A DNA stretch of 64,000 bases, taken from the NCBI RefSeq assembly GCF_000328525.1, contig NC_019964.1, forward strand, positions 2,666,001-2,730,000, read 5' to 3'. The DNA comes from Halovivax ruber XH-70 (GTDB lineage: Archaea > Halobacteriota > Halobacteria > Halobacteriales > Natrialbaceae). Positions 1 to 64,000 of the stretch are shown one piece after another; positions within the stretch are counted from its first letter, which is position 1; every line of letters starts with the position of its first letter. Under the pieces are notes generated by a model. It saw only the letters and a list, made by a program, of their open reading frames with translations, did not search any database and was not told the origin of the DNA. Position numbers and translations under genes: made by a program.

Positions 1-373
1 ACCATGATCGAACGCGACTGCAGATAACCTACGCCCGAGAACCTGCTTGCGTCGCTCCCAGACCCTCGGTCTGATTCAAACCGCTTGTTTCCACGCTCCG
101 CTCCTCACATCCGTTCGTCGCGGAGAAATGCGAGCGCGCGGATTGTGAACCACGCCGAGACGGTCGCTCGCCACGCGCACGGGTACACCGTTCGCATCGC
201 GGTTCTCACTTCGTTCACGGGTCGTTTCACTCCCCGTTCACACAAACGAGGCCTCGCGTACGCTCGGCCTCGCACTCGTTCCGAACCGCGCTACGCTCGC
301 GCTGCGACTCGTCTCCTTCAAATCGCGCTCGTCACGTGCTCGCCGCTCGCGAGTTTGCTCGCGGCGAGAGAAG
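1..373. repeat. tRNA-Pro 3'-flank repeat unit(s)
   Basis: No gene is supported here. The stretch holds a unit that opens near 134 with a degraded copy of the tRNA-Pro T-arm (GCGCGGATTGTGAAC) and closes near 317 with an inverted T-arm-like sequence (TTCAAATCGCGC). Between them, 185-300 matches 42749-42864 next to tRNA-Ser with about 4 mismatches in 116 positions. A further inverted T-arm-like piece (ATTCAAACCGC) lies near 75, so the array probably continues left of the window. The open frames across it are low-complexity repeats of the GAGCGAAGCGA type. Confidence 0.7.
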
Positions 374-446
374 TGGGACCGCGCGGATTTGAACCGCGGT
401 CACGGGCACCCAAGGCCCGAAGTATACCAGACTAACCCACGGTCCC
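374..446 (-). tRNA. tRNA-Pro (anticodon UGG)
   Basis: Read on the minus strand, acceptor arms GGGACCG and CGGTCCC pair over seven bases and are followed by discriminator A. The anticodon stem CGGGC/GCCCG encloses loop CTTGGGT, giving anticodon TGG. The T arm is CGCGG-TTCAAAT-CCGCG. No intron and no encoded CCA. Its 3' side (lower coordinates) carries repeat units that copy its own T-arm. Confidence 0.95.
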
Positions 447-499
447 GTACACCTCCTTTTTCGGGCAGGGCGTAAAGGGTTTCGTTCTGTCGCGGGCGG

Positions 500-1198
500 T
501 TACCCACCCAGCACCTGTTCGACGTCCTCGTCCGTCGCCTCGGAGATTTGACCGGTTTCCCAGGGGTACGTGGGCGAGTCAGGTTCGGCCTCGATGTCTG
601 CCAGCAACGATGCGACGTCGTCGTCGGTGGCCTCTGGAATCGATCCGGTCGCACTGTCGTCGATCACGATCTCGTCGAAGATTTCGCCAAACGCGGCGAC
701 GATGCGGTCTTCGTGTCGAGACGTGTCCAGATGGAAGTGCGCCATCGCGTCGACGGTCTCGAGTCGGCGGTTGAGATAGTAGATGAACTCGAAGATCGGT
801 TCCGGGTCGCGCTGGCGAAGTAACGCATCGAGCGAACTGAAACAGACGCCCACCTGTTCGTCAGCCCAGTGTTCACAAAAGCGGCTGATCGACACCCCGA
901 TCGCCGACAGGTCCGTCGGATCCGCCACGGTGTCGACGGCGACGGGGCCGGAAAAGTCCGGCTCGTCGCTCGACTCGCCAGCCCTGATGACGTCGCCGAC
1001 GGAGAGTACCCCGACGCGGGCGTCCGTCGCACCGAGCGGCGGTTCCTCACACGACTCGCCACCGAACGAGACTCGCAGGATTGCCGTTCGGTCCGCTCCA
1101 CAGCAGAGCGACTCACAATCGGGTAGCTGTGCCTGCGAATCGTGCAGGAGGAGGACGTTTGCCGGCGGGGAGATAGCATCGAGCGGCGTAGATTCCAT
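500..1198 (-). CDS. DUF7504 family (RecA-superfamily-like) haloarchaeal protein
   Basis: A 232-residue acidic protein that fits the haloarchaeal DUF7504/HTR-like family of RecA/KaiC-fold proteins. The N-terminal part resembles a degenerate nucleotide-binding core (NVLLLHDSQAQ near residue 14), but the canonical Walker A GxxGxGK[S/T] is missing. The middle (VGVCFSSLDALLRQ) and the FIYYLNRRLETVDAMAHFHL segment are typical of the family. Function is unknown; family members often lie near chemotaxis or signalling genes, which is not the case here. It is monocistronic, convergent with nothing, and followed at its 3' end by tRNA-Pro. The family call is from recall of conserved segments and is moderately secure. 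Confidence 0.65.
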   Translation of the reverse strand: MESTPLDAISPPANVLLLHDSQAQLPDCESLCCGADRTAILRVSFGGESCEEPPLGATDARVGVLSVGDVIRAGESSDEPDFSGPVAVDTVADPTDLSAIGVSISRFCEHWADEQVGVCFSSLDALLRQRDPEPIFEFIYYLNRRLETVDAMAHFHLDTSRHEDRIVAAFGEIFDEIVIDDSATGSIPEATDDDVASLLADIEAEPDSPTYPWETGQISEATDEDVEQVLGG

Positions 1199-1360
1199 CG
1201 TTGGTCACTCGGACTGGGGGTCCGCGTTGAATTGCTATTCGGACAACACGACCTTTACCTTTCCGGCCGGTCAAATCGTGCACTCCCGTCTTGGGCCTTG
1301 CACATCCGGCACACGGACGGGTCACGACACACGGACAGGTTCGAGACACCAAAAAGTGCG

Positions 1361-3481
1361 TTAGAGGTCCTGATCCCGTAACTCGATATCCGCGATCAGG
1401 TCGAACGGCGTCGCATCCTTGCGGATGCCGTCGAGCAGGGCGAACGCTTCGTCCGGGTCGAGGAAGTGTTCGGTGACCACCCGACCCAGTGGCGTCGGCT
1501 CGAAGCCGTCGATGAAGTCGTATTCGAGGAGCTTCCCGATCGCGTGTTTCGTCGGGACGTCGCCCAGCATACGGTCGTTGAGTCGCTTCGCGTCACGACC
1601 ACCCACCGTGACGTTCGCCAGCGTCTCCTCGATCGCCGCCCCCTCGTCGTAGGGGGTCGTCACAGGTTCCATCTCGCCCTTGAGGAGTTTGAACGCGATC
1701 TCGTCCTCGGTGCCCTCCATCGAGTTGTGGTACGTGGTGTCGGGTTCGACGAGGACGTACACCTTCCCCTCGTCGTGGTAGTCCGGTCGACCCGCCCGAC
1801 CGAGCATCTGGTGGAACTCCTGGACAGAGAGCCACTCGATCCCCATCGCCAGCGTATCGAAGACGACCTGTGAGGCGGGGAAGTCGACCCCCGCCGCGAG
1901 CGCCGCCGTCGTGACGACGGCAGCCAGCTCCTGGTCGCCGAACTTCTGCTCGACGGTCTTGCGTCGCCTGTAGTCGAGCCCGGCGTGATATGGCGCGGCG
2001 TCGTACTCGAGCTTCCGGGAGATCTCGTGACAGCGCCGTCGCGAGTTCGTGAAGATGATCGTCTGGCCGCGATAGCCTTTCGACGATTTCGTGTCGAACT
2101 CGCGCTTGACGAGCTTGTTCGCCACGCGCACCTTCTCCTGGCCGTCGGCGAACGTGACGTGGCGCTCGATCGGCACCGGCCGCTCCTCGAACTCGATCAC
2201 GGTGGCCTCCAGTGCCTTCCCGAGATGCTCGGGGTTGCCGACGGTCGCCGAGAGGTACACCCACTGTGCACCGTCGTATCCGCTTCGCTCCGAAGCGCGC
2301 TGTTCCGTCGCGTACTTCAGCCGGGAGATGAGTCCGTCCAGGCGGTGGCCCCGATCGGCTTCCTTGAGCGTGTGGACCTCGTCGATGACGACGGTTCCGA
2401 TGTCGCCCATGTCTTTGCCCGTCCGCAGGGCGTGGTCGATCCCCTCGTAGGTGCCGACGATGACGTCCGCGTGGGGGTCGAAGCGGTTGCCCGAGTCCGC
2501 GATTCGACTCGCCCCGACGCGGATCGAGACGTCGACGAGGTGGCCGTACTCGTCCTCGAAGTCCTCGTGCTTCTGGTTGGCCAGCGCGACGAGGGGGACC
2601 AGAAAGAGCAGCTTCCCCTTGCCCTTTAGCGCGCGGTCGATCCCAGCGAGTTCGCCGACCAGCGTCTTCCCGGTCGCCGTTGCACTCACGACAAGCTGGT
2701 CCTGCCAGCCCGCTCGCGGGTCCGACCCGCTCGCGTCGTCCGCGGCCCGGTGGGCCGCGCTCTCCAGCAATCCGTTCTCGACCGCCAGACTCTGGACCGG
2801 GAGCAAGGTGTCGAACCGGTCCTCGAGCAGCCCCTGCAGGTCGTCGTGCAGATCGAGCGAGTCGACCGGTGCGAGGTCGACCTCGTCGGTCGTCGCGCTG
2901 ATCGTATCGAACTTCGTCAGGTCCGGGTCGAGCTGGCCCTTCAGGAGGTTGACGATGCGCTGGAGGTCCTGAACCTCCATCATGAGCTCTTCGAGGCGCT
3001 CTTTGGCTGCACCTGTCACGCCGCCGCTGAAGGACAGCTGGCGCTCGAGTTCCTGTCGTGCACAGTCCCGACAGATCCAGTCGCGATCGTCTTTGACGGC
3101 AGTCTCCGTCGTCACCGGCGAGTAGCGACCCTCTGACGCGCAGTACCGGCAGGTCCGAACCGCCTTCGCCTTGTCGTCGAGCTGGTAGCCCGCGAGCATC
3201 TCCAGCAGTTCCGCTCGTTTCGCGGCGGACGTCTGCTCGGAGATCCGAATGCGGTCGGCCCGGCGAGCGATCTCGACGAACTCGTCGGGCTGTCTCGGCT
3301 CCTCGCTCGATCCTTGCTTCAGGCGGAACTTCGTCGGGCGCGGCCCGGCCGAGGTCTCCGACAGGCTCAGCTTGGCACGGAACAACCGGTCGTCGTCCCG
3401 GATGGGAACCACGAGGTAGTCGTCACCGATCTGGTGGGCGAAGAGGGTATCCACCGCCTGAAGCTGCTGCGACACGAACAT
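1361..3481 (-). CDS. Ski2-like DEAD/DEAH-box helicase with N-terminal zinc ribbon
   Basis: An SF2 helicase of about 706 residues from the preferred ATG at 3481. An in-frame ATG at 3532 and one at 3553 would lengthen it, but homologues as I recall them begin near the MFVSQQ segment. A Cys4 zinc ribbon (CRYC ... CRDC) lies near residues 110-145, then a short coiled coil, then the helicase core: Walker A ATATGKT, motif II DEVH, motif III SAT (YLSATVGN), motif VI QMLGRAGRPDYH. QxxGRAGR and DEVH place it with Ski2/Hel308-type enzymes acting on RNA or DNA. A TATA-like CTTAAAAT lies at 3496-3503 but is a little close to ATG 3481 for leaderless initiation. Substrate cannot be told from sequence. Confidence 0.85.
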   Translation of the reverse strand: MFVSQQLQAVDTLFAHQIGDDYLVVPIRDDDRLFRAKLSLSETSAGPRPTKFRLKQGSSEEPRQPDEFVEIARRADRIRISEQTSAAKRAELLEMLAGYQLDDKAKAVRTCRYCASEGRYSPVTTETAVKDDRDWICRDCARQELERQLSFSGGVTGAAKERLEELMMEVQDLQRIVNLLKGQLDPDLTKFDTISATTDEVDLAPVDSLDLHDDLQGLLEDRFDTLLPVQSLAVENGLLESAAHRAADDASGSDPRAGWQDQLVVSATATGKTLVGELAGIDRALKGKGKLLFLVPLVALANQKHEDFEDEYGHLVDVSIRVGASRIADSGNRFDPHADVIVGTYEGIDHALRTGKDMGDIGTVVIDEVHTLKEADRGHRLDGLISRLKYATEQRASERSGYDGAQWVYLSATVGNPEHLGKALEATVIEFEERPVPIERHVTFADGQEKVRVANKLVKREFDTKSSKGYRGQTIIFTNSRRRCHEISRKLEYDAAPYHAGLDYRRRKTVEQKFGDQELAAVVTTAALAAGVDFPASQVVFDTLAMGIEWLSVQEFHQMLGRAGRPDYHDEGKVYVLVEPDTTYHNSMEGTEDEIAFKLLKGEMEPVTTPYDEGAAIEETLANVTVGGRDAKRLNDRMLGDVPTKHAIGKLLEYDFIDGFEPTPLGRVVTEHFLDPDEAFALLDGIRKDATPFDLIADIELRDQDL

Positions 3482-3575
3482 CGATACGCGGCCGGATTTT
3501 AAGAGTTGTTCGTCTCGGCTCGGTGCCGCCATTGCGCTACGACGTCTTGTCAAAGACCGAAACCACTAACTTGGT

Positions 3576-3591
3576 TTTAGGATAGCCTAAA
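3576..3591. promoter_or_regulatory. DtxR-type iron/manganese operator (TTTAGG-ATAG-CCTAAA)
   Basis: A perfect 6+6 inverted repeat with a 4-nt spacer, ending 3 nt before the ATG of the short ORF at 3595 that leads into the flavoprotein gene. The half-sites TTAGG/CCTAA are those known for DtxR/IdeR/SirR-family regulators. Five close copies lie at 30056, 31227, 32427, 36881 and 39067. That the regulator is a DtxR-family protein is inference. Confidence 0.75.
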
Positions 3592-3594
3592 TCA

Positions 3595-3690
3595 ATGGTC
3601 GACGAACTGGCGACACCCGGATGCGCGGTGACCGAACGGCAACACGGCTGGGTCGACCGGCGGTTCGTCGTGGGGAGCACCGATGAGTGA
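3595..3690 (+). CDS. Short upstream ORF (31 aa) coupled to the flavoprotein gene
   Basis: ATG at 3595 lies directly behind the iron-type operator and opens a 31-codon frame ending in TGA at 3688-3690. It overlaps the next gene's ATG (3683) by 8 nt, as expected for translational coupling. The peptide is hydrophilic with one Cys and matches no family I recognise. It could be a genuine small protein or a leader peptide, or the flavoprotein could start here through a lost frame. The position of operator and start codon argues that translation begins here. Confidence 0.45.
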   Translation: MVDELATPGCAVTERQHGWVDRRFVVGSTDE

Positions 3691-4684
3691 CCCGGACACC
3701 GTAACGTCCGACACCGCTTGCGGGGAAGCCGCCGACGGATCGGCCGACGACAAGCCCCGCCCAACCGACTACGACGTGGTCATCGTGGGCGGCGGCCCGG
3801 CCGGTTGCGCGGCCGGCGTCTTCACCGCACGGTACGGCCTCGACACCGTCATCTTCGACCGGGGAAACTCCTCGCTCCAGCGGTGTGCATTCCTCGAAAA
3901 CTACCTCGGCTTTCCCGCGGGGATCGACGTCGGGACGTTCACCGACCTGATCCACGACCACGCGAGGGAAGCGGGGTGCGAACTCGTCGACGACATGGTT
4001 GCGAGTGTTAGGCGAACAGCCGACGCCGAGGGTGACAGTGATACCGCAGGCCGCAAACCGATCGAGAACGTACACTCCCCACGCTTCGTCGTCGAGACGC
4101 AGGACGGTCGCCAGGCCACGCCAGCGCACGTCCTCACAGCGACACGCTACGGCGGCGAGTATCTTCGGCCGCTCGACGACGGCGGTGCGATGTTTCGGAC
4201 GTTCGAGCGAGACGGCGAGTCGACCGAGTACTTCGATCCGGCGTACGCGGACGCAGACGGGCGGACGCCGATCGATGGCCTGTACGTCGCCTCGCCGAGC
4301 GGCGATCGCGACACGCAGGTCGTCACCGCTGCTGGCCAGGGTGGCCACGTAGCCAGATCGCTCATTAGGGATCGTCGCCGTGAGCAGGGCTATCCCGAAC
4401 CTGTCGCCGACTACTGGGACTGGTTCCGGCGTGCTGCGGAACTCCCTGCGGACGAACGTGAGGAGCACTGGCGCTCGTACTTCGACGAACGGGTGCCCGA
4501 CGATCACGGACTCGGGGAAGCGGAACTCGCGGCCCTCCGCGCGACCGACGTCGACCGGCTCTCGCAGGCGTACTGCGACCCGGCAGCCGTCGACGAGCGA
4601 ACCCAGCGAGGCTACGACCGGCTCCTGGATCACGTCGGCGAGGAACGGATTCGAGCCTATCTGAACGAATCGGACGCACAGTAA
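3683..4684 (+). CDS. FAD-dependent oxidoreductase, thioredoxin-reductase-like
   Basis: A 333-residue flavoprotein with an N-terminal Rossmann FAD-binding motif (VVIVGGGPAGCAAG, about residues 33-46) followed by a TrxR-like segment (CAFLENYLGFPAGID). It lacks the CxxC redox pair of thioredoxin reductase, and no second GxGxxG for NAD(P)H is obvious, so it is not TrxB. A late FAD motif (GLYVASPSGDRDTQVVTAAGQG) is present, and the C-terminal about 100 residues are helical and acidic. It lies behind an iron-type operator shared with the Fe(III)-uptake block at 30-41 kb, so a role in ferric or ferric-chelate reduction, or in a response to iron limitation, is a reasonable inference. The start overlaps the 31-aa ORF. 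Confidence 0.75.
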   Translation: MSDPDTVTSDTACGEAADGSADDKPRPTDYDVVIVGGGPAGCAAGVFTARYGLDTVIFDRGNSSLQRCAFLENYLGFPAGIDVGTFTDLIHDHAREAGCELVDDMVASVRRTADAEGDSDTAGRKPIENVHSPRFVVETQDGRQATPAHVLTATRYGGEYLRPLDDGGAMFRTFERDGESTEYFDPAYADADGRTPIDGLYVASPSGDRDTQVVTAAGQGGHVARSLIRDRRREQGYPEPVADYWDWFRRAAELPADEREEHWRSYFDERVPDDHGLGEAELAALRATDVDRLSQAYCDPAAVDERTQRGYDRLLDHVGEERIRAYLNESDAQ

Positions 4685-4721
4685 CGCGCTCGACAACCGG
4701 TCGATCGTCGGCGTCGACGAG

Positions 4722-6812
4722 CTACTCTTCGCCGCCAACGCCGAGCAGCTCGAAGACGAACGTCCACCTGTCCAGTTGCTGTTCGATCTGGATGGAGGTC
4801 GCGGTCCCGGCACCGTGCCCCGTCCCTTCGTCGCCGCGGAAGCAAATCGGGGCGTCGCCAGTCGTGGCGTGCTGAACGCGGGCGGTCATCTTCCGGGCGT
4901 GTGATGGGTGGACCCGCGTATCACCGGCGGCCGTCTGGAAGAGCGTCGCCGGGTACGCCGTCTCAGAGACGTTGTGGTACGGCGAGTACTCGCGGAGCCA
5001 CGCGAACTCCTCGGGGTCGTCCGGCGAGCCGTACTCCGGCGTCCAGGTCGCCCCGAGCAGGAACTCGTGGAAGCGGAGCATGTCGAGCAGCGGGACGGCA
5101 CAGATGGCAGCGCCGAAGAGTTCGGGTCGGCGCGTGATCGCTGCACCGACGAGCAGGCCCCCGTTGGAGCCACCCCAGGCGGCCAGCCGATCCGAGTTCG
5201 TGTACCCCTCCTCGATCAGCGCCTCGCCCGCGGCTTCGAAGTCGTCGAAGGTGTGCGTCTTCTGCGCGCGATGGCCGGCCTCGTGCCACTCCTCGCCGAA
5301 CTCGAGGCCGCCGCGCAGGCAGGCCACGGCGAAGACGCCACCAGCTGCCAGGAACGGCAGCCGGTACGCGTCGAAGCCGGGCAGGAGCGGGATCCGGAAG
5401 CCGCCGTAACCGTACAGGATCGTCGGCGCGTCACCGTCGGGTTCGAGATCAGCACGATGGACCACGTACACCGGGACCGTCGCCCCGTCCGTGGAGTCGA
5501 CCCAGAGACGCTCGACAGTGAGATCGAGTTCCGCCCGCGGGTCGAGTTCCGTCGGGAGGTCGGGTTCCTGAACGACGGTCCAGTCGTCGGGCCCCGCCCC
5601 GGATCCAGCGTCGGCGTGGACGATGCTCGACGGCCGGTCGAACGTCTGGAGCGCGAGGAACGCCTCGTCCGTATCCGAGCTGCCGCCGAGGGCGCCGCGA
5701 CCGACGCCGGTGTACTCGGGCAGGGCCAGTTCGTGGCGTTCGGTGCCATCCGCATCGTGAAGCGAGACGACCGATCGGGCGTCACGGATGCGGTGGACGG
5801 CCAGTCCGTCGCCGGCCGGCGCGACGTCGAACAGGACGTCGTCACTCTCGGGAACGACGGGCTCGAACGCGTCGAGGGCGGCCGCATCGGACGAGAGTTC
5901 GGCGGCATCCCCGTCGGCGAGAGTCGCGGCGTCGATACCGAGCAGTCGGAATCGCGGCGCGTCGTGGTTCGTCAGGAGGAAGACTCGCCCCTCGTGTGCC
6001 AGCAGCTCGAGCGACGCGTCGACATCGGTGACCAGCGGGACCAGTTCGCCGTCCTCGAGAACGTACAACTCCGTGTCCGAAGCCAGTTCGCCAAGCGAGA
6101 CCAGAACCAGCCCGGTCTCGCGGTCGACCTGGACCTGCGGCCAGCGACGTTCCGGAATGGCCTCGGTGACGAGGCGATCCGCACCGTCGTCGCCGATCTC
6201 GTGGTACCGAATGGCCTTCTCGAGCAGTTCGTCGTCCGCCGCGCTCCCGGTCTGCTGGTAGTAGAAGCCGTTCCCCTGCCACGCGACCGAGAACTCGCCG
6301 CAGCGCCCGACGTCGTCGACCCGGTCGATCACCTCGCCGCGTTCGACGTCGAGCACGCGCAAGTCGAACTCTTCGGTTCCGCCGTCCATCAGCCCGTAGA
6401 CGACGCGTTCGCCGTCCGGGTCCGGGACGAACCAGCCCAGCGAGACCGTCTCGCCGAACTCGGTCGGGTCGACCAGCGTCCGCGGCTCGGCGTCCCGTTC
6501 GGTGCGCACGGTGAGCCGGGGCTGATCGGCGTCCGCTGCCTCGATCAGCTGGAAGTACCGCCCGCCGCGGGCGACCGGCAACTGGTAGGTCGCGTGCTCG
6601 GCGACGCGCTCGAACTGCGGCCGGAGGCCCTCGCGGCGCTCGGTCTCGACAAACTGGTCGGTGTAGGCGTTCTGGGCATCTTCCCACTCGTCGACGGCTT
6701 CGCCGTCGCCTTCGAGCCAGCGGTAGGGATCGGCGATCTCCTCGCCGTGCAGTTCTTCGATAACGGGGTCCCGCTCGGTCGCCGGCGGATCGGAACCTGT
6801 CGGGTTGCTCAT
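4722..6812 (-). CDS. Prolyl oligopeptidase family serine peptidase (S9A)
   Basis: A 696-residue protein, the usual length of S9A peptidases that cleave after proline in short peptides. The N-terminal part (EELHGEEIADPYRWLEG) is the hallmark of the family, a beta-propeller region follows, and the C-terminal alpha/beta-hydrolase carries the nucleophile in GGSNGG and the likely histidine in GTGHGAGT. No signal peptide, so cytoplasmic. The start at 6812 (MSNPTGSDPP) is preferred over 6890 because the extra 26 residues are atypical. Monocistronic and convergent with the flavoprotein gene, with a 37-nt gap. Confidence 0.92.
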   Translation of the reverse strand: MSNPTGSDPPATERDPVIEELHGEEIADPYRWLEGDGEAVDEWEDAQNAYTDQFVETERREGLRPQFERVAEHATYQLPVARGGRYFQLIEAADADQPRLTVRTERDAEPRTLVDPTEFGETVSLGWFVPDPDGERVVYGLMDGGTEEFDLRVLDVERGEVIDRVDDVGRCGEFSVAWQGNGFYYQQTGSAADDELLEKAIRYHEIGDDGADRLVTEAIPERRWPQVQVDRETGLVLVSLGELASDTELYVLEDGELVPLVTDVDASLELLAHEGRVFLLTNHDAPRFRLLGIDAATLADGDAAELSSDAAALDAFEPVVPESDDVLFDVAPAGDGLAVHRIRDARSVVSLHDADGTERHELALPEYTGVGRGALGGSSDTDEAFLALQTFDRPSSIVHADAGSGAGPDDWTVVQEPDLPTELDPRAELDLTVERLWVDSTDGATVPVYVVHRADLEPDGDAPTILYGYGGFRIPLLPGFDAYRLPFLAAGGVFAVACLRGGLEFGEEWHEAGHRAQKTHTFDDFEAAGEALIEEGYTNSDRLAAWGGSNGGLLVGAAITRRPELFGAAICAVPLLDMLRFHEFLLGATWTPEYGSPDDPEEFAWLREYSPYHNVSETAYPATLFQTAAGDTRVHPSHARKMTARVQHATTGDAPICFRGDEGTGHGAGTATSIQIEQQLDRWTFVFELLGVGGEE

Positions 6813-7111
6813 GTTCCTGGGTGGGAGAGACGACTCAAGAAGGCTCGGAATGCGGCCGTTGTTCGTGGGTTCCTGACCAGTGACCCGCATTTCACCTCAG
6901 TTCGATCCGTTGTCGCAGTCATTAGCACCGGCCCGTGCGGTCCTAATTTGGGAGCACCGACTCGGACGGCGCCGTTCGGGAGCATCGGGTCGTGCAGCCC
7001 CAATTCGAAAGCACCATCTCGGTCGAGCGAGGCTCGTCCGGCAGAAATAGTCACAAACCGATAGGTATGCGACCGAAAGTTCATAGGGAATTACGGCATC
7101 TCTCCCATAGA

Positions 7112-7825
7112 ATGCTAGATTCGACACCCAGTGAGTCCCCCGACCGGGTCGTCGAGATCGAACTTGGTCTCCGGGACCAGTCGTACCCCTTCGTCGGCAT
7201 CTCCGACGCGGCCTCGTGCGGCGTCGTTCTGACCAAGATGCTCCCACGTCCCGACGGACGGTACGCCGAGTATTTCACCGTCAGCGACGATGCCGGTGAC
7301 AGGATCGAGACGGCGGTCACCCAGCGCGAGACGGTGTCGGCGACGCGATTACGGGCGAAGGATGGGCGCTGCCTCTACGAATTTCTCGTTTCCGGCGACT
7401 GTCCTGCCGTCTACCTGGCCGAGCGCGGTGCACTGCCCCGTCGGGTGCGCGGCGAGGAGGGACGAGGTCGGATCGTCGCGGAGGTACCCGCGCGCTACGA
7501 CGCCAGCGCGATCGTCGCGGACTTTCTTGACGCCCATCCCGACGCGACACCCATTTCGAAGCGAGAGAAGGCGTCGATCGACCCGCTCTTCGCGCGGACG
7601 GCGTTTCATCGACTCTTGCGGACCAACCTGACGAATCGCCAGCGCGAGGTCCTCCAGACGGCCTTCGAGATGGGATACTACGACTGGCCGCGCCGGCACA
7701 CTGGAAGCGAAATCGCCGACCGACTCGAGATCAGTTCCGCGACGTTCTCCGAGCATATCAGCGCTGCCGAGCGAAAGCTCCTCACCGCTATCTTCCAGGG
7801 AGCCGGCTCGGAACCCGCTCACTGA
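7112..7825 (+). CDS. Bacterio-opsin-activator-type HTH transcriptional regulator
   Basis: A 237-residue regulator from ATG 7112. The C-terminal HTH-10 domain shows the signature LTNRQREVLQTAFEMGYYDWPRR followed by the recognition helix region (EIADRLEISSATFSEHI). The N-terminal about 150 residues are the usual variable sensing region. In this family the output is transcriptional control; ligand and targets are unknown. It runs convergently into the HalOD1 gene and the two ends overlap by 7 nt. Confidence 0.88.
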   Translation: MLDSTPSESPDRVVEIELGLRDQSYPFVGISDAASCGVVLTKMLPRPDGRYAEYFTVSDDAGDRIETAVTQRETVSATRLRAKDGRCLYEFLVSGDCPAVYLAERGALPRRVRGEEGRGRIVAEVPARYDASAIVADFLDAHPDATPISKREKASIDPLFARTAFHRLLRTNLTNRQREVLQTAFEMGYYDWPRRHTGSEIADRLEISSATFSEHISAAERKLLTAIFQGAGSEPAH

Positions 7826-8160
7826 CGGGGATCGACGAACGAATCGGTCGCGTCACGTTCGGCGACCGGTTCGACGACCACCCGACCATCGGCGTACAGG
7901 GTGACTTCACACGACTCGTATCGAAACGACAGTTCGAACTGCTCGCCGTCGGTGCGTTGGCCACCGTCCATCAGTCGAGCGAGCGCATCGGGATCGACAG
8001 CCTCGTACAGCGGTGACAGCCGGAGGGGGTCGACGTTTAGTGCACACGCGACACCCCTGATGACGCTCATATCGGCTCGCTCGCCGGGCGACCGATCGTA
8101 GGTAACGGTGACCCGGTCACCATCATCGCGACAGGGGTCTCGAGAGGTGTCCGTTTTCAT
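7819..8160 (-). CDS. HalOD1 output domain protein
   Basis: A 113-residue protein with the haloarchaeal HalOD1 output domain: an N-terminal strand and helix (SVIRGVACALNVDP ... LSPLYEAVDPDALARL) and a C-terminal hairpin ending in GRVVVEP. HalOD1 proteins are presumed signalling outputs, often near HTH-10 regulators as here, but no biochemical role is established. The start at 8160 (MKTDTSRDP) is preferred over 8181. A paralogue is encoded at 13660-14016. Confidence 0.85.
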   Translation of the reverse strand: MKTDTSRDPCRDDGDRVTVTYDRSPGERADMSVIRGVACALNVDPLRLSPLYEAVDPDALARLMDGGQRTDGEQFELSFRYESCEVTLYADGRVVVEPVAERDATDSFVDPRQ

Positions 8161-8378
8161 GAGGGGGATCAGTCCGTTCACTGAAGACGCACGTGCGTCC
8201 GCGACTTAGGAACCCACCCTTGACTTCGAGGGTTCTAGGGGCCGGTGCTGGCCCCGTCACGCCAGGGGACGGTCGTGTCGCACCCCCTCCGACCCCGCAG
8301 TCGATTCGCCCAGGGTCCGAACCCGCTCGTGCTCGCCGACACCCGGAGTATTTTGAGGGTAGAAGCGATAGCTCGTGC

Positions 8379-9356
8379 ATGGAGTACACTACCCTCGGCT
8401 CGACGGGCGTGGAGGTTAGCCGACTGTGCCTGGGCTGTATGAGCTTCGGGACGAGCGACTGGCGGGAGTGGGTCCTCGGTGAGGAGGAGTCCCGCGAGAT
8501 CATTGAGCGAGCGATCGACCTGGGAATCACCTTCTTCGACACCGCGAACATGTACTCCGATGGGGAGTCCGAGCGTGTACTCGGGGACGTCCTCGCGGAG
8601 TACGACCGCGACCAGCAGGTCGTCGCGTCGAAGTGCTACTTCCAGATGGACGAGTCGAATCCGAACTCCGGCGGGCTCTCCCGGAAGGCGATCGAGCAGG
8701 AACTCGAGCGCTCGCTGGAACGCCTGGGGATGGACACGATCGACCTCTACCAGATCCACCGCTGGGACGACGACACCCCCATCGAGGAGACGCTCCGGGC
8801 ACTCGACGACGCCGTCCGACGCGGGCAGATCCGCTACGCCGGTGCGTCCTCGATGTGGACCTACCAGTTCGCCGACGCACTCCACGCGAGCGACCGGCTG
8901 GGGCTGGAGCACTTCCAGACGATGCAGAACCACTACAACCTCGTCTACCGCGAGGAAGAACGGGAGATGCTGCCCCTCTGCGAGCGAGAAGACGTCGGCG
9001 TCATGCCCTGGAGCCCCCTTGCCCGGGGCTATCTCACCCGACCACACGAGGAGATTGACGCAACCACACGCGGCGAGACGGAAGAGCACATGTACGAACA
9101 CCCCTATCGCGAGGGCGGCGGGACGGAGATCAACGAGCGCGTCGCGGAGTTGGCCGCCGAGAAGGGTGTGACGATGGCCCAGATCGCGCTGGCGTGGCTG
9201 CTCCACCAGGACGCCGTCGACGCGCCGATCGTCGGGACGACGAGCGTCGAGCACCTAGAGCAGGCCGTCGAAGCGCTCGAGATCGACCTCTCGGCGAGCG
9301 ACCAGGCGTACCTGGAAGAACCCTACGAACCCGTACCGGTCTCCGGGCACGACTGA
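8379..9356 (+). CDS. Aldo/keto reductase
   Basis: A 325-residue NAD(P)H-dependent oxidoreductase of the AKR superfamily. The N-terminus (MEYTTLGSTGVEVSRLCLGC) is characteristic. The catalytic tetrad Asp-Tyr-Lys-His is visible as DTANMYSDG, SKCYF and the QIHRWD segment, and the C-terminal cofactor segment is IVGTTSVEHLEQA. ATG 8379 is chosen because residues upstream are non-conserved and a TATA-like GTATTTTGAG lies about 28 nt before it, consistent with a leaderless mRNA. Physiological substrate unknown. Confidence 0.92.
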   Translation: MEYTTLGSTGVEVSRLCLGCMSFGTSDWREWVLGEEESREIIERAIDLGITFFDTANMYSDGESERVLGDVLAEYDRDQQVVASKCYFQMDESNPNSGGLSRKAIEQELERSLERLGMDTIDLYQIHRWDDDTPIEETLRALDDAVRRGQIRYAGASSMWTYQFADALHASDRLGLEHFQTMQNHYNLVYREEEREMLPLCEREDVGVMPWSPLARGYLTRPHEEIDATTRGETEEHMYEHPYREGGGTEINERVAELAAEKGVTMAQIALAWLLHQDAVDAPIVGTTSVEHLEQAVEALEIDLSASDQAYLEEPYEPVPVSGHD

Positions 9357-9536
9357 TCGACAAAAGTCACGAAGTGGTCGCTGACGACGTGACCCGACGG
9401 ATCCCGGCCACCCATCCGCGCAGCTCGGCGACAGCGCCTCGGGATCGAGACGGGAAATCAGTAGCAGGCCGAGGGTACCCAGCGATACCACGATGCGTTG
9501 TCGGCGTGGACGATCCACGTCTCGCGTCGCTCCTGC

Positions 9537-9902
9537 TCACTCGATCAGTTCGATCGCGTCGTCACCGTTTGGAACCGCACAGAGGAACGCGCCGTCGTGG
9601 TCACCCTCGTTCCGGTACCAGTGCGGGACGCCAGCCGGAATCAGCAACGAATCACCGGCCGAGACGGTGTGTTCCTCGTCCCCGATACCGACGACGTACT
9701 CGCCAGCGAGGACGTACTGCTCGTGCTCGACGTCGTTCGTGTGTTTTGGCACCTCGGCGCCCGCGTCGAGGGTGAATCGGCGGATCGCGAAATTCGGCGC
9801 ACCGTGGTCCTCGGCGATCAGGACGCCCTTCGCAAGGCCGTCAGCAGCGTCGACCGATTCGTACTCGATGTCGTCCGCACCGCGGATGACCGGCTCGCTC
9901 AT
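9537..9902 (-). CDS. Cupin domain protein
   Basis: A 121-residue single-domain cupin. Motif 1 is a variant (HTNDVEHEQYVLAGEYVVGIG) and motif 2 is GDSLLIPAGVPHWYRN, giving the metal-binding His/Glu set. Such small cupins bind a divalent metal and can be dioxygenases, isomerases or sensors; the substrate is not evident. Monocistronic. Confidence 0.88.
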   Translation of the reverse strand: MSEPVIRGADDIEYESVDAADGLAKGVLIAEDHGAPNFAIRRFTLDAGAEVPKHTNDVEHEQYVLAGEYVVGIGDEEHTVSAGDSLLIPAGVPHWYRNEGDHDGAFLCAVPNGDDAIELIE

Positions 9903-10101
9903 ATGTGGGCGTCGGTGGCCACCGTCAAAAGATCGATCGATTTCGCGGGCTGTCCGATGGGATCACAGGGCCGTGGCAGTGGGTGGTGGGCAGCACAGGG
10001 GGACGGCCGTGGCTCGGTGGGTGGTTCGTCGCCACAGAGGACAGCCGTTGCTCGGAAGGGTAAGTGCTGCAGTCAAGAGTCGATACCTCAGCGAATTCGC
10101 C

Positions 10102-10296
10102 TTACAGGCGCTCGACGTTCGTTGCGCGCGGGCCCTTGGGGGCCTGCTCGATCTCGAACTCGAGTTCCTGTCCTTCCTCAAGGTCCGGGCCGCCGATGTC
10201 TTCCATGTGGAAGAACACGTCGTCGTCCGCGTCCTCAGTCTCGATGAATCCGTAGCCGCCAGTGTCGTTGAAGAAATCAACGGTTCCTTTCGCCAT
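10102..10296 (-). CDS. cspA: Cold-shock protein (CspA-type)
   Basis: A 64-residue CSD-fold protein, MAKGTVDFFNDTGGYGFIE with RNP1-like GYGFIE and RNP2-like DVFFHM, followed by KGPRATNV. It binds single-stranded nucleic acid and acts as an RNA chaperone in the cytoplasm. Length and start match the haloarchaeal family. ATG 10296 is preferred over the longer frame from 10377, which adds non-conserved residues. Confidence 0.95.
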   Translation of the reverse strand: MAKGTVDFFNDTGGYGFIETEDADDDVFFHMEDIGGPDLEEGQELEFEIEQAPKGPRATNVERL

Positions 10297-10411
10297 TGCT
10301 TCTGAATAGACGGGGGCGCCACTGATAACTGTTCCGACTTCCAGTATCGTAGGTGATCGGACTCCAGAGGCCCTCATCTTTCGATTTTCTACGAAACGAC
10401 GCTGCCACCGA

Positions 10412-10636
10412 TCACGACGCGTCGATGTCGTCGGGGACCATTCGGTAGATGACCATCGCGGTCACGTACGAGACCATGAACAGGCCGAAGCCGACGACGA
10501 AGCCACCCAGTTCTCTCGTCCCGATGCCGCCGGGGTTGATGGCCGCCAGGATAGCCAGCCCGACGAGGAAGAGTGCGGTGGTGAACGCACCGACCGCGGC
10601 GTAAAACACCAGATCCGAGTCGAAGAGACGGCGCAT
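10412..10636 (-). CDS. Small membrane protein (2 TM)
   Basis: A 74-residue protein with two predicted membrane helices (VFYAAVGAFTTALFLVGLAI and FVVGFGLFMVSYVTAMVIY) joined by a short glycine-rich loop (NPGGIGTRELG) and an acidic tail. It resembles uncharacterised small membrane proteins found across haloarchaea; no function is known. ATG 10636 (MRRLFDSD) is preferred over 10723 because conserved-looking sequence begins there. Confidence 0.7.
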   Translation of the reverse strand: MRRLFDSDLVFYAAVGAFTTALFLVGLAILAAINPGGIGTRELGGFVVGFGLFMVSYVTAMVIYRMVPDDIDAS

Positions 10637-10740
10637 TTGACATGGGATGATAGGCGAGACGGCGTGATAACCGTGGCGACCGAGCGGCACGGTGTGGCGA
10701 TTTTCTGACAGCGTTCGACCCACCGAGCGATCCGTGCCGG

Positions 10741-11454
10741 TTACAGGAGCGTCGCGACGGCGTCGTGATACGAGGCTGAAAGCGAGTCGCGAATCGAGGC
10801 CGGATCGGTCGCGCCGTCGACGTTGACGAGGCGCGTCCGGCCGAGTTCCGGCCCGTACGTGCCGTGGAAATCGTAGACGAACCCGTAGACGGAGACGTCG
10901 TCCAGAATCTCCGGTGCATCGAGCAGGAAGTCGATCTGGGTGTGGACGTTGTACTCGACCAGTTGATCGCGAACGGTCGACTCGTCGACCCCATCGGCCG
11001 GCGTCCCGTCGGTGGCCGCATCGACTCGCTCGTCCGTCAGCCCGGCCTCGACGACGGGAACGAGTAGTTCGACGAGCTTCGAGACACCGAGCGGGCGCGG
11101 CGCCGGTTCACCGCGGACGACGTCGTACGCCGCAGTCACCGCACCGCAGCCGGTGTGGCCCACGACCGCCACCGCCTCCGTCCCGCAGTGGTGAATCGGG
11201 TACAGGACGCTCCCGTTGACGATCCGTTCGCCGACGTCGGCGTCCCAGACCTGGTTGCCGATGTTGCTCGCCGTGAAGTGTTCCCCAGGCCTGTCGACGT
11301 TCCACATGCCCTCCTGGGAGACCCGCGAATCCGAACAACAGACGGAGACGACGTCGGGTTCCTGCCCGTCCTGCACCGCCTCGAACGTTCCATCGGGGAC
11401 CTGTTCGACGTGCTCGTCGTTGCCGTCGAGCAACGCGGCGAGATGTTCGTCCAT
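10741..11454 (-). CDS. Beta-class carbonic anhydrase
   Basis: A 237-residue zinc enzyme that interconverts CO2 and bicarbonate. Zinc ligands and active site are in CCSDSRVS (Cys, with the Asp-Arg pair) and GHTGCGAVTAAYD (His and Cys), the beta-class pattern. Length is normal and there is no signal peptide, so it is cytoplasmic. ATG 11454 (MDEHLAALL) is preferred over 11481. Divergent from serS with about 180 nt between starts. Confidence 0.92.
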   Translation of the reverse strand: MDEHLAALLDGNDEHVEQVPDGTFEAVQDGQEPDVVSVCCSDSRVSQEGMWNVDRPGEHFTASNIGNQVWDADVGERIVNGSVLYPIHHCGTEAVAVVGHTGCGAVTAAYDVVRGEPAPRPLGVSKLVELLVPVVEAGLTDERVDAATDGTPADGVDESTVRDQLVEYNVHTQIDFLLDAPEILDDVSVYGFVYDFHGTYGPELGRTRLVNVDGATDPASIRDSLSASYHDAVATLL

Positions 11455-11636
11455 AGCGGAGGGATGGACGGGGGAGCCCAATAACGATTCGGCTCGGCAC
11501 GATCGGTCCCACGAGACTCCGTGGGCTCAACATTCGTCCGAGCGGTGACAGCCGGGGCGACATCGATCGCGGCTCGCGCACGCGTCACGCGTTCCGATAC
11601 GATTTAGGCGAGGCGTCCGGAACCACCACACAACGA

Positions 11637-13013
11637 ATGCTCGATCGGACCTACGTGCGCGAACACCCCGAAGAAGTACGGACAGCGCTGGCGAACAAGG
11701 GGGTCGATCTCGATCTCGATCGCCTGCTCGCAGTCGACGAGGAGTGGCGCGAGCTCAAAGCCCGCGGCGACGACCTCCGCCACGATCGCAACCAGGTGAG
11801 CCAGCGGATCGGCGAACTCAAACGCGACGGCAAAGACGAAGAAGCGCAAGACGCCATCGAGCGCTCGAACGAACTCAAAGCCGAACTCGAGGAGGTAGAG
11901 CAGCGAGCGGACGTCCTCGAAGCCGAGCTCGAAGAAGGGCTCCTCCGGCTCCCCCAGATCCCCGCCGACGAGGTTCCCGTCGGCGCGGACGAAAGCGAGA
12001 ACGTCGAACGTCGGCGCGAAGGCTTCGACGACCTGCGCGACCTGCCAGACGAGATCACGCCCCACTACGACATCGGCGAAGACCTGGAACTGATCGACTT
12101 CGAGCGCGGCGCAAAGGTCTCGGGCGGCGGCTTCCAGTTCCTCAGAGGGGACGGCGCCCGACTGGAGCACGCGCTGATCCAGTTCTTCCTCGATGTCCAC
12201 CGCGAGAACGGCTACGTCGACGTGCTCCCACCGATTCCGGTCAACTCGGCCTCGATGCGTGGGACCGGCCAGTTCCCGAAGTTCACCGAGGACGCCTACC
12301 GCCTCGGCGCTGACAACGACGAGCCGTACGACGACGATGACCTCTGGTTGCTCCCGACCGCGGAGGTACCGGTCACCAACATGCACCGCGACGAGATCTT
12401 CGTCGACGAGGACCTCCCGCTGAAGTACGCCGCCTACTCGCCGAACTTCCGACGCGAGGCCGGCGAACACGGCACCGAGACTCGCGGCTACGTCCGCGTC
12501 CACCAGTTCAACAAGGTCGAACTCGTCAATTTCGTCCGCCCGGAGGAGAGTGACGACCGCTTCGAGGGGCTCGTTGCGGAAGCCGAGGAGGTCCTCCGCC
12601 GGCTCGAACTACCCTATCGCATCCTCGAGATGTGCACCGGCGACCTCGGCTTCACCCAGGCGAAAAAGTACGACATCGAGGTCTGGGCGCCGGGCGACGA
12701 CATGGACGACGGTCCCGCGGAGGGCGGGCGCTGGCTCGAGGTCTCGTCGGTCTCGAACTTCGAAGACTTCCAGGCCCGCCGCGCGGGCATCCAGTACCGC
12801 CCCGAACGCCACGAGTCGGCCGAGTACGTCCACACCCTGAACGGCTCCGGCGTCGCCGTCCCGCGCGTGATGGTCGCCATCATGGAGTACTACCAGAACG
12901 ACGACGGCACGATCACCGTTCCCGAGGCCCTGCGCCCCTACATGGGCGGACAGGAGGTCATCGAGGGGCACGACTCGGTTGGCGAGAGTGCGTTAGGCGA
13001 GAGCGACGACTGA
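11637..13013 (+). CDS. serS: Serine--tRNA ligase
   Basis: A 458-residue class II synthetase charging tRNA-Ser. The N-terminal long coiled-coil arm (about residues 30-100) is clear. Motif 2 is FRREAGEHGTETRG, motif 3 lies in NGSGVAVPRVMVAIMEYYQ, and TAEVPVTN is the serine-site segment. It is the common bacterial-type SerRS, not the methanogen type. The stop codon lies inside the first copy of a repeat that recurs downstream at 13199 and 13346. A tRNA-Ser(GGA) gene is in the same window. Confidence 0.97.
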   Translation: MLDRTYVREHPEEVRTALANKGVDLDLDRLLAVDEEWRELKARGDDLRHDRNQVSQRIGELKRDGKDEEAQDAIERSNELKAELEEVEQRADVLEAELEEGLLRLPQIPADEVPVGADESENVERRREGFDDLRDLPDEITPHYDIGEDLELIDFERGAKVSGGGFQFLRGDGARLEHALIQFFLDVHRENGYVDVLPPIPVNSASMRGTGQFPKFTEDAYRLGADNDEPYDDDDLWLLPTAEVPVTNMHRDEIFVDEDLPLKYAAYSPNFRREAGEHGTETRGYVRVHQFNKVELVNFVRPEESDDRFEGLVAEAEEVLRRLELPYRILEMCTGDLGFTQAKKYDIEVWAPGDDMDDGPAEGGRWLEVSSVSNFEDFQARRAGIQYRPERHESAEYVHTLNGSGVAVPRVMVAIMEYYQNDDGTITVPEALRPYMGGQEVIEGHDSVGESALGESDD

Positions 13014-13400
13014 GCGCAGCGAAGGAGTCGGTCTCGGAATGGCGAGCGGGGAACGAAGTGACCCGTGAGCGGCGAGGATTGAGCGAGTGCGAGGTTCTCA
13101 CGTCCGTTCGAACCTCGGCGGTGCGAACGGGGAGGTACGACCCGTGAGCGAAGCGAAATCCTCGAGGCGGAGCGGCGACCGCCGGGAGCCGCGGAGTGGG
13201 CGAGAGCGGCGACTGAGTGGAACGAAGGAGTCGGTCTCGGAACGGCGAACGGGGAACGAAGTGACCCGTGAGCGGCGAGGCCGAGTGAGTGCGAGATTCG
13301 GAACGAAGGCGAGCCGGAGCGGCGACCACCGGGACCCGCGGAGCGGGCGAGAGCGGCGACTGAGCATAGCGAGAGGGTCGATTGTACGGATACCGACATC
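12996..13400. repeat. Tandem repeat derived from the serS 3' end
   Basis: Three imperfect copies of a unit start at 12996, 13199 and 13346. Copy 1 begins within serS and contains its last codons (Gly-Glu-Ser-Asp-Asp-stop). Copies 1 and 2 agree over about 80 bp with a handful of mismatches, and copy 3 is truncated after about 30 bp. A second sub-repeat (CGGAGCGGCGACC type) recurs near 13170 and 13316. The core (GGGGAACGAAGTGACCCGTG) is the reverse complement of the core in the tRNA-flanking repeats. No gene is supported between 13014 and 13484. Confidence 0.85.
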
Positions 13401-13484
13401 GGGTTAGGTACTGATCAGAACCCAACGTCTCGGTGGTATCGAAACGCTATACCCTACTACCGATCCGGTCTCCCTCGCAGCATC

Positions 13485-13667
13485 TCACTCCGACTGGTCG
13501 TTCTTTGCGACTTCGGTGACGATCACGTCCCAGTCAGGGTGTTCGACTCCGTTCCGGCACTCGAATCCGCCTTTCACGTCGATTCCATTCTTATAGGCCC
13601 CGATAAGGAGCGTTTGTAGCGCCGCGTTCAATTCCGCTTTCGACGTGGGCGGCGTTTCCTCAGACAT
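13485..13667 (-). CDS. Small conserved haloarchaeal protein paired with HalOD1
   Basis: A 60-residue acidic protein (DVKGGFECRNGVEHPDWDVIV) of a small haloarchaeal family that I recall beside HalOD1 genes; function unknown. Its start overlaps the end of the HalOD1 gene by 8 nt, so the two are translationally coupled. A single Cys is in the conserved part. Confidence 0.7.
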   Translation of the reverse strand: MSEETPPTSKAELNAALQTLLIGAYKNGIDVKGGFECRNGVEHPDWDVIVTEVAKNDQSE

Positions 13668-14016
13668 CGTCTTCCCACTTCCTCTCGTGTTCCGCCGCTA
13701 CTAGTTCGGGCGTTGGTGTGACGGTAACCACGCCGTAGCTATGTACAGTTATTTCGTGATCCTCGTGGGAGAATGTAACGTGGACATCTCCGTCCGTCCC
13801 GTTTCGAACGCAGACGAGTGTATCCAACGCCTCTGGGTCAACAGTAGCGTGTAGCGGGTCTAGTTCAACCGGGTCAACGCCCATCACGTCCGCCAGCGTT
13901 GCGATAACAGCCACGCTTGCGGGTGTTTTCGCCTGGTCAAACTGCGTACGGACGGTCACAGGTTCCTGATGATACTCGACCGCTTCTACTCCAACCCCAG
14001 CCACCATCGTGTCCAT
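13660..14016 (-). CDS. HalOD1 output domain protein
   Basis: A 118-residue HalOD1 protein, paralogous to the one at 7819-8160: conserved VAVIATLADVMGVDPVELDPLHATVDPEALDTL and a C-terminal hairpin ending SYGVVTVTP. First gene of a two-gene operon with the 60-aa partner. Starts at ATG 14016 or four codons later. A TATA-like CCTATTTTAG-type AT segment lies near 14025. Presumed signal-output protein, mechanism unknown. Confidence 0.85.
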   Translation of the reverse strand: MDTMVAGVGVEAVEYHQEPVTVRTQFDQAKTPASVAVIATLADVMGVDPVELDPLHATVDPEALDTLVCVRNGTDGDVHVTFSHEDHEITVHSYGVVTVTPTPELVAAEHERKWEDDV

Positions 14017-14098
14017 ATTGACCTATTTTAGTGGTCTGAATCGGTTTAAGATCCCCACTGATTATACAGTGGGTTTAAGTGAAGAGCCACCAGGAAGC

Positions 14099-14743
14099 TC
14101 ACGACGAACTGACGAGAGTCGCTCCAATGAGGCGTCGATGGCCGCGGCGGAGCCGTGACGAAAGCGATTGCTGGGTAATGCCAAGTTCTGCTGCGATCTC
14201 TTCGAGTGAGGCCTCGCGTGGGGTGTCGAAGTAGCCACGCTCGTATGCCAATACCAGTGCCTCACGCTGGGTTTCGGTCAGTTCGTACCCCTCCCCCTGG
14301 ATTGGAAGCATGGCGTGGACAGCGGTGATCTCTATCGGAATATCATTGTTCTGACAGTCATCTCGAAACGCAGCGATCGCTTCCTGACCTTCGCCGCGGA
14401 CCTCGAAGCGCCACTCGTCTTTCGTTCCGATCCCAGTGAGCAAGACGACGTTAGCCTTAGCAAGCGCACTCAGCACGCCGAAGTACTCTTGCTCCCACTC
14501 TGCACGCATGAGATACTCGGCCTCGACGCTATCAACAAGGCGAATGTTGCTCACGCCAGCGTGTGCTTCGAACGCGGCCTCGATGTCTTCCGCTTTGGCA
14601 CCACGCACCCAAAAGTACGGTATGATTAGCGTCTCGTGTGGAATCAATCGCTCCAGTTCGACTGTCACCCCCGGCAAGTTCTCGAACACCGTTCCCAGTG
14701 GAAACTCCGCTGTCGGACTCGTAAACTCCATGACGGTCGCCAT
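14099..14743 (-). CDS. Bacterio-opsin-activator-type HTH regulator (paralogue 1)
   Basis: A 214-residue regulator from ATG 14743. The N-terminal half is the family-specific domain (FPLGTVFENLPGVTVELERLIP) and the C-terminal HTH-10 carries LTETQREALVLAYERGYFDTPRE and the helix-turn-helix EIAAELGITQQSLSSRLRRG. Divergent from a clear paralogue at 14935. Ligand and target unknown; a paired arrangement suggests mutual or shared control. Confidence 0.88.
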   Translation of the reverse strand: MATVMEFTSPTAEFPLGTVFENLPGVTVELERLIPHETLIIPYFWVRGAKAEDIEAAFEAHAGVSNIRLVDSVEAEYLMRAEWEQEYFGVLSALAKANVVLLTGIGTKDEWRFEVRGEGQEAIAAFRDDCQNNDIPIEITAVHAMLPIQGEGYELTETQREALVLAYERGYFDTPREASLEEIAAELGITQQSLSSRLRRGHRRLIGATLVSSS

Positions 14744-14934
14744 GCGGGAGCGTTCATCAGGCAGGCAGATAATCGATGAGGGTGGTGGACCATGGCACGG
14801 ACCCAGGCAAACAGGGCGAGTGGCCAGCATAGTGCGTTCTCCCGGCGAGTAGAACGGTTGGAAATCCGGATAGCATGGTGTACCATGTCATTTCCTTTTG
14901 TACCACCCGGGGCAATCTAGTCGTACCACCGAGC

Positions 14935-15591
14935 ATGAGTGTGATAGCGGAGGTTCGAATACCACCCGATGACTTCGAGCTCGGGCAGATTCTCGATCTC
15001 GATGAAACGTCGGCCATCGAACTCGAAACGCTCGTCCCGAGTGGGGACGTTACTGTGCCACTCTTCTGGGTCTACGAACCGGTCGAAAACGGCTTTCTCG
15101 AAGCCGTCGAGCGCTATCCGACTGTCAATAGCGTCACGGAGGTGGACGTGTTCGAAGACAGAACCCTATTCAGGCTCGATTGGGATGCGAGCCAGGACCA
15201 TCTCTTTAAATGCATCTTGGGCAACGATGGACAGATACTGGGCGCCACCGGAACGTCCAAAAAGTGGGATTTCGAGATTCGATTCCCCCACCGAGAAGTG
15301 TTGAGCCAGTGTCAAACCTGCTGTGAGGACGCGCACATCTCACTGGAGTTCGTTCGCGTATACAACCCTGCGGGCCCAGAGTCTGGTCCGTGGTACGGAT
15401 TGAGCGATCCACAACGCGAAGCGCTTTCGCTCGCCGTTCGACTGGGATACTACGACATTCCACGAGGCTGTACGACCGAAGAGCTCGCGGACGAACTCGG
15501 GATTTCAGATCAAGCAGTGACGGAGCGTCTGCGTCGTGCCATCGGGGCGTTCGTTCGGCATTCACTCCTCACCCCCGAATCCGAGGAGTAA
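14935..15591 (+). CDS. Bacterio-opsin-activator-type HTH regulator (paralogue 2)
   Basis: A 218-residue regulator starting at ATG 14935 (MSVIAEVRIPPDDFELG). The domain layout is the same as in the divergent gene at 14099-14743: sensing-like N-terminus, then LSDPQREALSLAVRLGYYDIPRG and an HTH (ELADELGISDQAVTERLRRA). The upstream frame to 14875 adds residues without conservation. Followed 67 nt later by a small winged-helix-like gene on the same strand. Confidence 0.88.
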   Translation: MSVIAEVRIPPDDFELGQILDLDETSAIELETLVPSGDVTVPLFWVYEPVENGFLEAVERYPTVNSVTEVDVFEDRTLFRLDWDASQDHLFKCILGNDGQILGATGTSKKWDFEIRFPHREVLSQCQTCCEDAHISLEFVRVYNPAGPESGPWYGLSDPQREALSLAVRLGYYDIPRGCTTEELADELGISDQAVTERLRRAIGAFVRHSLLTPESEE

Positions 15592-15658
15592 GTGGATCGG
15601 CTTGTTCCTTTGTGCACCATGGAATAGACCCAGGCAGCAGTGGCTCCGTTATGTGGGT

Positions 15659-16066
15659 ATGGACGAGAATGCAGAGCGAGACGGACATGGTCTCCAGCAG
15701 ATCGACGGGCTCGCCAGTTCGGCGAATCGAGCGAGAGCGGTCTCCCCCGATCGGCTTGTGTCGGTAGTAGCGAACGGACATCGACGAGCGATCCTCAACT
15801 CACTGACTAGCGCATCCGATCAGACACTGGAATACGATGCGCTTGTAGACCGTGTTGCAGACAGGGTTCGGGACGAAGACACTGAGCGAGCAGCCGACGA
15901 ACAGCACCAACGCGTCCGGATCGCGCTGACCCATACCCACCTCCCAAAACTGGAGGAGGTCCGACTAATCGACTACGAGACAGAAACGGGGCTCGTCCAG
16001 TTCGTTGGCGGTGAACTCGAACAAGAACTCCTGACGCTGCTTGCGTCGTACGGCGTCGACGAGTGA
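15659..16066 (+). CDS. DUF7344-type winged-helix protein
   Basis: A 135-residue protein whose segment VSPDRLVSVVANGHRRAILNSL followed by the helical stretch RIALTHTHLPKLEEVRLIDYE matches the haloarchaeal DUF7344 wHTH family of small putative transcription regulators. The chosen start is ATG 15659. Upstream it carries a copy of an element (CCATGG-N4-GACCCAGGCA at 15618) also found at 14791 before paralogue 1. Confidence 0.8.
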   Translation: MDENAERDGHGLQQIDGLASSANRARAVSPDRLVSVVANGHRRAILNSLTSASDQTLEYDALVDRVADRVRDEDTERAADEQHQRVRIALTHTHLPKLEEVRLIDYETETGLVQFVGGELEQELLTLLASYGVDE

Positions 16067-16331
16067 CAGCATATCGGAGCGGTATTCCTCTCGTTCGAGC
16101 GAATTGACCTACCTCTCAAACAGCGGCTTCGGTGGTCGTTCCGGTGACTACGTGTCCTGCACCGAGCGGCCACCATCGTCGCAAAAAAGGCACATCTCGT
16201 CCGACAGTCGCGTCGTGTATCTCGCCCGAACTGACAGATATAACAAACATACAACATAATTTCCGGTGTTCGATACGGCCGGAACACGCCTATCCATCGG
16301 AACGACAGTACAGAAAGCCTATTGCGTCGTT

Positions 16332-16781
16332 ATGGATCGAACCGATATGGAGACTGAACCACTCTCGGCGAAAGACGAAGCCCTCATCGACCGGATCACG
16401 GAGACGAACGAACGCACGTTCGATCCGGACTTCTTCGATGGCGCACACATCGTCGCTGCCTGCGTGCGGACGACGGACGGCTCGGTGTACGAGGGCGTGA
16501 GTTTACCGGCGAGCATCGGCCGCGCGTCGATGTGTGGCGAACCGGTCGCCGTCGGCGCCGCGATCGCCGATGGGTACAGTCACGACGAGATCGAAACCAG
16601 CGTCGCCGTCGCGTACCCGATGCCCGCTCACGATGCGGACGACGCACGGGTGATCCCGCCCTGTGGGTCCTGTCGGGAACTGCTGGCAGATTACAACGAG
16701 GAAATGCGCGTCATCGTCCCCGTCGACGGTGAGAATCGGGTCGTGCCTGCGATCGATCTCCTCCCGACACGGACGTGGTGA
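16332..16781 (+). CDS. Cytidine deaminase-like zinc enzyme
   Basis: A 149-residue CDA-fold protein. Zinc ligands and general base appear as MCGEPVAV (Cys-x-Glu) and PPCGSCRELL (PCxxC), the three-cysteine pattern of tetrameric cytidine deaminases that convert (deoxy)cytidine to uridine in pyrimidine salvage. Starts at ATG 16332, with a later in-frame ATG at 16347 also possible. Blasticidin-S-deaminase-like enzymes share this fold, so the substrate is not certain. Confidence 0.82.
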   Translation: MDRTDMETEPLSAKDEALIDRITETNERTFDPDFFDGAHIVAACVRTTDGSVYEGVSLPASIGRASMCGEPVAVGAAIADGYSHDEIETSVAVAYPMPAHDADDARVIPPCGSCRELLADYNEEMRVIVPVDGENRVVPAIDLLPTRTW

Positions 16782-16925
16782 TCGAGTCGACTGCACGGTT
16801 CGCACGACCGGGAACCGTCCGAGGGGAAAACTGATACAGAAATCGAGGGACGGACGACGAGAGTCACACGAGCGGACCGAGCGTTATCCACCGATCGTGA
16901 AAAGCGAGGCGCTCGTTCGGTCGGG

Positions 16926-17825
16926 TCAGCGACGATTCTGTACCGATCGAGAGGGTGATGGACGGCTCGGACCCGAGCGACCAGACGGCTCCGACAGTGG
17001 CTCGAGCGTGGATCCGGGTATCATCGAACGCCCGTAGCGCGCCACCAGAACGGTGGCGAGCAGCCACCACGCGCCCGAGCCGACGAGGAACGCGAGCGGT
17101 ACCACCCCCTCTAAGACGCCGCCCGATCCAACCAGGACGGCTCCGACGTTGATCGCGGCGTGCATCCCCACCGCCGGGAGCACGCCGCCGTCGGTGGCGT
17201 TGACGAGTGCACCGAGTACGGTCGACGCGCCGACGACGAACGTCGTATACTGGAGGAGGACGGCCGGGTCGGCGGTGAAGTTCGGGTGGCCGAGGAACAG
17301 CGGGAGGTGCCACGCCCACCACAGGACGCCGACGGCGAGTCCCGCCGAAAGCACCGACAATCGGCCCTGAAACTGCCGCTGAAGGAATCCCCGCCAGCCG
17401 AACTCCTCGACGCCGCCGAAGAGGATCACGTTGAGCAGGAAGAATCCCAGTAGCAGGGACAGCGGGGCAGGTGGCGAGTAGCGTAGTGTGCCGCCGCCGA
17501 ACGCGGCGAGCGCCGGTTGAACGTTGGTTACGAATACGGGAAGGACGAGCGCGCCAAGGTACAGACCAGGGTGGAATCGCCACTGGAGCACGCGGCCGAG
17601 CCACGCCCGTAGCGGGACGTCGCTCGCCCAGACGATCACCACGGCGCCGATCGGAAGCCCCCACTGTCGTGGGAACGTGTTGATGTAGACCGGCAGCGTC
17701 TCCCACCAGCCGAACGCGAGATAGACCGCGTCCCACCCCCAGGACCAGCCGTAGACGACGAGTAAGAAGGTACGAACGCGGTGGTGTTCGATTCGCGATC
17801 GGATCCCGGAGAGGTCGCGGACCAT
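16926..17825 (-). CDS. CPBP family intramembrane metalloprotease
   Basis: A 299-residue polytopic membrane protein with the CPBP (CAAX protease/bacteriocin-processing) motifs: EEFGWRGFLQ (motif 1, EExxxR), WWAWHLPLFLG (motif 2, FxxxH-like), and HAAINVG near the C-terminus. About eight hydrophobic segments. Substrates in archaea are unknown. ATG 17825 is used; the frame open to 18149 has no homologous look. Ends with an Arg-rich, Ser/Pro-rich cytoplasmic tail. Confidence 0.88.
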   Translation of the reverse strand: MVRDLSGIRSRIEHHRVRTFLLVVYGWSWGWDAVYLAFGWWETLPVYINTFPRQWGLPIGAVVIVWASDVPLRAWLGRVLQWRFHPGLYLGALVLPVFVTNVQPALAAFGGGTLRYSPPAPLSLLLGFFLLNVILFGGVEEFGWRGFLQRQFQGRLSVLSAGLAVGVLWWAWHLPLFLGHPNFTADPAVLLQYTTFVVGASTVLGALVNATDGGVLPAVGMHAAINVGAVLVGSGGVLEGVVPLAFLVGSGAWWLLATVLVARYGRSMIPGSTLEPLSEPSGRSGPSRPSPSRSVQNRR

Positions 17826-18087
17826 CGTCTCCTCTCGAGATACTCCCTCCCCGGGCCAAGTACCTTCTGAGTCGGTTCGCCAGGCGATAACCGCCTCAAT
17901 CGGCCGAAGAGCCTCCTGCTCCAGTGCGGTCGAAATCGAAGTCGAGGCGCCGACGGAGCGACGCTCGGAATCTGACCGAGGTGCAGGCCAACCGACGAAC
18001 GGAACCGATGCTCGATCCGCATGCCCGGCGACCGATCCACGATAGACGGACAACGACTTACGTCGCTCGGCGTGGTCCGCAGACCAC

Positions 18088-19230
18088 ATGGTCACCACGA
18101 TCGCTCCCGACCGGTTGAAGCAGTTGCTGGACGACGGGGAGGAGTACACATTGCTCGATACGCGTCCCGAGGACAGCTACGAGGCCTGGCACGTTCGTGG
18201 GGCACAGAACTACCCTTTCGGGCCCGACGAAGCGGTCGATGGCCACCTCGAGGAAATCGAGGAGTTGGTCGGCGACCACGACCGCGTCGTCACGATCTGT
18301 GCGAAGGGGCTCTCCTCGGGCAACCTGGCCACCCAGCTCGCCGAGGAACTGGACGACCGGGAAGTGAACGCTGTCGACGGCGGGATGAAGGCCTGGAGCG
18401 GCGTCTACGACCACGTCGAGGTAGATATCGGCGAGTCCGCCCGCGCGGTCCAGCTCCAGCGCCGAGCCAAGGGCTGTCTCTCCTCCGTCGTCGGTTGCGC
18501 GGAGACGGGCGAGGCCGTGGCCGTCGACCCGACGGAGGACATAGACGAGGTGAAAGCCGCGGCCGCCGGGAGCGACCTGACGATCTCGGCCGTGATCGAC
18601 ACGCACGTCCACGCCGATCACGTCTCTGGCGGCCGCCGGCTGGCCGACGAACTCGACGTGCCGTACTACCTGGGCGAGCGGGCCACAGCACGCGACGTCG
18701 AGGTCGACTTCGATGGACTCGGGCGGAACGAGACGATCGAAGTCGGCGAACTCACGATGAAGGCGCTGTACACGCCGGGCCACACGAGCGAGATGATCTC
18801 TATCCTGGTCGGCGACGAAGCGGTTCTAACAGCGGACACGCTACACGTGAATTCCGTGGGCCGGACCGAACTGGAGTTTTCAGATGGCGACGGCGACGAA
18901 GGCGCCCGGATGCTCTACGAGTCGATCCACCGGACGCTGCTTTCCGAACCCGAATCCGTAACCGTACTCCCCGGCCACGTCACGGTCACCGGAGATGGGG
19001 AGTTCGAAGTCGGATCCCCCGGCGAGCCGATCACGACCAGCGTCGGCGACGCCCGGACCGGGATCGACGTCCTCCAGCTCGACGAGGAGGATTTCGTCGA
19101 GCGGCTGGCCGATCCGGGCGAGAAACCGGCCAACTACGAGGACATCATCGAGATCAATCGTGGCGTCCGTGATCCGGACCCCGAAGAACGGACGGAACTC
19201 GAGCTGGGCCCGAACAATTGTTCGGCGTGA
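18088..19230 (+). CDS. Rhodanese-MBL-fold hydrolase (persulfide dioxygenase-like)
   Basis: A 380-residue fusion. Residues 1-110 are a rhodanese domain with active-site loop CAKGLSS (sulfur-accepting Cys) and LLDTRPEDSYEAWHV. Residues about 120-380 are a metallo-beta-lactamase fold with THVHADHVSGG, the TPGHTSEM segment, DTLHV and LPGH. Such fusions handle low-molecular-weight persulfides or sulfur transfer, as in ETHE1-like enzymes. Domain order is rhodanese first, the reverse of many bacterial fusions. Cytoplasmic; monocistronic. Confidence 0.88.
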   Translation: MVTTIAPDRLKQLLDDGEEYTLLDTRPEDSYEAWHVRGAQNYPFGPDEAVDGHLEEIEELVGDHDRVVTICAKGLSSGNLATQLAEELDDREVNAVDGGMKAWSGVYDHVEVDIGESARAVQLQRRAKGCLSSVVGCAETGEAVAVDPTEDIDEVKAAAAGSDLTISAVIDTHVHADHVSGGRRLADELDVPYYLGERATARDVEVDFDGLGRNETIEVGELTMKALYTPGHTSEMISILVGDEAVLTADTLHVNSVGRTELEFSDGDGDEGARMLYESIHRTLLSEPESVTVLPGHVTVTGDGEFEVGSPGEPITTSVGDARTGIDVLQLDEEDFVERLADPGEKPANYEDIIEINRGVRDPDPEERTELELGPNNCSA

Positions 19231-19245
19231 CCGACGATGCGTTCC

Positions 19246-19605
19246 TCAGCGGGTATAGGTGTCGAGACGGACGATTCGATCGGCTTCGAGTTGAAAGACG
19301 TCTGCGAATTCGAAAACGGGATCGTCGTCACCGTCGAGTAGACGGCCACGGACAGTTACGCGATCGTTGGCGCCGAACACCTCGATCAGGTCGTGACGCG
19401 TCTCGGTCATCGGCCTGTCCTCGCGCATGAACCGAACGAACGCGTCGCGACCCTCGAACGTCCGATCCGGGCGGTGCTGGACGAACGATTGGGCGAGAAG
19501 GTTCTCGAACGCGTCGTAGTCGTGGGTGTCGAGTGCGGCGTAGTAACCGCGAACGAGCGCAATCGGGTCTTCGGGCACGGAATGGTGTTTCGCGCGACGG
19601 AGCAA
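19246..19605 (-). CDS. SnoaL/NTF2-like protein
   Basis: A 119-residue protein with the NTF2-like pattern (ALVRGYYAALDTHDYDAFE ... HDLIEVFGANDRVTVRGRL). Small members act as isomerases, hydrolases or binding proteins; the function cannot be read here. An alternative GTG start at 19578 would give MPEDPIALVRG, which fits the family better. Convergent with the rhodanese-MBL gene, leaving 15 nt. Confidence 0.8.
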   Translation of the reverse strand: MLRRAKHHSVPEDPIALVRGYYAALDTHDYDAFENLLAQSFVQHRPDRTFEGRDAFVRFMREDRPMTETRHDLIEVFGANDRVTVRGRLLDGDDDPVFEFADVFQLEADRIVRLDTYTR

Positions 19606-19626
19606 AAAGGCCCGTTTCGACGACCG

Positions 19627-21540
19627 TCAGTCGCCCGAGAGCTCCGCGGGTTCGTCGATCTGGCCGGCCTGGACGTTCCAGAGGGCAGCGTACCGGCCGC
19701 CCTCGTCGAGCAGTTCCTCGTGGTCGCCGCGCTCGACGACCGATCCGTCCTCGAGGACGAGAATCGTGTCCGCGTCGCGGATCGTCGACAGGCGGTGGGC
19801 GATGGCGAGCGTCGTCCGGTCCTCGGTCAGGCGCTCGATCGAGCGCTGGATGGCGAGTTCGGTCTCGGTGTCCACGGCGCTGGTCGCCTCGTCTAAGACC
19901 AGGATCGGCGGGTCCTGCAAGACGGTGCGTGCGATGGCGATTCGCTGGCGCTGCCCGCCGGAGAGCTTCACGCCCCGCTCACCCACGCGCGTATCGTATC
20001 CCTCGTCGAGTTCCTGGATGAACACGTGGGCTTCGGCGGCTTTCGCTGCCTCGCGCACCTCGTTCATCGGGGCGTCCTGGCTGCCGTAGCGGATGTTGTC
20101 AGCGATCGTCCCGTCGAAGAGGAAAGTCTCCTGGCCGACGTAGCCGGTGGCCTCACGGAGATCCTCGAGTGCGACGTCCCGGAGGTCGTGGCCGTCGACG
20201 CGGATCTCGCCCTCGTCGACGTCGTAGAGTCGCATGAGGAGTTTGAGCATCGTCGACTTGCCGGCACCCGTCGGGCCGACGAGCGCGACCATCTCGCCTG
20301 GGTCCGCGGCGAAGGAGACGTCGTCGATCACGGTCTCGGCCTCGTGGTCCTCGTCGGCCATGATGTCGTCGTAGGCGAAGGAGACGCCGTCGTACTCGAC
20401 GCGTCCGTCGGGGTTCGTGAGGGCCACGGGCGCTTCGTCGTCCTGAATCGCGACCGGGATGTCCATCAGCCCGAAGATGCGCTCGCTGGAGGCCTTGGCG
20501 TTCTCGTACTGGTCGACGATGTTCGAGACCTCTGCCAGCGGCGCGACGATGCGCTGGGTCAGCATCAAGAAGACGACGAAGTCACCGACCGAGAGGCTCC
20601 CGGAGAGCGGACCGGGTGCCGTCCCGGTCGTGAGCCAGAGGCCGCCGACGAGGAAGGTGACGGCGAAGGAGACGCCGGCCAGCAGCTCCATCCCCGGCCG
20701 GTAGAGGTAGGTGAGTTTGAGGACGTCGATCGTCCGATCGAAGAGGTTCTTCGAGGCCTTTCGCACGCGTTCGACCTCGAAGGACTCGTTCGCCGTCGTC
20801 TTCGTCAGCTCCATCCCGGCGATGGAGTTCTCGAGACGGGTGTTGAGCCGGGCGACGGCCGACCGCTGGCGGACGTACCGCGGTTCGGCGACGCGCATGA
20901 ACCAGAGAGTGAAGCCGACCATCAGCGGCACGGCGACCAGCGTGATGAGCGCGAGTTGCCAGTTGAGGTAGAAGAGGACGCCCGCGATGCCGGCGACCAT
21001 CACGAGCAGGCGCAGCGAGTTCATCAGGGCGTTGTCCAGAAACATCTCAAGATTCTGGGTGTCGTTGTTGAGTACCGCCATGACCTCGCCGGTCTGCTTG
21101 TCGTCGAAGAACGTCTGGTCCAGCCGCTGCATCTTCTCGAAGCTATCGACCCGCACGGTGTGCATCACGCCGTGGGCGAAGAGGTTGGCCGTCACGCCGT
21201 AGATCCAGGTGAAGATCGCGGTCACCACGAACGCCAGCGCGATGGCCGTCACCGAGAACCAGAACTGCGGCAGCTGACCGACCGGCAACCACGCGTCGGG
21301 CACGATCGGGAGCGAAAACTCGCCAGCCTGCTCCGGGGCCGGAAAGACCGCGTCGATCGCCGTCCCGAGCACTAACGGCGCGACCAGACTGGCCATCCGC
21401 GCGACGAAGTTCGCGACCATCCCCGCCGAGAACCAGCCGAGACGGTCGGTCCCGTACTCCATGAACAACCGCGTCAACGGCCGATCGACGCGCTCGCGAT
21501 AGGCGTCGAACGGCGTCTCCTCCTCGTCGTAAGCGCTCAC
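19627..21540 (-). CDS. ABC exporter, fused permease/ATPase (multidrug or lipid type)
   Basis: A 637-residue half-transporter. The membrane domain with six helices covers about residues 35-330; the ATPase domain has Walker A VALVGPTGAGKST, signature LSGGQRQRIAIAR, Walker B ILVLDEATS and the H-loop AIAHRLST. The fused TM-NBD architecture is that of MsbA/BmrA-type exporters. Its upstream side (21541 onward) is the left edge of the repeat-bounded island. Substrate unknown. Confidence 0.93.
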   Translation of the reverse strand: MSAYDEEETPFDAYRERVDRPLTRLFMEYGTDRLGWFSAGMVANFVARMASLVAPLVLGTAIDAVFPAPEQAGEFSLPIVPDAWLPVGQLPQFWFSVTAIALAFVVTAIFTWIYGVTANLFAHGVMHTVRVDSFEKMQRLDQTFFDDKQTGEVMAVLNNDTQNLEMFLDNALMNSLRLLVMVAGIAGVLFYLNWQLALITLVAVPLMVGFTLWFMRVAEPRYVRQRSAVARLNTRLENSIAGMELTKTTANESFEVERVRKASKNLFDRTIDVLKLTYLYRPGMELLAGVSFAVTFLVGGLWLTTGTAPGPLSGSLSVGDFVVFLMLTQRIVAPLAEVSNIVDQYENAKASSERIFGLMDIPVAIQDDEAPVALTNPDGRVEYDGVSFAYDDIMADEDHEAETVIDDVSFAADPGEMVALVGPTGAGKSTMLKLLMRLYDVDEGEIRVDGHDLRDVALEDLREATGYVGQETFLFDGTIADNIRYGSQDAPMNEVREAAKAAEAHVFIQELDEGYDTRVGERGVKLSGGQRQRIAIARTVLQDPPILVLDEATSAVDTETELAIQRSIERLTEDRTTLAIAHRLSTIRDADTILVLEDGSVVERGDHEELLDEGGRYAALWNVQAGQIDEPAELSGD

Positions 21541-21678
21541 TGACCCTCCAGTTCAGTTTCGAACCGTAAACGATCCACGGTATCGGCCGACAGTGCCGGA
21601 AATCGAGACTACCACAGATTTACGGCCAACAGCGCCACCGACCGATCCCCTTCCTCTGTGGCCGCGAGCGTGCCCGCA

Positions 21679-21891
21679 GGGCACGCGAGCACGGGGAAAG
21701 GCTGGTCTGTGTTAGGATCGAATGCCGCGAGCGAGGCCGGGCCGAGTGAGTGGGCCGACGACTGATGTGGATTGAGCGAAGCGAGTAGGTCCGAAGGAGA
21801 AGAGCTTTTAATCGATCTTTTACCGAGCATCGGCGCGCCGTGCGCCGAAGCCGCCGGCGCGAAACGAGCGCAGCGTAAAAGGTCGGTTTAC
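21679..21891. repeat. Left copy of thermosome-flank repeat (island boundary)
   Basis: Shares exact blocks with 26811-27097: 17 bp at 21679-21695, a 19-bp block ending at 21770, an ATCTTTTACCGAG-type block near 21815, and 17 bp at 21875-21891 that in the right copy contain the thermosome stop codon. The inverted ends CGATCTTTTAC (21813-21823) and GTAAAAGGTCG (21875-21885) enclose a small stem-loop (TCGGCGC/GCGCCGA, 21830-21848). No gene is supported between 21541 and 22014. Confidence 0.8.
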
Positions 21892-22014
21892 TTCGCGGGA
21901 GCGAACGAGGGAACCTAGATCTTCGGCTCCGGATGCGAGGCACTTCCGGGACCTGGCGAACCCTGCCGGTTCATCTCGCCAGCCTGTGCGGAGGCCGAGG
22001 GTCCGCTCTGGTAG

Positions 22015-22212
22015 GTCAACACGCTCGACGAGACGCCAGGTGAAGTGGACTAATACACGATCCGCGGCAGCCTCGACATCTTTTTCCTCCAGAACCGCGA
22101 GAGTCCGGCGCTGGAGGGCGCTGAAAACGTCGAACTCGAAAGGCGAAACCACGACGCGACCAGCGAGAGCGGGGCGTCGCTCAGGCTGACCTACGAGTGG
22201 TTGCGGAGCTAA
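22015..22212 (+). pseudogene. Decayed gene remnant (3' end)
   Basis: One forward frame reads like a haloarchaeal protein: VNTLDETPGEVD, an in-frame TAA at 22051-22053, then a run of 52 sense codons (starting YTIRGSLDIFFLQNRESP, ending TYEWLRS) to a stop at 22210-22212. An in-frame TAG also precedes it at 22012. Codon use is normal for the host while the frame is broken, which suggests a dead fragment. Family not recognised. Confidence 0.45.
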
Positions 22213-22225
22213 TCCGCCGGCCCGC

Positions 22226-22483
22226 TCAGCCCGCGGTCGCCAACGTTGATACCATCGCCGCAATCGGCTCATTGAACGCGTGCTCGAGCGCGATCGAGGT
22301 GTTCTCGTCCGGGTCGAGCGCGACCAACTCTATTGGGTTCACCGCGTGAGACGCAACGACGACCGCCTCGTCGGTCGACGTTTCGAACGCCGCGTCGTTC
22401 TCCAAGAGCGCGGTGCAACCCCTAAGAGCAGCGCGATCCTCGTCGCCACCCACATCCAGGCCGAAATCAGCAAATGCCGTCAC
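22226..22483 (-). CDS. Hypothetical protein fragment
   Basis: An 85-residue acidic frame from GTG 22483 (TAFADFGLDVGGDEDRAAL ... ALEHAFNEPIAAMVST) with the composition of a real haloarchaeal protein. The frame stays open upstream for about 20 codons (VDLIRRNVAVSVQDLV) before a TAA, with no good start codon, so this may be the C-terminal part of a truncated gene. No family recognised. Confidence 0.4.
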   Translation of the reverse strand: MTAFADFGLDVGGDEDRAALRGCTALLENDAAFETSTDEAVVVASHAVNPIELVALDPDENTSIALEHAFNEPIAAMVSTLATAG

Positions 22484-22826
22484 AAGGTCTTGGACACTGA
22501 CGGCTACATTGCGTCGAATCAGATCAACACAGCTGTCGCCAACTTATTGCTGGGATGATGGAATTTTCCGACTGAATCACCGGGCCTCAGTCTGGTCGAG
22601 GGCTACTGGTAACGATTCAAGTTGGGCTGGAAAATCGTTATTCCGGTCGATCGACCAACTGCACGCTGATGCGTTCGTTGCGCTTGACACGACCTCACCG
22701 CACGAATCGAGCCGTGGTTTTCGCGGTGTGGTACAAAAACACACTTATTTATCCTAATATATTAACTATATATACATATTAAATTGACTATTTCGGTATT
22801 GGATAAACTTATATTTGGTAAACAGA

Positions 22827-23756
22827 ATGGATGAAACGGAACATGGTGGTTCATTGATGGAGGTTGATTTGCCTAAATTGCGGAAACTAGCCAAATTGGA
22901 GGAGCTACTGATCTCGCACGACATATTTTATTTACAAAATACCTTCTCAAAGCAATTGAAACACCATTGTGAATATGCGCTCCGATCAGATGGCGAGCGT
23001 ATCGACATAATCACATCTGATTTGATATCGGAGGACCGTGGGAGATCTAACGAGAGTTTAGGAATTATCGATTCGTATATAAATATCCTACTTCGTCGAG
23101 GGGTTGGAGTTGAAGATGTTGAGGCCACTTGTGAATTGGCCAAGTTAGCTCACGATAGAGTTTTAGTTAAACTACCCGTCGCAGGGAATGTCGAGTCTGG
23201 AGAATTATATGTTCAGGACTTGCGTGTGGCAGATGTAATAGAGTTCCATTCAGACCATGGAACGAGTTTTACCATAAAGTCACAATTAGAAGATATTGCA
23301 ACGGGTTTAGAGTTGAGTAAATTGACAGGGTTGTCAGTCAAGCCAGGTACTGAACCCAACTACTCATGTATTTTCCAGATTAGAGATGACGATAAAATAC
23401 GACCACAAGAGATAATGGATGTGCTTGGATATTCTTCCAAAGAAGTATCGATCGCTTCTGACCTCTATGATGCGTTCTATTCACATGATAAAGAAGGATA
23501 TTACGCTTCAATCGGATTACACGGTAGTGAGAAGGACCCGGTTGTGAAATTCGATTATCCGAATATAGACATTCAAATTGCTACGGAAAAAATTAGCCAA
23601 TTCATTAAAGATGATTCGTGTGAGCAGATACGTAATCAAGGATCCATACTTGGATACCGAATAATTGATTATTTTGGAACGGTTTTCTTCAAATCCGGGA
23701 GCATAGAAAGTCGCTCATATTATGATATGCGACATCACGTAGAGACGCGGCAATAG
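22827..23756 (+). CDS. Orphan protein of the AT-rich island
   Basis: A 309-residue protein from ATG 22827 (a TTG at 22815 or ATG at 22857 are alternatives). Base and codon use are much more AT-rich than in the flanks, pointing to recent acquisition. It is soluble, with an N-terminal helical region (LPKLRKLAKLEELLI) and mixed alpha/beta content; no catalytic motif, membrane segment or known domain is visible. Very AT-rich DNA with several TATA-like boxes precedes it (22740-22816). Followed 60 nt later by a small membrane protein gene, possibly a two-gene unit. Confidence 0.65.
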   Translation: MDETEHGGSLMEVDLPKLRKLAKLEELLISHDIFYLQNTFSKQLKHHCEYALRSDGERIDIITSDLISEDRGRSNESLGIIDSYINILLRRGVGVEDVEATCELAKLAHDRVLVKLPVAGNVESGELYVQDLRVADVIEFHSDHGTSFTIKSQLEDIATGLELSKLTGLSVKPGTEPNYSCIFQIRDDDKIRPQEIMDVLGYSSKEVSIASDLYDAFYSHDKEGYYASIGLHGSEKDPVVKFDYPNIDIQIATEKISQFIKDDSCEQIRNQGSILGYRIIDYFGTVFFKSGSIESRSYYDMRHHVETRQ

Positions 23757-23816
23757 CACTGACCGCAATAGGAAAAATATAAACTCTATTATGACCCAAC
23801 CACTTCCAATGGACTA

Positions 23817-24176
23817 ATGGTTCCTACGCTTATGCAAATGCCGCTATCAACAACAGTATTATACACCATATTTATTATTATTGGGGGCATAATTGTTAGC
23901 GATTTTATAATATATATTCGAACAGACTCCAGAGAAAATTTACCCGTTCATTTACTGATAGGGACGGGAGGTATTTCGATGGTACTGTTAGGAGGTGTCG
24001 GAATTCAAAAATTGGTAGTTGTGGGGAATAGAATCCAATATGATGTTCCAATTGTGTTATTAATTTTTATTGGTTTTGTAATGGTTCCGAGAATGTATAT
24101 TGGAGTGAACCGAGGCCCAACTCTAAACCGGTGTGTGAAGGCAATTTATTTATTAGCTCAAAAGCTCCATAGATAA
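23817..24176 (+). CDS. Small membrane protein of the AT-rich island
   Basis: A 119-residue protein with three hydrophobic helices (TVLYTIFIIIGGIIVSDFII, LIGTGGISMVLLGGVGI, VPIVLLIFIGFVMV) and a basic C-terminal tail. AT-rich like its upstream neighbour. An 8-codon ORF (ATG 23791) ends in TAATG, overlapping this start, so start choice is not fully certain. It could be a partner, anchor or immunity-type protein; there is no direct evidence for any of these. Confidence 0.6.
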   Translation: MVPTLMQMPLSTTVLYTIFIIIGGIIVSDFIIYIRTDSRENLPVHLLIGTGGISMVLLGGVGIQKLVVVGNRIQYDVPIVLLIFIGFVMVPRMYIGVNRGPTLNRCVKAIYLLAQKLHR

Positions 24177-25325
24177 ATCGATCTCAAACTCTTACAGGGT
24201 TCAGGAATCGGCTAACATACTCCCGTCATGATGAATTAGATACATCACAATGAACAAAGAGCGGTTGTTATGGTTAAAAGAAATTCAAGTATTTTCAACC
24301 CCCAGATTGGATAAAGCGTACCAATACAGGGCCTGGGAGGTGAGAGGTCCGTCAGAATTCAGCTACTTAGCTGAGTGCACGTCGTCGTTGACTGGTCGCG
24401 GTTGAGGAAGACCGGAGGAATACGGACGCGATTGACGAGCGCAATCCGAGTTGGTTACCTTCAAGGATTGGGATTATGTTCCGGAAGGGTACCCAATCCA
24501 ACGACATTCTCTTACCCATGTGATCGGTACGCGATGCGGATCTGGGAGGCGCTGCTACGCGTCTCAGCCCGGCGAGACCAGAATCGGACGGCGCGTATTC
24601 GAGCGTGGGAACACTTCAAACGACGACCGGGCCGATCGATTCGAACGCTCAAATTGCGCTGCTGGCGAACACGAACTCCCTGGCCATCCGGGGCGAAGAT
24701 TGCTCGATTACGCTGTGGTATAACGCTATTTCCGTTATGATCACATTCACAGGAATTCGAAGGAAATAGCGCCCAGACATCTGATCCGTTGTTCCTAAAT
24801 TGGACGATACGATACGGGTGCCGGCCCGAGAGCAACGACCCGATCCCCTCGCGAAGCGGCTCAGCGCTTGACAAGCCCTTCACATCGTGCTGATCTGCTC
24901 AAACGGGTGCGACCAACGGGGACGACGAATCGCCTTTCACCCCGACAAACCGCCACTTTTCGCCGACGTACGCTCGCCCGAATGCTGTCATTTCGCGGGA
25001 TGGTACTCGAATTTGCCGTCCGAAACATCTATCAAGGCAGGAAAACGTCATGGCTCCAACACCGTATTACCTCTTACAGAGTAGTTGCAGGCCCGATCAA
25101 GGAGAGGAATTCGCCTTTGGAACGACGCTCAACGTCAGCACTGTGTAACTTGGATTGAAATTTAAGTATTTAATAATATAATAATTCTGGAGTTTCCGCT
25201 GAATCCCGGTTGGTTGCCCTCAACTGATAGCGGGAAACGTAATGCATCGCGTGCTACAGAATCTTCCACTACCTCGCGAGAGAGTATATGCTCAGGTATA
25301 TCCTGAAATTAAATATATTTACAAA
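24177..25325. other. Gene-poor stretch of the island
   Basis: No intact gene is supported in this 1.1 kb. Composition changes from AT-rich to GC-rich near 24380 and back near 25150. One forward frame ending at a TAG at 24767-24769 reads plausibly (TTTGPIDSNAQIALLANTN ... CSITLWYNAISVM) but lacks a start after an upstream in-frame TGA; it may be a remnant. I saw no transposase motif, terminal inverted repeats or tRNA. The last about 170 bases are AT-rich. Confidence 0.5.
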
Positions 25326-26084
25326 TTATTGTGAACCATAGTCACTGTCATAGAATACGACAGGGCCATCGAATGGGCCCCAAGAGATGTCATCGCAAGT
25401 GCCACCAGGAATTATTGCTCCACAGGTACTGTTGGTGGGGACTTCCGCCCACCGGAACCTGAAGTCTACGCCGTGACCGTTGTTGTAATGGTCAAAACGG
25501 CGAGATCTATTGTGGAGATAGAGAGCGCAGGCGGCTGCAAATGCAGCGACTTTTTGCGCATAGGCAATACCAGATACACCGACAACTATGGCCAAGATGG
25601 TCGCATAATCACCCATTTCTCCGAGAGCATACGAAATTTCTTCACTGAGGTCGCTATCAAATTTGACTCTGTGAGTCTGATAAGGGGTGCCCCAGGTGCT
25701 ACGATCTCCCGAAAACGAGTTCTCCCCGTGGTGCATGGCGCCCACCCCATCATCCTCTGCAATTTGTTCCAAGCCAGACAAATGAGAGATGTCGAACTCG
25801 CCCTCATAAGTTCCCTCAATCATTATCGTGTCGTCTGAAAAGAGATCATTGATCCTTTCTGCAGATCGTTCAAGAGGGGAACCGACGTGGTCTGGTTTCA
25901 CCCGAACTTCACCGTCGGAAATTTCAAATAGTGTTGATTCTGCGTGCTCCTGAGTATACTCATCAGAACGGTCCGATTCGTCAGTACTTCCCGCAGTCAC
26001 TCCTGAAGCGCTTACTGATGCACCTCCGGCAATCGCCGTGTTTCTGAGTAACTTTCGCCTGTTTAACTGTTTGTTATTCACCAT
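25326..26084 (-). CDS. Tat-secreted protein of unknown function
   Basis: A 252-residue protein with an N-terminal twin-arginine signal (NRRKLLRNTAIAGGASVSAS), an acidic mature N-terminal region, a single hydrophobic stretch (DYATILAIVVGVSGIAYAQK, about residues 155-185), and a C-terminal Gly/aromatic-rich part with two Cys (STCGAIIPGGTC) that could form a disulfide. The layout of Tat leader, long acidic propeptide-like region and compact C-terminal domain is reminiscent of halocin precursors, but there is no sequence match I can assert. Codon use is AT-shifted. AT-rich promoter DNA lies upstream (26085-26250). Confidence 0.65.
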   Translation of the reverse strand: MVNNKQLNRRKLLRNTAIAGGASVSASGVTAGSTDESDRSDEYTQEHAESTLFEISDGEVRVKPDHVGSPLERSAERINDLFSDDTIMIEGTYEGEFDISHLSGLEQIAEDDGVGAMHHGENSFSGDRSTWGTPYQTHRVKFDSDLSEEISYALGEMGDYATILAIVVGVSGIAYAQKVAAFAAACALYLHNRSRRFDHYNNGHGVDFRFRWAEVPTNSTCGAIIPGGTCDDISWGPFDGPVVFYDSDYGSQ

Positions 26085-26287
26085 TGCAATCTGGACTTTA
26101 TTTCAATTATATATAAATCTTTTTAATTTATATTATATAAAGAATTGTGAGTGTGGCACAGATATATTTCATGAAGTGTCCTACCAGCACCATATTATTA
26201 AACATTATGCATTCGTGAATTATTTAACCAAATCTTACATCATATAATGGTAGAAGGTGGTGCGGGAAGCACGAGCGAGGATACAAT

Positions 26288-26650
26288 TCAGGCCGAGGAA
26301 ATTGTCGACCACAACAAACAGCCACACCAACATTTTTCATTTAAAACAACGGTTTCCAACCTCGTCGAAGCGACATCGCCGACGCTGTTGATCCCGCGAA
26401 GGTCCTTATCGACTTCTTCGCCGTTTTTCAGGATGGGGGTTAACGACTCTCGGGGTCCGACGTCACTTCCCCTGATGAAGTTGTTCGGATCAAGGTCGTC
26501 CGCTATCCCATTCCGTTTCGTTCCGATCACGACCGCCCAATAGCCGCTATTTCCGATAGCGATACTGCCGCCCTCGAACTTTCCGAGCGACTCGACGAAC
26601 TTGTCCTTAGTTTTAAGTCCATTGTCGAGTCGGTCATTGACATTTTTCAT
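26288..26650 (-). CDS. Hypothetical protein of the island (120 aa)
   Basis: A 120-residue protein, MKNVNDRLDNGLKTKDKFVE, with a central SIAIGNSGYWAVVIGTKRNG strand pair and a Cys-x-Cys-x-Cys near the end (CWCGC). ATG 26650 follows a GGAG directly and lies 11 nt after the stop of a truncated upstream frame, so it was probably the second gene of an operon whose first gene is broken. No family recognised. Confidence 0.55.
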   Translation of the reverse strand: MKNVNDRLDNGLKTKDKFVESLGKFEGGSIAIGNSGYWAVVIGTKRNGIADDLDPNNFIRGSDVGPRESLTPILKNGEEVDKDLRGINSVGDVASTRLETVVLNEKCWCGCLLWSTISSA

Positions 26651-26661
26651 CTCCAGGTACC

Positions 26662-26810
26662 CTATTCGACCCGAGTCCCACTCTGAGAGAGCAACTTGTC
26701 AGCGTCGTCACCGAATCCACTGGCATCGAGCTGCTCGTATTTGCTACGAACGTCTTGGAGATTCGCTTCCGACAGTTCCCCGCCGTTCCAGAGGGCTTCG
26801 AGGGGTACCA
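26662..26810 (-). pseudogene. Truncated 3' end of a gene cut by the repeat
   Basis: The frame ending at 26662 encodes a protein-like C-terminus (ALWNGGELSEANLQDVRSKY ... LLSQSGTRVE). Upstream of about 26810 the frame runs into the low-complexity repeat and loses coding character. This looks like a gene whose 5' part was replaced when the repeat or island boundary formed. Confidence 0.55.
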
Positions 26811-27097
26811 GGGCACGCGAGCACGGGAACGGCTGGTCGACACTAGAATATCGAACCGCGAACGAACGCAGTGAGTGAGCGGGCCGACGACTGATGTGGA
26901 GGGCGCGGCGCGAAGCGCCGCGCCGGAACGGAAGGAGGAGTACTTTTGATCGACCTTTTACCGAGTGTCGTCGCGGCGTGGTGCGCCACTGGCGCACCCG
27001 CCGCGACACGAACGTGGTTCGAGAGGCGCGTTGCGCCTCTCGTCATCACGGAAGACGCAACGCGTCTTCCGAACGACAGTGTAAAAGGTCGGTTTAC
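26811..27097. repeat. Right copy of thermosome-flank repeat with hairpin array
   Basis: Homologous in blocks to 21679-21891. Four strong hairpins lie in a row: 26902-26924 (10-bp stem, loop GAA), 26970-27007 (stem with a small bulge, loop ACT), 27020-27042 (10-bp stem, loop GTT) and 27049-27071 (10-bp stem, loop AAC). The array is enclosed by CGACCTTTTAC (26951-26961) and its inverse GTAAAAGGTCG (27081-27091), except the first hairpin, which lies outside. On the minus strand the hairpins form the 3' UTR of the thermosome mRNA. Confidence 0.85.
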
Positions 27098-28758
27098 ATC
27101 ATGCCGCCCATGCCGCCGCCCATCCCGCCCATGCCGCCGCCGGGCGCGCCGCCCTGCTCGTCGTCACCTTTGTCGGTGGAGAGGTCGCCGGCGGAGATGA
27201 TGTCGTCGATCTTGAGGACGAGGTTCGCGGCCTCGGAAGCGGAGGTCACAGCCTGCTCCTTGGCGTGGGCCGGTTCGACGATGCCGGCGTCGGCGGTGTT
27301 CTCGACGTCGCCGGTCCAGGCGTTGAGGCCGGCCTGGACGTCGCCCTCGTCGTGCGCGGAGCGCAGGTCGACGAGCGTGTCGATGGAGTCGAGGCCGGCG
27401 TTCTCGGCGAGGACGCGCGGGACGAGTTCGAGCGAGTCGGCGAAGGCCTCGACGGCGAGTTGTTCGCGTCCGGAGACGGAGTCGGCGTAGTCGCGCAGGC
27501 GCGAGGCGAGTTCGACCTCGATGGCGCCGCCGCCGGCGAGGACGCGGCCGTCGGAGACGGTCTGAGCGACGACGTCCAGCGCGTCGTTGATGCCGCGCTC
27601 GAGTTCGTCGACGACGTGGTCGGTGGAGCCGCGCAGGAGGAGGGTGACGCCGTGGGCGTCGTCACCCTCGACGTAGAACAGCTCGTCCGCCGCGTCACGG
27701 GTGACGTCACCGAAGCCGAGGTCGTCTTCGGTCGCGCTCTCCAGATCGGAGACGACGGCGGCGTCGACGACCTCCTGCAGGAACTCGAGGTCGGACTTCT
27801 TGGCGCGGCGCACGGCCAGGATGCCCTCCTTCGCGAGGTAGTGCTGGGCGAGGTCGTCGATACCCTTCTGGCAGAAGACGACGTCGGCGTCGAGGTCGAC
27901 GATGTGCTCGACCTTCTCGCGAAGCTGTTTCTCCTCGCGGTCCAGGAACTGCTGGAGCTGGTCGGGGTCGGTGACCGAGACCTCGGTGTCGACGTCGGCC
28001 TCCTCGATCTCGATCGGATCGTTGAGCAGGAGGATGTCGGCGTCGATGGCCTCGGTCGGCATGTCGTCGTGGACGGGGTCCTTGTCGACGATGCCGCCCT
28101 CGAGGAGGTCGGATTCACCGGCGGAGCGGCCAGTCTGCGTCTCGATGTTGAGGAACTCGAGGTCGACGACGTTCTCGCCCTCGTCGGTCTCGACGGTGAC
28201 CGCGCGGACGGCGTCGACGATCAGCTGGGAGAGGTGCTCTTTGTTGAGTTCGGCGCCCTTGCCGGTCATCGACGTTTCGGCGACCGAGCGCAGAAGGTCC
28301 TCGTCCTCGGTGTCGACGACCGTGGCGATATCGTCGACTTCCTCGCGAGCCTGTTCGGCGGCCATGTGGAAGCCCTTGATGATGGCCGTCGGGTGGATGT
28401 CCTGCTCGATGAGGTCCTCGGCGTTTTTGAGGAGTTCGCCCGCGATGGCGACGGCAGTCGTGGTGCCGTCACCGGCCTCGTCCTCCTGGGTTTCGGCGAC
28501 CTCGATGATCATCTCGGCCGTCGGGTTGTCGATGTCCATCTCCTGCAGGATGGTGACGCCGTCGTTCGTGATGGTGACCGATCCCATCGAGTCGACGAGC
28601 ATCTTGTCCATGCCCTTCGGGCCGAGTGTGGACTTGACCGACTCGGCGACCGCTCGCGCGGCACTGATGTTGTACTCCTGCGCGTTCTCGTCCTTGACGC
28701 GCTGGGAGTCCTCGCTCATGACGATCATCGGCTGTCCCTGTTGCATTCGCTGACTCAT
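27094..28758 (-). CDS. thsA: Thermosome subunit (group II chaperonin)
   Basis: A 554-residue group II chaperonin subunit that folds proteins with ATP in a double-ring complex in the cytoplasm. Motifs: ARAVAESVKSTLGPKGMDKM, the ATP-binding GDGTTTAVAIAGELL, and the equatorial GGGAIEVELASRL. The C-terminus is the usual Gly-Met repeat (GGGMGGMGGGMGGMM). ATG 28758 is the family start; the open frame to 29322 is an artefact. The alpha or beta type cannot be decided without alignment, so the symbol is tentative. Its stop codon is included in the terminal block of the repeat that also occurs at 21875. Confidence 0.96.
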   Translation of the reverse strand: MSQRMQQGQPMIVMSEDSQRVKDENAQEYNISAARAVAESVKSTLGPKGMDKMLVDSMGSVTITNDGVTILQEMDIDNPTAEMIIEVAETQEDEAGDGTTTAVAIAGELLKNAEDLIEQDIHPTAIIKGFHMAAEQAREEVDDIATVVDTEDEDLLRSVAETSMTGKGAELNKEHLSQLIVDAVRAVTVETDEGENVVDLEFLNIETQTGRSAGESDLLEGGIVDKDPVHDDMPTEAIDADILLLNDPIEIEEADVDTEVSVTDPDQLQQFLDREEKQLREKVEHIVDLDADVVFCQKGIDDLAQHYLAKEGILAVRRAKKSDLEFLQEVVDAAVVSDLESATEDDLGFGDVTRDAADELFYVEGDDAHGVTLLLRGSTDHVVDELERGINDALDVVAQTVSDGRVLAGGGAIEVELASRLRDYADSVSGREQLAVEAFADSLELVPRVLAENAGLDSIDTLVDLRSAHDEGDVQAGLNAWTGDVENTADAGIVEPAHAKEQAVTSASEAANLVLKIDDIISAGDLSTDKGDDEQGGAPGGGMGGMGGGMGGMM

Positions 28759-29032
28759 ACTCAAAGATTCGTTGTTTGTCCTTCTACAAAAGTCTAACGC
28801 TCCTCGTGAGTCCCGATTCCGAATGGCGGCTGCCGTATCAATCGAAGAATCCCCAGACAGAGCGGCGACGGACAGCAATATTGTGAAGAGGTCGCATTCT
28901 ACAGGCTGTGAGTCAGTCCCACCGGTCCGGGGGTTTAAGTTGGAACTGACTTGCTGAGTTCGTTCGCCAGCCGAAGCACACCGGAATCCAGAGAACAGCA
29001 GGATTATTTTCGGGACCCCCGACTGGTCGCGT

Positions 29033-29962
29033 ATGCGTCTCTCCAGTGGACGGGTTCTCGTGACCGGCGGCGCAGGATTCATCGGCTCGCATCTGGTCGA
29101 ACGACTGGTCGACGACGGTGCAGACGTCACCGTCGTCGACGACTGCTCGAACGGTGACGCGGACCGACTCCCCGACGCGGTCACGTTCGTCGAGGCCGAT
29201 CTCCGCGAGCGCGATGCGCTCGATGGGCACCTCGACGGGATCGACCGGGTCGTCCACCTGGCGGCGTCGAAGCACGTCGACACCGACCAGCCGTACGCGC
29301 AGTTCGAGGACAACACTCGCATGACGCGAACGGTCCTCGAGGCGATGGCCGACGCCGGCGTGACCGAACTGCTCTACACCTCGTCGTCGACGGTCTACGG
29401 CGAGGCGCCCCGCCCGACACCCGAAGACTACGCACCGCTGGAACCGATCAGCGCGTACGGGGCGAGCAAACTCGCGGACGAAGGACTGCTCTCCGTGCGC
29501 GCTCACAGCCACGACCTCACCGTCTGGAACGTCCGGTTCGCCAACGTTGTCGGGCCACGCCTGCGCGGCGCAGTGATTCCCGACTTCGTCGAGAAGTTAC
29601 GCGCCGATCCGGAGACGCTCACGATCCTCGGTGACGGCCGCCAGGAGAAGTCCTACCTCCACGTCGAGGACTGCCTCGACGCCATGTACCACGTGGTTGC
29701 TCACGCCGACGAGGAAATGAACACGTTCAATCTCGGTACGCGGACGACCACGTCGGTCGACCGGATCGCGTCGATCGTCGCCGACGAGATGGACCTCGAT
29801 CCGGCCTTCGAGCACACCGGTGGTGACCGCGGCTGGACCGGCGACGTCCCCAAAATGGCCCTCTCGATCGAGAAGCTCGTCGCCCTCGGGTGGGAGCCAG
29901 CGCGATCGAGCGACGAGGCTGTCAGAGCGGCCACCCAGGAACTCCTCGCAGAAAACTGGTAA
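29033..29962 (+). CDS. NAD-dependent epimerase/dehydratase (nucleotide-sugar type)
   Basis: A 309-residue extended SDR enzyme: NAD motif VTGGAGFIGSHL, catalytic SSSTVYGE with YGASK (Tyr-x3-Lys), and the LGDGRQEKSYLHVEDC substrate segment typical of UDP-glucose 4-epimerase or dehydratase homologues. It likely modifies NDP-sugars for surface glycans. A TATA-like GATTATTTTC about 27 nt before the ATG suggests a leaderless transcript. It stands next to the iron-operator glycan block but has no operator of its own. Confidence 0.9.
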   Translation: MRLSSGRVLVTGGAGFIGSHLVERLVDDGADVTVVDDCSNGDADRLPDAVTFVEADLRERDALDGHLDGIDRVVHLAASKHVDTDQPYAQFEDNTRMTRTVLEAMADAGVTELLYTSSSTVYGEAPRPTPEDYAPLEPISAYGASKLADEGLLSVRAHSHDLTVWNVRFANVVGPRLRGAVIPDFVEKLRADPETLTILGDGRQEKSYLHVEDCLDAMYHVVAHADEEMNTFNLGTRTTTSVDRIASIVADEMDLDPAFEHTGGDRGWTGDVPKMALSIEKLVALGWEPARSSDEAVRAATQELLAENW

Positions 29963-30055
29963 CGGCCTGGACGGGCAGCCAGTGACGCGGGGGAGGTGAC
30001 GCATGCAGGTGGCCGAACCGCACTGAGACGGGATCGGAAACCGGCACGGTAGCGT

Positions 30056-30071
30056 TTTAGGTGAGCTTAAA
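30056..30071. promoter_or_regulatory. DtxR-type operator (TTTAGG-TGAG-CTTAAA)
   Basis: One mismatch from the perfect palindrome. The right half merges with the TATA-like CTTAAATAT, about 25 nt before the ATG at 30095, so a bound repressor would block TBP/TFB at a leaderless promoter. Confidence 0.72.
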
Positions 30072-30094
30072 TATTTGGACGCACCAGCGTCGGT

Positions 30095-31231
30095 ATGGAC
30101 GACGGTCCGCCCGAATCGAACGGAGAGACCGCTCGGTCGGACGCCGAGTGGTCGCTTTCGACAGCGGCACGTCGCTACGGACCGCTTTTCGGCACGTTAC
30201 TCGTCGGTATCGGACTGGTGCTCGCCGCGCGGAACGTCGACGGCGGCGAGCTCCTCGCCACGATCTCGCTCGCCGATCCGGCAATTCTGGCGACCGCCGG
30301 CGCCCTGTACGCCGCCTCCTGGCCGCTCCGTGGACGCCGATACGGCGACGTGCTGTCGCCGATGGGCCACCGGGCGGGGACGACAGTGCTCACGGCCGCC
30401 GTCTTCGTCAGTCAATCGGCGAACCTCGTGTTCCCGGCACGGGCGGGCGACGCCGTTCGTGCGTACGTCGTGAACAGAAAGGAAGACGTTCCCTACAGCA
30501 CGGGCGTCGCCTCGCTGGCCGTCGAACGGCTCTTCGACCTGGCGACGATCACGGTCCTCGCCGGGGTCGCGGTCGGATGGCTGCTCCTCGGCGGCACGGT
30601 CGAACCGGCGAGCACGTTCGCCGGCACCGGGGGATCGCAACCGGTCCTGCTCGCCGCCGCGACCGTGAGCACTGCGACGGTCGGAGCCTGTCTCGTCGTG
30701 ATAACGGCGGCATGGACGCCGGCCGGTCGACGGATTTCGGCACGACTGCGGACGGCTGCTGAACACTCCGCGCGCCTGGCACCTGTTCTCGCGTGGGTGC
30801 GCAAGGTTGGCCTCGACGTGGGACGCGTCGCGGGGAACCCGCGGTCGCTCCTGATCGTGGGATCGACGAGTCTGCTGATCTGGCTGGTCGACGTGGCCAC
30901 CGCGATCATGGTGCTCGTCGCCCTCGACAGTGGCCTCGGGGGCGGTTCGTTGCTAGTCGTCGGAACACTGGCAGTCAGTGTCGGAAACCTGGCGAAGGTC
31001 TTACCGCTCACCCAGGGCGGCGTCGGCCTCTACGAGGCCGCGTTCACCGCACTCGTCGTCGGGCTCACACCAATCGGTGCAGGGACGGCGCTGGCCGCGG
31101 CCGTCCTCGACCACGCGCTGAAAAACGGAATCACGGTGGTCGGTGGTGGGGCCGCAGCGGCCGTCCTCGGCCTCTCGATCGGAGACGTTCGGGCAACTGC
31201 GGCAGCACCCGAGGACCGGCACACTTTTTAG
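30095..31231 (+). CDS. Flippase-like membrane protein (LPG synthase TM / UPF0104 family)
   Basis: A 378-residue polytopic protein with about eight membrane helices and the family hallmark GGVGLYEAAFTALVV near residue 310, as well as FPARAGDAVRAYVV. Archaeal homologues act in N-glycosylation or lipid-linked glycan translocation (AglD C-terminal domain relatives). ATG 30095 is supported by the promoter geometry. Its stop codon (31229-31231) lies inside the operator of the next gene. Confidence 0.85.
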   Translation: MDDGPPESNGETARSDAEWSLSTAARRYGPLFGTLLVGIGLVLAARNVDGGELLATISLADPAILATAGALYAASWPLRGRRYGDVLSPMGHRAGTTVLTAAVFVSQSANLVFPARAGDAVRAYVVNRKEDVPYSTGVASLAVERLFDLATITVLAGVAVGWLLLGGTVEPASTFAGTGGSQPVLLAAATVSTATVGACLVVITAAWTPAGRRISARLRTAAEHSARLAPVLAWVRKVGLDVGRVAGNPRSLLIVGSTSLLIWLVDVATAIMVLVALDSGLGGGSLLVVGTLAVSVGNLAKVLPLTQGGVGLYEAAFTALVVGLTPIGAGTALAAAVLDHALKNGITVVGGGAAAAVLGLSIGDVRATAAAPEDRHTF

Positions 31232-31242
31232 GCTCGCCTAAA
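31227..31242. promoter_or_regulatory. DtxR-type operator (TTTAGG-CTCG-CCTAAA)
   Basis: Perfect palindrome upstream of the RGP-like gene, centred about 20 nt before ATG 31255. The TAG stop of the flippase gene lies within the left half-site, so coding and regulatory constraints overlap. Confidence 0.8.
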
Positions 31243-31254
31243 ACAATGTGAGTG

Positions 31255-32421
31255 ATGGAGACGGATACCTGCGTCATCGTCCCGACGATCCGAGAGTACG
31301 ACTGTTTGCGATCCTACGTCGAGAACGCACGCACCTACGGGTTCGATCTCTCGCGGCTCCACTTCCTCCTCGTCACGGAGGACTTCTGCGACGCCGACGA
31401 GATGGAGGCGATGCTCGACGATCTCGAGGTCTCCGGCGAGGTCTTCGACGGCACCCGTCGCGAGGAGTGGTACGCCGACCACGACGTCGCGGAGTTCAGT
31501 CACGTCGTCCCCGCGGCGAGTCACGCGGAAACGAGCTTCGGCCTCCTGTACATGTGGGCAAACGAAGAGTTCGAGTACGGCTTTTTCATCGACGACGACA
31601 CGCTCCCCCACGACGACGTGGATTTCTTCGGTACCCACATGGACAACCTCGCGTTCGCGGGCGAGATCGAGGAGGTCGCCTCCGACGAACAGTGGGTCAA
31701 CGTCCTCTATCAGAACGCCGACGAACACGGTCTGTATCCCCGCGGCTACCCCTACGCCGCGATGGACGAGACGATCGAGACCGGAACGACGGAGATCGGT
31801 TCGGGCGAGGTCGTCGCCTCCCAGGGACTGTGGACCAACGTCCCGGACCTGGACGCCGTCAGGATCCTGATGGACGGCGATCTGGAGGGTCAGGCCGAGA
31901 CGCGGACGAGCCGCGACGACTTCGGTGAGGACTTCGTCGCCGCGCGCGAAAACTACCTCACGGTCTGCTCGATGAACCTCGCGTTCCGCCGCGAGGTGAT
32001 TCCCGCCTTCTACCAGCTGCCGATGGACGACAACGCGTGGGACGTGGGTCGGTTCGACGATATCTGGTCCGGCGTCTTCCTCAAACGGGCGTGCGACGTT
32101 CTCGGAACGCAAATCTACAACGGAGCGCCGCTGTGTGAGCACAACAAGGCTCCACGCAGCACGTTCGACGACCTGAACAACGAAGTCCCCGGCCTCGAAC
32201 TCAACGAACACCTCTGGGAGCTAATCGACGAAGTCGGTGACGACGCCGACTCCTACGCCGAGGCGTTCGAGGCGATGGGGCGCGAACTCGCCCGCGGCGA
32301 CTGGGACGAGTTCACGAACGGCGACTTCCTGACCCACGTCGGCGAGTACATGCTCGACTGGCTCGACTGCCTCGACGCGCTCGAAGCACGCCGGACCGCG
32401 ACGGTCGATCGACGGGTATAA
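31255..32421 (+). CDS. Alpha-1,4-glucan-protein synthase / reversibly glycosylated polypeptide family
   Basis: A 388-residue GT75-like protein (starts at ATG 31255, or GTG 31252). The opening CVIVPTIREYDCLRSYVENA and the acidic FIDDDTLP motif (DxD-type, metal/nucleotide-sugar binding) are typical, followed by RFDDIWSG. In plants this family includes UDP-arabinopyranose mutases and self-glycosylating proteins; in haloarchaea its product is unknown. It lies between an iron-operator flippase and an Fe(III)-binding protein, each with its own operator. Confidence 0.85.
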   Translation: METDTCVIVPTIREYDCLRSYVENARTYGFDLSRLHFLLVTEDFCDADEMEAMLDDLEVSGEVFDGTRREEWYADHDVAEFSHVVPAASHAETSFGLLYMWANEEFEYGFFIDDDTLPHDDVDFFGTHMDNLAFAGEIEEVASDEQWVNVLYQNADEHGLYPRGYPYAAMDETIETGTTEIGSGEVVASQGLWTNVPDLDAVRILMDGDLEGQAETRTSRDDFGEDFVAARENYLTVCSMNLAFRREVIPAFYQLPMDDNAWDVGRFDDIWSGVFLKRACDVLGTQIYNGAPLCEHNKAPRSTFDDLNNEVPGLELNEHLWELIDEVGDDADSYAEAFEAMGRELARGDWDEFTNGDFLTHVGEYMLDWLDCLDALEARRTATVDRRV

Positions 32422-32426
32422 GTTTA

Positions 32427-32442
32427 TTTAGGCAAACCTAAA
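32427..32442. promoter_or_regulatory. DtxR-type operator (TTTAGG-CAAA-CCTAAA)
   Basis: Perfect palindrome lying between a TATA-like TATAAGTTTA (32418-32427) and the ATG at 32446, only 3 nt before the start codon. With a leaderless transcript, it covers the transcription start site. Confidence 0.82.
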
Positions 32443-32445
32443 ACC

Positions 32446-33573
32446 ATGACGAAACAACGGAAATTTGGCGGACGGCGCACCTTTCTCGCCAGTTCGGCAG
32501 TCCTCGGATCGGTCGGGCTGGCCGGCTGTACGGGACTGATCGGCGGGAACGATGACGAGGACGGCGACGACGACTTCTTCGGACAGATCGGCTCCGGGCG
32601 CGGCTTTCCCGAACCCGGCGGCACGCCGATGGACGACCTGCCGGAGCTTGCGGGGGAACTCGTCCTCTACAACGCCCGCGGACAGGCGCTCGTCGGCGAG
32701 TTACTCTCCCACCTCGAATCCCGGTACGACGACTTCACGGTCCAGGAGAATCCCGGCGGCTCGGCCGACCTCGTCAACCTGATCCTCGAGGAAGGGTCGG
32801 CGACGCCGGCCGACGTCTTCTTCACCGTCAACTCCGGGGCGCTCGGGACGCTCGCGGACGAGGGACGCACCCGATCGCTCTCGAGTGACGTGACCGAGAT
32901 GGTCGCCAACGAGACGTTTGCCACCGACGAGTGGGTCGGGACCTCCGGACGGGCCCGAACGATCCCCTACAACACCGACGCCTACGACGAAAGCGAGATC
33001 CCGGACTCGATCGACGCCTTCGCGGGCGACTTCGACGGCCAGCTGGGCTGGGCACCCTCCTACGGCTCGTTCCAGGGCTTCGTCACGTCGATGCGGATCA
33101 TCGAGGGCGACGAGGCGACGAAGGCGTGGCTCGAAGGCGTCCTCGATTCGGGCGTCCAGGAGTACAGCTACGAGTCCGAGGTCACCAGGGCGGTCGCCAG
33201 CGGCGAGATCGACGCCGGGTTTGCCAATCACTACTACATCCAGCGCCATCTGGCCGGGAACCCCGACGCGCCAGTGTCGACGGCGTTCACCGACGGCGAC
33301 GCGGGCGCGACCTTCGACGTCGCCGGCGCCACGGTCATCGACCAGTCCAGCGACCCCGAACTCGCCGAGAATTTCGTCCGCCACCTCCTCTCGGGGGAGG
33401 CCCAGGCGTACTTCGCCGGCCGGACGTACGAGTATCCCGTCATCGAGGGGGTCGACCCCATCGGCGAACTCCCGAGCGCCGACGAACTGAACACTCCCGA
33501 CGTCGACCCGACGCAACTCTCTGACGTCGAGGGGACGATCGAACTCATGCGCGACGCCGGCGTCCCGGTCTGA
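32446..33573 (+). CDS. Fe(III) ABC transporter substrate-binding lipoprotein (FbpA-like)
   Basis: A 375-residue exported binding protein. The N-terminus has a Tat-type GRRTFLA followed by a hydrophobic stretch and lipobox LAGC, so it is membrane-anchored outside the cell. The body matches the FbpA/AfuA class of iron-binding proteins: LVLYNARGQALVGELLSHLE, ADVFFTVNSGALGTLADEG, and the paired tyrosines in NHYYIQRH that ligate Fe(III). The operator abuts the start. GT39-like gene follows after 24 nt and is likely co-transcribed. The FbpB-like permease is at 39268; no ATPase gene is in the window. Confidence 0.9.
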   Translation: MTKQRKFGGRRTFLASSAVLGSVGLAGCTGLIGGNDDEDGDDDFFGQIGSGRGFPEPGGTPMDDLPELAGELVLYNARGQALVGELLSHLESRYDDFTVQENPGGSADLVNLILEEGSATPADVFFTVNSGALGTLADEGRTRSLSSDVTEMVANETFATDEWVGTSGRARTIPYNTDAYDESEIPDSIDAFAGDFDGQLGWAPSYGSFQGFVTSMRIIEGDEATKAWLEGVLDSGVQEYSYESEVTRAVASGEIDAGFANHYYIQRHLAGNPDAPVSTAFTDGDAGATFDVAGATVIDQSSDPELAENFVRHLLSGEAQAYFAGRTYEYPVIEGVDPIGELPSADELNTPDVDPTQLSDVEGTIELMRDAGVPV

Positions 33574-33597
33574 GCGAGCGCCACCCCCACACAATTC

Positions 33598-35853
33598 GTG
33601 TCCCCGCCCCGTTCCCCATCCCGGCCACTCCTCGACCGCGGCCGCCGGTCCGTCCGTCGGGGCCGCCGGTTCGGCCGCCGTCTCGTTGCGGGCGAACTGA
33701 CGCCGACGGACCGCTACCGCCTGCTCGCGCTCGCCGTCTCCCTCCTCGCGGGACTGGCGGTGTTCGTCCTCGCCACGCGACTCTTTCCGTACCACTCGAC
33801 CAACGACGACGAGGCCGTCTACCTGCTGCAGGCGGCGATGCTCCTGGAGGGGCAGGTGGAGCTCCAGGCGGGCCCACTCGCCGACGCCGTCCGCCCCTGG
33901 TTCTTCGTTCAGGACGGCGGCCGCCTCTACCCGAAGTACAATCCGGTTCCGTCGGGGATGTTCGCCGTCTCGATGGCGCTCTTCGGGGAGCCGCGAGTGA
34001 CGCTCGCGGTCGTGGCGGCGGGAAACGCGGCGCTGGTCTACGTCCTTGGATCGGCGATCTTCGACCGCTCGGTCGGCGTCGTCGCCGCAGCCGTCTTCGC
34101 CGCTTCGCCGCTCGCGCTGCTCACCTCCTCGGTCTTCCTCCCCTACGCGCCGACGACGTTCCTGAACCTGCTGTTCGCCGTCGCCTACCTCCGCGGCGTC
34201 CGCAACGGCCACCTCCCGAGTGCCGCGGCGGCGGGCGTCGCCGTCGGGCTGGCGTTCTTCGCCCGGCCGTACACGGCGGTGCTGTTCGCCACACCGTTCG
34301 TCGCCCACGCGCTGTGGCAGGTCGTGGGGACCGTCAGTCGCGAGGGCATCGGCGCCGTCCGCCGTCCGGTCCCCGACCCGATTCGGCGTAACGCGCTCAC
34401 GGGCGCGCTCGGGCTTTCGTTCGTCGCACTGACGCTCGCGTACAACGCCCGCGTCACCGGGTCGCCGCTCGTGTTCCCCTACCAGGCGTTCGCCCCCATG
34501 GACGGCCCCGGCTTCGGTCGTCGGGTGTTGCTGGACCACAGCATCGACTACACGCCGGCGCTCGCACTCGAATCGAACGGGTACGTCCTCCGGTACTACG
34601 CGGCCCGCTGGATGACCGCGGGCCCGCTCGGTACACTCCTGGCCGTCTGCGGGCTCGGGCTCGCCATTCGGCAGTGGGTTCCGGGCAGCCCCCTCACGAC
34701 GGATAGCGCCGACGACGCCGACCACCGCCGGACCGCTGGCGTTCTCCTCGCCGGTGTCCTGCCGGCGGTCGTTCTCGGGAATCTGGCGTTCTGGGGCAAC
34801 CGCAACGCGCTCGCGACGATGACCGACCCGACCGACGGCCTCCTCTCACAGTTCGGGCCGTACTACTACTTCGACACGCTCCCCGTCCTCGCGGTGTTCG
34901 CGGGGGTCGCGCTCGTCGCGGCCTGGCGGACCCTCCGTCGCGGACGCGTCCACGCGTGGCTGACCGCTCGCACCTCCACGAATGGTGCGCGGCGGGTGGC
35001 CATCGCCGTCGCACTCGTGAGCGCGCTCGCGATCGGCGGCGCCAACGCCGCGGTCGTCTCGACGCCGGTCGAGCGCCACGCCGAACACACCGAGACGTTC
35101 GAGACGGCCTACGAGCCGTTCGAGGAGGCGGACCTCGAGAACGCGCTCGTGTTCCTTCCTCCGGAGTACGGGGAGTGGCTCGGTCACCCGTTCCAGGCGC
35201 TGCGCAACGACCCCGGGCTCGACGGCGAGGTGGTGTACGCCCTGGACGGCGGCGTCGAACGAGACTTCGCGGTGCTCGACGCCTATCCCGAGCGCACCTA
35301 CTACCGCTACGCCGCCCACGGCGAGTGGTCGCCCGACCCCGACGACGAATACGTGCCGACGCTCCAGGAGGTAACGCTCCGGGAGGGCACGAGCTTCGAC
35401 GGTGAAACCCGCGTCGGCACCCTCACCACCGTCGAGAGCGCGATCGTGCGCCTCGAAACGTCCGACGGCGAGACGGCCACCTACCGGATTCACGAACCCG
35501 GCGACGCGGTCACCGTCGAGTGGCGAGTCACGGACGGTCGCGCCGAACTGGTAACCGTCGACGACGGGACTGGCTCCAACGAGACGGTCGAGAACGGGTC
35601 CGTCCCGCTCGACGACGTCGACGACCTGGCCCTCTCGGTGACGATGCACGAGACGGTCGGGTCGTCGCTCACCTACCGCCAGGAGGTCCCCGTCCGGAGT
35701 ACCGACGAGGGCGTCGAGGTACTCTGGCCGGCGGAGCGAACCGTGTGCACGCTCGTCACGCGGTGTGAGGACGAGGGCACCTACGTTCCCGGGGAATCCG
35801 ACCTGTACCTCGACGGCGTCTCCTTCGAGGCCGAGCTGGACGTTCGGGAGTGA
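33598..35853 (+). CDS. GT39/PMT-like membrane glycosyltransferase
   Basis: A 751-residue protein from GTG 33598. Residues 1-480 are polytopic with the GT39/ArnT-like acidic loop motif after the first helix (FPYHSTNDDEAVYLLQAAML), which uses a polyprenyl-phosphate sugar as donor. Residues about 490-751 form a soluble extracellular domain with beta-rich content. It probably transfers a sugar to a surface protein or glycolipid. It is 24 nt after the FbpA-like gene, so presumably under the same operator. Convergent with the GT2 gene. Confidence 0.82.
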   Translation: MSPPRSPSRPLLDRGRRSVRRGRRFGRRLVAGELTPTDRYRLLALAVSLLAGLAVFVLATRLFPYHSTNDDEAVYLLQAAMLLEGQVELQAGPLADAVRPWFFVQDGGRLYPKYNPVPSGMFAVSMALFGEPRVTLAVVAAGNAALVYVLGSAIFDRSVGVVAAAVFAASPLALLTSSVFLPYAPTTFLNLLFAVAYLRGVRNGHLPSAAAAGVAVGLAFFARPYTAVLFATPFVAHALWQVVGTVSREGIGAVRRPVPDPIRRNALTGALGLSFVALTLAYNARVTGSPLVFPYQAFAPMDGPGFGRRVLLDHSIDYTPALALESNGYVLRYYAARWMTAGPLGTLLAVCGLGLAIRQWVPGSPLTTDSADDADHRRTAGVLLAGVLPAVVLGNLAFWGNRNALATMTDPTDGLLSQFGPYYYFDTLPVLAVFAGVALVAAWRTLRRGRVHAWLTARTSTNGARRVAIAVALVSALAIGGANAAVVSTPVERHAEHTETFETAYEPFEEADLENALVFLPPEYGEWLGHPFQALRNDPGLDGEVVYALDGGVERDFAVLDAYPERTYYRYAAHGEWSPDPDDEYVPTLQEVTLREGTSFDGETRVGTLTTVESAIVRLETSDGETATYRIHEPGDAVTVEWRVTDGRAELVTVDDGTGSNETVENGSVPLDDVDDLALSVTMHETVGSSLTYRQEVPVRSTDEGVEVLWPAERTVCTLVTRCEDEGTYVPGESDLYLDGVSFEAELDVRE

Positions 35854-35951
35854 ACGGGCGAACGCGGTTTGGCAGCCTCGGCCGAGTCGTCGCAGTCGTC
35901 ACTGTGGGACACTGAGACGAGGAACGGCGAGAACGGAGGCGGCGCGACCGG

Positions 35952-36848
35952 TTACCGGAACCGCTCTTCGAGGGCGACTTTTACGATGGATTTCGCGATG
36001 GCGGCGCCACCCTGGAGCGGATCGAGTTTGGTCTCGCCAGCGCGCTCGCCGTACGCGATCGGATGTTCGCGGATGGCGTACCCGCGCATCAGGGGACGGA
36101 TCAGCAGTTCCGCGGAGAGGCCAGTGTTCTCGGTCCACTCGATGTCCTCGACGACCTCGCGGCGGTAGGCGCGCATCCCCGTCGTGGTATCGTGGACGCG
36201 GGCACCCATCAGGACGCTCGCGACGGCGGCGAAGGCGTGGTTGCCGAAGCGGTTGAACGCGGGCATCGCCTCGGCGCCGTGGTAGAGGCGGTCACCGCTG
36301 ACGACGTCGTAGCCCTCGTTGATCAGCGCGAGGAACTCGGGCAGTTGCTCCATCGGATAAGTGTCGTCACAGTCGGTCGTGACGACGATCGGTCGATCGG
36401 GCGTCAGGATCGCCTCCCGGACGGCGACGCCGTAGCCCTGGGGCTCCTGTTCGATCACCGTAGCGCCGCGCTCGCGGGCGATCTCGGGGGTCCGGTCACT
36501 GGAACCGTCGACGCAGACGACCTCGGCCTCGCCGTCGGTCACCTCTGCGATGTCGTCGAGGACGGTGCCGATGGCCGCCTCCTCGTTGTAGGTGCCCATC
36601 ACGACGCTTACGTCCGCGAAGGTGAACACGTCCTCCGTCGTGGCCGTCTCGACTCCAGTCCCTGTATCGTCCGTCGCGGCTCCAGTCCCTGTATCGTCCG
36701 TCGCGGCTCCAGACCCGGCATCGGCCGTCTCGGTGCTCGCCCCCTCCTCGGCCGTGCCGGAATCGGTGTCTACCGCCGGCGATCCGTCAGCGTCGGTCGG
36801 TTCTTCGTCGGCGCCTCCGTCCGTCGAGTCCGCGTCGAGGGTACTCAT
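35952..36848 (-). CDS. GT2 glycosyltransferase (dolichyl-phosphate hexose synthase-like)
   Basis: A 298-residue protein. Residues 1-75 are a low-complexity acidic/Thr-rich tail with near-identical repeats (AATDDTGTG twice), encoded by tandem 27-bp DNA repeats at about 36655-36715. Residues 75-298 are a GT2 catalytic domain: VSVVMGTYNEEAAIGTVLDDI, VCVDGSSDRTPEIA and VVTTDCDDTYPMEQL (DxD). No C-terminal membrane helices. It resembles enzymes that make polyprenyl-phosphate sugars, the donor for GT39 enzymes such as the convergent gene. Operator 33 nt upstream. Confidence 0.87.
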   Translation of the reverse strand: MSTLDADSTDGGADEEPTDADGSPAVDTDSGTAEEGASTETADAGSGAATDDTGTGAATDDTGTGVETATTEDVFTFADVSVVMGTYNEEAAIGTVLDDIAEVTDGEAEVVCVDGSSDRTPEIARERGATVIEQEPQGYGVAVREAILTPDRPIVVTTDCDDTYPMEQLPEFLALINEGYDVVSGDRLYHGAEAMPAFNRFGNHAFAAVASVLMGARVHDTTTGMRAYRREVVEDIEWTENTGLSAELLIRPLMRGYAIREHPIAYGERAGETKLDPLQGGAAIAKSIVKVALEERFR

Positions 36849-36880
36849 TGCCGGTACTCTCGTCCGACCGGTCTTATATT

Positions 36881-36896
36881 TTTAGGTTTGCCTAAA
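36881..36896. promoter_or_regulatory. DtxR-type operator (TTTAGG-TTTG-CCTAAA)
   Basis: Perfect palindrome upstream of the GT2 gene (minus strand). On that strand it directly precedes and touches a TATA-like AAAATATAAG (about 27 nt before ATG 36848). It also lies 14 bp past the end of the GMC oxidoreductase gene. Confidence 0.8.
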
Positions 36897-36909
36897 ATAC
36901 CGATGTGCG

Positions 36910-38541
36910 TCAGAGCGACGCTTCGACGTGGTCGGCGCATTTGATGGCGAGTGCGGCGATGGTCAGGGTGGGGTTCAGCGCGCCGCCAGTGGGGAAGACG
37001 CTGCTGGAGGCGATCCAGCAGTTGTCGAGATCGTGGGTTCGCAGGTCGGGGCCGACGACGCTCTCGGCGGGGTCGGTCCCCATCCGGGTCGTCCCCATGT
37101 GGTGGTTCGCGGGGATGGTGCGGTCGGGGCCCTCCTGATAGGTGATCTCCGCACCGAGTTCTTCGAGGATGGCCTCCTGCACCTCGTTCGCACGGGCAAG
37201 CGTGTTGCGAGCGCGCTCGCCGACGGACCAGTGGACGTGCGGGGCCGGATTGCCGTGGTCGTCGGTCCGTTCGGGGTCGAGCGCGACGTAACTGTCCGCC
37301 CGCGGGAGCGTCTCGACGAGCGCGCCGACGGCGACGTGGCGGCCGTACTCCCCGCGAATGTGCTCCAGCAGGTCGTCACCCCAGTCGTCACCGGTGAATG
37401 CGAGCCCGACCGGCGTAGGACCGGCGTAGTTGAAGAACTCGAGTTTGAAGGGTCCCACCTCGTCGTCCGCGTCGTCGTAGAACTGGTGAGACTCACTCGT
37501 GAGAAAGCCGACGTGGTGCTGGCGCGTCGGTTCGTCGAGGACGCCCCAGGTGCCGGCGAACAGGTGGTCCATGAAGAACTGACCGACGCGACCGCTGGAG
37601 TTGGCGAGACCGTCGGGATAGTGCGGCGAATCCGAAAGCAAGAGGAGTCGGGGTGTCTCGACGCCGCCCGCGGCGAGGACGAACGCGTCGGCCTCCTGCC
37701 GGTGAGTCCCCCCGTCGGGCGTCGCGTAGACGGCTGCCGAGATTCGGTCGGCGTCGTGGTCGAGTCGCTGGACGGGCGCCCGATCGATCACGGTCGCACC
37801 ACGTTCCTCGGCGCGCTCGATGTGGACGGTCGCGTCGTACTTCGCCCCGGAGGGACAGACCGGCTGACAGGTGCCGTAGCCGACACAGGCGCTCCGATCG
37901 TCGTATCGCTCGGAGTTGCGAGCGTTGGGCACCGAATGGGTATCGACCTCCAGCGCCTCGCAGGCCTCCGCGAACAGCGAGTCGCTGTAGGAGGGCGGGA
38001 AGGCGGGCATCGGGTGGGGTTCCTCGCGCGGCGGGGCGTGAGGGTTGTCGCTGGCGCCGGCCACGCCGAGTTCGCGCTCGGCGGCGGCGTAGTACGGCTG
38101 GAGGGCCTCGTAGTCGAGGGGCCAATCGACGCCGACGCCGCGGGTGCTCCGCGAGGCGAAGTCGTCCTCGTGGAGGCGCATCACCATCCCCTGCCAGTGG
38201 AGGGTCGTGCCGCCGACCCCCTTGACGCGGGCTCGATTCAGCGGGTAGTGGGCCTCCCCGGAGGCGCCGTAGGCGTCGCGTTCGGGGTCCCCATCCCAGA
38301 CGGCCTGGCGGCCGGCCGACGGCCGGAGAAATCGCTCCTGGCGCGCACGGCGATCCGCCGGGTCGAACCGGGGACCGGCCTCCAGGACGACCACCTCCTT
38401 CCCGGCCGCTGCCAGTCGGTCGGCGACCAGCGCGCCGGCGGGGCCAGCGCCGACGACGCAGACGTCGGCGTCCGTGACCGGGGTGCGATCGCTCGTCCCG
38501 GGCGTCGGTTCGGCCGTTTCGGCGGGCGGCCAGTCGCTCAC
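36910..38541 (-). CDS. GMC family oxidoreductase (gluconate/sugar dehydrogenase large subunit-like)
   Basis: A 543-residue FAD enzyme. FAD-binding VCVVGAGPAGALVADRLAA lies near residue 27, GMC signatures are GVGGTTLHWQGM and LAAGGVETPRLLLLS, and the catalytic histidine segment is ANHHMGTTRMG, with the C-terminal PTGGALNPTLTIAALA. An insert CVGYGTCQPVCPSGAKYD could bind an Fe-S cluster, as in some membrane-bound sugar dehydrogenases. It has no signal peptide; the preceding gene, overlapping by 4 nt (ATGA), encodes a Tat-signal-bearing subunit 3, so the pair is probably exported together. Electron acceptor unknown. Confidence 0.9.
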   Translation of the reverse strand: MSDWPPAETAEPTPGTSDRTPVTDADVCVVGAGPAGALVADRLAAAGKEVVVLEAGPRFDPADRRARQERFLRPSAGRQAVWDGDPERDAYGASGEAHYPLNRARVKGVGGTTLHWQGMVMRLHEDDFASRSTRGVGVDWPLDYEALQPYYAAAERELGVAGASDNPHAPPREEPHPMPAFPPSYSDSLFAEACEALEVDTHSVPNARNSERYDDRSACVGYGTCQPVCPSGAKYDATVHIERAEERGATVIDRAPVQRLDHDADRISAAVYATPDGGTHRQEADAFVLAAGGVETPRLLLLSDSPHYPDGLANSSGRVGQFFMDHLFAGTWGVLDEPTRQHHVGFLTSESHQFYDDADDEVGPFKLEFFNYAGPTPVGLAFTGDDWGDDLLEHIRGEYGRHVAVGALVETLPRADSYVALDPERTDDHGNPAPHVHWSVGERARNTLARANEVQEAILEELGAEITYQEGPDRTIPANHHMGTTRMGTDPAESVVGPDLRTHDLDNCWIASSSVFPTGGALNPTLTIAALAIKCADHVEASL

Positions 38542-39059
38542 GGCGTCGGCCCCCGCTGGTAACTCCCGGTACCGCCGGGGTGGCCCGGCGGGTTCTCGAT
38601 ACCGATCAGTTCGCCGCCCGCCGGCGAGGCGTACAGCGCGAGCAGCAACTCGTTGATCACGTAGTACCGAATTCGCTCGACCTCGGTGCCGTCGGGATTC
38701 TCCGCCGCGGTCGCCACGCCTGCCGCCCGAAGCAGATCGTCGCGCTGATCGACCGACAGGTCGGCGAACGACGCGTCGTGACGCGTCGCCGCGTACCCGT
38801 CGAGGGTCTCGGCGGCCTCTCGAACGCCGGCGGCGTGAGACTCGTCGTCGAGACGACCGGCGAGGAACGTCTCGACGAACTTAGCGACGCCACTCACTTC
38901 GCCAGGATAGACCACTTCACCGGCGGCGACCATCGTTCGTCGAAGCTCGTTGTCTTCCTCGGGATCAGTCTCGCGGAGATGTGTGCCTACGGCCACGGCG
39001 CCGGCACCGGCCCCGACCGCAGCCAGCGCGGCCACCGCGTCCCGCCGTGACAGCTCCAT
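38538..39059 (-). CDS. Gluconate 2-dehydrogenase subunit 3 family protein
   Basis: A 173-residue protein with an N-terminal Tat signal (LSRRDAVAALAAVGAGAGAV) and the subunit 3 pattern (RRTMVAAGEVVYPGEVSG ... LLLALYASPAGGELIG). In gluconate dehydrogenases this small subunit carries the large FAD subunit through the Tat system. Its 4-nt ATGA overlap with the GMC gene supports a complex. ATG 39059 lies 8 nt after an iron-type operator and about 30 nt after a TATA-like ATATAAGG, consistent with a leaderless, iron-repressed mRNA. Confidence 0.88.
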   Translation of the reverse strand: MELSRRDAVAALAAVGAGAGAVAVGTHLRETDPEEDNELRRTMVAAGEVVYPGEVSGVAKFVETFLAGRLDDESHAAGVREAAETLDGYAATRHDASFADLSVDQRDDLLRAAGVATAAENPDGTEVERIRYYVINELLLALYASPAGGELIGIENPPGHPGGTGSYQRGPTP

Positions 39060-39066
39060 GCCGGAG

Positions 39067-39082
39067 ATTAGGTAAACCTAAA
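39067..39082. promoter_or_regulatory. DtxR-type operator (ATTAGG-TAAA-CCTAAA), divergent
   Basis: Inner half-sites TTAGG/CCTAA are perfect; the outer base is mismatched. It separates the GMC operon start (39059, minus) from the FbpB-like permease (plus). An AT-rich CTTATATTC (about 39084-39092) could serve as TATA in either direction. Confidence 0.75.
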
Positions 39083-39267
39083 CCTTATATTCGTTGGAAC
39101 GCCTCCGATCGAGTAACTGTAGTCGGCGAGTCTGGTGGGTGTTATCGGCCGCGAACCGACGGCGGGAAGTGGACGCAGCCGAATCGGTTCACACGAACTG
39201 CCGACGGAAACCGTCGAGCGATCGGCGGCCGAGTCACGCCGACGAGGACGCACTGAACACTCGATCT

Positions 39268-40908
39268 ATGAACATTCCACACGTACGTACGGATCGCAGC
39301 GAGGGTGAGGGGCTGCCGATCGGGTTGACACTGCTGTCGGGGGCGATCGCCGCGAGCATGCTGGTGCCGATCAGCTGGTTACTCTTCGAGGTACTCACGG
39401 TCGATCCCGAACAGGTCTGGTCGGACCTCACCCGGCCGCTCACGGTCGAGGTCCTCACCAACAGCATCCTGCTGACGATCGGCGTAACGACGCTATCGAT
39501 CCTGCTGGGCGTTCCGCTGGCGTGGCTGACCGTCCAGACGGACCTGCCGTTCCGGCGATTCTGGACGGTCGTCGTCGCCCTGCCGCTCGTGATCCCGAGT
39601 TATATCGGCGCGTTCTCGTTCGTCTCGGCGTTCGGCCCGCGCGGGGAGTTCCAGTCGATCCTCTCGCCGCTGGGCGTCGATCGGATCCCGGAGATCTACG
39701 GCCTGCCGGGGTCGATCGTCGTCATCACGCTCTACACCTATCCGTACGTCTACCTGACGACGCGAGCGGGCCTGCTCTCGTTCGACCGGACGCTGCTAGA
39801 CGCCGCGCGCACCTTAGATCACGGCCGCTGGGAGGCCTTTCGCCGGGTGACGTTCCCCCAGATCCGACCCGCCATCACTGCAGGCGCGCTGCTGGCAGCG
39901 CTGTACGCCGTCTCCGACTTCGGAACGCCGGCGATCATGCGTCTACGGGTGTTCACCCGTCAGATCTACGTCGAGTTCACCAGCTTCCAGTCGGAGTACG
40001 CCGCCGTCCTCTCGCTGCAGTTGCTCGCCATCGTCCTCGTGGTCCTGGCTCTGGAGTCTCGCGTCCGTTCTGGAGGGCGGACGGGGAGCGACGGCGCAGG
40101 TCGCGGTGACGCCGCGGATCCGGCCGTGTCGCTGGGCACGTGGCGCTGGCCAGCCACCCTGTTGCCAGCGGCGGTGTCGGGCCTGGCACTGCTGGTCCCG
40201 ATGTGGATTCTCGGTCTCTGGCTGGTGAACGCCGACCCGAACGCCAGCGACGCGCTCGCGCTCCAGGGATACCACGTCATCAACTCGGTGAAGGTCGCCG
40301 CCGCGGCGGCCATCGTCGCCGTGCTGGCGGCCCTGCCCGTCGCCTACTTCGCAGCCCGCCACGACTCGCGGCTCTCGGACCTCTTCGATCGAGCAACCTA
40401 CGTCGGCTTCGCCGTCCCGGGAATCGTGCTCGCGCTCGCACTGGTCTCGGCGGCCACCGCCTACGACGGCGCCCTCGGGACGCGATTCGACCTCGTTCCG
40501 ACGATCTACCAGACGATCCCGCTGCTCGTGTTCGCCTACGTCGTCCGCTTCATGCCCCAGGCGGTCGGCACCATCCGGACGAACACGCTCCAGGTCGACC
40601 CGAAACTCACCGAGGCCGCCCAGACGCTCGGCTCCTCGCCGCTTTCCGCCTTTCGCAGGATCACCCTGCCACTCGTCAGGCCTGGCATCGTCGCCGGGGC
40701 CGCGCTGGTGTTCCTGACGGCGATGAAAGAGCTCCCGGTAACCCTGCTGCTTCAGCCACTCGGGTTCGAGAACCTCGTCACGCTCATCTGGGAGGCCCAG
40801 GAGCAGGCCTTCTACCAGTACGCCGTGATCCCCTCGATCATCCTGCTGGTCGTCTCCGGCCTCTCGATGGTCGTCCTCCTCTCCCAGGGCGGTCGCGAAG
40901 GACTCTAG
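39268..40908 (+). CDS. Fe(III) ABC transporter permease (FbpB-like)
   Basis: A 546-residue permease from ATG 39268 (the frame is open to 39094, but the added N-terminus is not protein-like). About 12 membrane helices in two homologous halves, each with an EAA-type loop (DAARTLDHGRWEAFRRVTFP and EAAQTLGSSPLSAFRRITLP), the arrangement of FbpB/SfuB. It should pair with the FbpA-like lipoprotein at 32446. No ATPase follows; the next gene is convergent with stop codons sharing the CTAG at 40905-40908. If transcribed from the divergent promoter near 39090, the 5' UTR is about 150 nt. Confidence 0.9.
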   Translation: MNIPHVRTDRSEGEGLPIGLTLLSGAIAASMLVPISWLLFEVLTVDPEQVWSDLTRPLTVEVLTNSILLTIGVTTLSILLGVPLAWLTVQTDLPFRRFWTVVVALPLVIPSYIGAFSFVSAFGPRGEFQSILSPLGVDRIPEIYGLPGSIVVITLYTYPYVYLTTRAGLLSFDRTLLDAARTLDHGRWEAFRRVTFPQIRPAITAGALLAALYAVSDFGTPAIMRLRVFTRQIYVEFTSFQSEYAAVLSLQLLAIVLVVLALESRVRSGGRTGSDGAGRGDAADPAVSLGTWRWPATLLPAAVSGLALLVPMWILGLWLVNADPNASDALALQGYHVINSVKVAAAAAIVAVLAALPVAYFAARHDSRLSDLFDRATYVGFAVPGIVLALALVSAATAYDGALGTRFDLVPTIYQTIPLLVFAYVVRFMPQAVGTIRTNTLQVDPKLTEAAQTLGSSPLSAFRRITLPLVRPGIVAGAALVFLTAMKELPVTLLLQPLGFENLVTLIWEAQEQAFYQYAVIPSIILLVVSGLSMVVLLSQGGREGL

Positions 40909-41684
40909 CCCGGGCTCGCCTCGCCGTCTATCGGCTCGACCACCGACGGATCGTCGAACGACGGGTCGTTCACTGCCGTCGAGACGGGGTACGCCGTCAT
41001 CGAATCTGCCGGGTGCGGCCGCAGGTCGGCGACCGGATCCGGCTCGCGCAACCACCGCCGTTCGGCGGCCGGTTCGAGAATCGCCGGCATCCGATCGTGT
41101 AGCTCCCCCACCAGTTCGTTCGGTTCCATCGTCACGATCGTCACCGTCTCCGACAGCCCATCGTCGTCGACGTCGCGTTCGATGCCGCCGCCGAACGCGT
41201 CGAGGCCGGCCTGCGAGTCGCCAGCCGGCGGCTCACGTCGCTCCCACAGCCCCGCCATCGCGAACGGCCGGTCGTCCTCGAAGGCGATCCGGTAGGGCTG
41301 TTTGCCGTTTTCGGTCGGGACCCACTCGTAGAAACCGTCGGCCAGGACGAGACAGCGTCCCGCTGCAGGCGTCTCGCGATCGGACGGCGCCCCCTCGTCG
41401 AACCCACCGTCGCTGTTCCGTTTCACGTACGCCGACCGAAAGCTCCGCGTCTCCGCGAGCGTCTCGGCACGCGCGTTGATCAGTCGGTCGCGATCGGCGT
41501 CGGCCCACGGCGGCGTGAATCCCCACTCGAGCTGGCGAACCGTCTCCGGTGCTTCGTCCGTGACAACCGGGACGGACTGGCCCGGCGCGGCGTTGTACGT
41601 CGGGGTGAACGAGCGCTCGAACCGCGCGTCGAATCGGTCTTCGACGTCCGGCGGCGGGACGAACAGCGAGTACCGGCCACACAT
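40905..41684 (-). CDS. SOS response-associated peptidase (SRAP/HMCES/YedK family)
   Basis: A 259-residue SRAP protein. The catalytic Cys2 is in MCGRYS, so ATG 41684 is the right start (the 8 upstream residues in the frame are not used, since Met removal must expose Cys). Other conserved segments: PTYNAAPGQ, WGFTPPWAD, INARAETL, LADGFYEW and the catalytic His in ELHDRMPAIL. The family forms a covalent cross-link with abasic sites in single-stranded DNA. Its stop overlaps that of the permease. Confidence 0.95.
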   Translation of the reverse strand: MCGRYSLFVPPPDVEDRFDARFERSFTPTYNAAPGQSVPVVTDEAPETVRQLEWGFTPPWADADRDRLINARAETLAETRSFRSAYVKRNSDGGFDEGAPSDRETPAAGRCLVLADGFYEWVPTENGKQPYRIAFEDDRPFAMAGLWERREPPAGDSQAGLDAFGGGIERDVDDDGLSETVTIVTMEPNELVGELHDRMPAILEPAAERRWLREPDPVADLRPHPADSMTAYPVSTAVNDPSFDDPSVVEPIDGEASPG

Positions 41685-41872
41685 ACGCCCCGCTCGGGCC
41701 GCCAGCACCGAAATCGCTTCGGCCGTCGACGGCCGGGAGTGGGCGAGTGGCAGAGATAACGCGTCGTTGCCACTGCGACACCCGTCAGTTTGGCCAGTAA
41801 ATCGGCCCCTTCGACAGGCGAGCGGTCAGTAAGGCGTCCGTACCCTTGTGCGTCCGCCGGAAGGGATCGTCC

Positions 41873-42007
41873 ATGGACGCAACGCGAGACGGTGAGCGCG
41901 AACCCGTCGAATTCGTCGTCAGCGCGGACGGACGACTCGAACTGCGCGACCCCGATCGACAGGGGCAGTGGCTCTCGACGGACCGACCGGTCGAAATCGT
42001 CCGGTAA
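41873..42007 (+). CDS. Small DUF7331-like protein (44 aa)
   Basis: A 44-codon frame: MDATRDGEREPVEFVVSADG, then LELRDPDRQGQWLSTDRPVE and IVR. The pattern of a short beta-rich acidic protein with a conserved QGQWLSTD-like centre fits a small haloarchaeal family (DUF7331) that I recall; function unknown. Between SRAP and DUF302 genes with its own start. Confidence 0.65.
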   Translation: MDATRDGEREPVEFVVSADGRLELRDPDRQGQWLSTDRPVEIVR

Positions 42008-42057
42008 GAACACCACGTCCACCACGGGCGTAACCCAGTGGCGACAGCGCGAAGAAA

Positions 42058-42516
42058 TTACGACGAGTCGGCGTTTTCGGCGTGTGCCTCGATGTTCGCC
42101 CAGACCTCACCCATCACGTCACCCGTCTGTTCGACGAGCGCCTCGACCGCCGGCCCGCAGTCGCCCGGTGCACAGCCGAGATCGCGGATTGCCTTCGTCG
42201 TCGAGGCGTGATAGGCGTGGACGACGCCATCGTCCTCGTAGACAACCGTCGTACAGGGCAACAGGCCCGCGAGTTGCGGATCGATCTCGAGGGCATCCCT
42301 CGCGATTTCGGCGTGACAGACGACGATCAGCGCCGTCTTTCGGATCTCCTCGTCGAGGACGCCCGCGACGTACTCGTCCAGCCGTGTGAGCGCGACGGTC
42401 TCGAACCCCTGGTACTCGTGTTCGAGCTGGACGTGCGCGACGGCGTCCTCGAATTCCAGATCGAGCGTGGTGTGTAACGCCTCTTCGACGGTGGGTGCGG
42501 GCTTCGGCGTGGCCAT
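42058..42516 (-). CDS. DUF302 family protein
   Basis: A 152-residue cytoplasmic protein of the DUF302 family (TLDLEFEDAVAHVQLEHEYQGF ... VVCHAEIARDALEIDPQLAGLLPCTTVVY). The fold is compact alpha/beta; function is unknown, with some members linked to redox or metal stress. ATG 42516 is preferred to 42564. The C-terminal part adds a family-atypical helical tail with CAPGDCG. Confidence 0.88.
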   Translation of the reverse strand: MATPKPAPTVEEALHTTLDLEFEDAVAHVQLEHEYQGFETVALTRLDEYVAGVLDEEIRKTALIVVCHAEIARDALEIDPQLAGLLPCTTVVYEDDGVVHAYHASTTKAIRDLGCAPGDCGPAVEALVEQTGDVMGEVWANIEAHAENADSS

Positions 42517-42692
42517 ACGTTGCCGCTTCGGGCGCACCAATATTAAACGCTGGATTCGAGACACATGTTGGGAGAATGCGCTCCGGGTCGCTTCGTTCCC
42601 CGTTCAGATTCTCGCGGTTCTCACTCACTACGTTCGTTCCGAACCGCGCAGTTCACGAAATCGAGGATCTCGCTCACACTCGATCCTCGCTC

Positions 42693-43104
42693 CGCCAGGA
42701 CAGGGATTTGAACCACGCGAAGACGGTCGGCTCGCTCAGCTCACGGTTACACCGTTCGCATCGCGGTTCTCACTTCGTTCACGGGTCGTTTCACTCCCCG
42801 GTCACACAAACGAGGCCTCGCGTGCGCTCGGCATCGCACTCGTTCCGAACCGCGCTCCGCTCGCCGCTGCGACTTCTCTACTTCAAATCCCTTTGTCGGG
42901 TATCTGCCGCTCACGGTATTGTTCGCGGCAGAATACGCCAGGACAGGGATTTGAACAGATGCGAGACGTTCCGGGCGTTCGGCCTCGTTTCACTCGGCCG
43001 TTCCGGGGCTGCGACTCGCGTGTTCAAATCCCCTCTTCCAGCGTTTTCGCGTCACGGGTTGTTCGCGACGCTACGCGTCGCTCACGGGTCTGTGACGCGA
43101 AAAA
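42693..43104. repeat. Tandem array of tRNA-Ser 3'-end copies with shared core
   Basis: The terminal 21 bases of the tRNA-Ser gene (discriminator, acceptor 3' strand, T-arm) are repeated exactly at 42693-42713 and 42936-42956, before the true copy at 43105-43125. Each unit ends with an inverted T-arm-like sequence (TTCAAATCCCT near 42885, GTTCAAATCCC near 43022). Block 42749-42864 matches 185-300 near tRNA-Pro at about 97%. The 5' halves of the tRNA are absent, so these are not tRNA genes. 42517-42692 holds further related low-complexity sequence and no gene. Confidence 0.88.
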
Positions 43105-43186
43105 CGCCAGGACAGGGATTTGAACCCTGAATCCCGAAAGGGAACACGCTTTCCAGGCGTGCGCCTTACCGTTCGGCCATCCTGGC
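43105..43186 (-). tRNA. tRNA-Ser (anticodon GGA)
   Basis: Minus-strand acceptor GCCAGGA pairs with TCCTGGC, followed by discriminator G. Anticodon stem with loop CTGGAAA gives GGA, a long variable arm (TTCCCTTTCGGGA) confirms a type II tRNA, and the T arm is CAGGG-TTCAAAT-CCCTG. No intron, no encoded CCA. Confidence 0.96.
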
Positions 43187-43282
43187 TCGGTCGAAGATTG
43201 CCGAGGGGTTCGAATAAGTCTTGCGAGGTTGGTCGACGGAACCCCGTTCGGGGACACGCACGAGGTCACACGCCGCGGTCGA

Positions 43283-43495
43283 TCAGCGACCGTGCTCGCG
43301 CGCCCACACGAGGAGTCGGCGTTCGTATCGGTACGTCACCGCCGCGGTGACGACGGCGACGGCGAGTCCGATCGTGACGACGGCACCCAGCGGGACCGCC
43401 AGCGCGTCGAGTGCAACCGCGCCCTGGGCGAGCACCAGGAAGGTCAGTCCGCCAACGAGCCCCCACAGTGAGGCGGATTTCGCGCGCGGGTCCAC
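43283..43495 (-). CDS. Small membrane protein downstream of ridA
   Basis: A 70-residue protein from GTG 43495, two nucleotides after the RidA stop, with two membrane helices (LWGLVGGLTFLVLAQGAVAL and LGAVVTIGLAVAVVTAAVTY) and a basic tail. Conserved-looking small haloarchaeal membrane protein with unknown function; operonic with the RidA gene. Confidence 0.7.
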   Translation of the reverse strand: MDPRAKSASLWGLVGGLTFLVLAQGAVALDALAVPLGAVVTIGLAVAVVTAAVTYRYERRLLVWAREHGR

Positions 43496-43497
43496 GA

Positions 43498-43878
43498 CTA
43501 CTCGAGGTTCGCGATGGCCTCGATCTCGACGCCGACACCTTTCGGCAGGTTCGCCACCTCGACGGCGCTACGGGCCGGCGGCTCGTCGTCGAAGTAAGTC
43601 GCGTAGGTCTCGTTCATCGCCTCGAAGTCGTCGATGTCGCCGAGGAAGACCGTCGTCTTGAGCACGTCCGCGGGCGTCGCTCCCTTCTCTTCTAAGATCG
43701 CGACGAGGTTGTCGAGCGCCTGCTCGGTCTGGACGGCGATCGGTTCGTCGTCGAGGAGGTCGCCCTCGGGCGTCATCGGAATCTGGCCGGCCGTAAAGAG
43801 AATCGAGCCGTTCGTCGTCGCCTGACTGTACGCCCCGACCGCTGCCGGTGCGTCGTCCGTACTGATGATTCGCTTCAT
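43498..43878 (-). CDS. ridA: RidA family enamine/imine deaminase
   Basis: A 126-residue Rid protein. Conserved features: GAYSQA near the N-terminus, FTAGQIPMTPEGDL, DVLKTTVFLGD, YFDDEPPARSAVEVANLPKG with the key Arg that binds the carboxylate of the imine, and VEIEAIA. It hydrolyses reactive 2-aminoacrylate-type imines released by PLP enzymes. Homotrimer, cytoplasmic. First gene of a pair with the small membrane protein. Confidence 0.94.
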   Translation of the reverse strand: MKRIISTDDAPAAVGAYSQATTNGSILFTAGQIPMTPEGDLLDDEPIAVQTEQALDNLVAILEEKGATPADVLKTTVFLGDIDDFEAMNETYATYFDDEPPARSAVEVANLPKGVGVEIEAIANLE

Positions 43879-44030
43879 ACTGATCGATGGACCGGGCTAG
43901 GACATAAATGGCGGCGAAACCGACGCGGGCTCTAGTCGCCCGGCGATTTTCACCGACACGACTTGACCCTGACGGGCGACTCCGTCGTTCCTCCTGACAG
44001 GGCGTTGGGAACCGCGCGACCGGCGGTCGC

Positions 44031-44495
44031 TCACTCCTCCGCTTCCAGTTCGAGTTCGAATTGTTCGTTCTCGGTGACGGCGTTGAGCACGACGCTCGTA
44101 TTCGACTCCTTGATGTCGGGATCGGTCAACAGCGCCTTGATCTGCTCGTTCATCCCGTCGGTGTCTTTGAACTTCCCGACGGCGGTCACGTCGTAGTCGC
44201 CGGTCACTTCGTAGACCGAGGTCATCTGGCGGTGGCCACGGAGCCGGTCGGTGATCTCGGGGAGGGCGTCGCCCTCGACCTTGAGTTGAATAATCGCCGT
44301 GACGTCGTAACCGAGCGCGCCGTAATCGACGCGCGGTGTGTAGCCGTCGATCACGCCGCCATCCTCGAGGTCGGCCAGGTGGTTCGAGATCGTCGTCACC
44401 GAGACGTCGAGTTCCTCCGCGAGGCTTCGCAAACTCGCCCGTCCATCGCCCAGAAGTGAGTTCACCAACTTCGAGTCGAGATTTTCGTACGTCAT
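44031..44495 (-). CDS. Lrp/AsnC family transcriptional regulator
   Basis: A 154-residue regulator: N-terminal HTH ([20 protein letters not shown], then [15 protein letters not shown]) and C-terminal RAM domain ([35 protein letters not shown]). Divergent from glnA; in haloarchaea an Lrp gene in this position is known to accompany glnA and is thought to regulate nitrogen or glutamine metabolism. ATG 44495. Confidence 0.93.
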
Positions 44496-44620
44496 CGAAT
44501 CGACCTACTCATCGGACCCACTATAACTTTACGAATGTACGATTACACGGAGAACATCGGAGGTTTGCGCGGAACAGTAGGGTTTTAGTGGTTGAGATAG
44601 ACGTGATAGACGAGCTTCGG

Positions 44621-45976
44621 ATGACAACCGGCAATCTCACAAGCGCGGAGGAAACAGTGCTCGAAACGATCGAAGATGAAGATATCGACTTTCTCCGGTT
44701 ACAGTTTACTGATATCCTTGGCGTGGTGAAAAACGTCTCGGTTCCGGCCCGCCAGGCGGAGAAAGCGTTCCGCGAAGGGATCTACTTCGACGGCTCGTCG
44801 ATCGAGGGATTCGTCCGGATCCAGGAGTCGGACATGCGCCTCATCCCGGATCCAAACACGTTCGCCATCCTGCCGTGGCGTACGAACGAACACGGCGCCG
44901 CCGCCCGGATGATCTGTGACGTCGTCGATACGACGAGCGGCGAGCCGTTCGCGGGCGATCCCCGGACAGTGCTCAAGCAAGCGATCGACCGGGCGAACGA
45001 GATGGGTTACACCGTCAACGCCGCACCCGAACCCGAGTTCTTCCTCTTCGAGGAGGACGAGGAGGGACGTGCGACGACGCAGACCAACGACGCTGGCGGC
45101 TACTTCGACGTCGCGCCGAAGGACTTGGCGAGCGACGTTCGCCGGGACATCATCTACGGGCTGGAGAGCATGGGCTTCGAGATCGAAGCCAGCCACCACG
45201 AGGTGGCTCGCGGCCAGCACGAGATCAACTTCGAGTACGACGACGCCATCTCGACGGCCGACAACGTCGCGACCTTCCGCACCGTCGTCCGCGCCATCGC
45301 CGCTCAGCACGACCTCCACGCGACCTTCATGCCAAAGCCCATCGCGAAGGTCAACGGCTCCGGCATGCACATGCACGTCTCGCTGTTCACCGAAGACGGC
45401 GAGAACGCCTTCCACGACGGCGACGACGAGTTCGACCTCTCCGAGACGGCCCACGCCTTCCTGGAGGGAGTGCTCGAACACGCACCCGCGATCACGGCCG
45501 TCGCCAACCCGACGGTCAACAGCTACAAGCGACTCGTTCCGGGCTACGAGGCCCCAGTGTACGTCGCCTGGTCCGACCGCAACCGCTCTGCGCTCATCCG
45601 GAAACCCGCCGCCCGGGTCCCGGCCGCCTCACGCATCGAGCTTCGGTCGCCGGACCCATCGTGCAACCCGTACCTCGCACTGGCGGCGATCATCCAGGCC
45701 GGTCTCGACGGCATCGAACGCAACCTCGAGGCTCGTGACCCGGTCAGAGAGAACATCTACGAGTTCGACGAGGCGAAACGAGCCGAGTACGGAATCGACA
45801 CGCTGCCCTCGAACCTCGGCGAGGCGATCGACGCCTTCGAAGCCGACGAAGTCGTCCAGTCCGCACTCGGCGAACACGTCAGCGAGAAGTTCGCCGAGGC
45901 CAAGCGTCAGGAGTTCGAAGACTACCTGGTCGATGTCTCGCAGTGGGAACTCGATCGGTACCTCGAGACGTTCTAA
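44621..45976 (+). CDS. glnA: Glutamine synthetase, type I
   Basis: A 451-residue GSI enzyme making glutamine from glutamate, ammonia and ATP. Signatures: FDGSSIEGF (P-loop region), [14 protein letters not shown], the metal-binding [17 protein letters not shown], and [20 protein letters not shown] 44621 follows an LRM-preceded frame; the long frame to 44336 overlaps the divergent lrp gene and is not used. No obvious adenylylation-site Tyr, as usual in GSI-alpha enzymes. Confidence 0.96.
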
Positions 45977-46075
45977 CGGCTGCCAGCACCCGTTCGATCA
46001 CATCTTCGGCCAGAACGAGCGACCCCGTCCCACAAAATCGACGTCGTGACTGTCCGGATGATTTTTCCCGACCAA

Positions 46076-46528
46076 TCAGGAACGCCACTCTCCCACGCGG
46101 TTGCGAAGGCGACCGGGGAGACCGAGCGCCGTGATCGTCAGCCCGAACACGACCATCAGGAAGTACACCCCCAGCGTCGAGGTCCAGACGACGAACATGG
46201 CCAGGATGGCCCAGCCCGACGACAGGAAGTAGTACGCGGCGATCGTCATCGCCGTCCCGTACAGCAACACGAGGTAGGGACCCCAGCCGTGGGCGTGACC
46301 GCGTCGAACGCGACGACGGACGTACCGCTTCAGGTCGGCCTCCAGCGTCTCGCGCTCGACCGTTCGATCGTCGACGCCGGCTTCGAGCGCCTCGAGATCT
46401 CCGCGCAGACGCTCGATCTCCTCTCTCAGGGCCGCCGGATCGTCCGATCGATCGCGGGTACGACCGCCGTCGGCACGCCGGGTGCCGTCACGGCTCTCGT
46501 CGTCGCGGTCGGTGGCGTCGTCTGTCAT
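46076..46528 (-). CDS. Coiled-coil membrane protein (2 TM)
   Basis: A 150-residue protein. An acidic N-terminal tail (about 30 residues) leads to a coiled coil (LREEIERLRGDLEALEAGV), then a basic segment and two membrane helices (YLVLLYGTAMTIAAYYFLSS and ILAMFVVWTSTLGVYFLMVV). Similar haloarchaeal proteins are sometimes annotated as bZIP-like from the coiled coil only. Function unknown. ATG 46528 is preferred to 46798. Confidence 0.75.
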   Translation of the reverse strand: MTDDATDRDDESRDGTRRADGGRTRDRSDDPAALREEIERLRGDLEALEAGVDDRTVERETLEADLKRYVRRRVRRGHAHGWGPYLVLLYGTAMTIAAYYFLSSGWAILAMFVVWTSTLGVYFLMVVFGLTITALGLPGRLRNRVGEWRS

Positions 46529-46832
46529 CGCTGCCTGGCGGAACTGTCGAGAGCCGGGACTTTGTAGCTGCCGGTCCGGTTCGACGACCGATAGGGGCGG
46601 ACCCCGTCTCCCGGAGCGGAATCGTCGGCGATTGGACGCGCCGTCGAGGCCACTCGGCGTGCCGAGACCGCCCAGGGAGACGCGGACGAGTCGCCGACGA
46701 GCCGACGAAAAACAGACAGCAGGCGAGGACCGTCCCGCGACCGACACACGGTCCGTTCGTGTCCCCCCCTTTTTCATAGACAAACACGGCGGCCACATCG
46801 GCGGTTTCGGCCGATCTATGGCCAGCGGGAGG
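46529..46832. other. Intergenic stretch, no gene seen
   Basis: About 300 bases between the coiled-coil membrane protein and Trm1, both on the minus strand. It contains a plus-strand pyrimidine run (C7T5, 46764-46776) and, on the minus strand, T5 at about 46704-46710 that could end the trm1 transcript. No RNA gene structure is recognised. Confidence 0.45.
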
Positions 46833-47978
46833 TTACGATTCCAGCACAGGTTCCGTCGCGGCTCGGATCTCGTCGACGTCGGCGTCGGTCTTGAACGCGG
46901 TCCCGCTGTAGTGCGCCGGCGAGGCCTCGTACCCGGCGTCCCGAAGCGCCGCGAGGAAATCGTCCATCGCGTTCGCCGGGAGCGTCCACTCCTTGCACAG
47001 GCGGTGCTGATCGTAGTGTGTTGGCTCGTCGAGTTCGGCCTCGAGCGTCGAACAGAGGTCCCTTGCTCGCTCGGCCGTCCCGAACGACGACGGAATCCGT
47101 TCGCGAACGGCTGCGACGAACGCCCGATCGTGGGACGCGTCCAGCCAGACCGGGCCCGCCGTCAGGACGCGACTGGCGCCACACGCCGGACAGGTCTCGA
47201 GCGGGTCGGCGAAGTGACCGCGTGTGTGCTCCCGGTAGAGACAGTCCTCACAGTGAGAGACGAACCCGAGCGCGTCCAGGGTGGCGTCCGCCGCAGTCGC
47301 CCGGTGGTCGAGTTCGAGAAACGTCCGTACGTAGTGACTCTTGGCGTACGTGAAAAGGGGCGTGACGCCGATATCGTACCGCGCCGCCGTTCGGGCGAGC
47401 GCCGAGAGCAGGACGCGAACGCCCATCTCGGCGTGGTAGTCCGTGTTCCGGGGGACAGCCGAATACGAGCGGATGCCACTCTGAAGGTGGGCACCACACA
47501 GCGGGGCAGTGTCGGTCGCCGTCACGCAGACCAGATTCCGTGCGTTCGCGAACGCGGCGTCCGCGAACGGCATCGGCGTCCCGTACGGATCGAGATCGAT
47601 CACGTCGAGCGCCCGGTCCATGTCCCGCCCACAGCCGTACATGAACGCGTTCGCACCCTCCTGCACCACGTCGAACGTCTCCTCCACGTCGTTTCGCGCC
47701 GCGTTCTCCCGCGCCAGCGACACGGCCCGTTCGTCCGTGTCGACACCCATCGCCGTCCACCCGTTCGCCGCCGCTCGAATCCCGCGGACGCCGCTGGCCG
47801 TCATCGCGTCGAGATACGTCGCCGCACGCGGCTCGCACTCGTCACGGAACGCATCGAGGACGGCGATAGTCAGATCCCGGTTCAGTTCCTGACGCGGATT
47901 GTAGAAGACCGCCCCTTCGACACCGTCGGTCGATTCGGCCGGGACTGTCAGTTCGACGCCGCCCTCCGAGACGCGCAT
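46833..47978 (-). CDS. trm1: tRNA (guanine(26)-N2)-dimethyltransferase
   Basis: A 381-residue Trm1 enzyme that makes m2(2)G26 in tRNAs with SAM. Features: [21 protein letters not shown], the SAM site [18 protein letters not shown], the DLDPYGTP motif (catalytic), [13 protein letters not shown], and a zinc-binding Cys4 (CEDCLY ... CPACG). ATG 47978 gives the family start ([13 protein letters not shown]). Confidence 0.95.
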
Positions 47979-48062
47979 ACCCGGGTTCGGGCCGCCCGGG
48001 CGAAAAACGCCGCGGTTCGGCCATCCCAAACCGATTTTACACCCCGGCCCAGATGACAGGGT

Positions 48063-48419
48063 GTGACGAAGCACGGACCCGTCGAGCGATGGCAGGCCGA
48101 CCTCGCCGACGTCGGCGAACTCACTCCCGAGCTCGTCGAGCGCATCTCACGACTCCACGGCGACCGGGGCGTCCGCGCCATCGAGGCCGTCGCCGAGCGA
48201 CGGGTCAAGGGCTACCGCGACTTCACCGTCGTCGTCGGCCACGCAGACGAGTACGTCGTCGAAGACGGCACCTGTACCTGTAAGGACGCCAGATACAACA
48301 TCGATCCCGACGATCCCACCGACGAGTGCTGGCACGTCCTCGCCGTCCAGATCGCTCGGCGAATCGGGCACGTCGACGTCCACGACATGTGGTACTCGGA
48401 CGTCCGCGAATTTCTGTAA
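48063..48419 (+). CDS. SWIM zinc-finger protein
   Basis: A 118-residue protein from GTG 48063. Its C-terminal half carries a CxC-xn-CxH zinc motif (CTC at about residues 85-87, then ECWHVL about 20 residues later), the SWIM pattern known in DNA-, RNA- or protein-binding proteins. The N-terminal half is helical ([20 protein letters not shown]). Divergent from trm1. Role unknown. Confidence 0.82.
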
Positions 48420-48476
48420 GTCGATCAATAATACGACCAGGACTTCGTGCGCCGGCCACTCGATCGCAGTTCCCGG

Positions 48477-48938
48477 TTACTCCGGCAGTCCGGACATCCG
48501 AGCAAAGCGCTCGTAGGCGAGTTCGATCGTCTCGATCGCCATCCCCTGATTGGTGCTGACGAGGTCGGGGCCACGCCACATCGTCGGATAGGCGCGTTTG
48601 AACTCCCAACCCCAGACGCGATCCCCCTTGAACCCGTTCTGCAACTTGACGACCACGTTCTTCCGGGTCACGTTCCCGCTCATGACGTCCTGAATCCACT
48701 CCCAGAAGGCCACGTCGGTAGTCATGCCACGCTGGAGGACCAGGTCGGCGTGGGCGAACGTTCCCGGAAGCGTGTGGACGTGGTCGTTGACACCACCTTC
48801 GCGGTACTGAACGGTCTCGAGTTGCATCGTGATGCCGGAGACCTCGGCGAATCCGGCGACCGCCTCGCCGTCTACCTGCACCTCGAAGTTGTACTGTGAA
48901 TATGGGTTGTCGTCTGCCGTATAGGGTTGCTCTGCCAT
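48477..48938 (-). CDS. Contractile injection system tube protein (gp19-like, second copy)
   Basis: A 153-residue phage-tail tube protein: NPYSQYNFEVQVDGEAVAGF, then SEVSGI-like AEVSGITMQLETVQYREGG and the C-terminal WEFKRAYPTMWRGPDL. It belongs to the T4 gp19/Afp1-type inner-tube family, which stacks as hexameric rings inside the sheath. Last gene of the CIS operon. The second tube gene at 49930 is diverged, as usual for two tube paralogues in such systems. Confidence 0.88.
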   Translation of the reverse strand: MAEQPYTADDNPYSQYNFEVQVDGEAVAGFAEVSGITMQLETVQYREGGVNDHVHTLPGTFAHADLVLQRGMTTDVAFWEWIQDVMSGNVTRKNVVVKLQNGFKGDRVWGWEFKRAYPTMWRGPDLVSTNQGMAIETIELAYERFARMSGLPE

Positions 48939-48975
48939 TGTGTTCGTCTCCGTAGCGCCGTACTGACCGGCTCAC

Positions 48976-49245
48976 TCACTCCGCGTCGAACGAGTTCTGG
49001 AGGATGATCCCCTCCCCGTCTCCGTCGATGAACGACCCCTGCGTCGACTCGGACGACCCACGGTCGGTGGGCTCGGCCAGTTCCGTCGGTTCGTTCATCC
49101 GTTCGTTGATCTCACTGATCTCCGCACACCACCGCCGCCGTTCCCAATGTGGGAGCGAGAGGACCTCCTCGTGACTCCACCCGAAGTGGTAGGCCACGAA
49201 GGCGACCTCCGCGAAGAGGTCCTCGGGATCGACGACGCCGGTCAC
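48976..49245 (-). CDS. DUF6760-type CIS protein
   Basis: An 89-residue protein from GTG 49245, overlapping the stop of the preceding gene (GTGA). The segment EVAFVAYHFGWSHEEVLSLP followed by HWERRRWCAEISEINERM is the DUF6760 signature found in phage-tail-like clusters, between tail assembly and tube genes. The tail is acidic. Likely an assembly factor; role not established. The open frame extends to 49920, but the upstream part is shadow sequence. Confidence 0.8.
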   Translation of the reverse strand: MTGVVDPEDLFAEVAFVAYHFGWSHEEVLSLPHWERRRWCAEISEINERMNEPTELAEPTDRGSSESTQGSFIDGDGEGIILQNSFDAE

Positions 49246-49769
49246 TCGTTCGCGTTTCCCGCTTCGACCTCCGACGGTGACTCCAGATCGGCGTCGTCGG
49301 TCGCGCCGACGGCGTCGCCTTCGATCGGTTCGCCGTCGTCGGTCGTCCCGATGGGTGCGGCCTCGTCGGCCGCCGAACCCGCAGGCGGGTCGGCGAGTGA
49401 GACACCGGACGTCGCGTCGACGTCGAACGTCTCGCCACAGTCCGGACAGGTCGTCGTGACGGCATTTCTGCCCCGGTTGTTGACCCGCTCGTACATCGCC
49501 TGCAGGTACTCGAGGTCGGCGACGAACAGGTTCTCGACGACGTCGATATCGACGGTTTCGAGCGTCCCCAGTTCGGTCACGACCCGAGACAGGAGGACGA
49601 TCGTCAGGTACGATGAGTTCGACTGCACGTGTGGTTCCGACAGGGGCTGAATCTCGTCGGCAGCAGTCGCGAGGCGCATTCGGCCCTCGCGATGGAGCGT
49701 CCCCTCGCCGTCGACGTACCCCCGCGGCAGGGTGAACTCGAACTCGGTCTGTAACGTCTGGTCGGTCAT
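49242..49769 (-). CDS. Tail assembly chaperone-like CIS protein with zinc ribbon half
   Basis: A 175-residue protein: EFEFTLPRGYVDGEGTLHRE, MRLATAADEIQPLSEP and LSRVVTELGTLETVDIDVVE, the pattern of small tail-assembly proteins that sit before DUF6760 in CIS clusters. A CPDCGETFDVD knuckle follows near residue 110, and the rest is an acidic, Ala/Asp/Gly-rich tail. ATG 49769 overlaps the stop of the 55-aa gene upstream. Confidence 0.75.
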   Translation of the reverse strand: MTDQTLQTEFEFTLPRGYVDGEGTLHREGRMRLATAADEIQPLSEPHVQSNSSYLTIVLLSRVVTELGTLETVDIDVVENLFVADLEYLQAMYERVNNRGRNAVTTTCPDCGETFDVDATSGVSLADPPAGSAADEAAPIGTTDDGEPIEGDAVGATDDADLESPSEVEAGNANE

Positions 49770-49933
49770 CGGTGAGCCTCCAGCTGGTCCGACAGCACGC
49801 GAAGTCGGCTCGATTCGACGAACGATCCGTTCGTCCCGGTGTGAAGGTACCCCTCCTCGTCGACTCGCCACGTCGTCTCGAGACGCGAGCGGGAGATGGC
49901 GAACGGCCGAAGCGGCTCACTCGATCGCATCAT
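49766..49933 (-). CDS. Small CIS operon protein (55 aa)
   Basis: A short gene whose ATG at 49933 overlaps the stop of the tube gene (ATGA) and whose TGA overlaps the next ATG. The product (MMRSSEPLRPFAISRSRLET ... TWRVDEEGYLHTGTNGSFVE ... LRVLSDQLEAHR) is a plausible soluble protein. The perfect interlocking of both ends makes it very likely real and co-translated. No family recognised; probably a tail or assembly accessory. Confidence 0.7.
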   Translation of the reverse strand: MMRSSEPLRPFAISRSRLETTWRVDEEGYLHTGTNGSFVESSRLRVLSDQLEAHR

Positions 49934-50382
49934 ACGTTCTTGCGCTTCATCTCCTCGAACTCGACGGTGTAGGTCTCGACGGCGATGGCGTTCTGGCCAC
50001 CGCTGGCCTGGGCGTTCAGCGTCGGCGGATCGTACTTGCGGATCCAGGCGTTCGTGAACTCGAATCGGATGACAGAAGTGCCGGCCTGGTCCTTGAGGAC
50101 GACGGCGATGTTCTTTCTGGCATCCTCGCCTTTGCCCTCCTCGACGGCCTTCCGCCAGTCGTCGAGTCGCTTGTTGTCCTCCTCGGCGCCCCGAGCGAGA
50201 ACGAGCGGCGAGTACCGCGTATCGCCGAAGAGCTTCCGGGAGTGTTTGGCCTCGTCACCCTCGCGGTAGTCGAGCTGGTCGGTCTCCTGTGTCGGGAGCT
50301 GTACCTCGAGGAATCCAGGGACGTCGACGCCGTCGAGCTCGACGGTGAATTCCGTGCTTGGCAGCGGTCCGTGTTCTGGCAT
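49930..50382 (-). CDS. Contractile injection system tube protein (gp19-like, first copy)
   Basis: A 150-residue tail tube protein (STEFTVELDGVDVPGFLEVQ ... LDYREGDEAKHSRKLFGDTR ... IRKYDPPTLNAQASGGQNAI). Same T4 gp19 family as 48477-48938 but diverged. It follows the sheath gene by 42 nt and is translationally coupled to a 55-aa gene behind it. Confidence 0.87.
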   Translation of the reverse strand: MPEHGPLPSTEFTVELDGVDVPGFLEVQLPTQETDQLDYREGDEAKHSRKLFGDTRYSPLVLARGAEEDNKRLDDWRKAVEEGKGEDARKNIAVVLKDQAGTSVIRFEFTNAWIRKYDPPTLNAQASGGQNAIAVETYTVEFEEMKRKNV

Positions 50383-50424
50383 GTATTATCGTGAATGTGA
50401 ACTGTCGTCTGGTGGTCGGTGCGC

Positions 50425-52149
50425 TCAGGCCTCGCCGGTGTCCTGGCTGATGCGGAAGATGACGAACTCGGCCGGCTTGACCGGAGCGACGCCAATTTCG
50501 ACGATGAGTCGACCGTTGTCGATGTCGTCTTCGGTCATCGTCTCCTCGCCACAGCGGACGTAGAAGGCCTCGTCTGCCGTCGATCCCTGCAGGCCACCCT
50601 CACGCCAGACGGTGGTCAGGAAGTTCTCGACGGACTGGCGGATCCGGGCCCACAGGTCCTGGTCGTTCGGCTCGAAGACCGACCACTGTGTTCCCTCGTC
50701 GATGGACTGTTCGATGAAGAGGAACAAACGGCGGACGTTCAGGTACTTCCACTCGGGGTCGCTCGAGGTCGTGCGGGCGCCCCAGACGCGGATGCCGCGG
50801 CCCTGGAAGCTCCGGATGCAGTTGATACCCTTCGGGTTGAGGACGTCCTGTTCGCCCTTGGTGACGTCGTGTTGCAGGCCGACGACACCGCGAACGGTCT
50901 CGTTCGCCGGAGCCTTGTGCACGCCGTGCTGGACGTCGCTTCGCGCGTAGATACCGGCGATGTGGCCGCCCGGCGGAGCGAGTTTCTCACGGTTGGTCAC
51001 CGGATCGAGCACGGAGACCCACGGGTAGTAGTATGCCGCGTACGAGGAATCGACCGGCGTCTCCAGTTCGGAGACCGGACCGGGGTTCTGCTCGGCCTGC
51101 AGGACGGCAAAGCGATCGCCCATGTTCTCGCAGTGTGCGACGATCGAGTCCGTCAGTCCCTGCACGTCGTTCTCGTCGGGAACGCAGACGATCGAGATAT
51201 CGTCGAGTGCGGTAAAGGCTGCGAGGCCGGTTCGGAGCCCCGGTTTGTCGATACCTTCGTAGTCGTTGAGCGACACTTCACCCTCGGCGTCGGGCTTGGT
51301 CGGCTCCTCGGTGACGACTTCGACATCCACGTCGACTTCGCCCGATCGGATGTCGTCGAGTTGCTCGATCAGGTCGTCCTTCGATGGGTTGCCCTCGGTC
51401 TCGAAGGGGCGAGCGATTCCCTTGAGATCGTTGTACTTCAGTTCGTCCAGATTGTCCGGGATGTAGACGACAGTTTCCTCCTCCGCAGCCTCCACGAGGC
51501 CACCGTCAGCCGCGGCTGTCGGCGTGTCGCGGTTCAACCAGGTGAGGCCGGGAACCGGGCGACCGTCCTCGACGTACTCGACGTCCACGAGGACGGAACT
51601 CGAGAGTTGCTTCTCGTAGAACTGGCTCGACTTCGGATCGGACGAGAGTCCGTCGAAAACCTCCTCGACGTCCGGGGCCGGTTCCGGACGCGCGGCGTCC
51701 GGCTGGCTGACCTCCTCGAGATCACACGACCAGTACCGGACGACCATATCGAACTGATCGCCACGCTGCCCGTCGCGAACGATCACGGCGACCGAGTTGC
51801 CCCAGGAGCCGGGGCCGTTTGCTTCGACGTTCAGGACGTTCGACTGATCGTCGGCAACCAGTGTCGTCGTCGCGACGTCGTTCGGATCGGCTGGAGTGAC
51901 GCGGCCGACGTAACATCGGCCACCGCCGTTCTTGAAGTAGCCGTCGAGCGCGACATCGAGATTCGAGTGCTTCGGACTCGACCCGTAGAGTCGCTCGAAC
52001 TCGGTGTAACTCGTGACGAGTTGTGGTTCGACGGGACCGCGATGGGTCTGCCCGAGGAACCCAGCCGTGCTCGTGCTGACACCTTCGACAGACTTGCTTC
52101 CGCTACTTACCTCTTCGACATACACGCCGGGGGATTGATATTCTGGCAT
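50425..52149 (-). CDS. Contractile injection system tail sheath protein
   Basis: A 574-residue sheath protein. The N-terminus YQSPGVYVEEVSSGSKSVEG and VSTSTAGFLGQTHRGPV is the sheath hallmark. The C-terminal domain includes NCIRSFQGRGIRVWGARTTS, VRRLFLFIEQSIDEGTQW and the terminal handshake strand ending in FVIFRISQDTGEA. Between them (about residues 225-285) is an insert with a SAP/Rho-N-like stretch (LKYNDLKGIARPFE ... NPSKDDLIEQLDDI). In a CIS the sheath contracts to drive the tube. It has a strong Shine-Dalgarno and a short leader. Confidence 0.92.
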   Translation of the reverse strand: MPEYQSPGVYVEEVSSGSKSVEGVSTSTAGFLGQTHRGPVEPQLVTSYTEFERLYGSSPKHSNLDVALDGYFKNGGGRCYVGRVTPADPNDVATTTLVADDQSNVLNVEANGPGSWGNSVAVIVRDGQRGDQFDMVVRYWSCDLEEVSQPDAARPEPAPDVEEVFDGLSSDPKSSQFYEKQLSSSVLVDVEYVEDGRPVPGLTWLNRDTPTAAADGGLVEAAEEETVVYIPDNLDELKYNDLKGIARPFETEGNPSKDDLIEQLDDIRSGEVDVDVEVVTEEPTKPDAEGEVSLNDYEGIDKPGLRTGLAAFTALDDISIVCVPDENDVQGLTDSIVAHCENMGDRFAVLQAEQNPGPVSELETPVDSSYAAYYYPWVSVLDPVTNREKLAPPGGHIAGIYARSDVQHGVHKAPANETVRGVVGLQHDVTKGEQDVLNPKGINCIRSFQGRGIRVWGARTTSSDPEWKYLNVRRLFLFIEQSIDEGTQWSVFEPNDQDLWARIRQSVENFLTTVWREGGLQGSTADEAFYVRCGEETMTEDDIDNGRLIVEIGVAPVKPAEFVIFRISQDTGEA

Positions 52150-52153
52150 TCCA

Positions 52154-52212
52154 GGTGACCTCCTAAATTTGTCTCCCTGTATCTGAGTTTTTACAGTGAA
52201 TTAATATAAATC
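52154..52212 (-). promoter_or_regulatory. Sheath gene promoter and strong ribosome-binding site
   Basis: On the minus strand a TATA-like ATTTATATTA (52202-52211) is followed by a leader of about 30 nt and AGGAGGTCACC (52154-52164), whose AGGAGG core is 9 nt before ATG 52149. This is an unusually complete Shine-Dalgarno for a haloarchaeon, where leaderless mRNAs dominate. The surrounding 52150-52456 is AT-rich and has no gene. Confidence 0.7.
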
Positions 52213-52456
52213 TTTCTTAGTGATAGTATTTTTGCATTGTTTAAACAGATGGCCGAATGGACCAAGGAAGATTAGATGCGGCAGCCAATAAGCAGAATAT
52301 AATAAGATTGGGGACGGGTAAAGTGTAAATTTCCGATATATACGGTGATTGGATTACATCCCAGTCCCCGGCCAGCGTATCCGGCAGGGATGCAAGAAGC
52401 GACCACCGGACAGTGTCGGACCACGTCGATCTCGTCGAACAGTAGAGAGCGCAAAT

Positions 52457-53701
52457 TCAGTCTTCAGGGACGACGTCGACGAGGATCTGGATCGAGTCCG
52501 CCGCCTCGCTGACCTGATCGTGGGCATCGATCAATTCGAGGAGCGGTTCGTCGGAGTCGAGTGCCGACTGGAGACGGGATACCGACTTGAGGTATCGTTC
52601 CAGGCTCTCCTCGGTCGTCACTTCCTCGAGGGGTTCACCCAGTTCGATCAGCAGATCGAGGAGTCGGTCGACCTGTTCGCGGTAGGATTGTTCGCGGTCG
52701 TCGGTCGATTTGAGATCCTCACGGGAGAGTTCCGCGATGTCGCGTGCAATACGTGCCCCCTCACCCGTGTGCGGTTCGAGTCGATCACTCAGCGCGGTAA
52801 AGAACCGAACACGGTCCTTGACCGTCTTTCGCAAGGCGTAGGTCACGAGTGTGCGCCGCTCGTGTTTCAGGTCGGTCACCGTCTCTTCGAGCGAGCCAAC
52901 CCGTCGAGCGATTCCCTCGAGGCCGTCCGGGCGCTCTTCGGGTTCCTGTCTGACCGGTGTCCGGTGCGGGTTCTCGTCGTCCGTCAGGTGCTGAACGACG
53001 AGCGCGAACAGCAACTCGGGGTCGTACACGAACGAACGGCCGGGCTGGTCGTCAATCGTCTCCCAGCCCCCACCCGGCGTCCGCTCGAACGAGCCGAGAA
53101 ACACCGCCGGATCGGCGTCGTCGGCCGGCTCGCTGCGGTGGGTCTCGTGATACTGTTCGGCCAGCTGGCTGGCCACTGCCTCGACGTCATCGTCGTCGGG
53201 ATCGACGACGGAGAGATCGATCGACGGAACCGACGCGTCCGCTGGCGGCGTTTCCCGGTGTGTGAACTCGAACACTTCGACGGTTCGGTTCGCCACGGCG
53301 TCGCTGTCGATCGCACCGTCGGTGTCGGCGACGGGAACGGTCTCTACGGCCACCTCGCTGAACTGAATAAAGAGGTGTATCTCGTCGGTCGACGGGCTCG
53401 GAAGCGTCTTCGTGGTCACCTGCTCGACGACGATCGGCCGACCCCTGCCGTCGATCGCGAACCCGGCATCCACGGTGACGTCGAGTCCGTCGTCGGTTTC
53501 CGAGACGTCGTGGACCGCGAGCCCGCAGACGATTCCCGAGCCGTTCACGTAGCGAGTGAGCGTGTGCAACCGCTCGGCGTGGTAGGTCTGTTCGGCCTCC
53601 ATGTCGCGGGGCGTCATCAGCTTGCCCTTGAAGAACCGGTTCTTCTCGAACTGGGAGAAGCCGGTCGCATCTCGTTTCGTATAGTCCGCTTCCGGAGTCA
53701 T
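52457..53701 (-). CDS. CIS-associated protein with FFKGKL...EQ..YH signature
   Basis: A 414-residue protein. The N-terminal region KNRFFKGKLMTPRDMEAEQ then YHAERLHTLTRYVNGSG, VCGLAV and a GFAIDGRGRPIVV strand is a signature I recall from phage-tail-like/CIS clusters, where it is thought to be a tail fibre- or baseplate-linked protein. The C-terminal 170 residues are helical and charged, with coiled-coil character. It lies upstream of the sheath gene on the same strand with a 307-nt gap, so it has its own promoter (TATA-like elements at about 53712-53748). Confidence 0.72.
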   Translation of the reverse strand: MTPEADYTKRDATGFSQFEKNRFFKGKLMTPRDMEAEQTYHAERLHTLTRYVNGSGIVCGLAVHDVSETDDGLDVTVDAGFAIDGRGRPIVVEQVTTKTLPSPSTDEIHLFIQFSEVAVETVPVADTDGAIDSDAVANRTVEVFEFTHRETPPADASVPSIDLSVVDPDDDDVEAVASQLAEQYHETHRSEPADDADPAVFLGSFERTPGGGWETIDDQPGRSFVYDPELLFALVVQHLTDDENPHRTPVRQEPEERPDGLEGIARRVGSLEETVTDLKHERRTLVTYALRKTVKDRVRFFTALSDRLEPHTGEGARIARDIAELSREDLKSTDDREQSYREQVDRLLDLLIELGEPLEEVTTEESLERYLKSVSRLQSALDSDEPLLELIDAHDQVSEAADSIQILVDVVPED

Positions 53702-54005
53702 GGCGAGAGTGTAGATATATAATGAGTGTCCGTTAGTATAAAATATCCGATCAGCGGGTGCAAGGTCCCGGCACCGTCACGGGAGCGCAGCTGGTGGCCA
53801 ACGGGTGGCACGAACCGGCGTCGAACGTCGCCGGCTCGCGGCGAACAACCGACAGAAACCAGCGAGAGAAGGCCACGGAGCGTCCGTGTCTCCCCAACAT
53901 CGCCATAGTTATCACCCCCAGTTCCACATACATCGACACGAAAGACGTATCAATTATGGTAACGAGGTTCGAATCGTTTCGGCGGTCGAGGTGAACGGAC
54001 GAGCG

Positions 54006-55016
54006 ATGAAGGCAGCGATCGAATCCGAGACGGGAAACCAGCTGGTCGTCAGCGTGCTGGACAACGCCGACGAACACCATCGGATAACCCTCGACCGAAC
54101 CGGCACACTGCACAGCCACTCGTGTGGCGACGAAGCGCGGAAGGCAGCCGCACTGTCGGGCGAACAGGCCATCCGTGCCCGTCGAAGCGTGCGATTCGCC
54201 AAGTACTACTGTTATCGCACGCACGAGATCGCGGCGATCGACGCGTACGGAGCCGACCAGATCACCTACCCTGAGCGGCTCGCTGCGACCGCGCTCGTTC
54301 TTGCCGCACTCACGCCGGAGACGATCGAGCGGCTGTTCGAGACGGTGTCGAACCGGTTCGAGGAGCCAGCCGACCACGTTGTCGAACCGCCGGCAGTAGA
54401 CCCCGACGCCCAGTGGACGCGCATCGAACAGGACCTCCTGCTCGACGGAGCGCGCGAACGACTGCCGACCCTCGCCGACGCGACGATCGAACTCGAGGCG
54501 ATCGGCGCCCTTCGCCAGCTACTCGATCGCTACCCCGACCGACGGAGCGACCGGCTCCCACGTCGGCTCGCCACGATACTGGGGTCGAACCACTCGGAAG
54601 ATATCAACCACGACAGGACAACCGCTCCCGGGTGGTCGATCGTCGATACCGGAACCCCGCACGTGCACTGGGAGGGAGGCGAAGTGACGCCTGGACCGGA
54701 TACTGACGGAGCCGACGACACTGGCGTAGCCAACGACACTGACTGGATCCACGGCGCGCGGATCCAGCTTCCGTGTCCCGAGCGACCGGTTCGGACGCCG
54801 GCAGGGTTGCAACGGCACCTGCTCGATCACCTCCGGTGCCAGCTTCGGGACTGCTACGTCGGTATGGGACTCGCGCCGCCCAGCGATTGCCGCGTGCGCG
54901 GTCCCGGGATCGCCCGGTGTACCGAGCTGTACGAGACACACCCGACCGAGCAGCGGTATCACGATCCCGACGCGGTCATCGACTGGACGCAGTTCGCGCC
55001 GGTCCCGCAGTTGTAA
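54006..55016 (+). CDS. Haloarchaeal protein of unknown function
   Basis: A 336-residue acidic protein from ATG 54006; GTG 53991 is an alternative, and sequence before that is not protein-like. The segment SCGDEARKAAALSGEQAIRA and the SVRFAKYYCYRTHEIAAIDA stretch are well formed; there is no membrane segment, signal or catalytic motif that I can name. The DUF7857 family is a possible match from memory only. Divergent from the CIS-associated gene; 53702-54005 contains promoters only. Confidence 0.6.
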   Translation: MKAAIESETGNQLVVSVLDNADEHHRITLDRTGTLHSHSCGDEARKAAALSGEQAIRARRSVRFAKYYCYRTHEIAAIDAYGADQITYPERLAATALVLAALTPETIERLFETVSNRFEEPADHVVEPPAVDPDAQWTRIEQDLLLDGARERLPTLADATIELEAIGALRQLLDRYPDRRSDRLPRRLATILGSNHSEDINHDRTTAPGWSIVDTGTPHVHWEGGEVTPGPDTDGADDTGVANDTDWIHGARIQLPCPERPVRTPAGLQRHLLDHLRCQLRDCYVGMGLAPPSDCRVRGPGIARCTELYETHPTEQRYHDPDAVIDWTQFAPVPQL

Positions 55017-55142
55017 GAGCGACCGGACGGCGACGGGCGTGACCTGACGGACGGACTCCGCGCGATTGTGGAGACACGCGCCTCGCTCGCCTGAAGAAGG
55101 AATTCGGTACGTACTAAGTGTCCGCCCGCAAGAGTTGCCGCC

Positions 55143-56135
55143 ATGAACACGTTGCTCTGTTCGAACGAAGACGTCGACGAGTACGCGCGCATGCCGGCCG
55201 TCATCGACGCGCTGGAAGCTGCCTTCGCTGCCTACGAACGCGGAGATGCGCTGATGCCGGCGAAGTCCTACGTCGACCTACCACAGTACAACGGCGACTT
55301 CCGGTCGATGCCGGCGTACCTCTCGACAGACGACTGGGACGCAGCCGGGCTGAAGTGGGTCAACGTCCATCCCGACAACCCCGACGACCACGGACTCCCG
55401 ACGGTCATGGGGACGATGATCTACTCCGACCCGGAGACGGCCTACCCGCTCGCGGTCATGGACGGCACCGAACTGACGATGAAGCGCACCGGTGCAGCGG
55501 CAGCCGTCGCGACCGACCACCTCGCCGTCGAGGACGCCACCTCGATGGGCATCGTCGGTGCCGGCGTCCAGGCCTACACGCAACTCGAGGCGATCAGCGA
55601 GATCCGCCCCATCGAAGAAGTCGTCGTCAGCGACCTCGACGACGAACGCGTCGAGCGCTTCGTCGACACCTTCGCGGACGAGTTCGACATCCGCAGCGGT
55701 TCGATCTCGGAGGCCGGCCACTGTGACGTCCTCTCGACGGTGACGCCCGTCGAGAACCCCATCGTCGGTCCCGACGACGTCGGCGAGACCACCCACGTCA
55801 ACGCGATGGGTGCCGACGCCGAGGGCAAGCACGAACTCGCCGACGACCTCCTGCTCGACGCGACGATCGTCATCGACGACCACGAGCAGTGCACCCACTC
55901 CGGCGAGATCAACGTCCCGTACCACGATGGGACACTCACGGACGACGACATTCACGCCGAGATCGGCCAGATCGTCGTCGGCGACGAGGTGGGTCGCACC
56001 GGCGATACGGGCGTGACGGTCTTCGACTCGACCGGGCTCGCGATTCAGGACGTGGCCGCCGCCCACGTCGTCTACGAGGAGGCGAGCGAGCACGAAGGCG
56101 GCAGTCCGTTCGACCTCGTCGGCACCGGCAACTGA
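55143..56135 (+). CDS. Ornithine cyclodeaminase / archaeal alanine dehydrogenase family
   Basis: A 330-residue NAD-dependent enzyme of the OCD/mu-crystallin family. The Rossmann motif MGIVGAGVQAYTQLEAI, the active-site Lys in GLKWVNVHPDNP, MDGTELTMKRTGAAAAVAT and the NAMGADAEGKHEL segment are clear. Members interconvert ornithine and proline, or alanine and pyruvate; archaeal ones are often alanine dehydrogenases, so substrate is left open. Monocistronic. Confidence 0.9.
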   Translation: MNTLLCSNEDVDEYARMPAVIDALEAAFAAYERGDALMPAKSYVDLPQYNGDFRSMPAYLSTDDWDAAGLKWVNVHPDNPDDHGLPTVMGTMIYSDPETAYPLAVMDGTELTMKRTGAAAAVATDHLAVEDATSMGIVGAGVQAYTQLEAISEIRPIEEVVVSDLDDERVERFVDTFADEFDIRSGSISEAGHCDVLSTVTPVENPIVGPDDVGETTHVNAMGADAEGKHELADDLLLDATIVIDDHEQCTHSGEINVPYHDGTLTDDDIHAEIGQIVVGDEVGRTGDTGVTVFDSTGLAIQDVAAAHVVYEEASEHEGGSPFDLVGTGN

Positions 56136-56185
56136 GTTCCACCGTACGACACGCGCCGCACCGCCGCGTCGGACCTACTGTCCGC

Positions 56186-56665
56186 TCACGAGGGTTCGAC
56201 TTCGACCGCGACCTCGCCGCACTCGGTGCAAATTCCCTCGAACACGCCCGTCTCGCGGTTTAATTCGAGTTCTTGCAGTGTTTCTTCCCCGCACGTGGGA
56301 CAGTTCCGCTGGTACTGAATCTCGCGACTTCCCCGCGGCGCGCCGAGGGCGAGCAGCGTCGCTCGCTCGTCGTCCGCGTTGTGAGCGAGCTGGAACTCGT
56401 CGGGTGCGAAGCGGATCGCCTCGTTCTCACCGACGGCGACCTCGCCGGTTTCGGTCTCGAACGTCACCGTCCCGCTCGTGACGACGAAGAGCTCTTCCTG
56501 GTCGCGATGGCGGTGGTAGTCCATCCCCAGCTGTCCGCCCGGTTCGAGTTCGGCGTAGTTGATCGCCAGATCCTCGGTGCCGAGCGGTTTCGAGAGGCGG
56601 TTGTACACGTCGGCCGGAGAGATCGATGGTCCCCTGCCGTCTTCCTGCAGGTCGACTTTCTCCAT
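56186..56665 (-). CDS. Cupin with C-terminal zinc ribbon
   Basis: A 159-residue protein: cupin motif 1 (LGMDYHRHRDQEELFVVTSG) with a His/Glu metal site, motif 2 (GENEAIRFAPDEFQLAHN), then a C-terminal Cys4 zinc ribbon (CPTCGEE ... CTECGE). The ribbon suggests a DNA- or protein-binding role added to a small-molecule sensor or enzyme. ATG 56665 (MEKVDLQEDG) is preferred to 56731. Confidence 0.87.
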   Translation of the reverse strand: MEKVDLQEDGRGPSISPADVYNRLSKPLGTEDLAINYAELEPGGQLGMDYHRHRDQEELFVVTSGTVTFETETGEVAVGENEAIRFAPDEFQLAHNADDERATLLALGAPRGSREIQYQRNCPTCGEETLQELELNRETGVFEGICTECGEVAVEVEPS

Positions 56666-56747
56666 GTCGTCTTCGCCATCGGGCCCCGAGTGAATAAATC
56701 TAGACGCCGGAGAGCGTTGCTCGCCCAGCACCCACCGACCGGGACGG

Positions 56748-57596
56748 TCACCGATCCCGGACCCGACGCGGAATCGACGCCGTCATCCGGAGTTCGGGAC
56801 AGTACTGGGCGATCGGTTCCGCCTCCGGGGCTGGAAGGTCGTAGGCGGCGAAGAGGGTGTTCTCGTGGAGCGTCGCGGCTGCCGACTGGAGCGGCCAGGG
56901 CGCGTGGGCGATCTCGCCGACGAAGACGTTCGGGCGCCGCGTCGTCCTCGCCGTCCGAGCGCCGTCGGGTGCGTAGAATCGCCGGCGATCGGTCAACCAC
57001 TCGGCGCGCGTCCCGGGTTCGGCGAAGGTGATGGCGTCGTCGGGTTCGTACGTCACCGCGAACCTGGCCGCGGACGTACCCGGCTCGTCCGGGCCAGACC
57101 GAACACCTGGTTCGGTCGTCCCGTCGCGCGTGCTCGCGAACGAAACCGAGTTCCCGCCGTGGGGCGCCGTTCCCTCCGTTCGCGAGACGTGCATCCGGGC
57201 GCACCGGACTGGCAATCGGGTGAAGCGACCGACCACGGACGCGATCGCGGCGCTGTCGACGTCGACGCCGAAGAAGTACAGCCCCGGCTCGCCGCGGTAG
57301 GTGACGTACGTCCTGACGTTCAGCTCCGCCGTCGTGTACCGCAGGAATCGTGGCGTGTATCTGATTCCGGCGTTCGACGCGACGAAGGGAACGACGCTCA
57401 CCCAGGCCCGGCCCCTCCAGGTGTCGAGGGCCAGGGGGTCGGGGATATGGGGCCGCAACACGTCGGAATCGACTGGCCAGTGAAGGAAGAGACCGTCGCG
57501 CCAGGTGAGCGTGAACGGGTGCGGGAGGCGCCCGATGGGTCCGCCGGCACTCACCGGGAGCCGGTCCGTCTCGCGAACAGAATCACCGCGGCTCAT
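56748..57596 (-). CDS. DUF2071 (YqjF-like) family protein
   Basis: A 282-residue protein with the DUF2071 pattern: LTWRDGLFLHWPVDSDVLRP (N-terminal), AWVSVVPFVASNAGIRYTPR, ELNVRTYVTYRGEPGLYFFG and the C-terminal APWPLQSAAATLHENTLF. Related to the acetoacetate decarboxylase-like fold; function unknown. The frame upstream of 57596 is not homologous. There is a low-conservation insert rich in Gly/Thr around residues 150-175. Confidence 0.87.
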   Translation of the reverse strand: MSRGDSVRETDRLPVSAGGPIGRLPHPFTLTWRDGLFLHWPVDSDVLRPHIPDPLALDTWRGRAWVSVVPFVASNAGIRYTPRFLRYTTAELNVRTYVTYRGEPGLYFFGVDVDSAAIASVVGRFTRLPVRCARMHVSRTEGTAPHGGNSVSFASTRDGTTEPGVRSGPDEPGTSAARFAVTYEPDDAITFAEPGTRAEWLTDRRRFYAPDGARTARTTRRPNVFVGEIAHAPWPLQSAAATLHENTLFAAYDLPAPEAEPIAQYCPELRMTASIPRRVRDR

Positions 57597-57649
57597 GGCC
57601 GTGCTCCGACGACGACGGATAAAAAGGCGGGTTCCACACCTCGTGACCG

Positions 57650-58186
57650 TCACGCCTCGCTGGCTTCGAGTTCGAGGGAGTAGACGAGGGTCGGATACGC
57701 CTCGTCGCCGATCTCGTGTGACGCCTCGTCGGTCACCTCGAACCCCTTCGCCCGGTAGAACTCGTGGCCGATCTCGTTGCCCTCCAGCATCTCCAGCCTG
57801 AGCGTCTCGACGGCTTCCGGCAGGATCGAGATGCCGCGTTCGAGCAACGCCGTCCCCACCCCGTTCCCCCAGCTGTCGGGATCGACGTAGATCGACTTCA
57901 GACCGGCCTCGTTCTCGTCGACGAACGCCTTCGTCTCGGCGTCTCCCCACCGGAAGTCCGCGAACCCCAGGCGCTCGCCCGTCTCGTCGACGGCGAGCAG
58001 GACGCCCTGTCGATTCGCCGTGAGCGACTGGTGCCACCCGGCGACCGTCTCGTCGTCCGGATCGGGCGACTGGCTGGCGAGCACGTCGGCGGGAAGGAGA
58101 TCGGCGTACGCGTCCATCCAGGCCCGCGCCTGGATTCGGGCGATCGCTCGGGCGTCTGATCGGTCCTCGTACTGCCGGACGTGCAT
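57650..58186 (-). CDS. GNAT family N-acetyltransferase
   Basis: A 178-residue GNAT enzyme: IARIQARAWMDAYADLLPAD, the acetyl-CoA site IYVDPDSWGNGVGTALLERG (Q/RxxGxG/A variant: NGVGTA), and EFYRAKGFEVTDEA. ATG 58186 (MHVRQYEDRSD) is preferred over 58291. Acceptor substrate unknown. Confidence 0.9.
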   Translation of the reverse strand: MHVRQYEDRSDARAIARIQARAWMDAYADLLPADVLASQSPDPDDETVAGWHQSLTANRQGVLLAVDETGERLGFADFRWGDAETKAFVDENEAGLKSIYVDPDSWGNGVGTALLERGISILPEAVETLRLEMLEGNEIGHEFYRAKGFEVTDEASHEIGDEAYPTLVYSLELEASEA

Positions 58187-58310
58187 GGCTGACCGATTAT
58201 TACCTGGCAGCCACCTATAGTTTTCTCCGGTGGCGACACTGCGTTCGCGAAAACCGTCCGAAGACACTTCTGTTCCGAGCGAGACGGGCACAGCGTCCCG
58301 CGGTCGATGC

Positions 58311-60962
58311 TCACTCCACGATGTCGATACCGGGCCGACCGGGTTCGGCGTTTTTCACCGTCCCCTCGTCGGCCTCCGCAGCGTCGATCACCGTCACGGG
58401 CGTGTCGAACTCACGTTCGATCAACCACGCCGCCGCCTCCAGCGCCTCCCGTTCGGCGTCGGGTGCGAGTGGCTCCTGCAGTGCCTCGCGCTCGGCCTGT
58501 AAGTCCTGGCCGTAGCTCGCGGCGGCGTCACCCTGCTCACGGATGTGATCTTCGCCCATCAGCTCGCCGATCAGGTTGGGCGCGTCGCTCTCGATGGCGA
58601 TCTCCAGGGCGTCGTACTTCCAGTCGGGAGCGACGACGACGTCGATCCGCTCGGGGTCGGCAATTCCGGCGACCTCGACGATGTCGCGGACGTCCTCGCG
58701 GGTGTTCTCGACCAGCCGGCGACGGCGTTCGACGCCCTCGCGGTCGACCGCGGCCGTCGGCCACTCGGCGTCGGCGACGAAGCCGTCGTGGCCCAGTTCG
58801 TCCCACAGCTCCTCGGCGAGGTGCGGGGCGACGGGTGCCAGTAGACGCACGACCGCGGTGAGGCCGCGTTCGAACGTCTCCGGGTCGGGGTCGGCGTACT
58901 CGGCGTACTGGCGAAGCGTCCGGACCAGCTCCTGTGCTTCTCTTAGTGCGCGATTGAACTGCAATTCCTCGTACTCCTCGCCGGCGATGGCGACTGCGGC
59001 GTCGATCTTACCGCCGACGTAGCGCGAGACGGCGTCCGCAGCCCCGGTCGGCGGCTCGGCGACGAACGACTCGACCATCCCTTGCAGACGCGTCAGGAAT
59101 GCGTACGTCGAGCGGACACCCTCTTCGCTCCAGTCGAAGGCGGTGTCGGGCTGGGCGGCCTGCATCATGAACAGGCGAGCCGTGTCCGCGCCGTACTCGT
59201 CGACGATCCGCTGGGGCGAGACGACGTTGCCCTTCGACTTCGACATCGCAGAGCCGTCGAGCTGGACCATTCCCTGGGCGAGCAGGTCCTCGAACGGTTC
59301 GCGGAACTCGAGGCCCTCGTGGTCGGCGAGCACCTTCGTGAAGAATCGCGAGTACAGCAGGTGCATCACGGCGTGTTCTTCCCCGCCGACGTACTGGTCG
59401 ACCGGCAGCCAGTCGTTGGTCCGGTCGACGTCGAACGGCGCCTCGTCCAGGTCGGGCGAGACGTACCGCAGGAAGTACCACGAAGAGTCGACGAACGTGT
59501 CCATCGTGTCCGTCTCGCGCTCGGCCGGGCCGCCACACGTGGGGCAGGTGGTCGCCTTCCACTCCTCGGCGGCGTCCAGCGGATTCCCCGTCGTGTTGAT
59601 GAACTCGGGGAGTTCGACCGGCAGGTCCTCGGCGGGGACCGTGACGGGGCCGCAGTCGTCGCAGTGAACGATCGGGATCGGCGTCCCCCAGTAGCGCTGC
59701 CGGGAGATCCCCCAGTCGCGCAGCTGGTACTGGGTCGCTTGCTCGGCGCTCTCGATGTCCTGGGTCAGCCGGTCGCGTGCCGCCTCGCTGTCGAGGCCCG
59801 AGTACTCGCCGGAGTTGACGAGGACGCCGTCGTCGGTGTATGCAGATTCCGAAACGTCCGGTTCAGCCGGTTCCGAATCCTCATCCTCCGGCTCCTGTGC
59901 GATGACGGGGACGATGTCGACGCCCATCTTCTCGGCGAAGGCGTGGTCGCGGTCGTCGTGACCGGGAACGCCCATCAGCGCGCCCGTCCCGACGTCCGAG
60001 AGGACGAAATCGGCGACGAAGACCGGGATCTCCTCGCCGGTCGCTGGGTTGGTCGCCGTCAGGTCCGTCGCGACGCCGTTCGGCTCGTCGCCCTCGGGGT
60101 CGGCCTCGTTTTCGACGAAGTGGCGGACGTCCTCGTCTTCCTCGGCGAGCTGGTCGCTGATCGGGTGGTCCGGCGCCAGGGCGAAGAACGTCGCGCCGTA
60201 GATGGTGTCGACGCGGGTAGTGAAGGCCTCGACGGGGCCGTGCTCGGAGATGGAAAATTCCAGTTCCGTTCCGTACTGGCGGCCGATCCAGTTGCGCTGC
60301 ATCTGGCGGACGGAGTCGGGCCAGCCCTCGAGGTCGTCGATGTCCTCGAGCAGTTCGTCCGCGTACTCAGTTATCTTCAGGAACCACTGCTCCAGTTCGC
60401 GCGTCTCGACAGGCGTGTCACACCGCCAGCAGAGTTCGGCCTCGCCCTCGACCTGTTCGTCGGCAAGCACGGTCTCGCACTCGGGACACCAGTTGACCTC
60501 GGCGGCCCGACGGTCGACCAGCCCCTCCTCGTGGAACCGGGAGAAGAGCCACTGGTTCCACCGGTAGTACTCGGGGACGCAGGTGGCGACCTCGCGGTCC
60601 CAGTCGAAGCCCAGCCCGATCGACTCCATCTGCTCGCGCATGCGATCGATGGAGTCGAACGTCCAGTCCCGCGGGTTGGTGTCGCGTTCCTTCGCAGCGT
60701 TCTCCGCGGGCAGGCCGAACGCGTCCCATCCCATCGGGTGGAGGACGTCATCGCCACGCATCCGACGGTAGCGGGCGTAGGCGTCCGTTATCGTGTAGTT
60801 TCGCACGTGGCCCATGTGGAGCTCACCCGAGGGATACGGGTACATTCCGAGGACGTACGTCGGATCGTCGACGTCGTCCGGAGTCCGATACACGTCCGCA
60901 TCGTCCCACGCGTCCTGCCATCGCCGCTCGACGGCCGCGTGGTCGTATCCCTGGTCGCTCAT
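58311..60962 (-). CDS. leuS: Leucine--tRNA ligase
   Basis: An 883-residue class I synthetase charging tRNA-Leu. HIGH motif variant in YPSGELHMGHVRNYTI, KMSKS-type motif SAMSKSKGNVVSP, a zinc-like knuckle (CPECETV ... CWRCDTP), and the editing CP1 domain (with TATNPATGEEIPVFVADFV). A TATA-like AAGTTATAGG lies about 45 nt upstream. It ends close to the GNAT gene. The sequence layout is of the bacterial type, as is usual in haloarchaea. Confidence 0.97.
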   Translation of the reverse strand: MSDQGYDHAAVERRWQDAWDDADVYRTPDDVDDPTYVLGMYPYPSGELHMGHVRNYTITDAYARYRRMRGDDVLHPMGWDAFGLPAENAAKERDTNPRDWTFDSIDRMREQMESIGLGFDWDREVATCVPEYYRWNQWLFSRFHEEGLVDRRAAEVNWCPECETVLADEQVEGEAELCWRCDTPVETRELEQWFLKITEYADELLEDIDDLEGWPDSVRQMQRNWIGRQYGTELEFSISEHGPVEAFTTRVDTIYGATFFALAPDHPISDQLAEEDEDVRHFVENEADPEGDEPNGVATDLTATNPATGEEIPVFVADFVLSDVGTGALMGVPGHDDRDHAFAEKMGVDIVPVIAQEPEDEDSEPAEPDVSESAYTDDGVLVNSGEYSGLDSEAARDRLTQDIESAEQATQYQLRDWGISRQRYWGTPIPIVHCDDCGPVTVPAEDLPVELPEFINTTGNPLDAAEEWKATTCPTCGGPAERETDTMDTFVDSSWYFLRYVSPDLDEAPFDVDRTNDWLPVDQYVGGEEHAVMHLLYSRFFTKVLADHEGLEFREPFEDLLAQGMVQLDGSAMSKSKGNVVSPQRIVDEYGADTARLFMMQAAQPDTAFDWSEEGVRSTYAFLTRLQGMVESFVAEPPTGAADAVSRYVGGKIDAAVAIAGEEYEELQFNRALREAQELVRTLRQYAEYADPDPETFERGLTAVVRLLAPVAPHLAEELWDELGHDGFVADAEWPTAAVDREGVERRRRLVENTREDVRDIVEVAGIADPERIDVVVAPDWKYDALEIAIESDAPNLIGELMGEDHIREQGDAAASYGQDLQAEREALQEPLAPDAEREALEAAAWLIEREFDTPVTVIDAAEADEGTVKNAEPGRPGIDIVE

Positions 60963-61047
60963 CAGTATCTACACGTCGAGAGACGGGCGACCCTATAACT
61001 TTCCATGCAGGTGCCCGCGGGTGGATCTGGGCCGTGGGTTGTGCCCA

Positions 61048-61071
61048 ACACACACACACACACACACACAC
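61048..61071. repeat. (AC)12 dinucleotide repeat
   Basis: Twelve uninterrupted AC units between the leuS start and the hsp20 gene. Simple dinucleotide tracts of this length are uncommon in haloarchaeal intergenic DNA. Confidence 0.95.
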
Positions 61072-61164
61072 CTATCGGTGGCAAACAGTCTCACAGGGTT
61101 AAAAACGCGAACGCGATCCGGGCCGCACCGCGGCTTCGTTCGCGACAGGCGCTCACTCGGATCG

Positions 61165-61590
61165 TCAGCTAATGTCGATCTCGTGGCCGCCGCCCTCGCT
61201 CCCGGCGAGTTTCGGGAGTGTCACGGTGAGAACGCCGTTGTTGTACGTGGCCTCGACGCCCTCCTCGTCGACCGGTTCCGGGATGCGGATGCGACGGTCG
61301 ACCGTTCGCTGGGTCCGCTCGCGGCGGATGTAGTCACCATCCTCGGTGGTCTCCGTCCCGCTCCGACTGGCTTCGAGATGGAGCGCGCCGTCGACCAGCC
61401 GGAGATCGACGTCTTCCGTGTCGTAACCGGGCAGGTCGGCAGTGACGACGTACTCCTCACCTGTGTCGGCGACGTCCACGCCGATCGTTCCGGGAACGGC
61501 CAGTCCGCTCTCGCCGGCCATCGTGTCCTCGAACTGGTTGCTGAGACGGTCGAACAGTTCTTCGAGATCGTCGAACGGGTTTCGGCGCAT
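61165..61590 (-). CDS. Hsp20 / alpha-crystallin family small heat-shock protein
   Basis: A 141-residue sHsp. The alpha-crystallin domain spans about residues 38-125 (VDVADTGEEYVVTADLPGYD ... EATYNNGVLTVTLPK, with the A-x-x-x-n-GVL-x-L motif), and there is a short IxI-like tail (EIDIS). The N-terminal FDDLEELFDRLSNQFED is typical. An ATP-independent chaperone preventing aggregation. A TATA-like GATAAG lies near 61610. Confidence 0.95.
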   Translation of the reverse strand: MRRNPFDDLEELFDRLSNQFEDTMAGESGLAVPGTIGVDVADTGEEYVVTADLPGYDTEDVDLRLVDGALHLEASRSGTETTEDGDYIRRERTQRTVDRRIRIPEPVDEEGVEATYNNGVLTVTLPKLAGSEGGGHEIDIS

Positions 61591-61705
61591 ACGCGGCTAT
61601 AGGGGCCGAGCGGAGATAAGTTCCCCCCACGATCGTCGAACGCAACGCCGACTACCTGTCTCGGACAGTGCGCAGGGCTCCACCAATCCTGATCCGAGCT
61701 GCCGG

Positions 61706-62512
61706 TCACTCGACCGCGTGTTCCACGTCGTAGGAGCCGAGCCAGCGCACCCAGCCGTCGTCGAGGACGGCTTCGACCGCCTCGACGGCCGCCTCGATTC
61801 GCGGCTCGTACAGTCCACCCTCCAGGTCGAGATGAAAACGGTAGTCGCCCAGTTGCTTCCCGCTCGGTCGGGATTCGATTCGCGTGAGGTTGACGCCCCG
61901 CTCCTCGAACGGGCCGAGAAGTTCGTACAGCAGCCCCGGGTGGTTGGACGCCGGATAGATGACGATCGTCGTCTTTCCGCCGGCCGGCGAACGAGCCGAC
62001 TCGGGCCCGAGCACGAAAAATCGCGTCTCGTTCGACGGACGATCCTGGATCTCGGTCGCGAGCACGCGAAGGGCCTGCTCGGCCGTACTCGGGTGTGCAA
62101 TGGCCGCGACGGACGGATCCTCCCGGGCCAGTTCGACGGCCGCCGCCGTACTGGCGACGGATTCGCGCGCAACGTCTGGATACTGGTCGGCGAGAAACGA
62201 CCGACACTGGGCGAGCGCCTGGGAGTGGCTCGTGACGGTCTCGAAATCCTCAGCCTGGGCGAGCAACGCGTGTGTGATCGGGGTGACGACCTCGCGAACG
62301 ATCGAGACGTCCCGCGCCGCGAGTGCGTCGAGCGTCTCGGTGACGCTTCCCTCGATGCTGTTCTCGATCGGGACGACGCCGCGATCGAACGACCCGTCGG
62401 CGACCGCCTCGACGATCGCCGTCACCGACGGCCGGAACGCGACCGAATCGCTCACGGTGCGAGCGGCCCGGTGGGAGTACGTTCCTTCCGGACCGAGCGT
62501 GACGGTGTGCAT
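61706..62512 (-). CDS. pheA: Prephenate dehydratase
   Basis: A 268-residue enzyme making phenylpyruvate from prephenate (phenylalanine pathway). Catalytic features: LGPEGTYSHRAA, the PIENSIEGSVTETLD segment, and the Thr-Arg-Phe motif (NETRFFVLG). The C-terminal ACT domain has the phenylalanine-binding ESRPSGKQLGDYRF. ATG 62512 (MHTVTLGPEG) fits the family; the long frame to 62632 does not. Confidence 0.95.
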   Translation of the reverse strand: MHTVTLGPEGTYSHRAARTVSDSVAFRPSVTAIVEAVADGSFDRGVVPIENSIEGSVTETLDALAARDVSIVREVVTPITHALLAQAEDFETVTSHSQALAQCRSFLADQYPDVARESVASTAAAVELAREDPSVAAIAHPSTAEQALRVLATEIQDRPSNETRFFVLGPESARSPAGGKTTIVIYPASNHPGLLYELLGPFEERGVNLTRIESRPSGKQLGDYRFHLDLEGGLYEPRIEAAVEAVEAVLDDGWVRWLGSYDVEHAVE

Positions 62513-62698
62513 ACCCCTGCTAGGCCGTCCCCCGAGAAAAGACCGCGGATCGACCCATCGGGTATCGCCGAACGGAGGATGGTTGACGGGAGGGAGGAAC
62601 TCCAGGCTGCAGCGTCGGCACACAGCGTACACAGTACGAGAAGCGTCGCTCGTCGCGAACTATCGGCGCAGTAGAAGGGGGCTCAGTACGCCGTCCGA

Positions 62699-63022
62699 TT
62701 ACTCCTCAATGTGTTCGATACCCTGCTTCGAGACGTTCGCTTCCGTGATCTCCTGGGGCATCCAGTCGGGCTTGTCGTCGGGAGCGGTCTCCTCCCACGC
62801 CCAGCCCTCGTAGATGTGTACCTTGTCGGTTCCCTTCTCCCGGAGTTTGAGTTCGACCCGGTCCGCACTCGATTCGCTCGAGCCCGGTTCGAGCCGGCGG
62901 GCCGCCTTCAGGGCGGCCTGTCTCGGCGTATTTCCGGAGAAAACACTCGATTCGTCACCGCTTCCTTCGCGAAGTGCGAAGTTTCGCTTACCATCTTCAC
63001 GTACCATGGTTCCAGCCTCCAT
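62699..63022 (-). CDS. Chromosomal protein MC1
   Basis: A 107-residue small DNA-binding architectural protein: RNFALREGSGDESSVFSGN, then TPRQAALKAARRLEPGSSES, ELKLREKGTDKVHIYEGWAW and DWMPQEI. MC1 bends DNA and compacts archaeal chromatin. The ATG at 63022 lies about 26 nt after a TATA-like TTTATG (63045-63050), which supports a leaderless start there; ATG 63007 (MVREDGKRN) would match shorter homologues. Confidence 0.93.
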   Translation of the reverse strand: MEAGTMVREDGKRNFALREGSGDESSVFSGNTPRQAALKAARRLEPGSSESSADRVELKLREKGTDKVHIYEGWAWEETAPDDKPDWMPQEITEANVSKQGIEHIEE

Positions 63023-63419
63023 GCCAACTCAGCGCACAATATGACATAAAGATATCCCCGACAATCAGCCGACAGCGGCGGTACGTTTAAGTGACGGGCG
63101 CGACCACCCTCTTGGGTATCACCGGCTTCCCGCCGAAACCGGGCGACGACGTCGGCTGTACACGGTGTTTCAGGTGGATCGATGGACCCTGTTCGAGCCC
63201 GGTCGCCAGCACGGGGCGCCGCCCGATCGGGACACGGCCGGCGTGGACCACCCGTAGTCGATCCGACCACCAATGTGGATCGACCCGACGTCGATTCGCT
63301 CCCAGCGTGTCCCTCCTTGTCGTGAAACCCCTCACCGGCGAAAAAACCGGGACCGCCACGCCGTTGCGTAGAAAACACTTAAGTATATCCTACGGCGAAC
63401 CTCTCAGTAGAACCCCGCG
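63023..63419. other. Intergenic stretch with promoters, no gene seen
   Basis: About 400 bases between divergent MC1 and the AbrB-like gene. It holds the MC1 promoter at 63041-63056 and, near 63376-63390, the TATA-like ACTTAAGTATATCC for the plus-strand gene. The GC-rich middle contains several short inverted repeats but no RNA family I can name. Confidence 0.5.
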
Positions 63420-63617
63420 ATGGTCCGGAAAAAGAAGCTGAGTCCGAGTGGTGCCAAAGACGAGGACGGCAACTATCACAACGTACACCTCAACTTGCAC
63501 GAGGACGAACTCGCCGTCGCCGGCATGGACATTGGAGACGACGTGTTCGTGCGCGTCCGCGACGGCAAGATCATCATCCAGAAAGCAGACGAGGACCAGC
63601 TCGACCACGAATTCTAG
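63420..63617 (+). CDS. Small AbrB-like protein
   Basis: A 65-residue protein with a basic N-terminus (MVRKKKLSPSG) and a C-terminal stretch MDIGDDVFVRVRDGKIIIQK resembling the AbrB/MazE swapped-hairpin DNA-binding fold. A TATA-like sequence lies upstream at 63380-63390. Likely a small DNA-binding protein; the target is unknown. Confidence 0.65.
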   Translation: MVRKKKLSPSGAKDEDGNYHNVHLNLHEDELAVAGMDIGDDVFVRVRDGKIIIQKADEDQLDHEF

Positions 63618-63796
63618 CCGCTCCGAGAGATCCCGTCGCTGGCTCCCCGACCTGACCGGGACGGGCCGACCACTACGAGACCTCGCCGTCAGCGACAGTT
63701 AATCACCCGACGGCTCGCCGGTAGGCTCCTGCTAGGGCCATCGCGCGGCCGGCAGTCGCCGCATAACTACGCCGGGTTGTCGATTTTTGCTCGGTA

Positions 63797-64000
63797 ATGG
63801 AGTCCGACGTGAGCGCCGACGACGAGTCGGCGTCGGTGGTCGTCCCCGCCATCGACGCACCGAGTAGTGTCGCGTGCCTGCGGTCGCTCGGTCGGCGCGG
63901 CGTCCGAACCGTCGTCGTCTCCGAGACGCCGACGGCGCCCGCCGTCCACTCGGCGTACTGCGACGAGGTAGTTCCGGTCCCGGCCCCGCAGGACGACCTG
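63797..64000 (+). CDS. ATP-grasp carboxylate-amine ligase (5' part, cut by window end)
   Basis: ATG at 63797 opens a frame that runs to the end of the window (68 codons). It reads SVVVPAIDAPSSVACLRSLG, RRGVRTVVVSETPTAPAVHS and AYCDEVVPVPAPQDDL, the N-terminal Rossmann-like part of haloarchaeal carboxylate--amine ligase homologues of the ATP-grasp superfamily. The ATP-grasp domain itself lies outside the window. Confidence 0.75.
   Translation, partial: MESDVSADDESASVVVPAIDAPSSVACLRSLGRRGVRTVVVSETPTAPAVHSAYCDEVVPVPAPQDDL

Follow-up and report, generated by a model that had tools for sequence, protein, structure and literature searches.

In Halovivax ruber XH-70, 20 of 42 tRNA genes have their own 3' end repeated downstream (at least 19 of 26 nucleotides, versus 3% for permuted flanks), and this copy closes a folded unit that recurs across haloarchaea. 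Tentatively, and with somewhat less than even confidence, we propose that haloarchaea possess an undescribed cassette-like system in which tRNA T-loops would be the insertion sites and a folded hairpin the recombination site, with polar, non-coding arrays at about half of the tRNA genes and each tRNA kept intact by the copy of its 3' end. An earlier note on the window (the whole 64,000-nucleotide stretch analysed here, NC_019964.1, positions 2,666,001 to 2,730,000) had named four loci at which a gene's own 3' end is duplicated in its flank, and had suggested a common gene-end copying process. The duplication is borne out at serS, tRNA-Pro and tRNA-Ser, but the flank of the thermosome gene holds no end copy above chance. 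The suggested process is similarly divided, being supported for tRNA genes but not for protein genes, where serS and one other locus of 564 carry such a copy. More specifically, the pattern is genuine at tRNAs, whereas serS only resembles it.

The tRNA module: layout, fold and distribution

Two tRNA genes on the reverse strand of the window exemplify the pattern. The tRNA-Ser(GGA) gene (43105-43186) is the parent of two downstream units, the first of which (42936-43104) contains a match to the module covariance model R2 (42947-43031) and ends in a copy of the tRNA 3' end (42936-42955), while the second (42693-42935) ends in a second copy at about 42693-42712. Behind tRNA-Pro(TGG) (373-446) lies a tail unit (129-372) with a diverged 3'-end copy at about 129-149. 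Interiors can be common to different tRNAs of one genome, as seen between the tRNA-Pro unit and the second tRNA-Ser unit (87% identity over 225 nt) and between Gly and Glu (96% over 53 nt). The copy typically lies 78-163 nt, and at most 386 nt, downstream of its tRNA, and the units are about 86-200 nt long, non-coding and without terminal inverted repeats.

All copies occur in one layout, in which the tRNA is directly followed by a T-rich stretch, then hairpin 1 and then hairpin 2. The latter is composed of GGATTYGAA, 7 nt, AGTCGC, a core, CGTCT, 8 nt ending in G, and finally TTCRAATCC with the acceptor 3' strand; its end is a copy of the 3' end of that particular tRNA, from about G53/T54 to N73. 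Identity between copy and tRNA is 0.92-1.0 from T54 to N73 and at most 0.61 thereafter (3' boundary from the 66 best copies), and the base before TTC in the copy is G in 81 of 81 cases. A single unit can hold both an inverted and a direct copy of the tRNA end, and the Y of the 5' arm covaries with R57 of the T-loop in 77 of 81 modules. Although the acceptor part of the copy does not pair within the module, its match to the tRNA is almost perfect. GGATT, AGTCGC, CGTCT, GGTTC and AATCC are invariant.

The fold was evaluated on 33 modules of equal length, in which the proposed positions are paired in 98.3% of cells. The covariation score is 0.325 versus 0.108 after shuffling, with 78 versus 22 two-sided changes, and the signal is destroyed by sliding the pairing partner. 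The informative pairs (the 7-nt with the 8-nt spacer, the core pairs and the T-loop pair) had been left free by the search pattern, and RNAalifold recovers the same fold unprompted. G-U pairs outnumber C-A mismatches by 17 to 4. The antisense arm was also considered as part of a splicing (bulge-helix-bulge) structure or as a guide RNA; neither motif was seen by inspection, and both readings were set aside.

The module is distributed among haloarchaea. The pattern of its fixed parts, compared against 84,980 species genomes, matched at least 120 stretches, and 80 of 80 among the matches listed are haloarchaeal by title; among 81 pattern matches, 76 follow a tRNA in the sense orientation, with many isotypes represented. 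With model R2, 14 of the 15 Halobacteria sampled were found to carry 6-29 modules, while the 85 genomes from the rest of the phylum had none; a module is present in 55 of 61 relatives. Genomes that lack it are G025, G032, G033, G037, G038 and G148. Against Rfam 15, with E up to 1, only tRNA was returned, plus one chance match below its gathering score. Viral contigs and phage records gave no match, and an origin of the module from viruses or phages was accordingly rejected. Two matches were found on plasmids, one behind tRNA-Val and the other inside an array of tRNA genes, so that the structure was not encountered away from tRNA genes, where an attachment site borne by a virus or plasmid would be expected. 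On one plasmid of Haloarcula halophila (NZ_CP119561.1, L321:2930-3075), in a cluster of more than 20 tRNA genes, an apparent tRNA-Cys is split exactly at G53/T54 by a module-like hairpin and has no copied tRNA end. No description of the loop words or of tRNA-tail duplications was found in the literature searched, which mostly excludes subscription journals; the RepRanger survey covers archaea, with no haloarchaeon among them (PMC12306157).

The serS array and the GA-loop hairpin family

The serS gene (seryl-tRNA synthetase, 458 aa) occupies 11637-13013 on the forward strand, and its last codons and TGA stop lie within the 5' arm of the first hairpin of a tandem array. The array is made up of unit 1 (12996-13198, 203 nt), unit 2 (13199-13345, 147 nt, with about 65 internal nucleotides absent) and a partial unit 3 comprising only the first 35 nt (13346-13380). 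As the earlier note had claimed, each begins with the final codons and stop of serS, namely GGCGAGAGCGRCGACTGA, the last 15 coding bases plus the stop. Units 1 and 2 match at 76 of 82 nt (93% over the first 82 nt), whereas 300 mononucleotide shuffles of the downstream 500 nt gave at most 42 of 82 as their best 82-nt match. The protein tail VGESALGE(S)DD is a conserved feature of SerS from haloarchaea; thus the copied bases are true gene sequence and not a repeat mistaken for gene.

Each of the two longer units contains two hairpins on the forward strand. The stop-codon hairpin of unit 1 (12998-13036; RNA fold -19.5 kcal/mol, also folding as DNA) contains the TGA stop, and that of unit 2 (13201-13239) has an identical fold at -17.2 kcal/mol; over 39 nt it reads CGAGA.CGAC..CT..GC(GCA)GC..AG..GTCG.TCTCG, with two tandem G.A steps and the TGA in the 5' arm. 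The GA-loop hairpins that follow are GCGGG-GA-AC-GAA-GT-GA-CCCGT in unit 1 (13043-13070; match to covariance model R1 at 13044-13068, 30.5 bits) and ACGGG-GA-AC-GAA-GT-GA-CCCGT in unit 2 (13246-13273; R1 match 13247-13271, 33.3 bits). Their core GGGGAACGAAGTGACCCGTG (13049-13068 and 13252-13271) is, in agreement with the earlier note, shared with the tRNA flanks: cores of this type also occur in sense orientation behind tRNA-Pro and tRNA-Ser. An inverted repeat, GAGGTTC/GAACCTC, lies at 13088-13116 (forward strand), and its centre is inverted in the sister species G003. For the array as a whole, fold energy gives z-scores of -2.1 as RNA and of -0.1 and +0.9 as DNA, and energy alone is therefore weak evidence.

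The serS feature is shown to be a tandem array of hairpin-bearing units in which the gene end travels with the duplication or deletion of units; the end of serS is copied because its stop codon sits inside the duplicated hairpin. The array varies between sister species. G002 has unit 1 only, with a better paired arm; the array of G003, which displays a small inversion relative to this genome, is shorter by 77 nt between two GGCGAG repeats, the stop codon being thereby moved; and G001 and G004 lack the array. Recombination between short repeats would account for these differences, and serS-type arrays more broadly may, though this is the weaker suggestion, grow and shrink in the same manner with no tRNA-specific step.

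Membership of serS in the tRNA module was considered and rejected, since R2 gives no match there. The link between the serS and tRNA units consists only of a shared hairpin style, that of a wider hairpin family. Novelty rests with the tRNA arrays, and the serS array alone would be a case of REP-like hairpins. A general copying process for the ends of protein genes is not supported by the statistical test that the earlier note had asked for. Codon-based gene calls were made in this analysis over 41 separate stretches, which total about 864 kb or 27% of the genome, and flanks of tRNAs and hairpin clusters were covered in addition. Of the 564 genes, the last 24 nt are copied downstream in serS only, the rest being at chance level. 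Centring the comparison on the stop codon adds one protein gene with a short tandem copy (L085:5799-6425, forward strand), in which the stop-codon region is copied directly 3' of the gene at 21 of 24 nt.

The wider family has the core GA-RY-GNA-RY-GA in a variable stem and is intergenic, lying on the sense strand of the 3' flanks of tRNA and protein genes. In the 864 kb analysed, complementarity of both inner pairs is seen in 51 of 229 intergenic cores versus 59 of 712 genic ones, and this is the unbiased support for pairing; the inner pairs themselves (AC/GT 27, GC/GC 21, GT/AC 4) were counted in cores preselected as paired. The first position of the outer stem is paired in 82% of cases versus 38% of controls, and perfect 6-bp stems show no general enrichment in intergenic DNA. 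GAACGNAGTGA is present in about 10-90 copies in most haloarchaeal genomes versus 0-10 in other genomes of the phylum.

At a cut-off of E about 0.1, covariance model R1 gives at least 74 matches in this genome (one of them added separately), which fall into 45 clusters; this is a lower bound, 150 of 2305 first-look candidates having been scored. Because selected hits went into the building of R1, only its position and strand statistics are independent; the E-values of both R1 and R2 are rough. A sense-strand R1 match lies within 300 nt downstream of 14 of 42 tRNAs (0.115 expected at random), compared with one on the antisense strand, and all 15 multi-hit clusters are strand-pure. Seventeen of the 29 clusters that have no listed tRNA are found behind a same-strand protein gene, about half of these beginning within approximately 10 nt of the stop codon. 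At one of the 29, cluster 2792272, there is a possible intron-containing tRNA 150 nt upstream.

Several further hairpins and repeats were observed. The 3' flank of the thermosome gene is hairpin-rich and includes a GA-loop hairpin (26857-26881, forward strand, opposite to the thermosome gene; 28.1 bits) as well as a variant of a second 3'-end element of about 115 nt. This element, in which CTTTTTCATCGAAGTTTTT is paired with AAAAAGTTCGTT near the stop codon, stands beside a GA-loop hairpin behind several genes and may be a terminator; its sites are 26880-27093 in the window and G000:C1 near 2375587, 2524245, 2781993, 1873995, 3124893, 2144715 and 760551. Arrays behind genes identified by eye as malic enzyme (L055:13071-13260), acyl-CoA dehydrogenase (L097:10154-10572), aminopeptidase-like (L043:12367-12603) and purH-like (L133, near G000:C1 695820) start with GAG-TAG-CG or a variant, and GAGTAGCG recurs inside the first two, like the stop region of serS. 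Repeated arrays of GC-rich GA-loop hairpins were also seen in the sister species G001 (L064:500-2500), and the window contains a 27-nt tandem repeat at 36644-36733 (3.3 copies, 88% matches).

Unit turnover and its possible origins

Copy number differs between this genome and G003 at 12 or more of the 28 tRNAs compared. In flank alignments, the two species differ precisely by whole units at Phe, Glu, Cys, Lys-CTT, Asp, Met, Gln and Arg-CCT: the sequence that comes after the tRNA in one species comes after the tRNA-end copy in the other. In all five cases with a shared older unit, the extra unit is the tRNA-proximal one. As judged from these alignments, whole units have been gained or lost precisely between the tRNA and older units. 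Tandem duplication is also evident, the tRNA-Met array of G003 including a recent duplicate (97% over 94 nt). Across genera, modules of the same isoacceptor resemble one another slightly more than they do those of other isoacceptors (p=0.006 and 5e-5, from pairs that are not independent), so that some modules are inherited and not newly inserted. Because half of the tRNAs have no module, and because sister species differ at so many, the module is dispensable at any one tRNA. A separate observation concerns tRNA-Ala(CGC), directly behind which lies a segment of about 4.4 kb (L096:7750-12146; G000:C1 about 2432750-2437146) that is absent in G003; almost no haloarchaea-like coding sequence was called in it, and G003 carries a tRNA module in its place.

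The reading that we favour, and to which we give an even chance, is site-specific insertion or recombination at the T-loop by a putative recombinase, with folded hairpin 2 as the site. A unit would enter at the T-loop with hairpin 2 serving as the recombination or integration site, the end of the tRNA would be duplicated at every insertion, and the arrays might afterwards be expanded or trimmed by tandem recombination between these copies. Such insertion would explain why the boundary is G|TTC, why the arrays are polar, why the tRNA stays intact and why the arms covary. However, precise loss by recombination between the 20-bp copies yields the same end states, and only the polarity, seen at five loci, favours gain. 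Moreover, the sense-strand bias and the excess of G-U over C-A also fit a transcribed RNA function.

A transcribed trailer role is thus the main rival, compatible with the bias in strand, although we consider it distinctly less probable than insertion at the T-loop. Under this explanation the modules and GA-loop hairpins would be transcribed 3' structures acting in termination, 3'-end protection or tRNA processing, with selection keeping the fold while units turn over by ordinary recombination between tRNA-end copies. The 14:1 sense bias at tRNAs, the strand-pure clusters, the compensatory changes in the module stems, the tolerance of G-U on the sense strand, the T-rich stretch directly after the tRNA and the hairpins that begin at the stop codons of several protein genes all argue for such a role. 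It is less easily reconciled with the half of tRNAs that have no module and the many differences between sisters, or with an acceptor part that is unpaired and nevertheless a near-perfect match to the tRNA.

A Cas1-type (casposase-like) or other integrase might instead cut the final 20 nt of the tRNA in a staggered fashion, and this segment would then be duplicated around each unit as CRISPR repeats are around new spacers. We regard this as unlikely, even though the exact duplicate of 20-21 nt reaching to the tRNA 3' end and the tRNA-proximal polarity fit it, and the casposase of Aciduliprofundum boonei recognises the same T-loop motif, TCAAATC, near tRNA-Pro (PMC6614799). In that casposon the motif lies 8 bp upstream of the 14-bp duplication and so is not itself duplicated (PMC6614799); in addition, the units here have neither terminal inverted repeats nor genes, and the tRNA-specific inverted arm GGATTYGAA would be left unexplained. 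During replication, gene ends might also be copied by template switching, the example given in the earlier note, or by fold-back; this could produce inverted and direct end copies in one unit and the small inversion in the serS array between species, but is very improbable given that fixed spacings (7 and 8 nt), the AGTCGC and CGTCT motifs and interiors shared across families are unlike repeated independent accidents, that protein genes hardly show end copies, and that precise tRNA-proximal gain or loss of units within a fixed, covarying architecture fits site-specific insertion better.

If site-specific insertion at the T-loop is correct, nearly all haloarchaea contain fast-changing arrays that are anchored at tRNA genes and whose tRNA-specific arms covary with the tRNA; these would represent a new, damage-free form of DNA insertion at tRNA genes, would possibly be related in logic to integrons and CRISPR arrays, and would also provide new strain markers. 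Should the role lie in RNA, they would constitute a widespread, conserved archaeal trailer structure that has so far had no family. Either reading offers a testable target in genetically tractable haloarchaea.

Comparison with known systems

The PATE and IS605-type elements of haloarchaea are likewise small and non-coding with near-terminal palindromes, but no gene-end duplication is reported for them (PMC3119063), and in this genome no core loop is found in the flanks of the only Y1 transposase gene. REP/BIME sequences with their RAYT transposases share with the present hairpins a short intergenic form, many copies, frequent clustering and a position in 3' flanks near stop codons. REP palindromes are defined by a tag, GTAG or CGTC, at their base (PMC3733652), whereas the units here have no such head, carry the loop GA-RY-GNA-RY-GA and include a tRNA-specific copy. 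A link to REP/RAYT was rejected, as the abundance of the units does not track Y1 transposases: genomes G003, G004, G028 and G029 have no PF01797 match and yet contain 31, 30, 16 and 11 tRNA modules, respectively.

The T-loop class of tRNA attachment sites, used by tyrosine-integrase elements, shares the identity block from the T-loop to the tRNA 3' end. In the haloarchaeal arrays, however, no element lies between the copies, only a conserved hairpin pair; the units are in tandem, and one family is adapted to about 20 tRNAs per genome. Casposons also insert at tRNA 3' ends with duplication, and the T-loop motif TCAAATC is recognised there too, but the casposon criterion of terminal inverted repeats with cas1 and polB does not describe these non-coding units of about 100 nt, and the block duplicated here includes TTCRAATCC, whereas the casposon leader motif lies outside the duplication (PMC6614799).

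Integron arrays likewise differ by whole units in a polar fashion at one array end, and have a G before TT at the boundary. An attC site consists of a paired outer box, an unpaired spacer, a paired inner box and a variable end, and the integron R-box consensus is GTTRRRY. Hairpin 2, in its consensus fold, has the same order of parts, including a mismatch in the inner paired box, and it is from this layout that the likeness to attC derives; the R box itself is not matched, the modules having GTTCRAA. Unlike integrons, the arrays described here contain no cassette genes, and their fixed site is the tRNA T-loop, with roughly half of all tRNA genes occupied.
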